Source: Telopea speciosissima (Eukaryota > Streptophyta > Magnoliopsida > Proteales > Proteaceae). Taken from it: a stretch of DNA of 64,000 bases. The position numbers and the translations under genes were made by a program. The stretch is taken from contig NC_057924.1 of the NCBI RefSeq assembly GCF_018873765.1, forward strand, positions 1,054,001 through 1,118,000, read 5' to 3'. The notes under the pieces were generated by a model that did no database searches, was not told the DNA's origin, and worked only from the letters and a program-made list of their open reading frames with translations. The number at the start of each line of letters is the position of its first letter. The first letter of the stretch is position 1. Below are positions 1 to 64,000 of this stretch, piece after piece.

Positions 1-2
1 AC

Positions 3-783
3 ATTTCGCCCCTGATTCCAGCACGCTCTCATTGACTGCCCCACACGTGTGGCCCTTACGTTCCTCCACAAAGAACGCTCCCCCTTCAAATATTTATGTA
101 GAATCTTAACATAAAAAAGCAGATGCCTCCCATTGAAGCATCAAACTTAGGTTAGTGGCACCTAGGTTTTAAAGCAGAAATAGGTGACAAAACCGGTCGG
201 CTGGAATGGTAGAAATTGGGAGAATATTAGAGTAAATATTCTGATCCAGAATGGTAGAAATCGGATATTGATCCAACCGATTCTAATATGAATCGGCTGA
301 TTCTTGGTCTGATTCGTTGATTCCCAATCCGATTCCCTGATTTTTGAAACCCTAAGAGGAATGCATTTGCATGCAAAAGTGAGGAGAGAGAAATTTGCAT
401 GTAAATGGAATCTATGTGATAATTTCTGTGATAATTTCTTTGTTTTGGCTTCGATTTGAGCACTGTTTACGGACACACATTCGTGACGATGAGCACTACC
501 AATAGTAGTTGGCCACATCAGCAAGCAATTTACTATTTTTCTTAGGGAAGCCAAAAACTATTCAGATCGCCTAAAATGCCCTTCATTTTCAGGTGACAAA
601 ATAGGAATCGAAATAACTTCGTCGTCCGAACTTAGAATTCTACGATTCCAAATGCATTTCAAAGAAAACTCGACGAACTAAAATAGTCATGTAGATTTCT
701 TCATCCAGTTCTTCCATTAGATCCTCCGAAAATGCCAATGAACACGCTGCCAATGCGTGATCCTATGAAATCAATATTCTTAA
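3..783. repeat. Left copy of direct duplication (partner 13521-14273)
   Basis: This stretch aligns with 13521-14273 in the same orientation with small indels, for example at the shared TTTCGCCCC start and the shared stretch CACGCTGCCAATGCGTGATC near the end. It is the outer left part of the duplication unit that contains gene A; the partner belongs to the gene B unit. Its last nine bases, TATTCTTAA, form the left target-site duplication of the inserted Mutator-like element. I see no convincing gene; the ORFs here are low-complexity and are not conserved as proteins between the two copies. Confidence 0.85.
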
Positions 784-939
784 GGGAAAATTTCACGGAT
801 AGCCCCTGTAAATATTCAATATGTCACGGACTTCCCAAACTTGGTCAAAATGGTAACCTTCCCCCTGACGTTAAGCACAGTTAGTACCCAAAGGTGAAAT
901 ATCCATTTTACCCCTTAGTTATTTAAATAAAAAAAGGAA

Positions 940-2195
940 CAATTATTATCACTACCCTACACTTATCCTATATTTATTAAAACTACCCTACCTTAAACTT
1001 CTTTTCTGAAACTACCCTGCTTTTAAACTTTTACATCTCCTTCTATCCTCATGTTTTTAAATACCTAGATTGCCCTTCCTTTTCACCTAGTAACCTGCTA
1101 ATCTATTTAACCTACCATTCATCTTCTACTTTTTACTATTTTTGTCATTAAAATAGTGAAAAACAAAAGCACTCGCCTGCTTCTTCTCTCTCCCATTTTT
1201 TTTTACTTCAATTTTTCTATTTAATTAATTTTTTATTCAACATTTCATCCTCATCGTTCTTCTTTGAACAAATCATGGTTCTAAGTATTGGTATCATATC
1301 ACCCGTATCGATGATACATACCGATTTTGCTAGTCACCGATACCGTATAGGTAGCACGGTACTGACAAGGGGTAAAATGGTCAAAAAATTTATTTTTAAA
1401 GGAGATTCAGGGGTAATTTTGCTTGATACAGCCGAACCAGGCTGATACTGTATCGGTTTGCAGGTTACCGATACCCTTTCTGATACCGTACACTAAAACC
1501 ATGGAACGGATGGACTCTCTTCAAAACACCCCACTTCTCTCTCTTCTTCTTTTTATTCAATTTACTTTTTACTATTTTTGAAGAGAGTCGATCTGTTCCA
1601 TGGTATTAGTGCACGGTATCGGTAACCTGCAAAAATGATACGATATCGATACGTTATCGGCCTGGATCGACTGTATCAGGCAAAATTACCCCTGAATCTC
1701 CTTAAAAAAATGAGTTCACTGACCTTTTTACCCCTTGTCAGTACTGTGCTATTGATACGGTATCAGAATGATATCAATATCGATGACTAACAAAATCGGT
1801 ACATCGTCCGATACGGGTGATACGACACTGATACTTAGAAACATGATCTGTTTGAAGAACGATGAGGATGAAATGTTGAATAAAAAGTTAATTAAATAAA
1901 GAAACTAAAGAAAAAACAGCAAAAAAATTTGAATGGAGTAAAAAATGGGAGAGAAGCGGGTGGTTGCTTCATTTTTTATTATTTGAAAGACAAAAATAGT
2001 TAAATGTAGAAGATAAATAGTAGGTTAAATAGATTAGCAAGTTACTAGGTGAAAAGAAAAGGCAATCTGGATATTTAAAAATATGAGGGTAGAAGGAGAT
2101 GTAAAAGTTTAAAAGCAAGGTAGTTTTAGAAAAGAAGTTTAAGATAAGATAGTTTTAATAAATATAGGGTAAGTGTAGGATAGTGATAGTAATTA
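940..2195. repeat. Long imperfect inverted repeat inside the Pack-MULE
   Basis: Two arms of about 590-620 bp face each other around a loop at roughly 1527-1572. The outer edges pair as TATCACTACCCTACACTTA near 946-965 against its complement near 2172-2190. The inner edges pair as ACCATGGAACGG (about 1498) against the complement near 1591-1602. Each arm contains a smaller element rich in GATACCG/CGGTATC, itself partly palindromic, so the arms look like one insertion that was duplicated in inverted orientation. A transcript across it would fold into a long hairpin. No protein is encoded. It lies directly upstream of the captured GATL sequence. Confidence 0.8.
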
Positions 2196-2480
2196 CCCCA
2201 TAAAAAAACTGTCATTCCATCTTCTTCCATCTTCTTCCATATTCTTTCTGTTTTGGAGAACTGCTGCAAATCCATTTTGGGCGACCATCACCTGCTCCGG
2301 CTCCGGCGACGATTACCAGTGGTAATTCCAACTCCGGCGACCATTACCAGCGGCAATTCTAACTACTACAACATCAGTTCTACAAGGAAGAAGAAAGCGA
2401 ACTTCCCCTCCCCCCACCTTCCCTTTCCTTCTCAGTTCTTCTTCTTCTCTGTAACACACTGGCTGAGGCAGAACCGAAAC

Positions 2481-3419
2481 ATGCCCAAACCAACACCCTA
2501 TTACATCTTCTATCTTCTGAATCTTATGCTTAGCCTAAGCTTCTCATTAATCACAACCCCCACCTCGTCTGCTTCTCCCAATTTTAGAGAAGCCCCTGAG
2601 TTCTACAATTCTCCAGAATGTCCCCCGATCCCAGATGATGAAAGCAGCGACCACCATGAAGGATCCTACTTTTGCTCCGATCATACCGTTCACGTAGCAA
2701 TGACGCTTGACGCAGCTTACATAAGGGGATCCATGGCAGCCATCCAATGGGTTCTCCAACACTCCTACTGCCCTCAAAACGTTGTCTTCCATTTCGTCGC
2801 CTCTGCCTCCGCCGACGCCGTTCACCTGCGAAGCACCATTGCCAAATCCTTCCCATATTTGAGGTTCCAAGTTTACACTTTTGATGACTCCGCCGTGGCA
2901 GGTCTCATCTCCACCTCAATTCGTGCCGCACTCGACTGCCCACTTAACTACGCTCGCAACTACCTCGCTAATCTCTTACCACTCTGTGTCCGCCGAGTCG
3001 TCTACCTCGACTCGGATCTTGTTCTCGTCGACGACATCGCTAAACTCGCCGCTATCCCACTCGGTGACCACTCGGTCTTAGCAGCTCCGGAGTACTGCAA
3101 TGCCAATTTCCCCTCTTCCTTCACTCCAACCTTCTGGTCTAATCCTGCTCTCTCCTTGACCTTCGCGGGTCGTAAAGCTTGCTACTTTAACACCGGAGTC
3201 ATGGTAATCGATCTCGAGCGATGGCGTGCTGGGGACTACACTACCAAGATTGTGGAGTGGATGGAGTTACAGAAGAGAATGAGGATTTACGAATTGGGTT
3301 CGTTGCCTCCATTTCTGCTTGTCTTTGCAGGGAATATTGCCCCAGTAGATTACCGGTGGAATCAACACGCCCGACCGATGAAGAGAATGATTTGTATTTG
3401 GGGTTTTATATTATGGTAA
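2481..3419 (+). pseudogene. Galacturonosyltransferase-like (GATL, GT8) gene, 3'-truncated capture
   Basis: The ATG at 2481 opens a protein with a hydrophobic N-terminal segment (about residues 8-30, signal-like) followed by a GT8 domain of the PARVUS/GATL class. Recognisable blocks are [38 protein letters not shown], the metal-binding DxD in [45 protein letters not shown] and [18 protein letters not shown]. Known GATLs are intronless, about 350 aa, and act in the Golgi or ER in cell-wall pectin and xylan synthesis. Homology stops after RWNQH at about 3365 and unrelated residues lead to a stop at 3417-3419. The C-terminal 50-60 residues, including the family's HWSGxGKPW motif, are missing. The rest of the frame is open. 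The gene sits wholly inside the Mutator-like element, so it is a transduplicated fragment whose parent should lie elsewhere. An upstream in-frame TTG at 2253 is unlikely to be a start. Confidence 0.85.
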
Positions 3420-3624
3420 GTTCACCGTGTGGTAAGTGTAATTTCGCCATGATAAAAGAATTAAAGCAATTTAACTGCATAGACCTAACAGAGTGGACAA
3501 AGTTGAAATAAAAACATAAAGTAAGGGTAGTCTGTGATATTTTTCCAAGTTTGGTATGTCCGTGATATTTCATATACTTACAGGGGGTGTCTGTGAAATT
3601 AACCCTATTCTTAATGATTCTAGG

Positions 3625-3830
3625 TAGCGGTGTCAACCGATCGGGCTCGGTTGGGTTCGATCAGGCCTGGTCGGGTCTCACGGTGCTTAAAGCCTGCACC
3701 GTGACCGTCCATTTAAGTCTTCGGGCCGGGCCTGGTCGGCTAGTCGGGCTAGGTCGGGTTTCGGGCTATAATTGGGCTAGTGTAATCGATCCTTATCCGG
3801 GCTGTGGCCATGTGTAACTCTGAACGGCCC
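3625..3830. repeat. hAT-type MITE-like repeat with iterated CGGGC/CGGTCGGG motifs
   Basis: The segment opens with TAGCGGTGTCAAC, close to the TAGGGGTGTCAA end common to plant non-autonomous hAT elements, followed by many repeats of GGTCGGG/GGGCC. The corresponding place in the gene B block holds different sequence, so this belongs to the divergent part of the two units. I could not find a matching inverted end or target duplication, so family assignment is tentative. From 3831 to about 4100 I see only AT-rich sequence without a gene. Confidence 0.4.
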
Positions 3831-4103
3831 ACAATCGGGCTTTAATCAGATCTTAATGGATTAAGAGTAATAGAATAAATTAATTATTTTAAAATACATT
3901 TTAAATAATTTGGTAACTACTGTTAATCATGCCATTCATGCGTGAAAATTTTCAGAACAGGCAGATCAAATGGTCTCAACTCTCAATCATCTATCAAATA
4001 AAAAAGTAAATAAACTGTATTCTATCAATTATATTGGTTGTTCCACAGAATATGATGGATAATTTGGGTTTAAAAATCATAAGATATGTTGTGAAAAAAA
4101 TTC

Positions 4104-5913
4104 CACGAACGCTGATTGGAGTGGTGCGAAAAAAATTCCCTCGTGAGGGTAGCATGAGAAACCCTAGTCCAACCAACCAAGGAAAGAGTTTTCTATCTAG
4201 TAGTGTGGCCCTTGCACCAGCACGAGGCCAATGAGAACACATAAGAAAGCATGAATAGAGGGTTGAAAAAAAAAAATGGGAAGGAAAAAATAAAAGAGGA
4301 GAAAATTTTTAATTTTTTAATTCATCCACTTTGAAAGGTTCACCCTCAAATCTAAAATCATCATTACTTCTCCAATTTATGATAAAGATCTAAATGCCCT
4401 TCATTGGTCCATGGTACTTATCCAAAGATATTGATCGCCATCAGTGGGCGACATATGGCAAAAGTGAATCGGACGGCTATGTTGGAAAAGTTAAATTCAT
4501 TTCTCCTTAGGCTAGTGCTCCGCGTGTTTCCCTGTTTTCAGAAGTTTTCTGATTAGGGTTTCCGCGTCGACGTTTCCAATCGCTGTATCTTTCTGTTGTT
4601 GGGAATTGATCGTCATTGTGTAAATCCCTAAAAAAAAATAGTATAACCATAGTATAATAGCAAAAATATCCGAGTTATTGCGTGATTTAGAATAGAATAA
4701 AGAAAACCCAGACGGAAGAAGTAAATAATGAAATTTTGAGTTTGAAATTGGACTGCAATACGAAAGAAACTGTAGATTAGGACCTTCTTGACCTTTCTGT
4801 TGCAGTCTTCACACAGTGGATCGATACTTTAAGATGTTGAGATTGGTGAACATGAAAAAGCATGGTTATGGGCAAGAAGCAATGCTTGCAGGTCCATTCC
4901 CATTCCCATATGTTATTGTATGGCTTTGTCTTCGTCATCTTCATCCAATAAAAGGATCTTTGTGGGTTTGCCTTATGAACTGGTGTTTATATTTTTTACC
5001 ATTTATCTAATCCTCTGTTTTTTGAGTGTAGAGTGCAAGGTTTTTTTTTGGGAATACGGGATCTCATAAGTTTTTAGGTGAATTCCAGGTCTGTTTATCT
5101 TGATCTATCTCTTCTAATTTTCAAGAAAAGTACAGATTTTTCTACATATACTTGCGCCTCCCTTGTTTTCAGATATATTGAGAATACTGCTTGGATCAGT
5201 TTAAAAGTAGATATGCAAGCTGCTTGTTGTTTTATCTCTTGAATTTTAGTTTGGATTTCGGAGATTTCGCAGACATATTATATTGTTAAGGACAAACACT
5301 TGAGTAGAAAAGTAGGTGTTTTGGATAAAAACTAGCCTCAGTGTGACCTAAGATAGTCCCACATCAGTGACTGAAGGGAAGACTAGTTTATACAAGGATT
5401 GGAGTCTTCACTCCCTCATAAGGCCTTTTTAAAATTGTGAGGACAACATTAAGCTAGCTTTTATTTTGTGGACAATTTGGAAGAATTAATCAGATAATTA
5501 ATTGCGTTCGCAAACCTCTAGTTTCATCATTTGGAGATGTCAGTGAAAGTTAATGCAAATAAAAACATATGAATGGAGTTCCTGTTTTTTTTTTTTTAAT
5601 GAGATGATGGAGATCATTTTATGAGCTACCAATGATCCAGTAGAGGAATTTATTCAATCAAATGAAGGATTATGTACAAATTTCACTAGTCTTGTCTTCA
5701 CAGGTATATAACTTAATGAGATGGTCAAGAATAATTGTAAGATAGATGGTAGATCAATATCTTTGCATCTGGATTGGGAGGAGGGTTGAGAGCAATGTCG
5801 TTGTGTCTTTGAGATTAAGAACGAAGGATGATGTCCTAATGTATTACTGGATGAATAGGCCATTTAATCTCTCTCATATCATCTAAGTAGATAAGAGAAA
5901 CCTGAAACTCTCT
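4104..5913. repeat. 3' flank of gene A, duplicated at 16873-18695
   Basis: The region aligns almost throughout with 16873-18695, starting at CACGAAYGCTGATTGGAGTGG. It contains a stretch typical of a plant 5' leader (TAGGGTTTCCGCGTCGACG near 4553) and a conserved exon-like segment near 4800-5030, whose downstream edge CAGGTCC could be a splice site. I do not recognise the product, and the reading frame differs between the two copies, so I do not call a gene. From about 5070 it carries the array's common spacer repeat. An AATAAA on the minus strand at 5649-5654 is a candidate poly(A) signal for gene A; the B copy has lost it. Confidence 0.6.
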
Positions 5914-10272
<4,359 letters not shown>

Positions 10273-10340
10273 TGGTTCTCTGTAAATTTGCTCCTCCTTC
10301 CCCTGTTTTTAATAGCTTTGCTTCAACAAGGAAGCAATTC

Positions 10341-10347
10341 TTATATA
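10341..10347 (-). promoter_or_regulatory. TATA box of gene A
   Basis: TATATAA on the minus strand lies about 70 bp upstream of the ATG at 10272, within the conserved context GTTCTATATAAGAATTGC. A matching TATA element occurs upstream of all seven genes. Confidence 0.6.
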
Positions 10348-10547
10348 GAACGGTTTCATTGAAAGCAATTCTCTTATTGGGGATTATTCTAGAGAACCGC
10401 TTAACCATTGATATGACAACACCTTAAGAACCGGTTCTCACAAAATCATCCTCAACAAAAGGAATTCCTCAAAACTTAACTTCCTTAAAAAATTGAAGTT
10501 TAGATTAGATAGAAATCCCATTCCCCATCTAAAAATAGGAACACTAA

Positions 10548-10664
10548 GGCAATATGTGGCATGCATTCTTGGAATGTGTTTTAGGTTGATTTCGCATTTT
10601 CGGATGATAAAATATAGTTATTTTTTATCATCCGACAATGCGAAATCGACTTAGAATGCATACC
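10548..10664. mobile_element. Tourist-like MITE in the gene A promoter
   Basis: The arm GGCATGCATTCTTGGAATG followed by GATTTCGCATTTTCGGATGAT pairs with its near-complement around a short AT centre. A TAA precedes the left end at 10545-10547. The right terminus is shortened compared with the full copies at 35354-35491 and 41332-41468. The same insertion is in the B and C promoters. Confidence 0.7.
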
Positions 10665-10702
10665 ATTAATAAGAGAAAATAATATATAGTTTTTGGGAGA
10701 AA

Positions 10703-10874
10703 GAACGGTAACCGGTGCTGTGTGTGGGCGTGTACATGCTCCCAAACACAACCCGGCACGAAAAGATTGCCACACCCTTTGGAAAGGTTGAAAGGTCCAA
10801 GGTGCAGCAGTCTTTTCATGTCGGAATGTGTCTGGGCACAGCTACATGCCCACATACAGCACCGATTACCGTTC
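10703..10874. repeat. 172-bp palindromic MITE in the gene A promoter
   Basis: GAACGGTAACCGGTGCTG at the left pairs with the complement of CAGCACCGATTACCGTTC at the right. Pairing continues for most of both arms through GTGGGCGTGTACATG and CGGCACGAAAAGA, so the sequence can fold into one long hairpin. Copies are at 23520-23691 (B) and, internally deleted, 29888-29985 (C), always 430-610 bp upstream of the ATG. No clear target duplication is visible. Confidence 0.65.
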
Positions 10875-10998
10875 CTTTTCTCATATTTTTTTAAAACTCC
10901 ATCAATATCACTCTGCAGGCTGTATAAAAACCAAACTTTAAAGTCTATTGAAATGTGTTGTGATCTCAAGCTTCAATGTTGAATCTCGAATCACTTAC

Positions 10999-11065
10999 CA
11001 ATCACATACTGTTACAGTTGGTTACACTTACAAATCACATACGGTTACAGTTAGTTATACTTAGG
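10999..11065. repeat. Two-unit tandem repeat upstream of gene A
   Basis: Two adjacent units of about 34 bp share CAAATCACATACGGTTACAG-like sequence. The same doublet is present near 23815-23880 upstream of B; C and D retain one full unit or degenerate units. It may be simple duplication or part of a promoter. Confidence 0.5.
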
Positions 11066-12111
11066 AATACATTCAGTTCTGTCCTGCTGAGTGGATTTTC
11101 AGAGTTATTTTTGGTGGATTAATTCCAAGGGGGTTTCAAGTGGATTCCTGGCTTGTTTACCTTGATCTATCTCTTCTAATTATCAAGAAAAGTCCACATT
11201 ATTCTACTAATACTTGCGTCTCCCTTGTTTTCACATATATTTGGGTTAGTTTTTTGACTTAGAATATTGCTTACATCAGTTTCAAAGTTGATATATAAGC
11301 TTTTCTTGTTGTTTTATATCTTGAATTTTGGTTTGAATTTTCGAAAACTATTGGCTGGTATTCAAATTCCAGGTTTCAAGGTGAATTCCTAGTTTGTTTA
11401 GCTTGATTCTCTTCTAATTTTCAAGAAAAATTGAGATTTTTCTACATATACTTGCGCCTCCCTTGTTTTCACATATATTTGGGTTAGTTTTTGACTTAGA
11501 ATACTGCTTGGATCAGTTTAAAAGTTGTTTTATAAGCTTCTTGTTGTTTTATCTCTTGAATTTGGGAACACATTAGGGAAGACTGGTTTATATAACGATT
11601 GGGGTCCTCACTCCCTCATGAGGCCTTTTTAAAATCGTGAGGATGATAAAAAATTTGGAAGAATTAATCGGATAATTAATTTGTTCCCAAACCTTTAGTT
11701 TCATCATTTGGAGATGTTAGAGAAAGGTAATGCAAATTAAAACTTATGAATGGAGTTCTGTTTTTTTTTTTTGTTTTAATGAGATGATGGAGATCGTTTT
11801 ATGGGCTACCAATGATCCGGCAGAGGAATTTATTCAATCAAATGAAGTATAGCGTATAAATTTCATTAGTCTTGACCTCACAAATATACAACTTAATGAG
11901 ATGGTCAAGAATAACTGTAAGATTCATGGTAGATCAATATCTATGCTTTTGGATTGGGAGGAGGGAGGGTTGAAAGCAATGTCGTTGTGTCTTTGCGACT
12001 AAGAATGAACGAAGGTTGACGATGTCCTACCGTGATACTGGATGAATAGGCCATTTCATCTCTAAAATATCATCTAAGCATATAAGAGAAACTTGAAACT
12101 CCATATATATT
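11066..12111. repeat. Array spacer repeat between gene A and the exon-7 remnant
   Basis: This spacer has the array-wide motif series TCCTGCTGAGTGGATTTTC, CTTGATCTATCTCTTCTAA and TCTTGTTGTTTTATCTC. The roughly 190-bp block beginning at TTACCTTGATCTATC occurs twice in tandem (about 11156-11345 and 11395-11560). Related spacers lie at about 5070, 17840, 23890, 30620, 40655 and 47345. No gene is seen. Confidence 0.6.
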
Positions 12112-12334
12112 GCGGCTGCTGCCTTAACCGCAATCTGACACTTGACTTGGTAATGACCATCAAACCATTTAAGCCCGCCAAATTCGTAGTCTTTAGCATT
12201 ACTAGGTCGCTCAGTGTTGAGGGTTAGTTTGAATGTCTTCTCTTGTCCAACCAAATCGAATGTCAAAATCTGTGACTCCACCGAAATAGAAATTCCCGGT
12301 GGAAGACGAATAATGACCTTGTATGTAGCTGGGG
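12112..12334 (-). pseudogene. Subtilase remnant: end of exon 7 only
   Basis: The minus strand reads the last part of the Fn3-like tail: [19 protein letters not shown], then [20 protein letters not shown] and [16 protein letters not shown]. It is closest to the gene C tail. The normal stop after the Ala run is lost and the frame runs on to 12027. Everything upstream (the rest of exon 7 and exons 1-6) is absent; homology ends abruptly at about 12334. It lies downstream of a spacer matching the one next to gene C, which suggests a leftover of unequal exchange or a duplication breakpoint. Confidence 0.85.
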
Positions 12335-13086
12335 AAATAATGATCCAATAATTATTTAAGTTTTATATGTAGAAAGTATGTTATTAGGGGAATTATATAT
12401 GTAATTTTCAAAGTATGAGAAAGGCATGACTAGCTTTATATGTAAATTAAACTAGTAAGTCGGGTGGATTGGAATTTGTAGTTTTCTGCCCATTTTAATT
12501 AATATTAATTCACCTTCCTGACATTTCAATGGGGATCTGATCTGCCTAGCTATATTCACTCCATTAATTAATGTGGTCTACAATGTTTTTTGACAATTCA
12601 ATTATTAATTAATTCACCTTCCTGAAATTGGGGTTTTATGATGCTCCATAATGTGAAAATTTTGTTGAAGTGATGGATGGTCCATATAAACCATGGACAG
12701 AAGATGTACGTAGTAAGCTTGTTAGCTTGTTTCCTCATCTGTTCCCACTCTTTCTATATACTGACATTATAAGTTGGCAACAGGATCCTAATTTTGAAGC
12801 CAAATTAAGTTTCCAAACTTGTTGAACTTAATTGGATTTGGAAGAGATGCAGTAAGTAATACAAGCTCGATCTCAAGTTTTTTTATGGTAATTAATGAAG
12901 AACAGGGCAGCTGGTTATCTTTTTGGAGGTTAAAGGTATGTGATGTCCATTTTTTATTTTAATAATTTTTAAATGTTTCTTGTGCACTAAAGGTGCAATC
13001 TGCCCTAACAAATTTTTTTTTTCTTCTCTCTGTTTAAGAAAACCAAATTTCTCTCTTGAATATTTTAGCGTTTGGAAGTAAGATTC
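12335..13086. other. Unassigned AT-rich stretch without a gene
   Basis: This interval is not part of the A/B duplication. It contains repeated TTAATTAATTCACCTTCCTG segments about 115 bp apart (near 12499 and 12608) but no open frame or recognisable domain. It marks the junction between the two duplication units. Confidence 0.4.
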
Positions 13087-13215
13087 GGATCCTCTACTTC
13101 CGAGCTGCCCAGCCCTACTGCAAGCTGTGCGCCCCAAACACAGTAAGGCGGTAAAGACCACCTTACCCCCCCGCTTGGGCAGAGGTAGGGCGGTCTTTTC
13201 TTCGCTGCCTTAGTG
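13087..13215. repeat. Foldback MITE fragment (GGATCCTCTAC type)
   Basis: The segment begins CGGATCCTCTACTTCCGAGC and contains AAGGCGGTAAAGACCACCTTACC, the inner hairpin core of the same type as the nested foldback elements at 60587-60970. Only part of the palindrome is present. Confidence 0.45.
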
Positions 13216-13520
13216 ATGATTTAGTTAAAAAATGGGGAAATTTTGGATCAAAAGGCTTTTCCCCATTTCTTCTTGTAATTTCCTTCTTTTTCTCCTCCTT
13301 TGAGAAAAAGACACAATTGACCATCGGGAAGAGAACTATGTAGAATTGCAACTTTCCTTCCTTTTAAACCGAAACTCAACAAGCCATTTCATCTCCCTCT
13401 TGGTCTGGCTGAAGCTTTAACAGTTCCTCAGCAAATATACCACTTTGGGCATCAACGTTTGAAATGCAGAAATTCTTCTGGTTTAGAAGAAACAGGATCT
13501 GGTGTATTTCAAAGGCGGAA

Positions 13521-14285
13521 ATTTCGCCCCCAATTTCAGCGCACTCTCATTGGCTGCCGCATGAGTGTGGTCTTGCGTTCCCCCACAGAGAACAGCTCCT
13601 CCCCCTTCAAATATTTATTTAGAATCTTAACTTAAAAAAGCAGATGCCATTGAAGCATCAAACTTAGGATAGTGGAACCTGGGCTTTAAAACCAGAAATA
13701 GGTGACAGAACCGGTCGGCTGGAATGGTAAAAATCGGGGGAATCTTGGGGTGAATATTCTGATCCAAAATGGTAGAAACCGGAATTTGTGAATCGGCTGA
13801 TTCTTGATCTGACTTGCTGATTCCCAATCCGATTCCCTGATTATTGAAACCCTAAGAGGAATGCATTTGCATGCAAATGTGAGGAGAGAGAGAAATTTGC
13901 ATGCAAATGGAACCTATGCGATAAGTTCTTTGTTTTAGCTCCGATTTGAGTGTTGTTTACGGCCACATGTCCGTGACGATGAGCACTACCAATCGTAATT
14001 GGCCACATCAGCAAAAAATTTACTGTTTTTCTTAAAAAAGCCAAAAACAATTTTGATCACCTAAAATGCCCTTCATTTTTAGGTGACGAAATAGGAATCG
14101 AAATAACTTCGTCGTCTGAACTCGGAATTCTGCGATTCCAATTGCATTTCAAAGAAGACTCGACGAACTAAAATAGCCATGTGGATTTCTTCATCCAATT
14201 CTTCCATTAGACCCTCCAAAAATGCCAATGAACACGCTGCCAATGCGTGATCCTATGAAATCAATATTCTTAATGTATCTAGCCG
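13521..14285. repeat. Right copy of direct duplication with empty MULE site
   Basis: This is the partner of 3-783. It continues uninterrupted through TATTCTTAATG at 14265-14275, where the left copy holds the 2.8-kb Mutator-like element. Similarity fades within about 10 bp after that point. Confidence 0.85.
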
Positions 14286-15480
14286 TCACCTGAGGTTGTC
14301 CAAGGCTGCCAAACACTGAATAACACTGAAATAGAGTGTCCCATATTGCCACATAAGCTCAGATGCCCTATCACAAGCAACATGTCATATGACTATCAAG
14401 TGTCAAAAATACCCCTGTGAGTTGTATCAACACTCCACGGACCTCTTTGATTGACATAATCACCAAAATACCTCTGGATGCTCACTGTCTTCTTTCTAGG
14501 ACATATTACTATATAAAGTTATAAAAATGCCCCTACAATATTGTCCATTCCTGTAAATGACAAATTTGCCCCTGGATGACTTCCAACCACTGTGGGGCCT
14601 CTGTGTATGCTGCCAAACCCTTGTAATGATGTCGCTGCCACTGTAAACATTGTAAAAACTACTTGGGATGTTAGGACACTGTCCAATCACTGCCTGTAGT
14701 ACCAGAAGTCTGCCAACTCATCCAGAATGTTGCCTGAACTATCCTGACTTCTATAATTGCCCTGGACTGCCACTGAACACTGTATCTCACAGTGATGCAC
14801 TAATACGCATTGTGTTGACAACAACAACAACACACATGCACTGTGTTGACAACAATGACAACCAACACATAAGCACTGCTATCTGCACTATGTGTTAATG
14901 TGTTTAACAAACCTTGTCTATAATACGATCATCGAACTTGACTCCGAATGCAACCTACCAATCTGATTTGTCCACAACATAATTAGCATAGAAGGTGCCA
15001 TACATTCCAAGCATTTGCATAGAAAGCTCATCTGAACTGGGATAAGCTCCAATACACATCAAGTGCTAGCAACTGGTATACTCTTGAGCTGTACAAACCT
15101 CATGAGCTACTCACTAGAGTTCAAACAGCCTCCATCAACTTAAAGAACCTGTTTCTTGGACTCAGAAATGAAACGAAGAATCTGTTCTAAAAGCTACTGG
15201 TTGGGGGACTGAGATTGGGAAGATCAAGCAACCCCATCTCTCCATAATAGTTGTGTTAGGTAATGCTTTACAATTTAGTGTTTACATTTTACAATTTTTG
15301 TTTAGTATTTAACTATCTATTAATTTACCAAAAAAAGTCTAATTATATATTGAATGAAAGTATTTAAAACTTTAAGTTTAGGACTAAGTTTTTTAATTCA
15401 AAGAAAAGTCTAATAGGCAATTGAGTATGAAACAAACCAATACCCAATCACTTGTGTCTCGTTTTTTTAATGCATAGGAG
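14286..15480. other. Unassigned B-unit-specific stretch
   Basis: There is no counterpart in the A unit. The sequence is AC-rich in places (a run of ACAACA near 14818-14860) and reads like degraded repeat DNA. A purine-rich tract near 15200 is the only other notable feature. No coding frame of interest is seen. Confidence 0.35.
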
Positions 15481-15481
15481 G

Positions 15482-15683
15482 ATGACAAAAAAGTAGGGCT
15501 AGTCAGGGTCAATCAGGGCCAACCTGGCCCAGCTCGGCCCAATTAGTGTCAATCAGGGCCGGGCTGGGCTAGGTTGAACTTGAACCTGCCGACAGGGTTG
15601 GACTTGGGCTGAGCTAAGAGAACTCAGGGTTGGGCTAGGGTTTTAAAAAACCCAGCAAAACTCAGCCTAGTTTCACCCCTAGT
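15482..15683. repeat. hAT-type MITE-like repeat with GGGCTGGGCTAGG motifs
   Basis: On the minus strand the right edge reads CTAGGGGTGAAACTAGGC, resembling the TAGGGGTG end of plant hAT derivatives. The body is built of repeated GGGCC/CAGGGC words like the element at 3625-3830. A second such edge (CTAAGGGTGTCAAATGG on the minus strand) is at about 16093-16109. Target duplications are not evident. Confidence 0.4.
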
Positions 15684-16211
15684 TGATAGCTCTTAGAGCC
15701 AGGAGGTTTTAACGATTCAATCGGTCTGGTTATGATTTTCGATTCAATTTAGGATACAATATGTCAAACTGAAACCGAATAATTTTTATAACCTCAGATC
15801 AAAACGAATCAAATCTGTTCAGTTTTACTATTCATATTCATCTTTTGTATTCGTTTTCCATTTGATTGAATACAATATAATTTCTCCCACATAACATGGA
15901 TATGAAAAATAAAATTAAAGGGTTCAAAGGTGAAACCAATATTACAAACCGCTTGTCAACCGAATAACGAAAACCGAATAGAAACTACTTAAACCGCACC
16001 ACATATAAAACGATTCTAATTTTGAGTGATTCTTATCCAGTGCAGCTTTGATTTCGATCTTGCAAAATGTGCACCAAACCGGACCTACACCATTTGACAC
16101 CCTTAGGTTTTTTTGACATAGCTTTTGGGTAAAGGAACAACACATTGTAATTCCTTCTCACAATCTCTCTCCTTGTTAAACATGTGAGTCTCTTTCTTCT
16201 CCTAATTAAAT

Positions 16212-16400
16212 ATATGCTCCAGCTTGAACTTACCTAATTCCGTGGAAGAGATTAAATCTTCTTGAAGAGGACTTCCTAGAACTACAGAGTCTGTATCCGT
16301 ATAGTAACAGTCGAGTCTGGAAATGAATGGGTATTCACTCCGCCTTACAGCCTTGCTTCCCATTGTAATTGCCATTGTAGCACGTGTGTGGCCCAGCCCA
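16212..16400 (-). pseudogene. Fossil fragment of protein-primed family-B DNA polymerase (mitochondrial-plasmid type)
   Basis: About 60 residues on the minus strand include CYYTDTDSVVLGSPL followed by ELGKFKLEHIF. YxDTDS is motif C of family-B DNA polymerases, and the following LGKFKLE block is typical of polymerases of plant mitochondrial linear plasmids. The stretch RATMAITMGSKA lies upstream. Only this piece is present and it is a broken relic. It is most simply a nuclear insertion of mitochondrial-plasmid DNA. A fragment of a polymerase-bearing virus-like element is the alternative. It lies in a part of the gene B unit that has no counterpart in the A unit. Confidence 0.65.
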
Positions 16401-16872
16401 TAAGGGCCATGCAGATTTGACGTCATCCTCACCTTCCTCCAGTATATCATTGGCAGCTTTTCACAGAGAAAAGTTCTTTGAGGAGGAGTGTACCGCCCAC
16501 ACCTAGACACAAGGGGAGGAGTGGGGGGGGGGGAGGGCAAAATGATTGCCCTAAACTCCATGAAAGACGGAAATCCCACCCCATGATGCCAACATGCATG
16601 CACTCATTGGTCCCCATGCAGACATATGTATCGCCACACTCCCCCATAGAGAATGCTGAATCTTTTTTCAGTGTGTAATTGTCTTAGTGTATAAGATGTC
16701 AATATAAACTAGTGGTGTGTATATTATTTTCCTTTTGGGGGAAAATGTTCTCTCCACTAACATAGTGGGAATTTTTTCCCATGTACTCTTACATAACTAA
16801 CATACGCTCTGTCTCATCCTCTATTTAGGCTCTCCTTCCTAACCTTATGGGTTCCCAATTGATGAAATTGAT
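16401..16872. other. Non-coding stretch with homopurine/G tract
   Basis: It contains a G run at 16523-16534 inside GGGGAGGAGTGG-rich sequence and two copies of a motif like CCCCAYRSAGA. No gene is seen. The duplication shared with 4104 onward starts at 16873. Confidence 0.35.
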
Positions 16873-18695
16873 TCACGAATGCTGATTGGAGTGGTGCGAA
16901 AAAAATTCCCTCATGAGGGTAGCATGGGAAACCCTAGTCCAACCAACCAAAGAAAGAGTTTTCTATCCAGTAGTGTGGCCCTTGCACCAGCACGAGGCCA
17001 ATGAGAACACATGAGAAAGCATGAATAGGGGGTGGAGAAAAAAAAATGGGAAGGAAAAAATAAAAGAGGAGAAAATTTTTAATTTTTTTAATTCATCCAC
17101 TTTGAAAGGTTCACCCTCAAATCTAAAATCATCATTACTTCTCCAATTTATGATAAAGGTCTAAATGCCCTTCATTGGTCCATGGTACTTATCCAAAGAT
17201 ATTGATCGCCATTAGTGGGCGACATATGGCAAAAGTGAATCGGACGGCTATGTTGGAAAAGTTAAATTCATTTCTCTTCAGGCTAGAGCTCCGCGTGTTT
17301 TTTTCTGTTTTGAAAACTTTTTTGATTAGGGTCTCTGCGTCGACGTTTCCAGTCGCTGTATCTTTCTGTTGTTGGGAATTGATTGTCATTGTGTAAACCC
17401 CTTAAAAAAATAGTATAACCACAGTATAACAACAAAAAAATCCGAGTTATTGCGTGATTTAGAAGAGAATAAAGAAAACCCAGATGGAAGAAGTAAATAA
17501 TGAAATTTTGAGTTTAAAATTGGATTGTAATATGAAAGAAACTGTAGATTAGCACCTTCTTGAACTTTCTTTTGCAGTCTTCACACAGTGGATCGATACT
17601 TCAAGATGTTGAGATTGGTGAACATGAAAAAGCATGGTTATGGGTAAGAAGCAATGCTTGCAGGTCCATTCCCATTCCCATATGTTATTGTATGGCTTTG
17701 TCTTCGTCATCTTCATCAAATAAAGGGATCTTTGCGGGTTTGCCTTATGAACAGGTGTTTATTTTTTTTTACCATTTATCTAATCCTCTGTATTGTGAGT
17801 GCAGAGTGCAAGTTTATTTTTTTTTGTGGGAATAGGGGATCTCATAAGTTTTCAGGTGAATTCCAGGTCTGTTTATCTTGATCTATCTCTTCTAATTTTC
17901 AAGAAAAGTTCAGATTTTTCTACATATACTTGCGCCTCCCTTATTTTCAGATATATTGGGAATACTGCTTGGATCAGTTTAAAAGTAGATATATAAGCTT
18001 CTTGTTGTTTTATCTCTTGCATTTTAGTTTGGATTTCGGAGATTTCGCAAACATATTATATTGTTAAGGACAAACACTTGAATAGAAAAGTAGGTGTTTT
18101 GGATAAAAACTAGCCTCAAGGCGACCTAAGATAGTCCCACATCATTGAGTGAAGGGAAGACTAGTTTATACAAGGATTGGAGTCCTCACTCCCCCATAAG
18201 GCCTTTTTAAAACTGTGAGGACAACATTAATTAAGCTAGCTTTTAATTTGTGGACAATTTGGAAGAATTAATCAGATAATTAATTGTGTTTGCAAACCTC
18301 TAGTTTCATCATTTGGAGATGTCAGTGAAAGGTAATACAAATAAAAACTTATGAATGGAGTTCCTGGTTTTTTTTTTTTAATGAGATGATGGAGATCATT
18401 TTATGAGCTACCAATGATCCGGCAGAGGAATTTTTTCAATCAAATGAAGCATAATGTACAAATTTCACTAGTCTTGTCTTCACAGGTATACAACTTAATG
18501 AGATGGTCAAGAATAACTGTAAGATAGACGGTAGATCAATACCTCTGCTTCTGGATTGGGAGGAGGGTTGAAAGCAGTGTCGTTGTGTCTTTGAGATTAA
18601 GAACGAAGGATGATATCCTAATGTATTACTGGATGAATAGGCCATTTAATCTCTCTCATATCATTTAAGTAGATAAGAGAAACCTGAAACTCTCT
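16873..18695. repeat. 3' flank of gene B, duplicate of 4104-5913
   Basis: It is nearly co-linear with the gene A flank, including the leader-like TAGGGTCTCTGCGTCGACG, the exon-like block near 17575-17800 and the spacer repeat from about 17840. The exon-like block reads open in a different frame from the A copy, so it is not supported as a protein-coding exon. Confidence 0.6.
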
Positions 18696-23089
<4,394 letters not shown>

Positions 23090-23157
23090 TGGTTCTCTGT
23101 GGATTTGCTTCTCCTTCCCCTGTTTTTAATAGCTCTGCTTCAACAAGGAAGCAATTC

Positions 23158-23164
23158 TTATATA
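23158..23164 (-). promoter_or_regulatory. TATA box of gene B
   Basis: TATATAA on the minus strand, about 70 bp upstream of the ATG at 23089, in the same context as gene A. Confidence 0.6.
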
Positions 23165-23365
23165 GAACGGTTTCATTGAAAGCAATTCTCTTATTATTGG
23201 ATTATTCTAGAGAACCGCTTAACCATTGATATGAGAACATCTTAAGAACCGGATCTCACAAAATCATCCTCAAGAAAAGCCATTCCTCAAAACTTAACTT
23301 CCTTAAAAAAAGAAAGTTTAGATTAGATAGAAATCCCATTCCCCATCTAAAAATAGGAACACTAA

Positions 23366-23482
23366 GGCAATGTGTGGTATGCATTCTTGGAATGCGTTTT
23401 AGGTTGATTTCGCATTCTCGGATAATAAAAAATAGTTGTTTTTATCGTCCGACAATGCGAAATCGACCTAGAATGCATACCA
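23366..23482. mobile_element. Tourist-like MITE in the gene B promoter
   Basis: It follows TAA at 23363-23365 and is built of GGTATGCATTCTTGGAATGC and its complement around a GATAATAAAAAATAG centre. The right end has the same shortening as the A copy, so it is an inherited insertion rather than an independent one. Confidence 0.7.
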
Positions 23483-23519
23483 TTAATAAGAGAAAATAAT
23501 ATATAGTTTTTGGGAGAAA

Positions 23520-23691
23520 GAACGGTAACCGGTGCTATGTGTGGGCGTGTACCTGCACCCAGGCACAGCCCGGCACGAAAAGATTGCCACACCTTTTAGA
23601 AAGGTTGACAGGTCCAAGGTGCAGCGGTCTTTTCGTGTCGGAATGTGTCTGGGCACAGGTAAATGCCCACATACAGCACCAGTTAGCGTTC
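23520..23691. repeat. 172-bp palindromic MITE in the gene B promoter
   Basis: GAACGGTAACCGGTGCTATG pairs with the complement of the right edge CAGCACCAGTTAGCGTTC. It is orthologous in position to 10703-10874. Confidence 0.65.
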
Positions 23692-23889
23692 CTTTTCTCA
23701 TATTTTTTAAAAACTCCATCAATATCACTCTGCAGGCTGTATAAACACCAAACTTTAAAGTCTATTGAAATGTGTTGTGATCTCAAGCTTCAATGTTGAA
23801 TCTCGAATCACTTACCAATCACACACTGTTACAGTTGGTTACACTTACAAATCACATACGGTTACAGTTACTTATATTTAGGAATACAT

Positions 23890-25697
23890 CAGTTTTCTTG
23901 GGAAGTACTCTGTCCTGCTGAGTGGATTTTCAGTGTTATTTTTGGTGGATTAATTCCAAGGGGGTTTCAAGTGGATTCTTGGCTTTTTTATCTTGATCTA
24001 TCTCTTCTAATTATCAAGAAAAGTTCACATTATTCTACTAATACTTGCGTCTCCCTTGTTTTCACATATATTTGGGTTAGTTTTTTGACTTAGAATATTG
24101 CTTAGATCAGTTTCAAAGTTGATATATAAGATTCTCTTGTTGTTTTATATCTTGAATTTTGGTTTGATGTTCTGAAAACTATTGGCTGGTATTCAAGTTC
24201 CAGGTTTCAAGGTGAATTCCTGGTTTGTTTTTGATTCCCTTCTAATTTTCAAGAAGAGTTCAGATTTTTCTACATATACTTGCGCCTCCCTTGTTTTCAC
24301 ATATATTTGGGTTAGTTTTTGACTTAGAATACTGCTTGGATCAGTTTAAAAGTTGTTTTATAAGCTTCTTGTTGTTTTATCTCTTGAATTTTAGTTTGAA
24401 CTTCAGAGATTTTGCAGGCATATTCTATTGTTAAGGACAAACTTCTATTCTTAAGGACAAACTAGCCTCAGGGTAACTAAGATAGTCCCACAAGGGTAAG
24501 TGAAGGTTTTTTTTACCCTATTTCAGTCATCTGACTGAAATACCATTTATGCCCAGTTTTAGTCAACAAAGTTGAACAAAAGAACAAGAAAAAATTAATC
24601 CATTGGTCTACTTCCAAAGGTAGTTATAATCGATGAAAAAGATAGGATCATGGGAAGCTACTTAACTACAAGGAGTTGCCACCAACAACTATATAAGAGA
24701 TGTTGATGATAAAGAAGGGATCCACAAATCAATCAAACAAGTCTTTATTTTTATCATTCTTCTTTTTCTTTTACATTTAGTTTTTGCTGGGGTTGGTCCA
24801 GGCCCCAATGTCTCATTGGCCCGTGTTTCAAGAGACATTCATTTAGGTTTTGCTTGGAAAATAACTCCACAACAATAAATCTTTTGTGGCCTGTGTTTCA
24901 GAAGGCATTGTTTGTATTCAGAGTTGACACTCTGTTATCAATAATGCTATCATTTTTCTATCATTCTTCTTCTTGGCATTGCAATCTTTGCATTTTTTAA
25001 AGTCCTTGGATTACCAAGATACTCGTAGAATCCATCATCGTCTGAAGCAAAATCAGAATAGTTTCCTCATTCAACAACGATCTTGAGACCGAATAAATTT
25101 GGAAAAACATTAGGGAAGACTGGTTTATGATTGGAGTCCTCACTCCCTCATAAGGGCTTTGTAAAATCGTGAGGATGATAAAAAATTTGGAAGAATTATT
25201 CGGATAATTAATTTATTCCCAAACCTTTAGTTTCATCATTTGGAAATGTCAGAGAAAGGTAATGCAAATTAAAACTTATGAATGGAGTTCTTTTTTTTTT
25301 TTAATGAGATGATGGAGATTGTGTTCTTGTTTGTATTATCCTTTTTTTCCCCTTTTATTAATATACAAGCTGATCTTTACCTACAAAAAAGGAGATTGTT
25401 TTATGGGATACCAATGATCCGGCAGAGGAATTTATTCAATCAAATGAAGTATAGCATATAACTTTCATTAGTCTTTACTTCACAAAAATACAACTTTATG
25501 AGATGGTCAAGAATAACAGTAAGATTCATGGTAGATCAATATCTATGCTTCTGGATTGGGAGGAGGGAGGGTTGAAAGCTATGTCGTTGTGTTTTGAGAC
25601 TAAGAACGAAGGTTGATGATGCCATACTGTGATACTGGATGAATAGGCCATGCCATCTCTAAAATATCATCTAAGCATATAAGAGAAACTTGAAACT
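23890..25697. repeat. Spacer repeat downstream of gene C with an extra 0.6-kb insertion
   Basis: The array spacer motifs appear from about 23890, with the CTTGATCTATCTCTTC block in two copies (about 23990 and 24230). Between about 24512 and 25094 lies sequence absent from the other spacers. It has a TATA-like ACTATATAAGAG, a T-rich downstream half and GACACTCTGTTATCAATAATG, which is reminiscent of an LTR or a short promoter-bearing insertion. I found no convincing end duplication, so I leave it unclassified. Confidence 0.5.
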
Positions 25698-28600
25698 CTA
25701 CATTGCGGCTGCTGCCTTAACCGCAATCTGACTCTTGACTTGGTGACGGCCATTAGACCATTTAAGCTTGCCAAATACGTAGTCTTTAGCATTACCAGGT
25801 CGCTTAGTCTTGAGGGTTAGTTTAAATGTCTTCTCTTGTCCAACCGAATCGAATGTCAAAATCTGTGGCTCCACCGAAATAGAAATTCCCGGTGGTGGAC
25901 GAATAATGGCCTTGTATGTAGTTGGGGATGACCCAACATTCTTCACTTTCCTCGTCAAAGTGGCGAAGCCGGCGAGGTTTGGAACTGCGATGGATGGGTA
26001 GTTGAAGTCTAGAAGACTGATAGCGGGCTTGGGGCATTTATAAGGCACCCTCGTCTCGGTGAAGAGGCTGATTCGGTCTTCGTTATAGCCAATGCCACAT
26101 AGGAAGTTCAAGTGGTCAGTGGTGTTTAAGTCATAGACCAAACCAGGATCCATGGCACGGTTTGGTTGAACATGTCCAGCTCCATAACTGAAAGGGGTTG
26201 CTTTTATATTCGATGAATTCAGCATTGGTTCCCTTGCATTATCCCTTGTACTTGCTGCACATCACATCGACTATAAAATCACCAACAAAAAACCAAAGAT
26301 AGAAGAAGATTTAGGAGTTTCATGAGGAGGCCTGAATGAAGAGGGTTCATTACTTACCGGTGGTCATGATGGCAGATCTAATGGCGTAGGGGCTCCAATT
26401 AGGGTAGAGTGTCTTGAGGAGGCCACAAACACCAGTGAGGTGAGGGCAAGACATGGACGTCCCTGACTCAGAGTTGAAGGAAATCCGTCTAGTATCGGAA
26501 GGCAAACCTGAGGGAGGTGATGCGTGGCTCCAAGAGGCGATGACGCTCACCCCTGGTCCAGTGATGTCGGGCTTGAGAATCTCGGGAGTCACAATGTTGG
26601 GTCCCTGGGAGGAGAATAAGGCCATTGAAGGTGCTGGCTTGGTTTCAAGCTCCGTCGTGACCGATGAGATGTAAGCTGTGGGTGCTTTTGTCGAGTTGAT
26701 GTACTCGAGCAATGCAATACCTTCCGTGAATGACAAATGCGACGCAGGGAGCATGTGAGCGTCGGCGATCACATCATTCCCTGATAGTATATTGTTAACC
26801 AATATCATCCCCACAGCTCCTGCCGAGAGTACATTCGAACCCTTTTCAACCCTTCCGCTTCCACCACCCCTCAAGCACACTATTATCTTACCCTTTACTA
26901 GCTTTGGGTCTAGCGACGTTGCGTTGCAGAACAAGGCTGACTCAGGCAAAGCTGTCTTCGCTCTCACGGCCTCACCTATCACTAAAGGGTACATTTTCCC
27001 GTCAGAGGGCAGGGAAGTCGGGGAGAGGCTCTGCCCTTTCAACTGCTTATTGTTTCCAAGCTTCACATAGGCCATGAATTGGCGGTCAATGGTGCTGGCG
27101 CCCACTGTAAACAACCAGGGGGTAATGTTGGAGACGGTGCCGGGCGTTGGACCGTCGTTTCCTGCTGAGGCTACCACAAGGATACCGTTCTTTGCAGCGT
27201 GGAATGAACCGATGGCCATGCCATCTCTAAAGTAATCGCGTGGGGAGCTTCCCAGGGAGCAGGAGAGAACGTCGACGCCGTCATGGATGGCAGCATCGAA
27301 AGCGGCGATAATGTCAGCGTCGAAGCACCCTCCTTTCCCGCAAACCTTGTAGGCAGCTACGCGTGCCCTTGGCGATCCTCCCTTCGACGTGCCGTTGCCA
27401 AATCCGAAGACATTGGCATTTTGGACGAAGTTTCCGCCGGCAGTTGATAAGGTATGGGTCCCATGACCATCATCGTCACGTGTGGTATTGTAGGCGTTCT
27501 CTAGGCCAACCACTGTTGCGGCACCTTTGTGAAAGGCCTTGGCGCCAATCAGCTTCCTGGATACTCCATTTAGCCAAAAAAATGAATCAATAAGTAATGC
27601 ATAATTAATTAATTAACTAATTAAATAATGGAAAAAAGAAGGCGTCAGGCTCCTCTCCAATGAGGAATCCGCCCACTGAGTGCCCAATGAGGCAACTGAC
27701 GTCTGGGCTAATTTGCACACATGCCGGTGCACACTCGGGGATGTTCATTGGAGAGTAGGTGGATCTAAAAAAGAAGCCCAAGTGTAGATTACAAGGTAAT
27801 GAGATGTGCAATTAGGGGTGTCAATTGGTCCGATTTTGGGCTATCGGTTCGGTTTCTTAATGGTTCCGATCCTAAGGAGTCAGGACCAGAACTGAACTAA
27901 TAATCTAATCGGTTCCAAACACGAGATCCCAGTCCTATAAGAAACATCCACAATAAGCTAATAGAGGTCCGAAATGCCTTCCATAGTTTCCAAACACCCA
28001 TTCAAGTGCAATGACGATTAGTGATGTGAGAGAATACAAATCTACTTCGTTGTGGGTGAAGGGAAATTAAATCCTTGGACCTTGATAGTGATAGAAAAGC
28101 ATAATAATAATCACCTGAAAAGTGGGGAGAAGTGGAGGAAAAAGAAGAGAGAAAGGGACCCGACCTGTTACAACGAACTCCGTCAGGGGTGGTGTCTGTA
28201 CAACCTCCTTTCCACCTTGATGGAATGTGTCCATACCCCTTGTCGCTAAAGCTCTTTGATTCTGGCCATACACCTTAACCACAATCAAGGTATATCAACA
28301 GATATAGATTAGAAAAATAGGGTCAGAAAATAATGGGAAAGAATACAATACAAAATTATAAGCTATATCAATTCAAGTCTGAATCAATTCCCGTACATGG
28401 AGAGTAACGACTTTAGGTACTATTTCGTGACGACCTATTTTTTTTCTTCCACAAATACCCCTCTAAACACTTAATGGTAACATGGAGAGGCAATTGTGGA
28501 AGCAAAAGGACATATATCGTCACCAAGTTGTATGTAAAGTTTCACGTATTTGGAGTTGATTCAGACTCAATTCAAATCCTAAGATTCCAACGAACTTACC

Positions 28601-29412
28601 AGTATCAAGGTTCCCAATAATTGTATCTTCCCCAAATCTAGCCTTCTCCCATAGCGATCCAGATTGAACTGCACCATTTTTCTCCAGTCCAAGAAAATCC
28701 CACGACCGTGTTGTATGTAATTGATGTGCTCTGTTTGGGAAGACTGATATGACCTTGGGATGCTCTGCAATATTGATTGAAGAGCAAGCGATGATGAAGA
28801 TGAAGAACACCCATTAAAATTAAAATGATAAAAATTAAGAACAGATGATGATGATGATGAGTGATGATCGATGCTTCGTACTTGCGATCTCAGCTGCTTT
28901 CTCTTCTTCAAGGGTCGCAGCAAAACCATTGATGTGTTTTGTGTAGCAGTAAATAATCGATTCTTTGGCCGCCTCAGGGCTGTGTTTGGGAAGAGAAGGG
29001 AAGGAGTGGTTGTGTGGAGAATAAGATATTAAACAAGAGTAGTTCAATTCCCAAGAATAAAGAAGAGATTTTGCAATCAATTTCTGTAAGAAAAAAAGAA
29101 AGTTCCCATTTCTTAATTACCTTCCAACGTAATCTGCCAGAAACTCGTAATGAGACTGTTCCGCTAGATCAAGATGATTTTGTGTGATTTCCGGACCATG
29201 TGAATGTGATCCCAAGTACACCACATAAGACTGCAACATTAGTGAGTAATTAAAATATGGGTTATCAGAATTAATTTACTCAAAAAGAAGAAGAAGAACA
29301 ACAACAACAACAATAAGAGAAAGCTTGCCTTTTTGACAGCGAACGTGGGTCTCTGCAACATGGAGAAAAGCAAGACAGGAAGAAGGAAAAGAGGAAGTCT
29401 TGAGAACCCCAT
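25698..29412 (-). CDS. Subtilisin-like serine protease, SBT5.3/AIR3-like (gene C)
   Basis: Exons are 29412-29329, 29230-29121, 28979-28882, 28764-28600, 28273-28165, 27556-26358 and 26254-25698 (2322 nt, 773 aa, open). The signal peptide starts MGFSRL, one residue shorter than in A. I9 propeptide is followed by Asp151, His220 ([11 protein letters not shown]), Asn322, Ser556, a PA insert with [12 protein letters not shown] and an Fn3-like tail ending AVKAAAAM. Exon 5 has DKGYGH where the others have a Pro after YG. Introns 4 (326 bp) and 5 (608 bp) are shorter than in A/B, but intron 5 has the same hAT-like remnant, grouping A, B and C. First intron donor is GC. Predicted secreted protease; substrate unknown. 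Confidence 0.92.
27813..27930. repeat. hAT-like MITE remnant in intron 5 of gene C
   Basis: It begins TAGGGGTGTCAATTGG and continues through TATCGGTTCGGTTTC. It is the best preserved of the three intron-5 copies. Confidence 0.45.
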
Positions 29413-29481
29413 TTGTTCTCTGTAAATTTGCTCCTCCTTCCCCTGTTTTTAAAGCTCTGCTTCAACAAGGAAGCAATTCTC

Positions 29482-29489
29482 ATATATAA
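29482..29489 (-). promoter_or_regulatory. TATA box of gene C
   Basis: TTATATAT on the minus strand, about 70 bp upstream of the ATG at 29412, in the context aligned with genes A and B. Confidence 0.5.
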
Positions 29490-29716
29490 CGGTTTAATTG
29501 AAAGCAATTCTCTTATTATGGATTATTCTAGAGAACGGCTTAACCATTGATATGACAACAACACCTTAAGAACCGGATCTCACAAAATCATCCTCAAAAA
29601 AAGGCATTCCTCAAACTGTTGATAATTTTGTTAGCCATCAAATCTTAAATTCCTTAAAAAAAGAAAGTTGAGATCAGATAGAAATCACATTCCCCATCTA
29701 AAAATAGGAACACTTG

Positions 29717-29842
29717 GGCAATGTTTGCTATGCATTCTTGGAATGCGTTATAGGTTGATTTCGCATTCTCGGATGATAAAAAATAGTTGTTTTTATTGCC
29801 TGACAATGCGAAATCGACCTAGAATGCTTACCAAACATAGCC
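29717..29842. mobile_element. Tourist-like MITE in the gene C promoter
   Basis: GCTATGCATTCTTGGAATGC pairs with the right arm ending CTTACCAAACATAGCC, followed by TAA at 29843-29845. It keeps the right end that the A and B copies have lost. Confidence 0.7.
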
Positions 29843-29887
29843 TAAAACTGTTGGTAAGAGAAAATAATATATAGTTTTTGGGAGAAA

Positions 29888-29985
29888 GAACACTAACCGG
29901 TGCTGTGTGTGGGCGTTTACCTACACCCAGACATACCCCGGAGCGAAAAGATAGCCACACCCACACACAACACCAGTTAGCGTTC
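29888..29985. repeat. Internally deleted palindromic MITE, gene C promoter
   Basis: The two edges (GAACACTAACCGGTGCTG and ACACCAGTTAGCGTTC) match the 172-bp elements of A and B, but most of the centre and right arm is missing. Confidence 0.55.
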
Positions 29986-30143
29986 CTTTTCCCATATATA
30001 TATTTAAACTCCATCAATATCACTCTGCAGTCTGTAGGAAAATCGACCTTTAAAGACCATTGAAATCTGTTCTGATCCCAAGCTTCAATGTTGAATCTCG
30101 AATCACTTACCAATCACATACAGTTACAGTAAGTTATACTTAG

Positions 30144-30247
30144 GTGATGACATGTGTCCTTTTGTCTTTCATAAATTTCCCTCCATGTATTCTTAATGGC
30201 AACATGAAGGGCATTCATGAAAGAGAAAATACACATGTCATCTCCTA
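30144..30247. repeat. Hairpin MITE (ATGACATGTGTC family), upstream of gene C
   Basis: GATGACATGTGTCCTTTTG and the downstream AAATACACATGTCATC are inverted, with CATAAATTTCCC / GGGCATTCATG also pairing. Further copies are at about 37201-37303, 45785-45885 and 61512-61650. The wider 340-bp block up to about 30490 recurs in those spacers. Confidence 0.5.
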
Positions 30248-30619
30248 ACCATACTTGAAGTGTACATATCCAGATAGATGATACAAACTCGAAAGTTAGA
30301 AACCATCAGTCTTCTATTGTTTCATTTTTGCCACATAAATTCTATGGGAAAGTTTTACTTTACTAACGAATCTAAGACCATCATTACTCCCCTCTATATA
30401 TTGAAGGTCCGAAAATGCCCTTCACTATTCGGTTTACGTCCATCTAAGCACAATGATGACCATCGTTCAAGGAAAACTCGGTCCTAAATATTTTACATTT
30501 GCTATATTCTCTCTTTCTAAATAACGTTTATCCTTCTCGCTTAACAGATTTGATAATTGAGGTCTCTGATCAGTTTGATTATTCTGATCTTTTACGTTTA
30601 TCATTCTCGCTTGACGTTT

Positions 30620-32177
30620 ATGAAGGAATACATCAGTTTTCTTGCAAAGTACTGTGTATTCAGTTCTGTCCTGCTGGGTGGATTTTCAGAGTTATTTTTG
30701 GTAGATTCCAAGGGGGTTTCAGGTGGATTCCTGGCTTGTTTACCTTGATCTATCTCTTTTAATTTTCAAGAAAAGTTCAGATTTTTCTACTTATACTTGT
30801 GTATCCCTTGTTTTCACATATATTTGTGTTAGTTTTTTGACTAAGAATATTACTTAGATCAGTTTCAAAGTTGATATATAAGCTTCTTGTTGTTTTATTT
30901 CTTGAATTTTGGTTTGAATTTCTGAAAACTATTGGCTGGTAAGTGCTTCCTAGTACAATTAAGACTTGTCTGCTTAGCCCAATTTAGAGCTCGGTTTTCA
31001 TGGAGAATTTGCAGACATATTCAGTTGTTAAGGACAAAATTCCTTTGTTAAGACAAACACTTGAGCAGAAAAGTAGGTGTTGTAGGTAAAAACTAGCCTC
31101 AGTCCTCAGGGGCGACTATAAGATAGTCCCACATCAGTGAGTAAAGGAAGACCGTGGTCTATATATGGATTGGAGTCCTCACTACCTCATGAAGTTTTTT
31201 AAAAACCATGAGACCGACATTAAGCTAGCTTCGGCGGAGACGAATTCCTAACCTCATTTACAAACTATTGATTTTCTCCATAATCAGTTCTGGCCGGGTC
31301 CTCTATTTTGGAATTGTTTGGCATTATTTACATGTTCTTTTGTTGTCTCTATAATTATGCTCTGTTATGAACAGATGAGATTCAAAGAGTCAAAAAAGTA
31401 ATTCAATAGGAATCTCAGCCATCAATAAAGAAGACACCATCTCTTTTGTGTTTTTTGCAATGAAATTTGCATCCAAACATGCGGAATGTGTTTGTCAAAT
31501 TGCTACTGATTATATGGCGAATGAAATTAAAAGTGAATTAAAATTTCCAGTTTGAGGACAATTGGAAAAATTAATCGGATAATTAGTTGCGTTCCCACAA
31601 CTCTAATGTCATCATTTGGAGATGTCAGTGAAGGTCATGTATATCAAAACTTAAGGATGGAGATTTTTTTTTCCCACTTTAAATGAGATGGTGGGATCTT
31701 TGTCCCCTCCAGGCAGGCCCAGTTCCCCTAGTGCCTATAATATTTGGGGGTAGGGGTAGGGGGGGGGGCGCAATGACCATCTTACCCCTGCCTGGGCGGG
31801 GTCCAACCCCCCCTTATTACAGACACTGGGGATCTGGGCCGGGTAGGGAACTGGAGGAGATAATTTTCCAAGATGGTGGAGATCGTTTTATGGCTACCAA
31901 TGATCCGACAAAAGAATTTATTCAATCAAGTGAAGTATAATGTACAAATTTCACTAGTCTTATCTTCACAGGTATACAACTTAAGGAGATGGTCAAGAAC
32001 AACTATAAGATTTATGGCAGATCAATACCTCTCCTTCTAGATGGGAGGAGGGTTGAAAGTGTTTTTCTGTCTTTGAGACTAAGAACGAAACGAGATGTCC
32101 TATTGTGTTACTGGGTGAATAGGCCATTTCATCTCTCTCTAATATCATCTAAGCAGATGAGAAACCTGAAACACTCT
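30620..32177. repeat. Array spacer repeat downstream of gene D
   Basis: The common spacer runs from GAATACATCAGTTTTCTTG to the region just below the gene D stop, interrupted by a 176-bp Mutator-type MITE at 31694-31869. No gene is seen. Confidence 0.6.
31694..31869. mobile_element. Mutator-type MITE in the D spacer
   Basis: The ends are GGATCTTTGTCCCCTCCAG and, on the minus strand, GGAAAATTATCTCCTCCAG. The flanks GAGATGGTG (31685-31693) and AAGATGGTG (31870-31878) match in eight of nine positions, an aged 9-bp target duplication. Other spacers read straight through as GAGATGATGGAGATC. The interior is G/C-rich with a GGGGG run at 31761-31770. Confidence 0.7.
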
Positions 32178-35100
32178 CTATACTATAGTTGCTACTGCCT
32201 TAACCACAATCTGACTCTTGACTTGGTGACAACCATCAGACCATTTAAGCTCGCCAAATACGTAGTCTTTATCATAACTAGGTTGCTTAGTCTTGAGGGT
32301 TAGTTTGAATGTCTTCTCTTGTCCTACCGAATCGAATGTTAGGATCCTTGGCTCCACTGTAACGGAAATTCCCAAGGGAGGACTAATTTTGGCCTTGTAT
32401 GTAGCTGCAGACCCGACATTCTTCAATGTCCTCGTCAAAGTGGCAGAGCCGACGAGGCTTGGAACTACGATGGATGGGTAGTTCAAGTCCAAGAGACTGA
32501 TAGCGGGGTTGGGTCATTTGTAAGGCACCGTCGTCTCGGTGAAGAGGCTGATTTGGTCTTCGTCATAGCCAATAGTGCATAGGAAGTTCAAGTGGTCAGT
32601 GGTGGTTAGGTCATAGACCAAACCAGGATCCATGGCACGGTTTGGTTGAATGTGTCCAGCTCCATAACTGAATGGGGTTGCTTTTATGTTCGATGAATTC
32701 AAAATCGGCTCCCTCGCATTATCCCTTGTACTTGCTGCACATCACACAGATGATAAAATCACCAACATAAAACCAAAGATAGAAAAATAAGAATCAGGAG
32801 TTTGGTGAGGATGCCTCAAGAAGGTTAATTACCGGTGGTCATGATGGCAGATCTGATGGCATAGGGGCTCCAATTAGGGTAGAGAGTCTTGAGGAGGCCA
32901 CTAACACCAGCGAGGTGAGGGCAGGACATGGATGTTCCTGACTCAGAGTTGAAGGAAACCTGTTTGGTATCGTCAGGCATACCTGAGGGGGGCGATGCTT
33001 GGCTCCAGGAAGCGATGATGCTCACCCCTGGTCCAGTTATGTCGGGTTTGAGAATCTCGGGAGTCACAATGTTGGGTCCCTGTGAGGAGAATGAGGCCAT
33101 CAAAGGTGCTGGCTTTGTCCCAAGCTCAGTAGTGACCGGTGAGATGTAAGCCGTGGGTGCTTTCGTCGAGTTGAGGTACTTGTACAACACAAGACCTTCC
33201 GTAAATGACAAATGCAATGCAGGGAGCATGTGAACATCGGCGCTTACATCGTTCCCTGATTTTATATCGTTAACCAATATCATCCCCACAGCCCCTGCCG
33301 AGAGTACATTTGAACCCTTTTCAACCCTCCCGCTCCCACCACCCCTCAAGCACACCACTATCTTACCCTTTACCAGCTCTGGGTCCAACGATGTTGGGTT
33401 GCAGAACAAGGCTGTGTTAGGCAAAGCTGCCATTGCTCTCACGGCCTCACCTGTTACTAGAGGGTACATCTTGTCGTCTGAGGGTAGGGAAGTTGGGGAG
33501 AGGCTCTGCCCTTTCAACTGCTTATTGTTTCCAAGCTTCACGTTGGCCGCAAATTGCCGGTCAATGGTGCTGGCACCCACCGTAAACAACCAGGGGGCCG
33601 TGTTGGATACGGTGCCGGGTGTCGGACCACTGTTTCCGGCCGAGGCTACAACAAGGATACCATTCTTGACGGCGTGGAATGAACCTATAGCCATGCCATC
33701 GTATAAGTAATTGTGTGGGGGGCTTCCCATGGAGCAAGAGAGAACGTCGACGCCATCATGGATGGCAGCATCGAAAGCGGCAATAATGTCAATGTCAAAG
33801 CATCGGTTGCTACCTGAGACGGGTTTCCAGCACACCTTGTAGGCAGCTACGCGCGCCCTTGGCGATCCTCCCTTCGACGTGCCATTGCCGAATCCGTAGA
33901 CATTGGTGTTTTGGACAAAGTTTCCGCCAGCCGTTGATAAGGTGTGGGTCCCATGACCATCATCGTCGCGTGTAGTATTGTTGTAGTCGTCTGGCTCAGC
34001 AACCACTACGTACCCTTTGCTGAAGGCCTTGGCGCCAATTAGCTTTCTGGATATTTCATTTTCCATAGGCATTAATAAAAAAACTAAATCAATAAGAAAA
34101 TGCATAATTAAAGGGAAAAAAAAAGAAAGTCTAAGTGTAGATTCCAGGGAAATGAGATGTGGAGCCCACACTGATATACTACCAATGTTAGAGTAATGAT
34201 ATCATTCTTTATGTCGTAATTGGTGTGGAGTGCAAACTCTTTCTAATGCTGGCAGTGTGTGGGAACACTCTCACTAACTTTATGGGAGAAGGATTTCCTA
34301 TGACACCCGAGTACTAATTCAAGTGTCCTCCCTCCATTTCTGTTTCTTGACAAGAATCTACACTCAGACAATGTGCAGATCTTTTATATTTGTTTAAGAA
34401 AAAAACTAGGCATGGGCTGACGAGTAGGCTTGAACACATTATTGAATTTCTTGGTCTCAAAATGTTCTCAGCCCAAACTAGGCAATTTGCAATCCCTCCC
34501 CCCACTCCTAACACCTTTTTTATTCCATGCGACCATGCGAAACATCATCCTTGTAAATTCATTGTGAGAAGATAATTTAAGGATTTAAAAGTTGTATGCG
34601 ATGTTTTTAATTATGAGTTTTGAACTTAATTGGTAGTGGTAGAACAAGCATAATAATCATCAACCAATAGTGGGGAAAGTGGGGGAAAGAGAAAGAGAGA
34701 AAGGAACCCGACCTGTTGCAACGAACTCCGTCAAGGGTGGTGTCTGTACAACCTCCTTTCCATCTTGATGGAATGGATCCATACCCCTCATCGCTAAAGC
34801 TCTTTGATTCCGGCCATACACCTTAGCCACAATCAAGACATATCAACAGATATAAATCAGAAAAATAGGGTCAGAAAATAATGGGAGAGAACACAATACA
34901 AAAAATGAAACTAGATAGTGCAAATTTTAGTTTGAATAGGGCAAGTTATGAATAGTTGATGTTTTAAAAATTGTATGCTATATCAGTTTGAGTCTGAATC
35001 AATTCCCCATGTGTGGAGTGTAATGACGCGATCTTTACCTACTGTTTCATGATGGCACATCTTTTTTTCTTCCATAAATACCCCTCTAAACACTTAATGC

Positions 35101-36612
35101 AGTAACATGGAGAAGCATATTTGTGGAAGCAAAAGAACACATATTGTCACGAAACTGTACGTGAAGTCTTCACGTACTAGGAGTTGATCCGGACACGTTC
35201 AAATCTTGAGATTCAATTCGTGCCCAGTCCCTTAAATGTTAGGAAGAAATTTTCATGGTGAAATGCATACATAACGGCTACAAGCAAGGAAGTAGGATAG
35301 CTTGCTTGGAAAATATTTATGTCATGAAATGAGGAATTTAATGTGATCTTTTAAATTGCGTTTAGTATGCATTCTTAGAATGCATTCTAGGTCGATTTCG
35401 CATTCTCGGACGTTAAGAACAATTATTTTTATCATCCGAGAATGCAAAATCAACCTAGAATACATTCCAAGAATGCATACCAAACATAGCCTTACGTGTT
35501 CATTGAGAGAATTCAAGAAAAGGATTCCTTTATAAAGTGTTGACTACTATTATATTAAGTTTTGGTGCCAAAAGGATCAATCAACTCAAAAAGAGTGGAG
35601 AAGAAACTAAAACATATTGCATGAGGTATGAGTACACAACAAGCTCCACATATTCTCACATTCTAAATGAGGCTTAAGCCTCAAGTCTCAAAACTCTTTA
35701 GATCAAAAGGGTAAGTAGTTTAGAGTTGGAAATTCACATCAATGAGAAGATTTAGATAATTTCATAGACTTAAGAGGAGGAGAAGAAGAAGAGAAAACGT
35801 ATAATAAAGAACTTACCAGTGTCAAGGTTCCCAATAATTGTATCTTCCCCAAATCTAGCCTTCTCCCAGATCGAACCAGGTTGAACTGCACCATTTTTCT
35901 CCAGTCCAAGAAAATCCCACGACCGGGTTGTATGTAATTGGTGTGCTCTGTTTGGGAAGACTGATATGACCCTGGGATGCTCTGCAAATTTGATTGAAGA
36001 GCAATCAATGAACAGCCATTATTAAAGTTTTAAATGTTAAAAAAAACAGAAGAGATGATGCTTCGTACTTGCGATCTCAGCTGCTTTCTCTTCTTCAAGG
36101 GTCGCAGCAAAACCATTAATATGTCTTGTGTAGCAGTAAATAATCGATTCTTTGGCCGCCTCGGTGCTGTGTTTTTGGGAGGAGAAGGGAAGGGGTAGTG
36201 TGGAGAAATTAGATATTAAACAAGAGTAGTTCAATTCCCAAGAATAAAGATGAGATTTTGCAGTCAGTTTTTGTAAGAAAAAAGTTCCCATTTCTTAATT
36301 ACCTTCCAACGTAATCTGCCAGAAACTCATAATGAGACTGTTCCGCTAGATCAATATCAACTTGTAAGATTTCCCGACCATGTGAATGAGCATGTGAATG
36401 TGATCCCAAGTATACCACATAAGACTGCAACATTGAATAATTAAAATATGGGTTATCAGAATTAATTAACTCAAATAGAAGAAGAAGAAGAAGAAGAAGA
36501 AGAACAGTAAGAGATGAATGCTTGCCTTTTTGACAGCGAACGTGGGTCTATGCAACATGGAGAAAACCAGAACAGGAAGAAGGAAAAGCGGAAGCCTTGA
36601 GAATCCCCTCAT
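32178..36612 (-). pseudogene. Subtilisin-like serine protease gene D with premature stop in exon 7
   Basis: Exons are 36612-36526, 36424-36303, 36166-36069, 35981-35817, 34821-34713, 34046-32833 and 32734-32178. Signal peptide (MRGFSRL), I9 propeptide, Asp156, His225, Asn332 and Ser566 are all in frame. Exon 7 then meets TGA at 32514-32516 where every paralogue has TGC (Cys in PYKCPKPA). The predicted product is 671 aa and lacks about 112 residues, essentially the Fn3-like tail. The tail frame after the TGA is otherwise open, so the change is probably recent. Exon 6 has a five-residue insertion around KPVSGSNRC, similar to one in E and F. Intron 4 (995 bp) holds a full Tourist-like MITE. Fn3-like tails are generally needed for folding and activity of plant subtilases, so D is probably non-functional, although a truncated secreted product is conceivable. 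Confidence 0.85.
35354..35491. mobile_element. Tourist-like MITE in intron 4 of gene D
   Basis: A 138-bp palindrome with GTATGCATTCTTAGAATGC and its complement GAATGCATACCAAACATAGC, flanked by TTA at 35351-35353 and 35492-35494. Genes A, B and C have no copy at this intron position. Confidence 0.8.
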
Positions 36613-36780
36613 TGGTTCTTTGTAAATTTGCTCCTCCTTCCCCTGTTTTTTTTTTTAAGAAAAAAAAGCTCTGCTCTGTATTAATCCAAAAAAGAAGCAG
36701 CTCTGCTCGTAGTGGAAAACCCTTTTCAACAAGGGTAGGTGATGATGGAATGGTTTCATTGAAAGCAATTCTCTTATGGA

Positions 36781-36787
36781 TTATATA
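36781..36787 (-). promoter_or_regulatory. TATA box of gene D
   Basis: TATATAA on the minus strand, about 170 bp upstream of the ATG at 36612, in a CTCTCTATATAATCC context shared with E and F. The longer leader compared with A-C comes from an inserted segment with ATTAATACAGAGCAG. Confidence 0.55.
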
Positions 36788-37200
36788 GAGAGAGAAATTG
36801 AGGATCTTAACTGGAACCCTTAAACTGCTTAACCATTGATATGACAATACCTTAAACTGTTGATAATTTTGTTAGCCATAAAAACTTAACTTTCATTAAC
36901 AAAAGAAAGTTTAGAACAGTCTTTAGACAGGATAGAAATCCCATTAATTCCTTCCCCTTCTTAAAATAGGAAAACTTAAAACTGATTAAATATCTCATCC
37001 CCATCTTAAAATAGAAAAAGCCTAAACTGATTGAGATTCTACAGCTGTTGCCAAACTCTATAACTCACTCTGCAGGCTGTAGGAAAACCAAAATTTAAAG
37101 AGTATTGAAAAGTGTTGTGATCCCAAGCTTCAATGTTGAATCTCGGATCACTTACAAATCACACACTGTTACAGTTGATTACACTTACCAATCACATACT

Positions 37201-37303
37201 GTGATGACATGTGTCATTTTGCTTTCATAAATGCCCGTCCATGTACTCTTAATGGCAACATGGAGGGCATTCATGGAAGAGAAATGTCACATGTCATCTT
37301 CTA
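37201..37303. repeat. Hairpin MITE (ATGACATGTGTC family), upstream of gene D
   Basis: GATGACATGTGTCATTTTGC pairs with the complement of AATGTCACATGTCATC around TCTTAATGGCAACATGG. The following block to about 37550 matches 30245-30490, and a (TC)n tract occurs at 37565-37590. Confidence 0.5.
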
Positions 37304-37659
37304 ACCATATGTGGAGTGTACATGTCCAGGTAGATGTTCGAAACTCGAAAGTTAAAAATCATCAATCTTCTATTGTGTCATTTTCGCCACATAAATTCTT
37401 TGGGAAAGTTGTCCTTCACCCACGAATCTAAGCTCATCATTACTTCCCCTCTATATATTGAAGCTTCGAAAATGCCCTTCACTATTCTCTTAACGCCCAT
37501 CCAAGCACAATGATGATCATCGATCAAGGAAAACTCTGTCCTAAATTTTTTACATTTGCTAGATTCTCTCTCTCTCTCTCTCTCTCTCTAAAATATGTTT
37601 ATCCTTGTCGCCTAACAGAGTTGATAATTGAGGTCTCTAGGTTGATTACTTTGATCTTT

Positions 37660-38860
37660 TACTGATAGTACTATCGAAGACAAGGAGGAGGAAAACCTGA
37701 CTTGATCCTAGGATGATTTATTCTTTTGAGTCTTCAAGAACTCACTCCAAGCGGGATAGTTTTATCTTTTTATCCCCCTTCATGTTTTATTCGCATGCAT
37801 GTCTTCTCGAGTTTTAAGAGCTTTATAGATTTATGAAATGGTAAAGTATGTGAGTGGAAATTTGGTTACCACAAATTTATAATTTTATAACATGTTTATT
37901 TAATTGCATAATGTGAATGTTAATTAATATGATGACAATAATGCATGTCTTATGGTCTTAATCAGGAAAGAATGTTATGATGAAATTATGCAAGTTAATT
38001 ATGAGATTATGAATTATGGTAAAGAAAAATACTATGATGTTAATGTGTATGATAATGTCATGTGATCAGATGAAAAAAGGAAGGAAAGAATAGTACAGAA
38101 AAAGAAAGAAAGGAAATGAAAGGAATGCAAAAGATATAACCTAGACCCTGTGACTGCCACCCCTTTCTAGTAGGAGGATAGATACTGGATGAGGCTCACA
38201 TGTAGATTCCTCGCTTGGCCACTGATAATGCTCAGTTCATCACTGGATGCCTTGGTGCTTCGGTGATCAGGATGACCCTAGTGTTTGATAGTGATTCGTT
38301 CTAGCATGACTGGTGCCAACATGCGAAGATGATTTATTTTGGCATGATTGGTTATGTTTTCCCCACCTGCTACTGGGAATGTCCAACGATGCCGACTAGA
38401 GGTCCCAATGCTTCGATGATTGGGACAGACTAATGTTATGATTGTGTATTCTGCACTTGCCATGTGATATGGCACATGAGGCAGCCATTTATCTTGGTGA
38501 GTGCCCTCACTCCTTTGAAGCGCATTTTGGCAGATCACCGTAATGACTTGACTTATGGACTAAATTATTCATGATCTATGATTCTATGTTTCTATTAACT
38601 CATTTTATAATAATGTCATGTTTTATGATGTAGATATTCATGTGCATATGCATGGTTGTCGTGCTTCCCTCACTGAGCAAGTTAAGCTCACTTCTCTTGT
38701 ACACTCTTTTTCTTCAGAGCCCCTGCATGAGAATTGTCGTTGCATTAAGTTAAAGTTTGGCGACAAGGGTTAGGATTTCCCCGGTCGAGAGTATCCCATC
38801 TCTTAGAGGACTAGAGATACACTTTAGTTTCCTTTTTGGCATGGTATGTATTTTGGTAGA
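37660..38860. repeat. Possible Ty3/Gypsy LTR-derived remnant
   Basis: The segment contains CCCTCACTGAGCAAGTTAAG followed by CTCACTTCTC, a wording common near the end of plant Ty3/Gypsy LTRs, and no coding frame. A shorter relative of its start and end lies at 46535-46890 in the next spacer. Ends and target duplication are not defined, so this is tentative. It looks like an old fragment. Confidence 0.3.
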
Positions 38861-38876
38861 AAATTATATATATATA

Positions 38877-40547
38877 TGTTGATCCCAGGTTGACACTGAG
38901 AGGGGGGTGAATCAGTGTTCTTAAAAAATAATCCCTAAATTCCAACTCGGTGTTGGTGTCGATGCAGAAGACTTCAAGCAAACCTGATTGGCCGGGGCAA
39001 TACTGTAATTACCAATTCCACAACACTCATGCACGTCCACCTCGCAACCACTGTGCGGCCAGGTCTACCAGACAGTGCGCCCCACTCTGCAGAACAAACA
39101 CACTCCAATATATGCAATGACAGTAAAGTAGACAAGACACCAAATTTACATGGTTCGGCCAAACTACCTAAGTCCACGGAGCAATACCCTACCCAGGGTT
39201 TCGTATATTGCTCAATACACTACTTAAATTTTGACTGCAACAACAGCCCAGGAACTACAATCCTTGCTTCGGTTTGTGCAACAACACAAACGAGGGCAAC
39301 TACCCTAATCTCTGTACAAGTCCCCACTTGACAGAGTTACAATAATTAATTGCTAATAACATAACCAAATCCCCCAGTACAATGGCCAATATTGGCTTAC
39401 AATCAAACTAGGTTTTTTTTCAATTAAACATGCAACCTAGAAACTCAAAATGGGGATTTACAATCGAGGATTACCTCTTGTAGAGTAATCCAATAATCGT
39501 GAAGCCTCTGACGCATAGAAATCATGTCTATGTACGCTCCACTGCTCAAACCATCTTCAATACGGAGTCATCGAGCATAAAACAGTAATATCATCGACTT
39601 TATGTGCTCAAATGATGCTGAAACTCCTTCCAATGGCTTCCTCTAAAAAAAATACCCAATTTCAAAAAAAACTTCGTCCCATTTGGACATCGGATGGCCA
39701 AGATACGACCTTCCAAAGTTGAATGCTTCAAAAATTGGTAACCAGTGGCAAATCCGTAAATAAAGAGATTCTTCGTGACAAACGGTGCCCAAAAGGAAAA
39801 ACACGTCAGAGATGTTCACACTTTCTTCCTTCATAAGAAATGGGGGTGATGTCATGCCAACATCACACTTCACTACACATTAGTTATTTCCTTTATTTCC
39901 TCCTTTTTTTCATTTTTCTTTCTTTTTCTTTTAATGAATCAAATCTGATGCAAGATACCGATCCGACGCTCGAGGAGATTCTGGAGTTTTAACAAAATAA
40001 TGGAGAACGTCTTTCTACAGTATAGCACTTAAACATAAGCCAAAAATTTTGGCTAAGTATATAAACTTTTGCCTATTCCAGATTTGCTCCATTTTTGCGT
40101 ATCGACACGAAAACATCTATAACTTTCTCGTCCAACACTCAAATGATACGAGACCAGTTGCGTTGGAACCAAGACTCAACGAAATTCATTTCTTGTGAAG
40201 AAAAATTCACCCAGAATTTCCATTAACCCTTCCAAAAATGACCTTAAAGTCACTATCATTGCATGAACCTGTGAAATCACAACTTTAACAGTATGAAACC
40301 TTCACCTGCTGCTTCGCCCCTTTGCCAAACACTATATAAAGACTTAATATGCTGTTAAATGGTATTTTTCAAGTGCGGGTACCCTTGTAACTCTACCAAA
40401 TGATCAAAATACCCTTAAAGCTGTGTAGGTGACTATTTGACCATTTCAGCTCTTCCAAAGCACCAATAGCTACTGCCACAAAACCACTATGACCAAATAC
40501 GTTGCCAACAATGACAACAACATTTCACACACTCCAATGGACTAACA
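38877..40547. mobile_element. Solo LTR candidate (LTR retrotransposon fossil, family unresolved)
   Basis: A 1671-bp non-coding segment begins TGTTGATCCCAGG and ends GGACTAACA (TGTT...AACA). It is flanked by ATATA on both sides (38872-38876 and 40548-40552). Close to its start is GAGAGGGGGGTGAATCAGTG, a wording frequent in plant LTRs, and a CTATATAAAG lies near 40330. The next spacer (about 46880-46900) has the same flanks without it, so the empty site is visible. No internal region is present. It entered after the D-E and E-F spacers duplicated. Confidence 0.6.
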
Positions 40548-40654
40548 ATATATATATTAGACAAAAATGTAAATTTGTAGATAGGAAAATCTCTAGATGT
40601 AATATTTTAGACCTATATATGATGAAATTTCCAAATAGGAGTCCCATTATCCAT

Positions 40655-41828
40655 GTATATACTTGATATATCTCTTCTAATTTTCAAGAAAAGTTCAGAT
40701 TTTTCTATATATACTTGCATCTCCATTGTTTTCACATATATTTGGGTTAGTTTTTTGATTTAGAATACTGCTAGGATCATTTTCAAAGTTGATATATAAG
40801 CTTCTTGTTGTTTTATCTCTAGAATTTTGGTTTGAATTTCTGAGAATTATTGGCTGGTATTCAAGTTCCAGATCTGCAAGAGCTTCCTATTACAATTAAG
40901 ACTTGTCTGCTTATCCCAATTTAGAGCTCAGTTTTCATGCAGATTTTCGCAGACATATTCTATTAGTACAATTAAGACTTGTCTGCTTAGCCCAATTTAG
41001 AGCTCGATTTTCATGGAGATTTTTACAAACATAGTCTATTGTTAAGGACAAATCCTTGAGCAGAAAAGTAGGCTTATTTGATATCAGAGTTTTCTCCCTA
41101 AGCTGTTCTGTTTCTCTGTTTTGGGCTATCATGATTCTACTGGTTAGTTCTTGGTCTTCTATTTTGGAACTGGTATGGCATTGTTTATATGTTCGTTTGT
41201 TGTGTCTATAATTATGCTTTGCTATTAATCGATGAGATTTAGAAAATTAAAAAAAAATCAATAGGAATCTTTTTTTTTTCAAAATGAAATTTGCATTCAA
41301 ACTTGAGGAATTATACGTAGAGTGAAACTAAGGTTGTGTTTGGTATGCATTCTTGGAATGCAATCTAGGTCGATTTTGCATTCTCAAATGATTAAATAGT
41401 TGTATTCATCGTCTGAGAATGCAAAATCGACCCAAAATGCATTCCAAGAATGCATACCAAACACAACCTAAAAGTGCATTAAAATTCCCAATTTAAGGAC
41501 AATTGGAACAATTAATCGGATAATTAGTGGCATTCCCACGACTCTAGTTTCATTATTGGGAAACGTCAGTGAAAGATTATGTAAATTTAAACTTACGAAT
41601 CGAGATCTTTTTTATTATGAGTAAATTACATTTCACTAGTCTTGTCTTTATAGTTATACAACTTAATGAGATGGTCAAGAATAACTGTAATTAAGACCCA
41701 TGGTGGATCAATATCTCTGCTTCTTGATTGGGAGGAGGGCTGAAAGCTCTGTCTTTGTCCCTGTACTAGATAGATAGGCCATTTTATCTCTCTCATATCA
41801 TCTAAGCAGATAAGAGAAACCTAAAACT
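40655..41828. repeat. Array spacer repeat downstream of gene E
   Basis: The spacer block starts GATATATCTCTTCTAATTTTC. A segment containing CAATTAAGACTTGTCTGCTT is tandemly repeated (about 40892-40960 and 40967-41035). It includes the full-length Tourist-like MITE at 41332-41468. No gene is seen. Confidence 0.6.
41332..41468. mobile_element. Full-length Tourist-like MITE (reference copy)
   Basis: A 137-bp palindrome with termini GGTTGTGTTTGGTATGCATT and its near-perfect complement, flanked by TAA at 41329-41331 and 41469-41471. A TWA duplication with GGxxxTGTTTGG termini is typical of PIF/Harbinger-derived Tourist MITEs. It encodes nothing. Confidence 0.85.
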
Positions 41829-45254
<3,426 letters not shown>

Positions 45255-45414
45255 TGGTTCTCTGTAAATTTGCTCCTCCTTCCCCTGTTTTTTTTTTAAA
45301 AGCTCTTCTCTGTATTAATCCAAAACAGAAGCAGCTCTGCTCGGAATGGAAAACCCTTTTCAACAAGGGTGTGTGGTTATGGAATGGTTTCATTGAAAGC
45401 AATTCTCTAATGGA

Positions 45415-45421
45415 TTATATA
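45415..45421 (-). promoter_or_regulatory. TATA box of gene E
   Basis: TATATAA on the minus strand, about 160 bp upstream of the ATG at 45254, within CTCTCTATATAATCC. Confidence 0.55.
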
Positions 45422-45784
45422 GAGAGAGAAATTGAAGATCTTAACTGGAACCCTTTAACAGCTTAATCATTGATATGACCATAAAAGAATTATGTCAGCC
45501 ATCTAAACTCAACTTCCTTAACAAAAGAAAGTTTAGACTTGCTAGAAATCCCATTCCCCATCTTAAAATAGAAAAGCTTCGACTGGATAGAGATTTTACA
45601 GCAGTACAGCTGTTGTCAAGGGAAAATAATTTTTTTTTAAGACTCCATAAATCTCGCTCTGCAAGATGTGAAAAGTGTTGTTCCAAATAAAATAAAAAGA
45701 CTATTGAAAAGGATTGTGATTCCAAGCTTCAATGTTGAATCTCGGATCACTTACAAATCACATACGATTATACTTGGAGTTAGG

Positions 45785-45885
45785 TGATGACATATGTCAT
45801 TTTGCTTTCATAAATGTCCTTCCATACACTCTTAATGGCAATATGGAGGGTATGTATGGAAGAGAAAGAAACCATGTCATCTTCT
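45785..45885. repeat. Hairpin MITE (ATGACATGTGTC family), upstream of gene E
   Basis: GATGACATATGTCATTTTGC faces ACCATGTCATC with TCTTAATGGCAATATGG at the centre. The rest of the spacer to 47340 is AT-rich. It matches the F and G upstream regions at 52545-52790 and 55060-55690 in part, and it holds no gene. Confidence 0.45.
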
Positions 45886-47299
45886 AACCATACGAGAAGC
45901 TGTATATGTAGAAACCATTGGTCTTTTATTGTTGCATTTTCGTCATACATATTCTATTGTTGCCCTTCGCCTATTCTCTTTCCAACCTTAAATATGCTTA
46001 TACATAATAATACATCTTTTATCATATAGGGGGAGAATTAAGAGAAGATTGGATTTAGATGTAGAATTGGAGCTAATCATACCAACCTTAGCGATTCCAG
46101 TTTCTATAATTTTTAGTGACTTGGTTCCCCACAACACCAGTGGGTGGGGGGGGATCTTCAATGCCCCACCAATGGTAGTGTGGAGAATGGTATCATCCAC
46201 ATAGTCCACATGGTCAGAATAGGAGAAAAAAAACTAAAAAAAATAAAAATGAGAGGATAATAGTACACTAACATTGTGGAAAAATTTTCCCCCTATTATA
46301 ATGATTATAGCGTTTTGTAACTCGTTAGAATTAAAATTGTAAAATATTGTAACTCATTATACAATATGATTGTTATCTTCATAGTTTCCTTTTAAGAGGA
46401 AAATTACTAATTTGTCATTAACAGTCTGCACTTTATGACTTTTCCCATGGTGGGAAATGGGGGGTTTATGTGAGAGGATCTCACTCTAATCTTAGGTAAA
46501 ACTTTAGCCCTAATTTAGAAATGTGGCTCAATTTGGTTATCACCATTTTATAATTTTATAGCATGTTTATTTAATTGCATAATGTGAAATTTAATATGAT
46601 AACAATAATGCATGTTTTATGGTCGTAATCAGGAAAAACTGCTATGATGAAATTATGCCAATTAATTATATGTGGACGAACTGACTTTAATACGTTATTC
46701 ACAACAACCGAATTTTCATCGAGATCTATCCTTTTTCTTCAGAGCCCATGCATGAGAATTGTCGCTGCATGAAGTGCAAGTTTGGCGACAAGGGTCAGGA
46801 TTTCCCTGGTCGAGAGTATCCCATCTCTCGGAGGACTAGAGATACACTTTGGTTTCTTTTTTGGCATAGTATGTACTTTGGTAGGCAATGATAGATGTAA
46901 ATATTTCAGACAAACATACAAATTTGTAGATAGATAGGAAAATCTCTATATGTAATATTTTAGACATATATTATTTTTTATATATAGGTACCACCACGGG
47001 TAGAGTCTTAAACTCTATGATGGAATTTCCAAATAGGACTCTCATTATCCTTTATATATGAGTTTTCTGCTGCAATGGAAAAGAAAGATAGATTCACACC
47101 AACATTACCCCTTTGCGGGTCCCATCGCGCCCCTTTCGACCTTAACGGGTTTGGGGGCATGACAGAAATGGAATAGGAGATCTCATAGTCTGATCTCAGC
47201 TTTTGATTTTTTATTTTCAGTTTCATATAGAGGATCTGGGCTAGGCTGGTCTTCTGTCTTTATCCATTCCCATTTCATAGATATATGTAAAGGAATACA

Positions 47300-48623
47300 A
47301 GACACATCCCCCCCCCCCCCCTCAAAAAAAGAAGAAGAAAGGATTTTATGAAGCAATACTTCAGTTTTCTTGCGAAGTACTGTGGATTCAGTATTGTCCT
47401 GCTGGGTGAATTTTCGGAGTTATTTTTTACGGATTCCAAGGGGTTTCAGGTGGATTCCTGGCCTTTTTATCTTGATCTATGTCATCTAATTTTCAAGAAA
47501 AGTTGAGATTTTTCTACATATACTTGCACCTCCTTGTTTTCATATATATTTGGGTTAGTTTTTTTTGACTTAGAATACTGTTTGGATCAGTTTCAAAGTT
47601 GATATGTAAGCTTCTTGTTGTTTTATCTCTAGAATTTTGGTTTGAATATCTGAGAACTACTGGCTGGTATTCAAGTTCCAGATCTCCAAGTGCTTCTTAG
47701 TACAAATAAAACTTGTCTGCTTAGCCCAATTTAGAGCTCGTTTTCATGGATATTTTTGCAGACATTCTATTGTTAAGGACAAACACTTGAGCTGAAAAGT
47801 AGGCTTATTTGATATCTCAGTTTTCTCCCTAAGCTATTGTTATGTGCCTAGTGCGACCCACTCTAGTGTATGGGTGCTAAATTGAGCCAGCCTAGTATAG
47901 AATAGGTTAAAGGGCTTGATTTAATGCGTTCCATCAGCTTCGAAGCTTTTGGCATATTGGTCAAGAACCTAGTATTTGGTATTAGAGTTGGACACCACGT
48001 CACGGGTTCAAGTCACGGAAAGGACAACCTAGGAGAGGGCTGGCTACTTGGAGTAGAGTGAAAGTACTCAAGAAAGGGCTATCCACCGCCAAACAAAAAT
48101 CCTGGAGCAGATTGGGCCCACTAGGCACATAACAGTTGTTCTGTTTCTCTATTTTGGGTGATCATAATTCTACTTATCAGTTTTGGGTCTTATATTTTGG
48201 AACTGCTTTGGCATTATTTACATGTTCGTTTGTTGTGTCTGTAATTATGCTCTGCTATGAACATATGAGATTTAGAGAGTTAAAAAGAAAAAAATCAAAT
48301 CCAAACTTGATTAATTGTGTTTCCACAATTCTAGTTTTCATTCTTTGGAGATATCAGTGGAAGATTATGTAAATTAAAACTTATGGATGCAGATCATTTT
48401 TTTTTTTGTAATGAGTAAATTACATTTCACTAGTCTTGTTTTCACAGTTATACAACTTATTGAGATGGTCAAGAATAACTGTAATTAAGATCCATGGTAG
48501 ATCAATATCTCCACTTCTGGATTGGGAGGAGGGTTGAAAGCAGTGTCTTTGTCTCTGTACTGGATAGATAGGCCATTTCATCTCTCTATCATCTAAGCAG
48601 ATAAGAGAAACCTGAAACTCTCT
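47300..48623. repeat. Array spacer repeat downstream of gene F
   Basis: A C run (about 47307-47322) precedes the common spacer (from about 47345), which is broken by a 297-bp inverted-ended insertion at 47838-48134. The remainder aligns with the D-E spacer. No gene is seen. Confidence 0.55.
47838..48134. mobile_element. 297-bp element with TGTTATGTGCCTAGTG inverted ends
   Basis: The left end TGTTATGTGCCTAGTG and right end CACTAGGCACATAACA are perfect inverted repeats of 16 bp. The matching spacer near gene E reads AAGCTGTTCTG without the insert. The interior has GGTATTAGAG and GGGTTCAAGTC, the latter like a Pol III B box, so a SINE-related or composite origin is possible. I could not define a target duplication and cannot name the family. 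Confidence 0.6.
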
Positions 48624-51600
48624 CTATACTACAGTTGCTGCCTTAACAACAATCTGACTCTTAACTTGATGACGACCATCAGACCATTTAAGCACGCCAA
48701 ATACGTAGTCTTTAGCATAACCAGGTCGCTTAGTCTTGACGGTTAGTTTGAATGTCTTCTCTTGTCCGACCGAATCGAATGTCAGGATCTCTGGCTCCAC
48801 CGAAACGGAAATTCCTGAAGGAGGAGTAATCTTGGCCTTGTATGTAGCTGGAGACCCTACATTCTTTAGTGTCCTCGTCAAAGTGGTGGAGCCAGTAAGG
48901 TTTGGAACGGCGATGGATGGGTAGTTCAAGTCCAAGAGACTGATAGCGGGCTTGGGGCATTTGTAAGGCACCACCATCTCGGTAAAGAGGCTGATTTGGT
49001 CATTGTTGTAGCCAATGGCACATAGGAAGTTCAAGTGGTCGATGGTGGTGAGGTCATAGACCAAACCAGGATCCATGGCACGGTTTGGTCGAACGTGTCC
49101 AGCTCCATAACTAAATGGGGTTGCTTTCACGTTTGATGAATTCAACATCGGCTCCCTCGCATTATCCCTTGTTCTCGCTACACAACAAACACGATAATAA
49201 AATCACCAAAACAAAACCAAGAGAGAAGATGAATCATCAGGAGTTTCAAGACTCAAGAGAGGCTTATTAATTACCAGTGGTCATGATGGCCGATCTGATG
49301 GCGTAAGGGCTCCAATTAGGGTAGAGTGTCTTGAGGAGGCCACTAACACCAGCAAGGTGAGGGCAGGACATGGATGTCCCTGACTCAAAGTTGAAGGAAA
49401 CCTGTCTGGTGTCATCAGGCATACCTGAGGGAGGCGATTCTTTACTCCAAGAGGCGATGACGCTCACCCCTGGACCAGTGATGTCAGGCTTGAGAATCTC
49501 GGGAGTCACAATGTTGGGTCCCTGAGAGGAGAATGCGGCCATCAAAGGCGCTGGCTTCGTCCCAAGTTCCATCGTGACCGGTGAGATGTAAGCCATGGGT
49601 GATTTCGTCGAGTTGATGTACTTGTATAATGCAAGACCTTCAATGAATGACAAATGCGATGCAGGGAGTATGTGAGGGTCGGCGACCACATCGTTGCCCG
49701 ATTTTATATCATTAACCAATATCATCCCCATAGCTCCTACCGAGAGTACATTCGATCCCTTTTGAACCCTTGCGCTCCCACCACCCCTCAAGCACACCAC
49801 TATCTTACCCTTTACTAGCTTTGGATCCAGTGACGTTGTGTTGCAGTACAAGGCTGCCTCGGGCAAGGCTGTCTTCGCTCTCGCAACCTCACCTATCACC
49901 AGGGGGTACATCTTGCCGTTAGAGGAAAGGGAACTCTGGGAGAGGCTCTGCCCTTTCAATTGCTTATTGTTGCCAAGCTTCACGTAGGCCAGGAACGCGC
50001 GGTCAATGGTGCTTGCACCCACCGTAAATAACCAAGGGGCCATGTTGGAGACAGTGCTAGGCGTCGGACCGTCATTTCCGGCTGAGGCTACCACAAGGAT
50101 ACCATTCTTGACGGCGTGGAAAGAGCCGATGGCCATGCCATCGTTGAAGTAGTCGGTTGGGGGGCTTCCCAGGGAGCAAGAGAGAACGTCGACGCCATCG
50201 TGGATGGCAGCATCGAAAGCGGCGATAATGTCAGCATCTAAGCACGCACCGGCACCTAAGACGGGTTTCCCGCAAACCTTGTAGGCAGCTACACGCGCCC
50301 TTGGCGATCCTCCCTTGGACGTGCCATTACCGAATCCAAAAACATTGGCATTATGAACGAAGTTTCCGGCGGCTGTGGATAACGTATGGGTCCCATGACC
50401 ATCATCGTCGCATGTGGTATTGTAGGCATTTTTTAGGCCAACGACCTTTGCGTACCCTTTACTGAAAGCCTTGGCGCCGATCAGCTTCCTGCATATTCCA
50501 TTTACCCAAAAAAGAAATCAATAAGTAAATGCATAATTAATTAATTAACTAATTAAATAATGGAAAAAGATAAGGCCAAGTGTAGATTCCAGGGTAATGA
50601 GATGTGCAGCCCATAATCATTTACTGCCTATGTGAGTGCAAAAAAACTGGGCATGTGCTGATGTGTAGGCTTGAGCAGTTCATTCAAGTTTCCCACCCCA
50701 AAATGTTCCAAGCCCAAGATACGCAATATGCAATCCCTCTCTAGTGGATTGTTTAGAAATTTAAAATTAGAGGTCTGAAATGCCTTCCATAGTTTCGAAA
50801 CACCCATCCAAGTGTAATGATGATCAATGATGAAAGAATACCAACATACTTCATCGTGAGTGAAGGGAAACTAAATCCTTCGTTTTCCTAAAAAATTGTA
50901 GGCGATGCTTTTGGTTATGAGTTTTGACCTTGATAGTGGTATAAAAGCATAATAATCATCACCCGAAAGTGGGAAAAAGTGGAGGAAAGAGAAAGAAAGA
51001 AAGGCACCCGACCTGTTGCAACGAACTCCGTCAAGAGTGGTGTCCGTACAACCTCCTTTCCACCTTGATGGAATGGGTCCATACCCCCTGTCACTAAAGC
51101 TCTTTGATTCCGGCCATACACCTTAACCACAATCAAGGCATATCAACGTATATAAATGGTAACATGGTGAGGCATTTGTGGAAGCAAAAGAACACATATA
51201 GTCACGAAATTGTATGTGAAGTCTTCACGTACTAGGAGTTGATTCAGACTCATTTAATTCCAAAGATTCCAACGAACTTACCAGTATCAAGGTTCCCAAT
51301 AATTGTATCTTCCCCAAATCTAGCCTTCTCCCATAGCGATCCAGGTTGAACTGCACCATTTTTCTCCAGTCCAAGCAAATCCCACGACCGGGTTGTATGT
51401 AATTGGTGTGCTCTGTTTGGGAAGACTGATATGACCTTGGGATGCTCTGCATTGATTGAAGAGCAAGCCATGAACACCCATTAAAATTTAAATGATAAAA
51501 AAGAACAGATGATGATGGAGTGATGATTGATGCTTCATACTTGCAATCTCAGCTGCTTTCTCTTCTTCAAGGGTTGCAGCAAAACCATTGATATGTCTTG

Positions 51601-52068
51601 TGTAACAGTAAATAATCGATTCTTTGGCTGCCTCAGGGCTGTGTTTGGGAGGAGAAGGGAAGGAGTAGTGTGGAGAATTAGACATTTAACAAGAGTAGTT
51701 CAATTCCCAAGAATAGAGAAGAGATTTTGCAGTCAATTTCTGTAAGAAAAAAGAAAGGTTCCCATTTCTTAATTACCTTCCAAGGTAATCTGCCAGAAAC
51801 TCGTAATGAGACTGTTCCGCTAGATCCATATCAACTTGTGTGATTTCCCGACCATGTGAATGAGCATGTGAATGCGATCCCAAGTATACCACATAAGACT
51901 GCAACATTGTGTCCCAATTAAAATATGGGTTATCAGAATTCATTTACTCAAAAAGAAGAAGAAGAACAGTAAGACAAAGCTTGCCTTTTTGACAGCGAAC
52001 GTGGGTCTCTGCAAGATGGAGAAAAGCAAGACAGGAAGAAGGAGAAGCGGAAGCCTTGAGAACCCCAT
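48624..52068 (-). CDS. Subtilisin-like serine protease, SBT5.3/AIR3-like (gene F)
   Basis: Exons are 52068-51985, 51898-51777, 51638-51541, 51446-51282, 51121-51013, 50488-49275 and 49177-48624 (2346 nt, 781 aa, open). Signal peptide [12 protein letters not shown]9 propeptide with the longer [11 protein letters not shown] form, Asp155, His224, Asn331, Ser565, PA insert ([10 protein letters not shown]) and Fn3-like tail ending VKAATVV. The usually conserved Arg in [12 protein letters not shown] is Cys ([12 protein letters not shown]), four residues before the His motif. Exon 5 has DRGYG where others have DEGYG. Intron 4 is 160 bp, as in E. First-intron donor is GC and the last intron ends TAG. 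Coding capacity is intact, but the Arg-to-Cys change could affect activity. Confidence 0.9.
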
Positions 52069-52243
52069 TAGTTCTCTGTAAATTGGCTCCTCCTTCCCCT
52101 TTTTTTTTTTGTTTTTTTTTGGGTAAAAAGCTCTGCTCTGTATTAATCCAAAAACAGAAGCAGCTCTGGTCGGAGTGGAAAACCCTTTTCAACAAGGGTG
52201 GGTGGTGATGGAATGGTTTCATTGAAAGCAATTCTCTTATGGA

Positions 52244-52250
52244 TTATATA
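52244..52250 (-). promoter_or_regulatory. TATA box of gene F
   Basis: TATATAA on the minus strand, about 176 bp upstream of the ATG at 52068. From here to about 53170 the sequence is spacer shared in part with 46283-46530 and 55350-55690, with no gene. Confidence 0.55.
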
Positions 52251-53170
52251 GATAGACATTGAAGATCTTAACTGGAATCCTTGAACGGCCTAACCATTCA
52301 TATGACAACAAAAAAATTTTGTTAGCCATCTACACTCAACTTCCTTAACAAAAGAAAGTTTAGACTCAGCTAGAAATTCCATTCCCCATCTTAAAATAGA
52401 AAAGCTTAGACTGGATAGAGATTCTACAGGAATACCAAAAAATAAAAATAAAAACTATTGAAAAGTGTTGTGATCCCAAGCTTCAATGTTGAATCTCCGA
52501 TTACTTACAAATCACATACGATTATACTCGGAGTTAGGTGATGACATGTGTTATATTTTTTCCCCTATTATAATGATTATAGTGTTTTGTAACTTGTTAG
52601 AATTAAAGTTGTTAAATGTAACTCATTATACAATATGATTGTTATCTTATTAGTTTCTTTTTAAGGGAAAAATTACTAATTTGTCATTGCTTTATGACCT
52701 TTCCCATGGTGGAAAATGGGTGGCTCTATGTGAGAGGATCTCACTCTAATCTTAGGTAAAACTTTAGCCCAAAATTAGAAATGTGGCTCAAATGTATGAA
52801 AATGTGGTCCTATATTTTCAAGGCTTTTATTTCTTGTACAACCCACATAAGAAGGGTTCTTTATTGGCATTATTATCTTCCACATGATAGGTTAAGTGAG
52901 ACCAAAAAATTGAGGGCACATAGAGTCTTGGATCACTCCTTCACATGTCAAGTTGCAATCAAAATGGAACCAAAATAAATAAAGGACTATTGTGAGATGC
53001 AATTTATCCAATCAAATGAATGAATTAAATTTTACAGTTAAATGGAAAAAAATAAGGATCGAGATCGTCTACAACCTGGGGTTGAGTGGCCATCGTGTTG
53101 TGCTCAACTCTTAGGTCCCCACGTAGATTTCATGCCAATCCAATGGTTGGTAGAATCTAACCATTTCAAA

Positions 53171-54275
53171 ATTCAAAATTGCCACTCAAAATTAAAAAAT
53201 ACACGGCCGTTGAGGAGCTCGTCTACCAACAAATAAGCTCTATCTAAGGTCATGCTTGACACAAGGCTCAGACTATGCATGCCATTCTTCACTACCTCTC
53301 CTATAAGCATTTTAGTCCTACCCCTAGCTCTTTTAGCTCTTTCAATTAGGATCAAATCACTCCTCTTTACTAGGGTGTCCCCAGGCCTCCGTTCAACATG
53401 ACCATACCACCGCAGACGACATTCTCGGAGCTTATAACCCAATTGTAATTAGGAATTCCTTGCTCTAGTCTCCCACAGTTCTCACACTAGTCATCACACC
53501 GTTATACATATTTTTAATATAACATTTATATATTTACTAGCCACCCCTCTTTTCATAAAAACATCCCGGATTAAATCTCTGGGGACTCTGTCAAGTCTTT
53601 TTTTAGGTCAATAAAGACCATATGGAGATCCTTCTTACTAGCACTATATCCCTTCATGAATCTCCTTATTAGGTAGATAGCTTCTGTCGTAGATCTACCT
53701 AGCATAAAATCAAATTGATTTTTCGAGATATGAGTCTCACTTCTCAGACGGGTTTCAATAATCTTCTCCCAAAGTTTCATAGTATACTCATTTGTTTTAT
53801 GTTTCTATAGTTATTGCAACTCTGAATATTACCTTTATTTTTGTAGATTGGAACTACAATGTTTTTCCTCCATTCATCTGGCATTTTCCTTGTCTTCATA
53901 ATCTTCTTAAATAACTTGGCTAATCAATATATCCCACATACTCCTAGGGTCTTCCACACTTTTATTGGGATCTCATCCAGGCCTGGTGTCTTGCCTACTT
54001 TCATCTTTCTTAAGGCTTCCTTAACTTTCGTCATACCAACCTTTCGTACATATCTATAATGAATGGTGTCTTGATGAATAAAACAATCCTCCAATTCAAT
54101 CCTACTCGAACTATCTCTATTTAGTAGTTCACAAACATACTCATCTCATCTCGTCGAAGTCTCTATTCTTCCTTTCTCTAATTTTAGCTATTTTAAAAAA
54201 TAGTTTTTTTCACAGCCCTGTGTATTAACTTTAATTTTTTGACAACCTTTTTTCTATCCCTCTCCGAGTCTCTGG
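53171..54275 (-). mobile_element. RTE-clade LINE fragment with internal deletion
   Basis: Reading the minus strand, recognisable RTE pieces come in order: KIAKIRERKNRD, EYVCELLNRDSS, VKEALRKMKVGKTPG, RKMPDEWRKNIVVPIYKNKG, NQFDFMLGRSTTEAIYLIRR, LHMVFIDLKKD, SEFLITIGL-like residues, and then KLRECRLRWYGHVERRPGD from the C-terminal part. The jump from ITIGL to KLREC at about 53445 removes roughly 180 residues, including the FADD palm motif. Several stops interrupt the rest. It is dead. Its 5' edge abuts the subtilase remnant at 54276. Confidence 0.85.
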
Positions 54276-54705
54276 AACATTCATACTTGCAATCTCAGCT
54301 GCTTTCTCTTCTTCAATGGTCGCAGCAACCATTAATATGTCTTGTGTAGCAGCAAATAATCGATTCTTTAGCCGTCTCGGTGCTGTGTTTGGGAAGGGTT
54401 TGGAGAAAAAGATATTTAACAAAAGTTCCAAAGAGTAAAGAAGAGATTTTGCAGTAAATTTCTGAAAGTTCCATTCTTACCTTCCAATGAAATCTGACAG
54501 AAACTCGTAATGAGAATCTGCGGGTAGATCAAGATCAACTTGTGAAATTTCCCAATCATTTGAATGTGATCCCAAGTATACCACAGAAGACTTCAACATT
54601 GAGTAAAATTTATCATAATTATACTAAGAAATAAGACGAAAAAGAAGTAGAACAGTAAGAGAAAAGCAAGACAGAAAGAAGGGAAAGCTGAATTCTTGAG
54701 GGCCC
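54276..54705 (-). pseudogene. Subtilase remnant: exons 1-3 only
   Basis: The minus strand carries a decayed exon 1 (ATG at 54705, MGPSRIQLSLLSVLLF), exon 2 around 54595-54487 ([11 protein letters not shown]-like) and exon 3 around 54389-54285 (HINGC-like, with [14 protein letters not shown]). Exon 3 has lost three bases within the GFAA stretch. Exons 4-7 are absent; the sequence beyond exon 3 is the RTE LINE. It represents an eighth gene once lying between F and G, possibly lost by deletion at the LINE. Confidence 0.8.
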
Positions 54706-54729
54706 CATTGGTAATCTCTGATACAGTTG

Positions 54730-55914
54730 TTTCTCTTTCCCCTGTTTTTAAAAGCTCTGCTTGAAGCAGAAAACCTCCTCAACAATGGCTGGTGGTTGTG
54801 GAATTATATAGCTAAGAAGTGTTACATATATAGCTTTACATAGAGTCACAACAGCCTAACCAACAGTGAATGAAACGAACCATCAATTATTTGTTGACAA
54901 CAATATCACGGACAAAGTGAAAATCAATTTCAATGTCATTTTGTTTGTGAATGAAAGACGGGATTAGCGTTCGTTTTCCCATCATTATAATAAAAGAACT
55001 TATTTTTCCATGGTGGTGCTTTTGTAAGATCAAGATTTTAATGGTGTGGCTCGAGCTCTCTCAAACCTTAAACATATGTATACATATTAATAAATCTTTT
55101 ACCGTATATGCGAGAATTAAGAAAGATGATTGGATTTAAATGTAGAATTGGAACTAATCACACCATTCTTAGATATTCAAGCTTATAAAATTTTTAAGGG
55201 ACATGGTTCCCATGATACCAATTGGAATGGGGGGGATCTTTCACGCCACACTAATGACAGTATTGGGAATGGTATCATCCACATGAGCCCACATGGTTAG
55301 GATAGGAGAAGGAAAACAATTAAAAAAAAAAAATAGAAGGTAATACAGTACACGTGATTTTTTATAGTGTTTTGTAATTTGTTAGAATTAATGTGGTTAT
55401 ATATATGTAACTCAGAATATGCTTTAATAGTAACAATATTATTAGTTTCATTTTGGAGAAAACTCAGTTTTAATGTTATTACCAATCTACGCTTCATGAC
55501 CTGTCCCATGATGGGAAATGGGTGATTTCTTTTCTAGCCCATATTAGTAGGGTTCTTCTTTATATGGCATTATTATCTTCCACATGACAGATCAATTGAG
55601 ACCAAAAAATTGAGGGCACATAGAGTCTAGGATCACTCTCTCACATGTCAAGTTTCAATCAAAATGGAAGTAAAATAAAGGACCTAGATGAGATAGAATT
55701 TGTTCAATCAAATGATGAAATATATTTCACAATGAAGTGGTCAAGAATAACTGTAGGATTTGGATCAATATCTCCACTTCTGAGACTGGAGGTATTGGAG
55801 GAGAGTTGATAAACACTCTCTCTTTGTTTCGTTAAGACAGGATGATTCCCTTCTTAGTTTCATCTCTCTCTCTCATCTCATCCAAGCAAAGAAAAGATCA
55901 AAACAGGAAACCTT
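54730..55914. other. Spacer downstream of gene G, no gene
   Basis: Part of it (about 55060-55690) aligns with 46000-46530 and 52560-52980, i.e. upstream sequence of E and F. Unlike the other genes, G is not followed by the common CTTGATCTATCTCTTC spacer block. A G run lies at 55229-55234. Confidence 0.4.
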
Positions 55915-58900
55915 CTATGTTGCAGCTGCCTTAACCACAATCTGACTCTTGACATGGTGACCACCATCAAACCATTTAAGCTCGCCAAATACGTAGTCTT
56001 GAGCATAACCAGGTCGCTTAGTCTTCAGGGTTATTTTGAATGTCTTCTCTTGTCCAAGAGAATCGAATGTCAGGATCTGTGGTTCAACCGAAACAAAAAT
56101 TCCCGAGGGAGGACGAATAATGGCCCTGTATGTAGTTGGGGATGATCCAACATTCTTCACTTTCCTCGTCAAAGTGGCGGAGCCAGAGAGATTTGGTACT
56201 GTGAGGGAAGGATAGTTGAAGTCCAGGAGACTGACGGCAGGATTGGGGCATTTGTAAGGAAGCTCAGACTCAGAGAAGGCTTTGATTGAAGTTTCATTAT
56301 AGCCAATTGTACATAGGAAGTTCAAGTAGTCGATGGGGGTTAGGTCATAAACCAATCCAGGATCCATGGCACGGTTCGGTTGAACGTGTCCAGCTCCATA
56401 GCTGAATGGAGTTGCTTTTTTATTTGATGAATCCATTATCGGCTTTCTCACATTATCTCTTGTACTTGCTGCACATCACATAGATGATAAAACTACCTAC
56501 ACAAAACCCAAGAGAGAAGAATAATGATAAAGAGAGGGTTAATTACCGGTGGTCATGATGGCAGATCTGATGGCGGCGGGGCTCCATTGGGGGTAGAGTG
56601 ACTTGAGGAGGCCTGCAACACCGGCGACGTGAGGGCAGGACATAGATGTCCCTGACATACTGGTGAAGGCAACTCGTCTGGTATCGTAAGGCTGATCGGC
56701 GGGCCCCACTGCTTCGGTGAAGGCGGCAATGATAACCTCCCCTGGTGCAGTGATGTCTGGCTTGAGAATTTCGGGAGTCACAATGTTGGGTCCCTGGGCG
56801 GAGAATGAGGCCATCCTAGGTACTGGCTTCGTCCCCAGCTCCGTCGTGGGCGGTGAGATGTACGCAATTGGTGCTTTCGTTGATTTTATGTATTCAAACA
56901 CCACAAAACCGTCTGTGTGTGACAAATGCGCTGCAGGGAGCATGTGAGGTTCAGGGATCAAATCGTCATCGTGAACAATTATAATCCCCACAGCCCCTGC
57001 CGAGAGTGCCTGTGCTCCCTTTTCCACACCCGTGTTCTCACCACCGCTCATGCACACCACTATCTTCCCCTTTATCAGGGATGGGTCCAGGGACCCAACC
57101 GTGCAAAGTGTGCTGTCATCGATTGAAGCATCCTTCGCTGTCGCGGCATCACCGCTCACCAGAGGGTACATCTTACCGTCCGACGGCAAGGAAACCGAGG
57201 AGAGGCTCTGCCCTTTGAACTGCTTATTGTTGCCAAGCTTCACATAGGCCGGGAACTGGCGGTCCATGGAGTTGGCGGCCACCGTTAACAACCAGGGGGC
57301 CACGTTGGTAACGGTGCCATCCCCCGGACCTTCGTTTCCAGCCGAGAATACTACAAGGATACCATTCCTAACAGCGTGGAAAGAGCCAATGGCCAAGGCA
57401 TCATATAAGTAGTCTCTTGGGGGGCTTCCTAGGGAGAGGGAGAGAATGTCAACACCGTCGTGAATGGCGGCATCAAAAGCGGCCATGGCGTCGGCGTCGA
57501 AGCAACCGCCATTTTTTATGCTCTTCCCGCACACCTTGTAAGAAGCTACGCGCGCCCTTGGTGATCCTCCCTTGGCCGTGCCGTTGCCTAATCCGAAGAC
57601 GTTAGCATTAGGGACTATGTTTCCGGCCGCCGTAGATAAAGTGTGGGTCCCATGACCATCATCGTCGTCGCGTGAGGTGTTGAAGGTTTCACCATTGGCC
57701 GCTAGGTACCCTAGATTGAAGGCCTTGGCACCAATCAACTTCCTGCGTCATTCCATTTCCCACGCCAATTTACCAAAAATAAATAAGTAAACAAAGGGAG
57801 AAATAATGGACTGCTTAATTCATTGAGTTTGATTCGAACCGTCGGTTTCAGCTTTATGTCTAATCAAATCGAGAAAAATTCCATGTTTTGAAATCAAAAT
57901 TGAACTGATTTATTTATGTTCGAAGTATTTCAGTTCTATTGTGGGGAACCCCCTCCCTTGATTAATACAATGAATAACTAATTAACTTTAACAAGAGAGA
58001 AAGTTTGGTACCCAAAAAAAAAAAAAAAAAAACTAGAGGGAAAGTTTTATTGCAATCAAAGTTGTGTATTGAAAAGTGGTAACTTTACTTTCTTTGCCCT
58101 TTTTGAAATAAATACTGCATTAAATAATGTAATTTTTGAAAAACCCTTTTTTAACCCTCCAGCATATACTACATTAAAATTTTGAAAATAAAAATAAGAA
58201 GATTTACAACTTCTTAGTTCACCGCTTTGATAACAGTAACTTGTACCCATTATTATATATATTTGTCTGACTGAAAACTAGGCTTGCACTGACGAGTAGG
58301 TTAATATTCTAGTCCAAACTACACTGTACAATCTCTCAATCCCATCAGTTGACACCTTTCCCATTCCATGCCAAACACCACCCCTACTAATTCATTGTGA
58401 GAGGCGATGTGAGGAAGGGTAATTTAGGGATTTATAATTAACAGAGAAGAAAGAAAGTACGAGTTTTTTTTTTTTTTGGGGGGCGGGGGAGGGAAGAATT
58501 GGAGAAGAAACTTTGAGTGGTAAAATTTGAGTAAATATATGGAAAGTATAAGGAAGTGAAAGAAATTTTCTAATATAATGCTTTTTTCATAGGAGGGGAA
58601 TAAATAAGGCAAATCCCCGGACTGCCATATGAAGTGAAGGATAAAAATGTGAATTGATTTTTTTGAAATAATTAGAGTGTTCTAAGGATAAAATTGAAGC
58701 CTCCTAGTCTTGATCTTTCTCCTCCCACAATAGGAAACATATGTCATTTCGTGTTACACAGGGAAGCGCTAGCATACACTACGCAACATGGTAGTGTTCT
58801 TTCTCCCATCTTTTATATATAATTCCAACCCAAAGATCGGTGGCCATAAAATTTTTCAGTCAAAATCTTTCTATAAACAATTAAAACAGATACGACAAGA

Positions 58901-60190
58901 GTTATGGGAAACAAGAGGAGAGAGAAAGCGAGAAAGGGACCCAACTTGTTGCAACGAACTCCATCAGGACTGGTGTCCGCACAACCTCCTTTCCACCTTG
59001 ATGGAATGGGTCCATACCCATCGTCGCTAAAGCTCTTTGACTCCGGCCAGACACCTTACCACACCATCAAGGCACATTAACACATATAAATCAGAGAAAG
59101 AGGTTCATAAATTAATGGTAAAGAACACAATAATAAAAATGAAACTAGGAACTTGATTTTTGGTCTAAGGTTTCAAACTTTCTAAACTTATATCAAAATT
59201 CGAGCTCCCTTAAATGATTGTACAAATTAAATTTTCATGGTGAAATGCATGAAAGCGCTGATGTGGCCTACATTGCCACATCAACATTTGGCCACCTTAA
59301 AGGGTAATATGCATTGGGGTTAGAAACTTACCTTGTTTTTTTGGTGTACGTGTATTAATATAGGCCAAGTAGGAGAATGTAAACGTTTATTGATGAAAGA
59401 AGAAGACAACCCGTAAAGCAAACTTACCACCATCAAAGTTCCCAATAATTATATCCTCCCCAAATTTGGCCTTCTCCCAGATTGATCCAGGTGGAACAAC
59501 ACCATTTTTCTCCAGTCCAATAAAATCCCACGACCGGGTTGTATGTTTTTTTAGTGCTCCGTTTGGGAAGATTGATATGACCCTGGGATTCTCTGCAAAT
59601 TGATTAAAGAGCAAGAGATGAACAGCCATCCAAGTTTTAAATGTAAAAAATTAACAGATGATGATGTTTCGTACTTGCGATCTCAGCTGCTTTCTCTTCA
59701 TCAAGTCTCACAGCAAAACCATTAATATGTCTTGTGTAGCAGTAAATAATCGATCGTTTGGCTGCCTCAGGACTTGTGTTTGGGAAGAGAAGGGAAGGAG
59801 TGGTGTGGAGAATTAAGATATTAAACAAGAGTAGTTCAATTCCCAAGAATAAAGAAGAGATTTTGCAGAGTAAGAAAGGATCCCATTTCTTCCTTAATTA
59901 CCTTCCAACGTAATCTGCCAGAAACTCGTAATGAGACTGTTCCGCTAGATCAATATCAACTTGTGAGATTTCCCGACCATGTGAATGAGCATGTGAATGT
60001 GATCCCAAGTATACCACATAAGACTGCAACATTGAATAATTCGAGTTATCAGAATTAATTTACTCAAATAGAAAAAGAAGAACAGTAAGAGATGAATGCT
60101 TGCGTTTTTGACAGCGAACGTGGGTCTCTGCAACATGCAGAAAACCAGAACAGGAAGAAGGAAAAGCGGAAGCCTTGAGAACCGCCCCAT
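55915..60190 (-). CDS. Subtilisin-like serine protease, SBT5.3/AIR3-like (gene G, divergent founder-like copy)
   Basis: Exons are 60190-60104, 60023-59902, 59772-59675, 59592-59428, 59054-58946, 57742-56547 and 56468-55915 (2331 nt, 776 aa, open). Signal peptide [12 protein letters not shown]...PTFA, I9 propeptide ([18 protein letters not shown]), Asp156 in GNFDGG, His224 ([10 protein letters not shown]), Asn330 (SAGNEGP), Ser560 ([13 protein letters not shown]), PA insert and Fn3-like tail. It keeps the family forms KPDITAPG and [13 protein letters not shown] where A-F have KPDITGPG and [13 protein letters not shown], so it is the outgroup of the array and probably nearest the ancestral gene. 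The first-intron donor context is AAC|GC rather than AAG|GC. Intron 5 is the longest (1203 bp), with an A-rich tract at about 58013-58031. Predicted secreted protease. Confidence 0.92.
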
Positions 60191-60315
60191 CGGTTCTCTG
60201 TAGATTGGCTTCTCCTTCCCCTGTTTTTAATAGCTCTGCTTGTAGCAGAAAATCTCCTCCCCAACAACGGCAGGAGGTGGTAGAAGGGTTTCTTTGAAAG
60301 CAATTCTCCCACGAA

Positions 60316-60324
60316 TTATATATA
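60316..60324 (-). promoter_or_regulatory. TATA box of gene G
   Basis: TATATATAA on the minus strand, about 126 bp upstream of the ATG at 60190. Confidence 0.55.
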
Positions 60325-60586
60325 AAGAGAGAGAAATTGAGGATCTTAACTCTAAAAACCCTTTAACCATTGATATGACCACACCTTAAGATCCGGATCC
60401 TACAAAGCCATCCTCAAATGGCAGCCTCAAACTGCATTTTAATTTTGCTCGCCATCTAAATTTTAACTTCCTTAAAAAAAGAAAGTCTAGACTGATTAGA
60501 GATCCTATTCCCCATCTTAAGAATAGGAAAGCTTAGAATGGATAGAGATTAAACACCTGTTACTGTTGCAAATGGAATTTTTTTTG

Positions 60587-60970
60587 GATCCAGATCCTCT
60601 ACGGCGCGGTCTGCCCCAACGGTTGTATTGCACAGACATAAGGCAGTGTGCAATGACCGTCTTACCCCTGTCGAGCGCCTTTGTCCAGGTGGAGGTAAGG
60701 CAGTCATTGCACACTGCTTTGTGTCTGCGCACCACGGCCATTGGGGTAGCCCGGGACCCTAATCCTCTGCTGTCGAGCTGCCTGGCAATACCCTACTGCC
60801 AAGACACAACAAGGTGGGGAATGACCGCTTTACCCCTACCTGAGTGCCTTGCTCGAGTGGGGGTAAGGTGGTCATTTACCGCCTTGTTGTGTCTTGATAG
60901 TAGGGTCCTGCCGGGCAGCTCGGCAGTAGAGGATCCAAATTGGGCAGCCCGTGCCATAGAGGATCTGGAT
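60587..60970. mobile_element. Nested foldback MITEs (ATCCAGATCCTCTAC ends)
   Basis: The outer edges ATCCAGATCCTCTACGGC and GCCATAGAGGATCTGGAT are inverted. Inside are two further hairpins. One is about 60618-60735, pairing GCAGTGTGCAATGACCGTC with its complement. The other is about 60753-60932, pairing CTGCCAAGACACAACAAGG with its complement. The second probably inserted into, or next to, the right arm of the first. They are rich in GGTAAGGC/GCCTTACC and encode nothing. Confidence 0.65.
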
Positions 60971-60978
60971 TGATTTTT

Positions 60979-61363
60979 GGATAAATTACCTGTCACCCCC
61001 TGGTTTTCAAACGAAACTCAGATCACCCTTTGGTTTTTGAAAAAACTCAAATCACCCCCTGGTTGAGACCCCAATATGACAAATTAGCACCTACCATTAG
61101 TCTTATGCTGTTAAGTGATGATGTCAGCCAGTTAAATAAATTTAAATTCCTAAACTACCCTTGACCAATTTTGAAGATGAAGGAAGGGTAGTATTGTAAA
61201 TTTAATTCTAATATTTTAGTACAAGTGTAAAATAGTCCTTTCACACCAATAACTAACAGTAGACTAACACCATTACTATAGAGGGGGTGATTTGAGTTTT
61301 TTCAAAAACCAAGGAGTGATCTGAGTTTCGTTTGAAAATCAGGGGGCGACGTGTAATTTAGCC
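60979..61363. mobile_element. Mutator-type MITE with 9-bp target duplication
   Basis: The ends read GGATAAATTACCTGTCACCC and, on the minus strand, GGCTAAATTACACGTCGCCC. Inverted similarity extends about 80 bp through CAAACGAAACTCAGATCACC. TTGATTTTT flanks both sides (60970-60978 and 61364-61372). At 385 bp with no coding capacity it is a MITE. The termini resemble those of the Pack-MULE at 784-3605 (GGxTAATTTCAC...CCCCCTG). Confidence 0.85.
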
Positions 61364-61511
61364 TTGATTTTTTTTTTCCCCCTTTTGCATTGAAACCCCA
61401 TCCTTCTCATTCTACTGGCTGCAGAAAAACCAAACTTTAGAGACTACAAAAAGTTTCATGGTCACAAGGTTATAAGTCGAACCTCTTATGTATACATTTT
61501 ATGTAAGATCA

Positions 61512-61650
61512 AGTGATGATATGTGTGTTTACCAAAAAAAAAAAAAAACAGTGATAATATGTCTTCTTTTGCTTTCATAAATGTCCTTCAAGACATTCTT
61601 AAATGACACAATGAAAGGGTATTTATGGAAGTAAAGGATACATGTCATCC
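61512..61650. repeat. Hairpin MITE (ATGACATGTGTC family), upstream of gene G
   Basis: A degenerate copy with GATAATATGTCTTCTTTTGC and GGATACATGTCATCC, with an A run near 61534-61549 inside the left arm. The block after it matches 30245-30420 up to the LINE junction near 61853. Confidence 0.45.
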
Positions 61651-61853
61651 ATCACCTAATTGTACATGAAGCATACACGTACAATTAGGTAATCCGAATT
61701 CCAAACTCTTAAAAGTTAGAAATCATTAGACAATGATGACCATTGGTGAAAATAAAGTCTATCACTACTCCCCCGCATCGAAGTTCGCACCCATGAATAT
61801 AAAGTCCATCATTACTCCCCCTATATTTTGAAAGTTTGAAAATGCTCTTCACT

Positions 61854-64000
61854 CCCTCTTTCTTTTTCAAAATTAATGGGAGTCCCTTTGGTTTTTCTAA
61901 ACCTTCTAGAGGTCTCAAACAAGGGTGCCCCCTTAGCCCTTCCCTCTTCCTGTTTATCATGGAAATCCTCTCTCGGCTTCTGGATGCCTTTAGGGAAATC
62001 GATGCTTTCAAGGGCATCAAACTTGCAAGAGGAGCACCCGAGATCTCGCATCTACTTTTTGCAGATGATACCTTTTTTTTTCTACAAGAATATTGAGGAG
62101 ATTATCCTTTCTATCAAATCTGCCCTCAAACTTTTCTCCGACTTCACTGGACAAGAAATTAAATTCTCCATAAGTGAAATCTATTTCAGCAAATACACTG
62201 ATTTGGACAAAAACAGAAGAATCTGCTCCATTCTCAAAATAAAAGATATGAACACTGATTATCTCTATCTTGGTACAAAACTTTTTCACCACAGATCCAA
62301 GGTAAAGGACTTAACCTACATTGTCCAAAGAGTTCAGAAAAAGTTAAGCACCTGGAAGGCTAATTGTTTTTCTTTTGTGGGAAGGAGAGTGCTAATCCAG
62401 TCAGTCTTAGCCTCCACCCTTTCTTTCCTTATGTCTTGCTTCCTTTTCTCTCAAAAAATTTGCCATTCTTTAGATTCTGTGTACCTCAACTTTTGGAACA
62501 ATGACACTGAATCTAAGAAACAAGCACATCTTATTGGGTGGGATAAAGTCTGCACCCCCTTGACCCAGGGTGGCCTGGGAATTCGAAAGTCCCTCACTCA
62601 CAATAAAGCCTTAATCATAAAACTTGGATGGAGATTGCATACTAAACCACATTCTCTTTGGGCTAAAGTGCTGAAAGCAAAATACTTTCCCCGGACCTCT
62701 ATTTTTAACCCTGCTACTACTAGGAAGAAAGGCTCTTGGGTTTGGAATAGTATCACAACCATCTTACCTACCTTGAAGAAAATCATTTGGAGGAAAATTG
62801 GAAATGGAAAGACTACTCACTGCTGGTTTGACCCATGGATCCCTACCATCCCTTACCACTGTTTACCTACTAATTTTGCTTGCACTTCAGTACAAATAGT
62901 AAGTGATCTCATCATTAATCAACATTGGCACTATAATTCTCCTTTACAACATATTCCTGATGCTTTTAATTATGAAATATCTAAAGTACATATCTCAGAT
63001 GTCGAGGACCAATGGAGATATTCCTTAACAAAGACTGGAAAGTTCTCAACTAAACATGTAGCAAATTTCTTATATTCTCCATTACAAAACAGGCCCTCTC
63101 TCTCCAAGTGGTGGCGATTTTTCAGGAAAATTAAGATACATCCAAAATTTAAAATGTTCTTTTGGCGTGTTTTAAATGCAGGTTTACCTGTCAAGGCTAC
63201 TCTCTCAAAGTAGATCCCGATCGAGCCTACATGTGTTTTTTGTGATGCTTGTGATGAATCCCACTGGCATCTTTTTTTATCTTGTGAATGGACTAAGCGT
63301 ATTTGGACTTCTGGACCCCTCGGACTGAGATCTGAGCATCTTAGCAGCTCTGCTCTTGCACAGCTTTGTGCTTCCCTCCTCGAATCTAAAGCCCTGGATA
63401 GATCAATCGCTACCTAGTTCTTCTCTGTTGTTGCAATAACTTGTTACTTTATTTGGTCTGTAAGGAACAAAGCAATTCGTGGTCTAGCAACAGCTGACCC
63501 CTCTTTGTTATTAAAATACTTCCAAATGGCTTTCTGATCTAAATTTACATCCCCCAATGACTGATTCATCTCTATGTGACCACTATATATGTACTCCAAC
63601 TGATTCAGCACTTTCTGATTTATCTAACCATGATTTACAATTCCCTGTTTTATGTTGCGCAGGCCTTTTTGAACCTTCACTAGGCTTAACGAGTTGGGCA
63701 TAATGCTTTTTGCTAGATGGCCAAAGTGTTTTAACATCTGCAGGACTTTCAAGCTCAACTGACAAAATGGAGGCTGAGCTAATTGGAATTTTGCAGGGGT
63801 GAAAACACGCTTGGAAGGATGGAATCCATCTCAAAGACATATGGTTCACTAACTATAGACCAAAGGACCTTTTGAATCCTCGAAGGAATATGTATATCCC
63901 TTGGAACTTAATCTCTTTTTTCTTTGAATTAGCTGAAGTGACTGCAAACTTCTCCAGAGCAACTTTTGTGTACAAAAAAACCCAATGGTCACCACTAAAA
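61854..64000 (+). mobile_element. L1-clade LINE, 5'-truncated, running off the window
   Basis: It starts inside the reverse transcriptase: FFFKINGSPFGF, SRGLKQGCPLSPSLFLFIME (motif B region) and HLLFADDTFFFL (motif C). The frame then shifts at a T run near 62070-62080 and the second frame continues to a stop at 63211-63213. It shows the thumb (YLYLGTKLFHHRSK, STWKANCFSFVGRRVLIQS), GWDKVCTPLTQGGLGIRK, the plant zf-RVT region (KFKMFFWRVLNAGLPVKATL, CVFCDACDESHWHLFLSCEW) and, from about 63700, an RNase H-like stretch (DKMEAELIGILQG, WKDGIHLKDIW). The order RT, zf-RVT, RNase H is typical of plant L1 elements. The 5' junction lies in the spacer block at about 61853. The copy is dead. Confidence 0.9.

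Follow-up and report, generated by a model that had tools for sequence, protein, structure and literature searches.

The locus described here raises the question of whether a long open reading frame with a clear enzyme domain is a plant gene or the cargo of a transposon and, if it is cargo, how it came to be there. The frame is located near the left end of a 64,000-nucleotide stretch of the Telopea speciosissima genome (C9:1054001-1118000, on contig NC_057924.1). This whole stretch is called the window, and genome searches were made over the 823-Mb assembly. We are highly confident that the frame belongs to a non-autonomous Mutator-like element (MULE) of the Pack-MULE type, a kind of element first described in the rice literature, and that its cargo is a piece of a family-8 glycosyltransferase (GT8) gene. 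We refer to the captured gene as GATL, the name given in the initial annotation; this name goes beyond the profile test, which identifies GT8 only.

Composition of the element and its family

The outer element occupies window positions 784-3605, and both limits are directly abutted by perfect 9-bp duplications of TATTCTTAA. Two unrelated 9-mers would match at nine of nine positions with a chance of about 5e-6 at the composition of the window. The same sequence occurs further in the window at 14265-14273, 24446, 30188 and 60517 (minus strand), and its presence at the last three of these places means that the 9-mer alone is not diagnostic. Its length falls within the 9-11 bp of target site duplication (TSD) by which MULEs are defined (PMC3310237). 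The element also has long terminal inverted repeats (TIRs). Complementarity between the terminal arms (783-849 and 3540-3606) is 78% across 67 bp, and the ends conserved in the family extend over 144 and 197 bp. The right terminus fits a 24-base terminus pattern, which the left terminus fits inexactly. The duplications and inverted ends were already recognized in the initial annotation, which judged about 60 bp of the ends to be alignable.

As is characteristic of a Pack-MULE, there is no transposase inside the element. Its ends, a nested element and the GATL piece account for the interior, and no open frame of at least 130 amino acids other than the captured GATL frame is found within 784-3605. 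The cargo is a host gene fragment with an identifiable relative elsewhere, since it encodes a GT8 domain and is 93.2% identical to a gene on C5. The insertion also has an unfilled counterpart, both at window position 14265 and in five genomic copies.

The initial annotation described a 2.8-kb element. Its limits hold, but its length as one unit does not, since it includes a second transposon (936-2199) that had gone unnoticed. This nested element is 1,264 bp long and near-palindromic, is flanked by 9-bp duplications of ATAAAAAAA, and is found in at least 38 other places in the genome at 82-88%. It therefore has the characteristics of a fold-back MULE. TSDs were read for seven of the other copies. 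Two of these have perfect 9-bp duplications that differ in sequence (L003 and L004), one has a match at eight of nine positions (L005), one has a possible 10-bp duplication (L008), and the remaining three have weak or disturbed TSDs (L002, L006 and L007). ATAAAAAAA is AT-rich and is weak evidence on its own, so the argument for a nested insertion rests on family copies. Four members of the outer family that lack the nested element (L036, L045, L048 and L068) carry a single, unfilled ATAAAAAAA site. Once the nested insert is subtracted, the outer element measures about 1.55 kb, which is comparable to its relatives in the family (1.2-1.9 kb). The nested element is almost wholly palindromic and is a candidate source of hairpin siRNA.

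Table 1. Features of the Pack-MULE and its surroundings, in window positions.
Feature	Position	Strand	Basis or remark
Dispersed repeat, insertion target of the Pack-MULE	432..783	+	At least 39 other places, 78-90%, in-window copy included
Left TSD of outer element, TATTCTTAA	775..783	.	Exact repeat; single in unfilled copies, three with one mismatch
Left TIR of outer element	784..849	+	78% complementary to 3540-3605
Conserved left end of family	784..926	+	39 other places, 90-95%, among best 40 of 1,281 candidates
Left TSD of nested element, ATAAAAAAA	927..935	.	Single copy in L036, L048, L045, L068
Nested fold-back Mutator-like element, 1264 bp	936..2199	.	223-bp arms at 90% and five further nested pairs
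Right TSD of nested element, ATAAAAAAA	2200..2208	.	Repeat of 927-935
Family subterminal sequence	2209..2364	+	Adjoins left end in members without nested element (e.g. L048, L049, L050, 89-91%)
Captured GATL-type gene piece: 116 bp of 5' leader and codons 1-296	2365..3369	+	93.2% to C5:10210254-10211254, 1,011 columns
312-aa open frame: 296 GT8 residues and 16-residue tail of transposon sequence	2481..3419	+	Translation, Pfam
Family right end, including common stretch 3370-3408	3370..3605	+	39 other places, 82-93%, among best 40 of 1,100 candidates; many are the last 197 bases only
Right TIR of outer element	3540..3605	-	Outer 24 bases fit terminus pattern with 426 exact matches
Right TSD of outer element, TATTCTTAA	3606..3614	.	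Exact repeat
Separate dispersed repeat, about 10 bases right of TSD	3625..3888	+	At least 38 other places; 34 of them start between bases 16 and 25 of the query (window 3606-4103)
Unfilled target site, next unit of tandem subtilase array	14265..14273	.	TATTCTTAA single, alignment to left flank

A search of the whole genome for further copies of the TIRs, which the initial annotation had proposed, revealed many more elements with these termini. The 24-base terminus pattern has 426 exact matches in the genome, compared with 0 when the pattern is reversed. Among 100 of these 426 places, there are 18 inward-facing pairs of neighbours within 20 kb, spanning 1.3-4.4 kb, and 0 neighbours within that distance in any other orientation. 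The left 157 bases of the window element were found in 39 other places among the best 40 of 1,281 candidates scored. Likewise, the right 236 bases, or the last 197 of these, were found in 39 other places among the best 40 of 1,100 candidates scored.

As a control sample of the family, 61 loci were drawn by left end, right end or GATL piece, excluding the window's own two. Both ends are present in 34 extracted entries, of which 33 are distinct because L023 and L063 are the same. Flanks were readable in 29 distinct members. Perfect 9-bp TSDs are present in 13 of these, and 23 match at seven or more of nine positions, whereas 500 shuffles of the right flanks gave means of 0.78 and 8.5 and maxima of 4 and 15, respectively. 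The other six of the 29 lack a TSD of at least 7/9.

Family members have common ends, and their interiors split into different subfamilies. The share of the window element that aligns with any of the 34 entries (33 distinct) is at most 47%; the aligned parts are the ends, plus the GATL piece in those members that carry one. Pfam was applied to 30 queries, comprising the window frame, the C5 frame and 28 from other elements. Host domains above the curated cut-off are O-methyltransferase (L060), PADRE (L046), Methyltransf_29 (L034) and C2 (L087). Below the cut-off are a C2 match in L070 (19.4 bits versus a cut-off of 22) and an HTH match in L051 that is doubtful. No Pfam match was obtained for the other 22 of the 28 queries from other members, and noncoding interiors may be common in the family.

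A whole-genome search with the MULE transposase domain (PF10551) yielded at least 150 domains above the cut-off among 826 candidates, some of which are presumably FAR1-like host genes. No MULE transposase was found linked to the termini of this family. The longest terminus pair listed carries no transposase frame. It belongs to a 4.4-kb element (L087, C2:18536900-18541500) that has the same termini, a C2-domain fragment, and no open frame longer than 166 amino acids. An 814-aa frame with a MULE domain is located about 1.4 kb beyond the left end of L070, at C3:60489328, and we take this to be perhaps a FAR1-type gene.

The insertion site

The left flank of the element is a dispersed repeat (Table 1) whose in-window copy (13521-14282) is 84.8% identical to this flank over 788 columns. 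The initial annotation pointed to the single TATTCTTAA at 14265-14273 in this duplicated block and considered it an unambiguous empty site. The 9-mer is indeed present there, but it also occurs elsewhere in the window, as noted above. Moreover, the in-window copy matches the right flank over only about 10 bases beyond the TSD, because the separate dispersed repeat starts at approximately 3625. We therefore rejected the in-window site as sufficient proof alone.

The unfilled state is established by further genomic copies of the left-flank repeat (L082-L086), which are five of at least 38 places outside the window that match it. All five are unfilled, with TATTCTTAA in two and CATTCTTAA in three, and both these copies and the in-window copy run uninterrupted through the site and continue with the same sequence on the right. 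This makes six other copies of the flanking repeat in which the site is empty. The neighbouring subtilase unit has two copies that align over 6,992 columns at 91.9% identity, and the insertion would be later than the tandem duplication of this unit, judging from these alignments.

The Pack-MULE lies 3' of the first gene in a tandem subtilase array that extends from 5914 to 57738 of the window on the minus strand. All four frames tested have Peptidase_S8 and PA domains, the first unit also has fn3_6 and Inhibitor_I9, and further frames of similar size recur at a spacing of approximately 7-13 kb. Another open frame (61876-63213) has a weak zf-RVT match (18.2 bits versus a cut-off of 27.5) and is perhaps a non-LTR retrotransposon remnant.

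The captured gene piece and its copies

The captured sequence is 1,005 bp long and, if a TTG start is allowed, its frame is open from position 2253. The window frame matches the Pfam Glyco_transf_8 profile with an E value of 5.9e-38 (131.3 bits; residues 71-296; profile 1-218 of 253) and retains the DxD stretch YLDSDL. By comparison, the frame of the C5 relative is intact at 355 aa, and its GT8 domain is almost complete (170.6 bits, profile 1-251 of 253). The window frame lacks the last 59 residues, including a HWSGKGKPW stretch that is kept both in C5 and in the next relative (C4:15572198; 79%; 353-residue frame). The GT8 domain in the window is therefore incomplete, with its DxD motif kept and its C-terminal stretch lost. 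We take HWSGKGKPW to be part of the GT8 sugar-nucleotide site and, because this stretch has been replaced, the captured protein is expected to be enzymatically inactive. These results agree with the initial annotation, which described a GATL frame with 295 residues of family homology and an intact DxD motif (296 residues by our count) that had been transduplicated and had lost its C-terminus.

Homology to the C5 gene ends abruptly at 2365 and 3369, each time abutting transposon sequence of the family. The search for a parental GATL gene, also proposed at the outset, led to this C5 relative, but this relative and the true donor may be sister genes, and the direct donor may now be missing. The initial annotation would have abandoned its reading if no other element in the genome had these TIRs and a full-length GATL locus spanned this site in relatives. 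Within the present genome, other elements with these TIRs exist, and there is a full-length GATL-type locus at a different place, on C5, where the 9 kb of sequence examined contains no family termini.

Pieces of the GATL fragment are found at 92-98% in fourteen other places, and the window copy is the largest captured copy found. One of these pieces covers positions 20-503 of the fragment, two cover 20-178, seven cover approximately 20-144, and four cover 720-1005 or slightly less. Ten of the fourteen places were examined, and at least one of the two ends of this MULE family is present in each of the ten, where the GATL piece is joined to other sequence. Both ends are within the examined stretch in L056, L069, L071, L072, L080 and L081, and one end is present in L020, L024, L070 and L079. 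An eleventh place (C3:4605341) is inside a terminus pair. Weaker GATL matches include positions 129-224 in four places (88-90%) and positions 730-1003 in one (77%), as well as others that are shorter or weaker. L070 (C3:60485300-60488500) is chimeric, with its GATL piece joined to the C2-like piece mentioned above, and a right end was not found in this stretch.

The copies share both sequence states and junctions. Across positions 20-144, the window differs from C5 at 22 columns (9 of them gap columns), and six other elements side with the window at 20-21 of these. Across positions 20-503, L070 sides with the window at 34 of 44 differing columns, compared with 13 for the C4 outgroup. The 3' piece offers 14 columns, at which four elements match the window at 8-9 and C5 at 4-6, and at which the C4 outgroup matches the window at 6. 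All six 5' pieces examined start at position 20 and are preceded by the same foreign sequence. The right junction at GATL position 1005 is common to the window, L024 and L056, whereas those of L020 and L069 are at 1003 and 971. In addition, the four 3'-piece copies have a common 7-bp frameshifting insertion, and L056 also has an in-frame TAG. Because of the states shared in the 5' piece and the common right junction at 1005, we infer a single capture followed by reshuffling into chimeras. The states of the 3' piece point weakly toward a common capture.

We next consider selection on the captured frame, for which the first counts suggested constraint. The window and C5 sequences have a dN/dS of 0.175 and a dS of 0.158. 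When polarised with the C4 gene, the window branch carries 11 nonsynonymous and 11 synonymous changes, which is fewer nonsynonymous changes than neutral (binomial 0.006). This signal is gone once the changes are split into private and shared classes (two mixed columns left out), and selection on the captured frame was rejected. Changes private to single transposon copies number 31 nonsynonymous and 12 synonymous, near the neutral fraction of approximately 0.78, whereas shared changes number 8 and 13 (Fisher p 0.014 for private versus shared). Although the numbers are small, changes made after the copies split look neutral. The constraint is therefore placed before capture, and it appears to predate the split of the copies, in the gene lineage or the lineage of the true donor. 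When random substitution is simulated, the frame stays open in 57%, 44%, 33% and 22% of trials with 20, 30, 40 and 57 changes, respectively.

Two explanations would make the frame a gene rather than cargo. The locus could be an ordinary duplicate, a degenerate GATL paralogue lying between chance inverted repeats, and an open frame with a natural start and leader, along with a C5 gene that is 93% identical, is what such a duplicate would present. However, C5 homology stops at both boundaries against family transposon sequence, the termini and TSDs match those of a family of hundreds, and the site is unfilled in the six other copies of the flanking sequence. The homology boundaries and the unfilled sites led us to reject this explanation, to which we give almost no credence. 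It is somewhat less far-fetched, but still quite improbable, that the captured frame is a functional new gene under selection and expressed from the transposon end. The 312-aa open frame, the low dN/dS relative to C5 and the balanced counts on the window branch would fit such a gene. Against it stand the loss of the last 59 residues with the HWSGKGKPW stretch that C5 and C4 keep, the near-neutral private changes (31 to 12), the frameshift common to the four 3'-piece copies with the additional stop in L056, and the 57-22% of simulated trials in which the frame survives 20-57 random changes. A working enzyme is unlikely because the post-split changes look neutral, and we infer that youth rather than function has kept the captured frame open.

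If the frame is Pack-MULE cargo, the remaining issue is how often the gene was captured. If several family members had captured the same GATL gene independently of one another, this would account for the variety of left breakpoints (position 1 for the window, 20 for six other elements and 720-721 for four) and of right breakpoints (144, 178, 503 and 971-1005). The 3'-piece states also barely separate the transposon copies from C5. Nevertheless, the 20-21 of 22 states shared in the 5' piece, the junction at 1005 in three elements, and the six examined 5' pieces with one start and identical preceding sequence make repeated capture unlikely. We assign an even chance to the proposal that the GATL piece was instead captured once and that parts of it were later copied into further elements of this MULE family. 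If this reassortment did occur, then cargo would pass between elements as modules, and new Pack-MULEs would mostly be built from old ones rather than by fresh capture.

Proposed history and relation to known Pack-MULEs

The features of the locus are compatible with the following series of events. Gene sequence would have been copied once into a transposon during repair, by template switching or gap filling. Later template switching from sister elements during repair could then have generated the chimeric pieces. MULE transposase supplied in trans would have moved the outer element, inside which a fold-back MULE with its own 9-bp duplication now sits. The donor relative, the largest captured copy found, the truncated and chimeric pieces, and the unfilled sites are all present in one non-grass plant assembly. 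Thus, a testable order can be proposed for capture, amplification, reshuffling and nested insertion. The presence of captured-gene pieces in at least 10 related transposons lets one read how such elements are built. The locus also demonstrates that the cargo of a transposon can include an open frame as long as 312 aa with a clear enzyme domain, and annotation pipelines might report such a frame as a gene.

The element is of an already known kind. The initial annotation regarded gene capture outside grasses as little documented, but this view is not upheld by the literature, in which 1,447 Pack-MULEs are reported for sacred lotus (PMC4053705), 220 for tomato and 46 for Arabidopsis (PMC3310237 Table 4). 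In a word search of the open-licence literature, only the sacred lotus paper matched Pack-MULE together with Proteaceae, and no paper was found on capture of a galacturonosyltransferase-like gene by a transposable element. As far as the literature searched extends, it seems less usual that cut-up pieces of a single captured gene form a readable series.

The window element resembles the Pack-MULEs of rice, maize, tomato, Arabidopsis and sacred lotus (PMC3310237, PMC4053705) in having TIRs, 9-bp duplications and a piece of a host gene but no transposase. It is likewise similar in its size class of approximately 1-2 kb and in the many interiors found under one set of termini. It differs from the elements described there in that one fragment is cut up in at least 10 related elements and in its nested fold-back MULE. 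Tomato PM-ZIBP offers a close parallel, because a single captured host gene fragment, whose parental gene is known, was amplified to 14 copies, of which 13 have tandem termini and one has single termini (PMC3310237). The tomato copies gained tandem termini, whereas the Telopea copies differ in the part of the cargo that they keep and in the sequence joined to it. More broadly, Pack-TYPE transposons are non-autonomous DNA transposons with terminal repeats that capture and shuffle coding DNA (PMC8903248), as the present element does. This class spans several superfamilies, among which the Telopea element is Mutator-like by the length of its TSD and its long TIRs.
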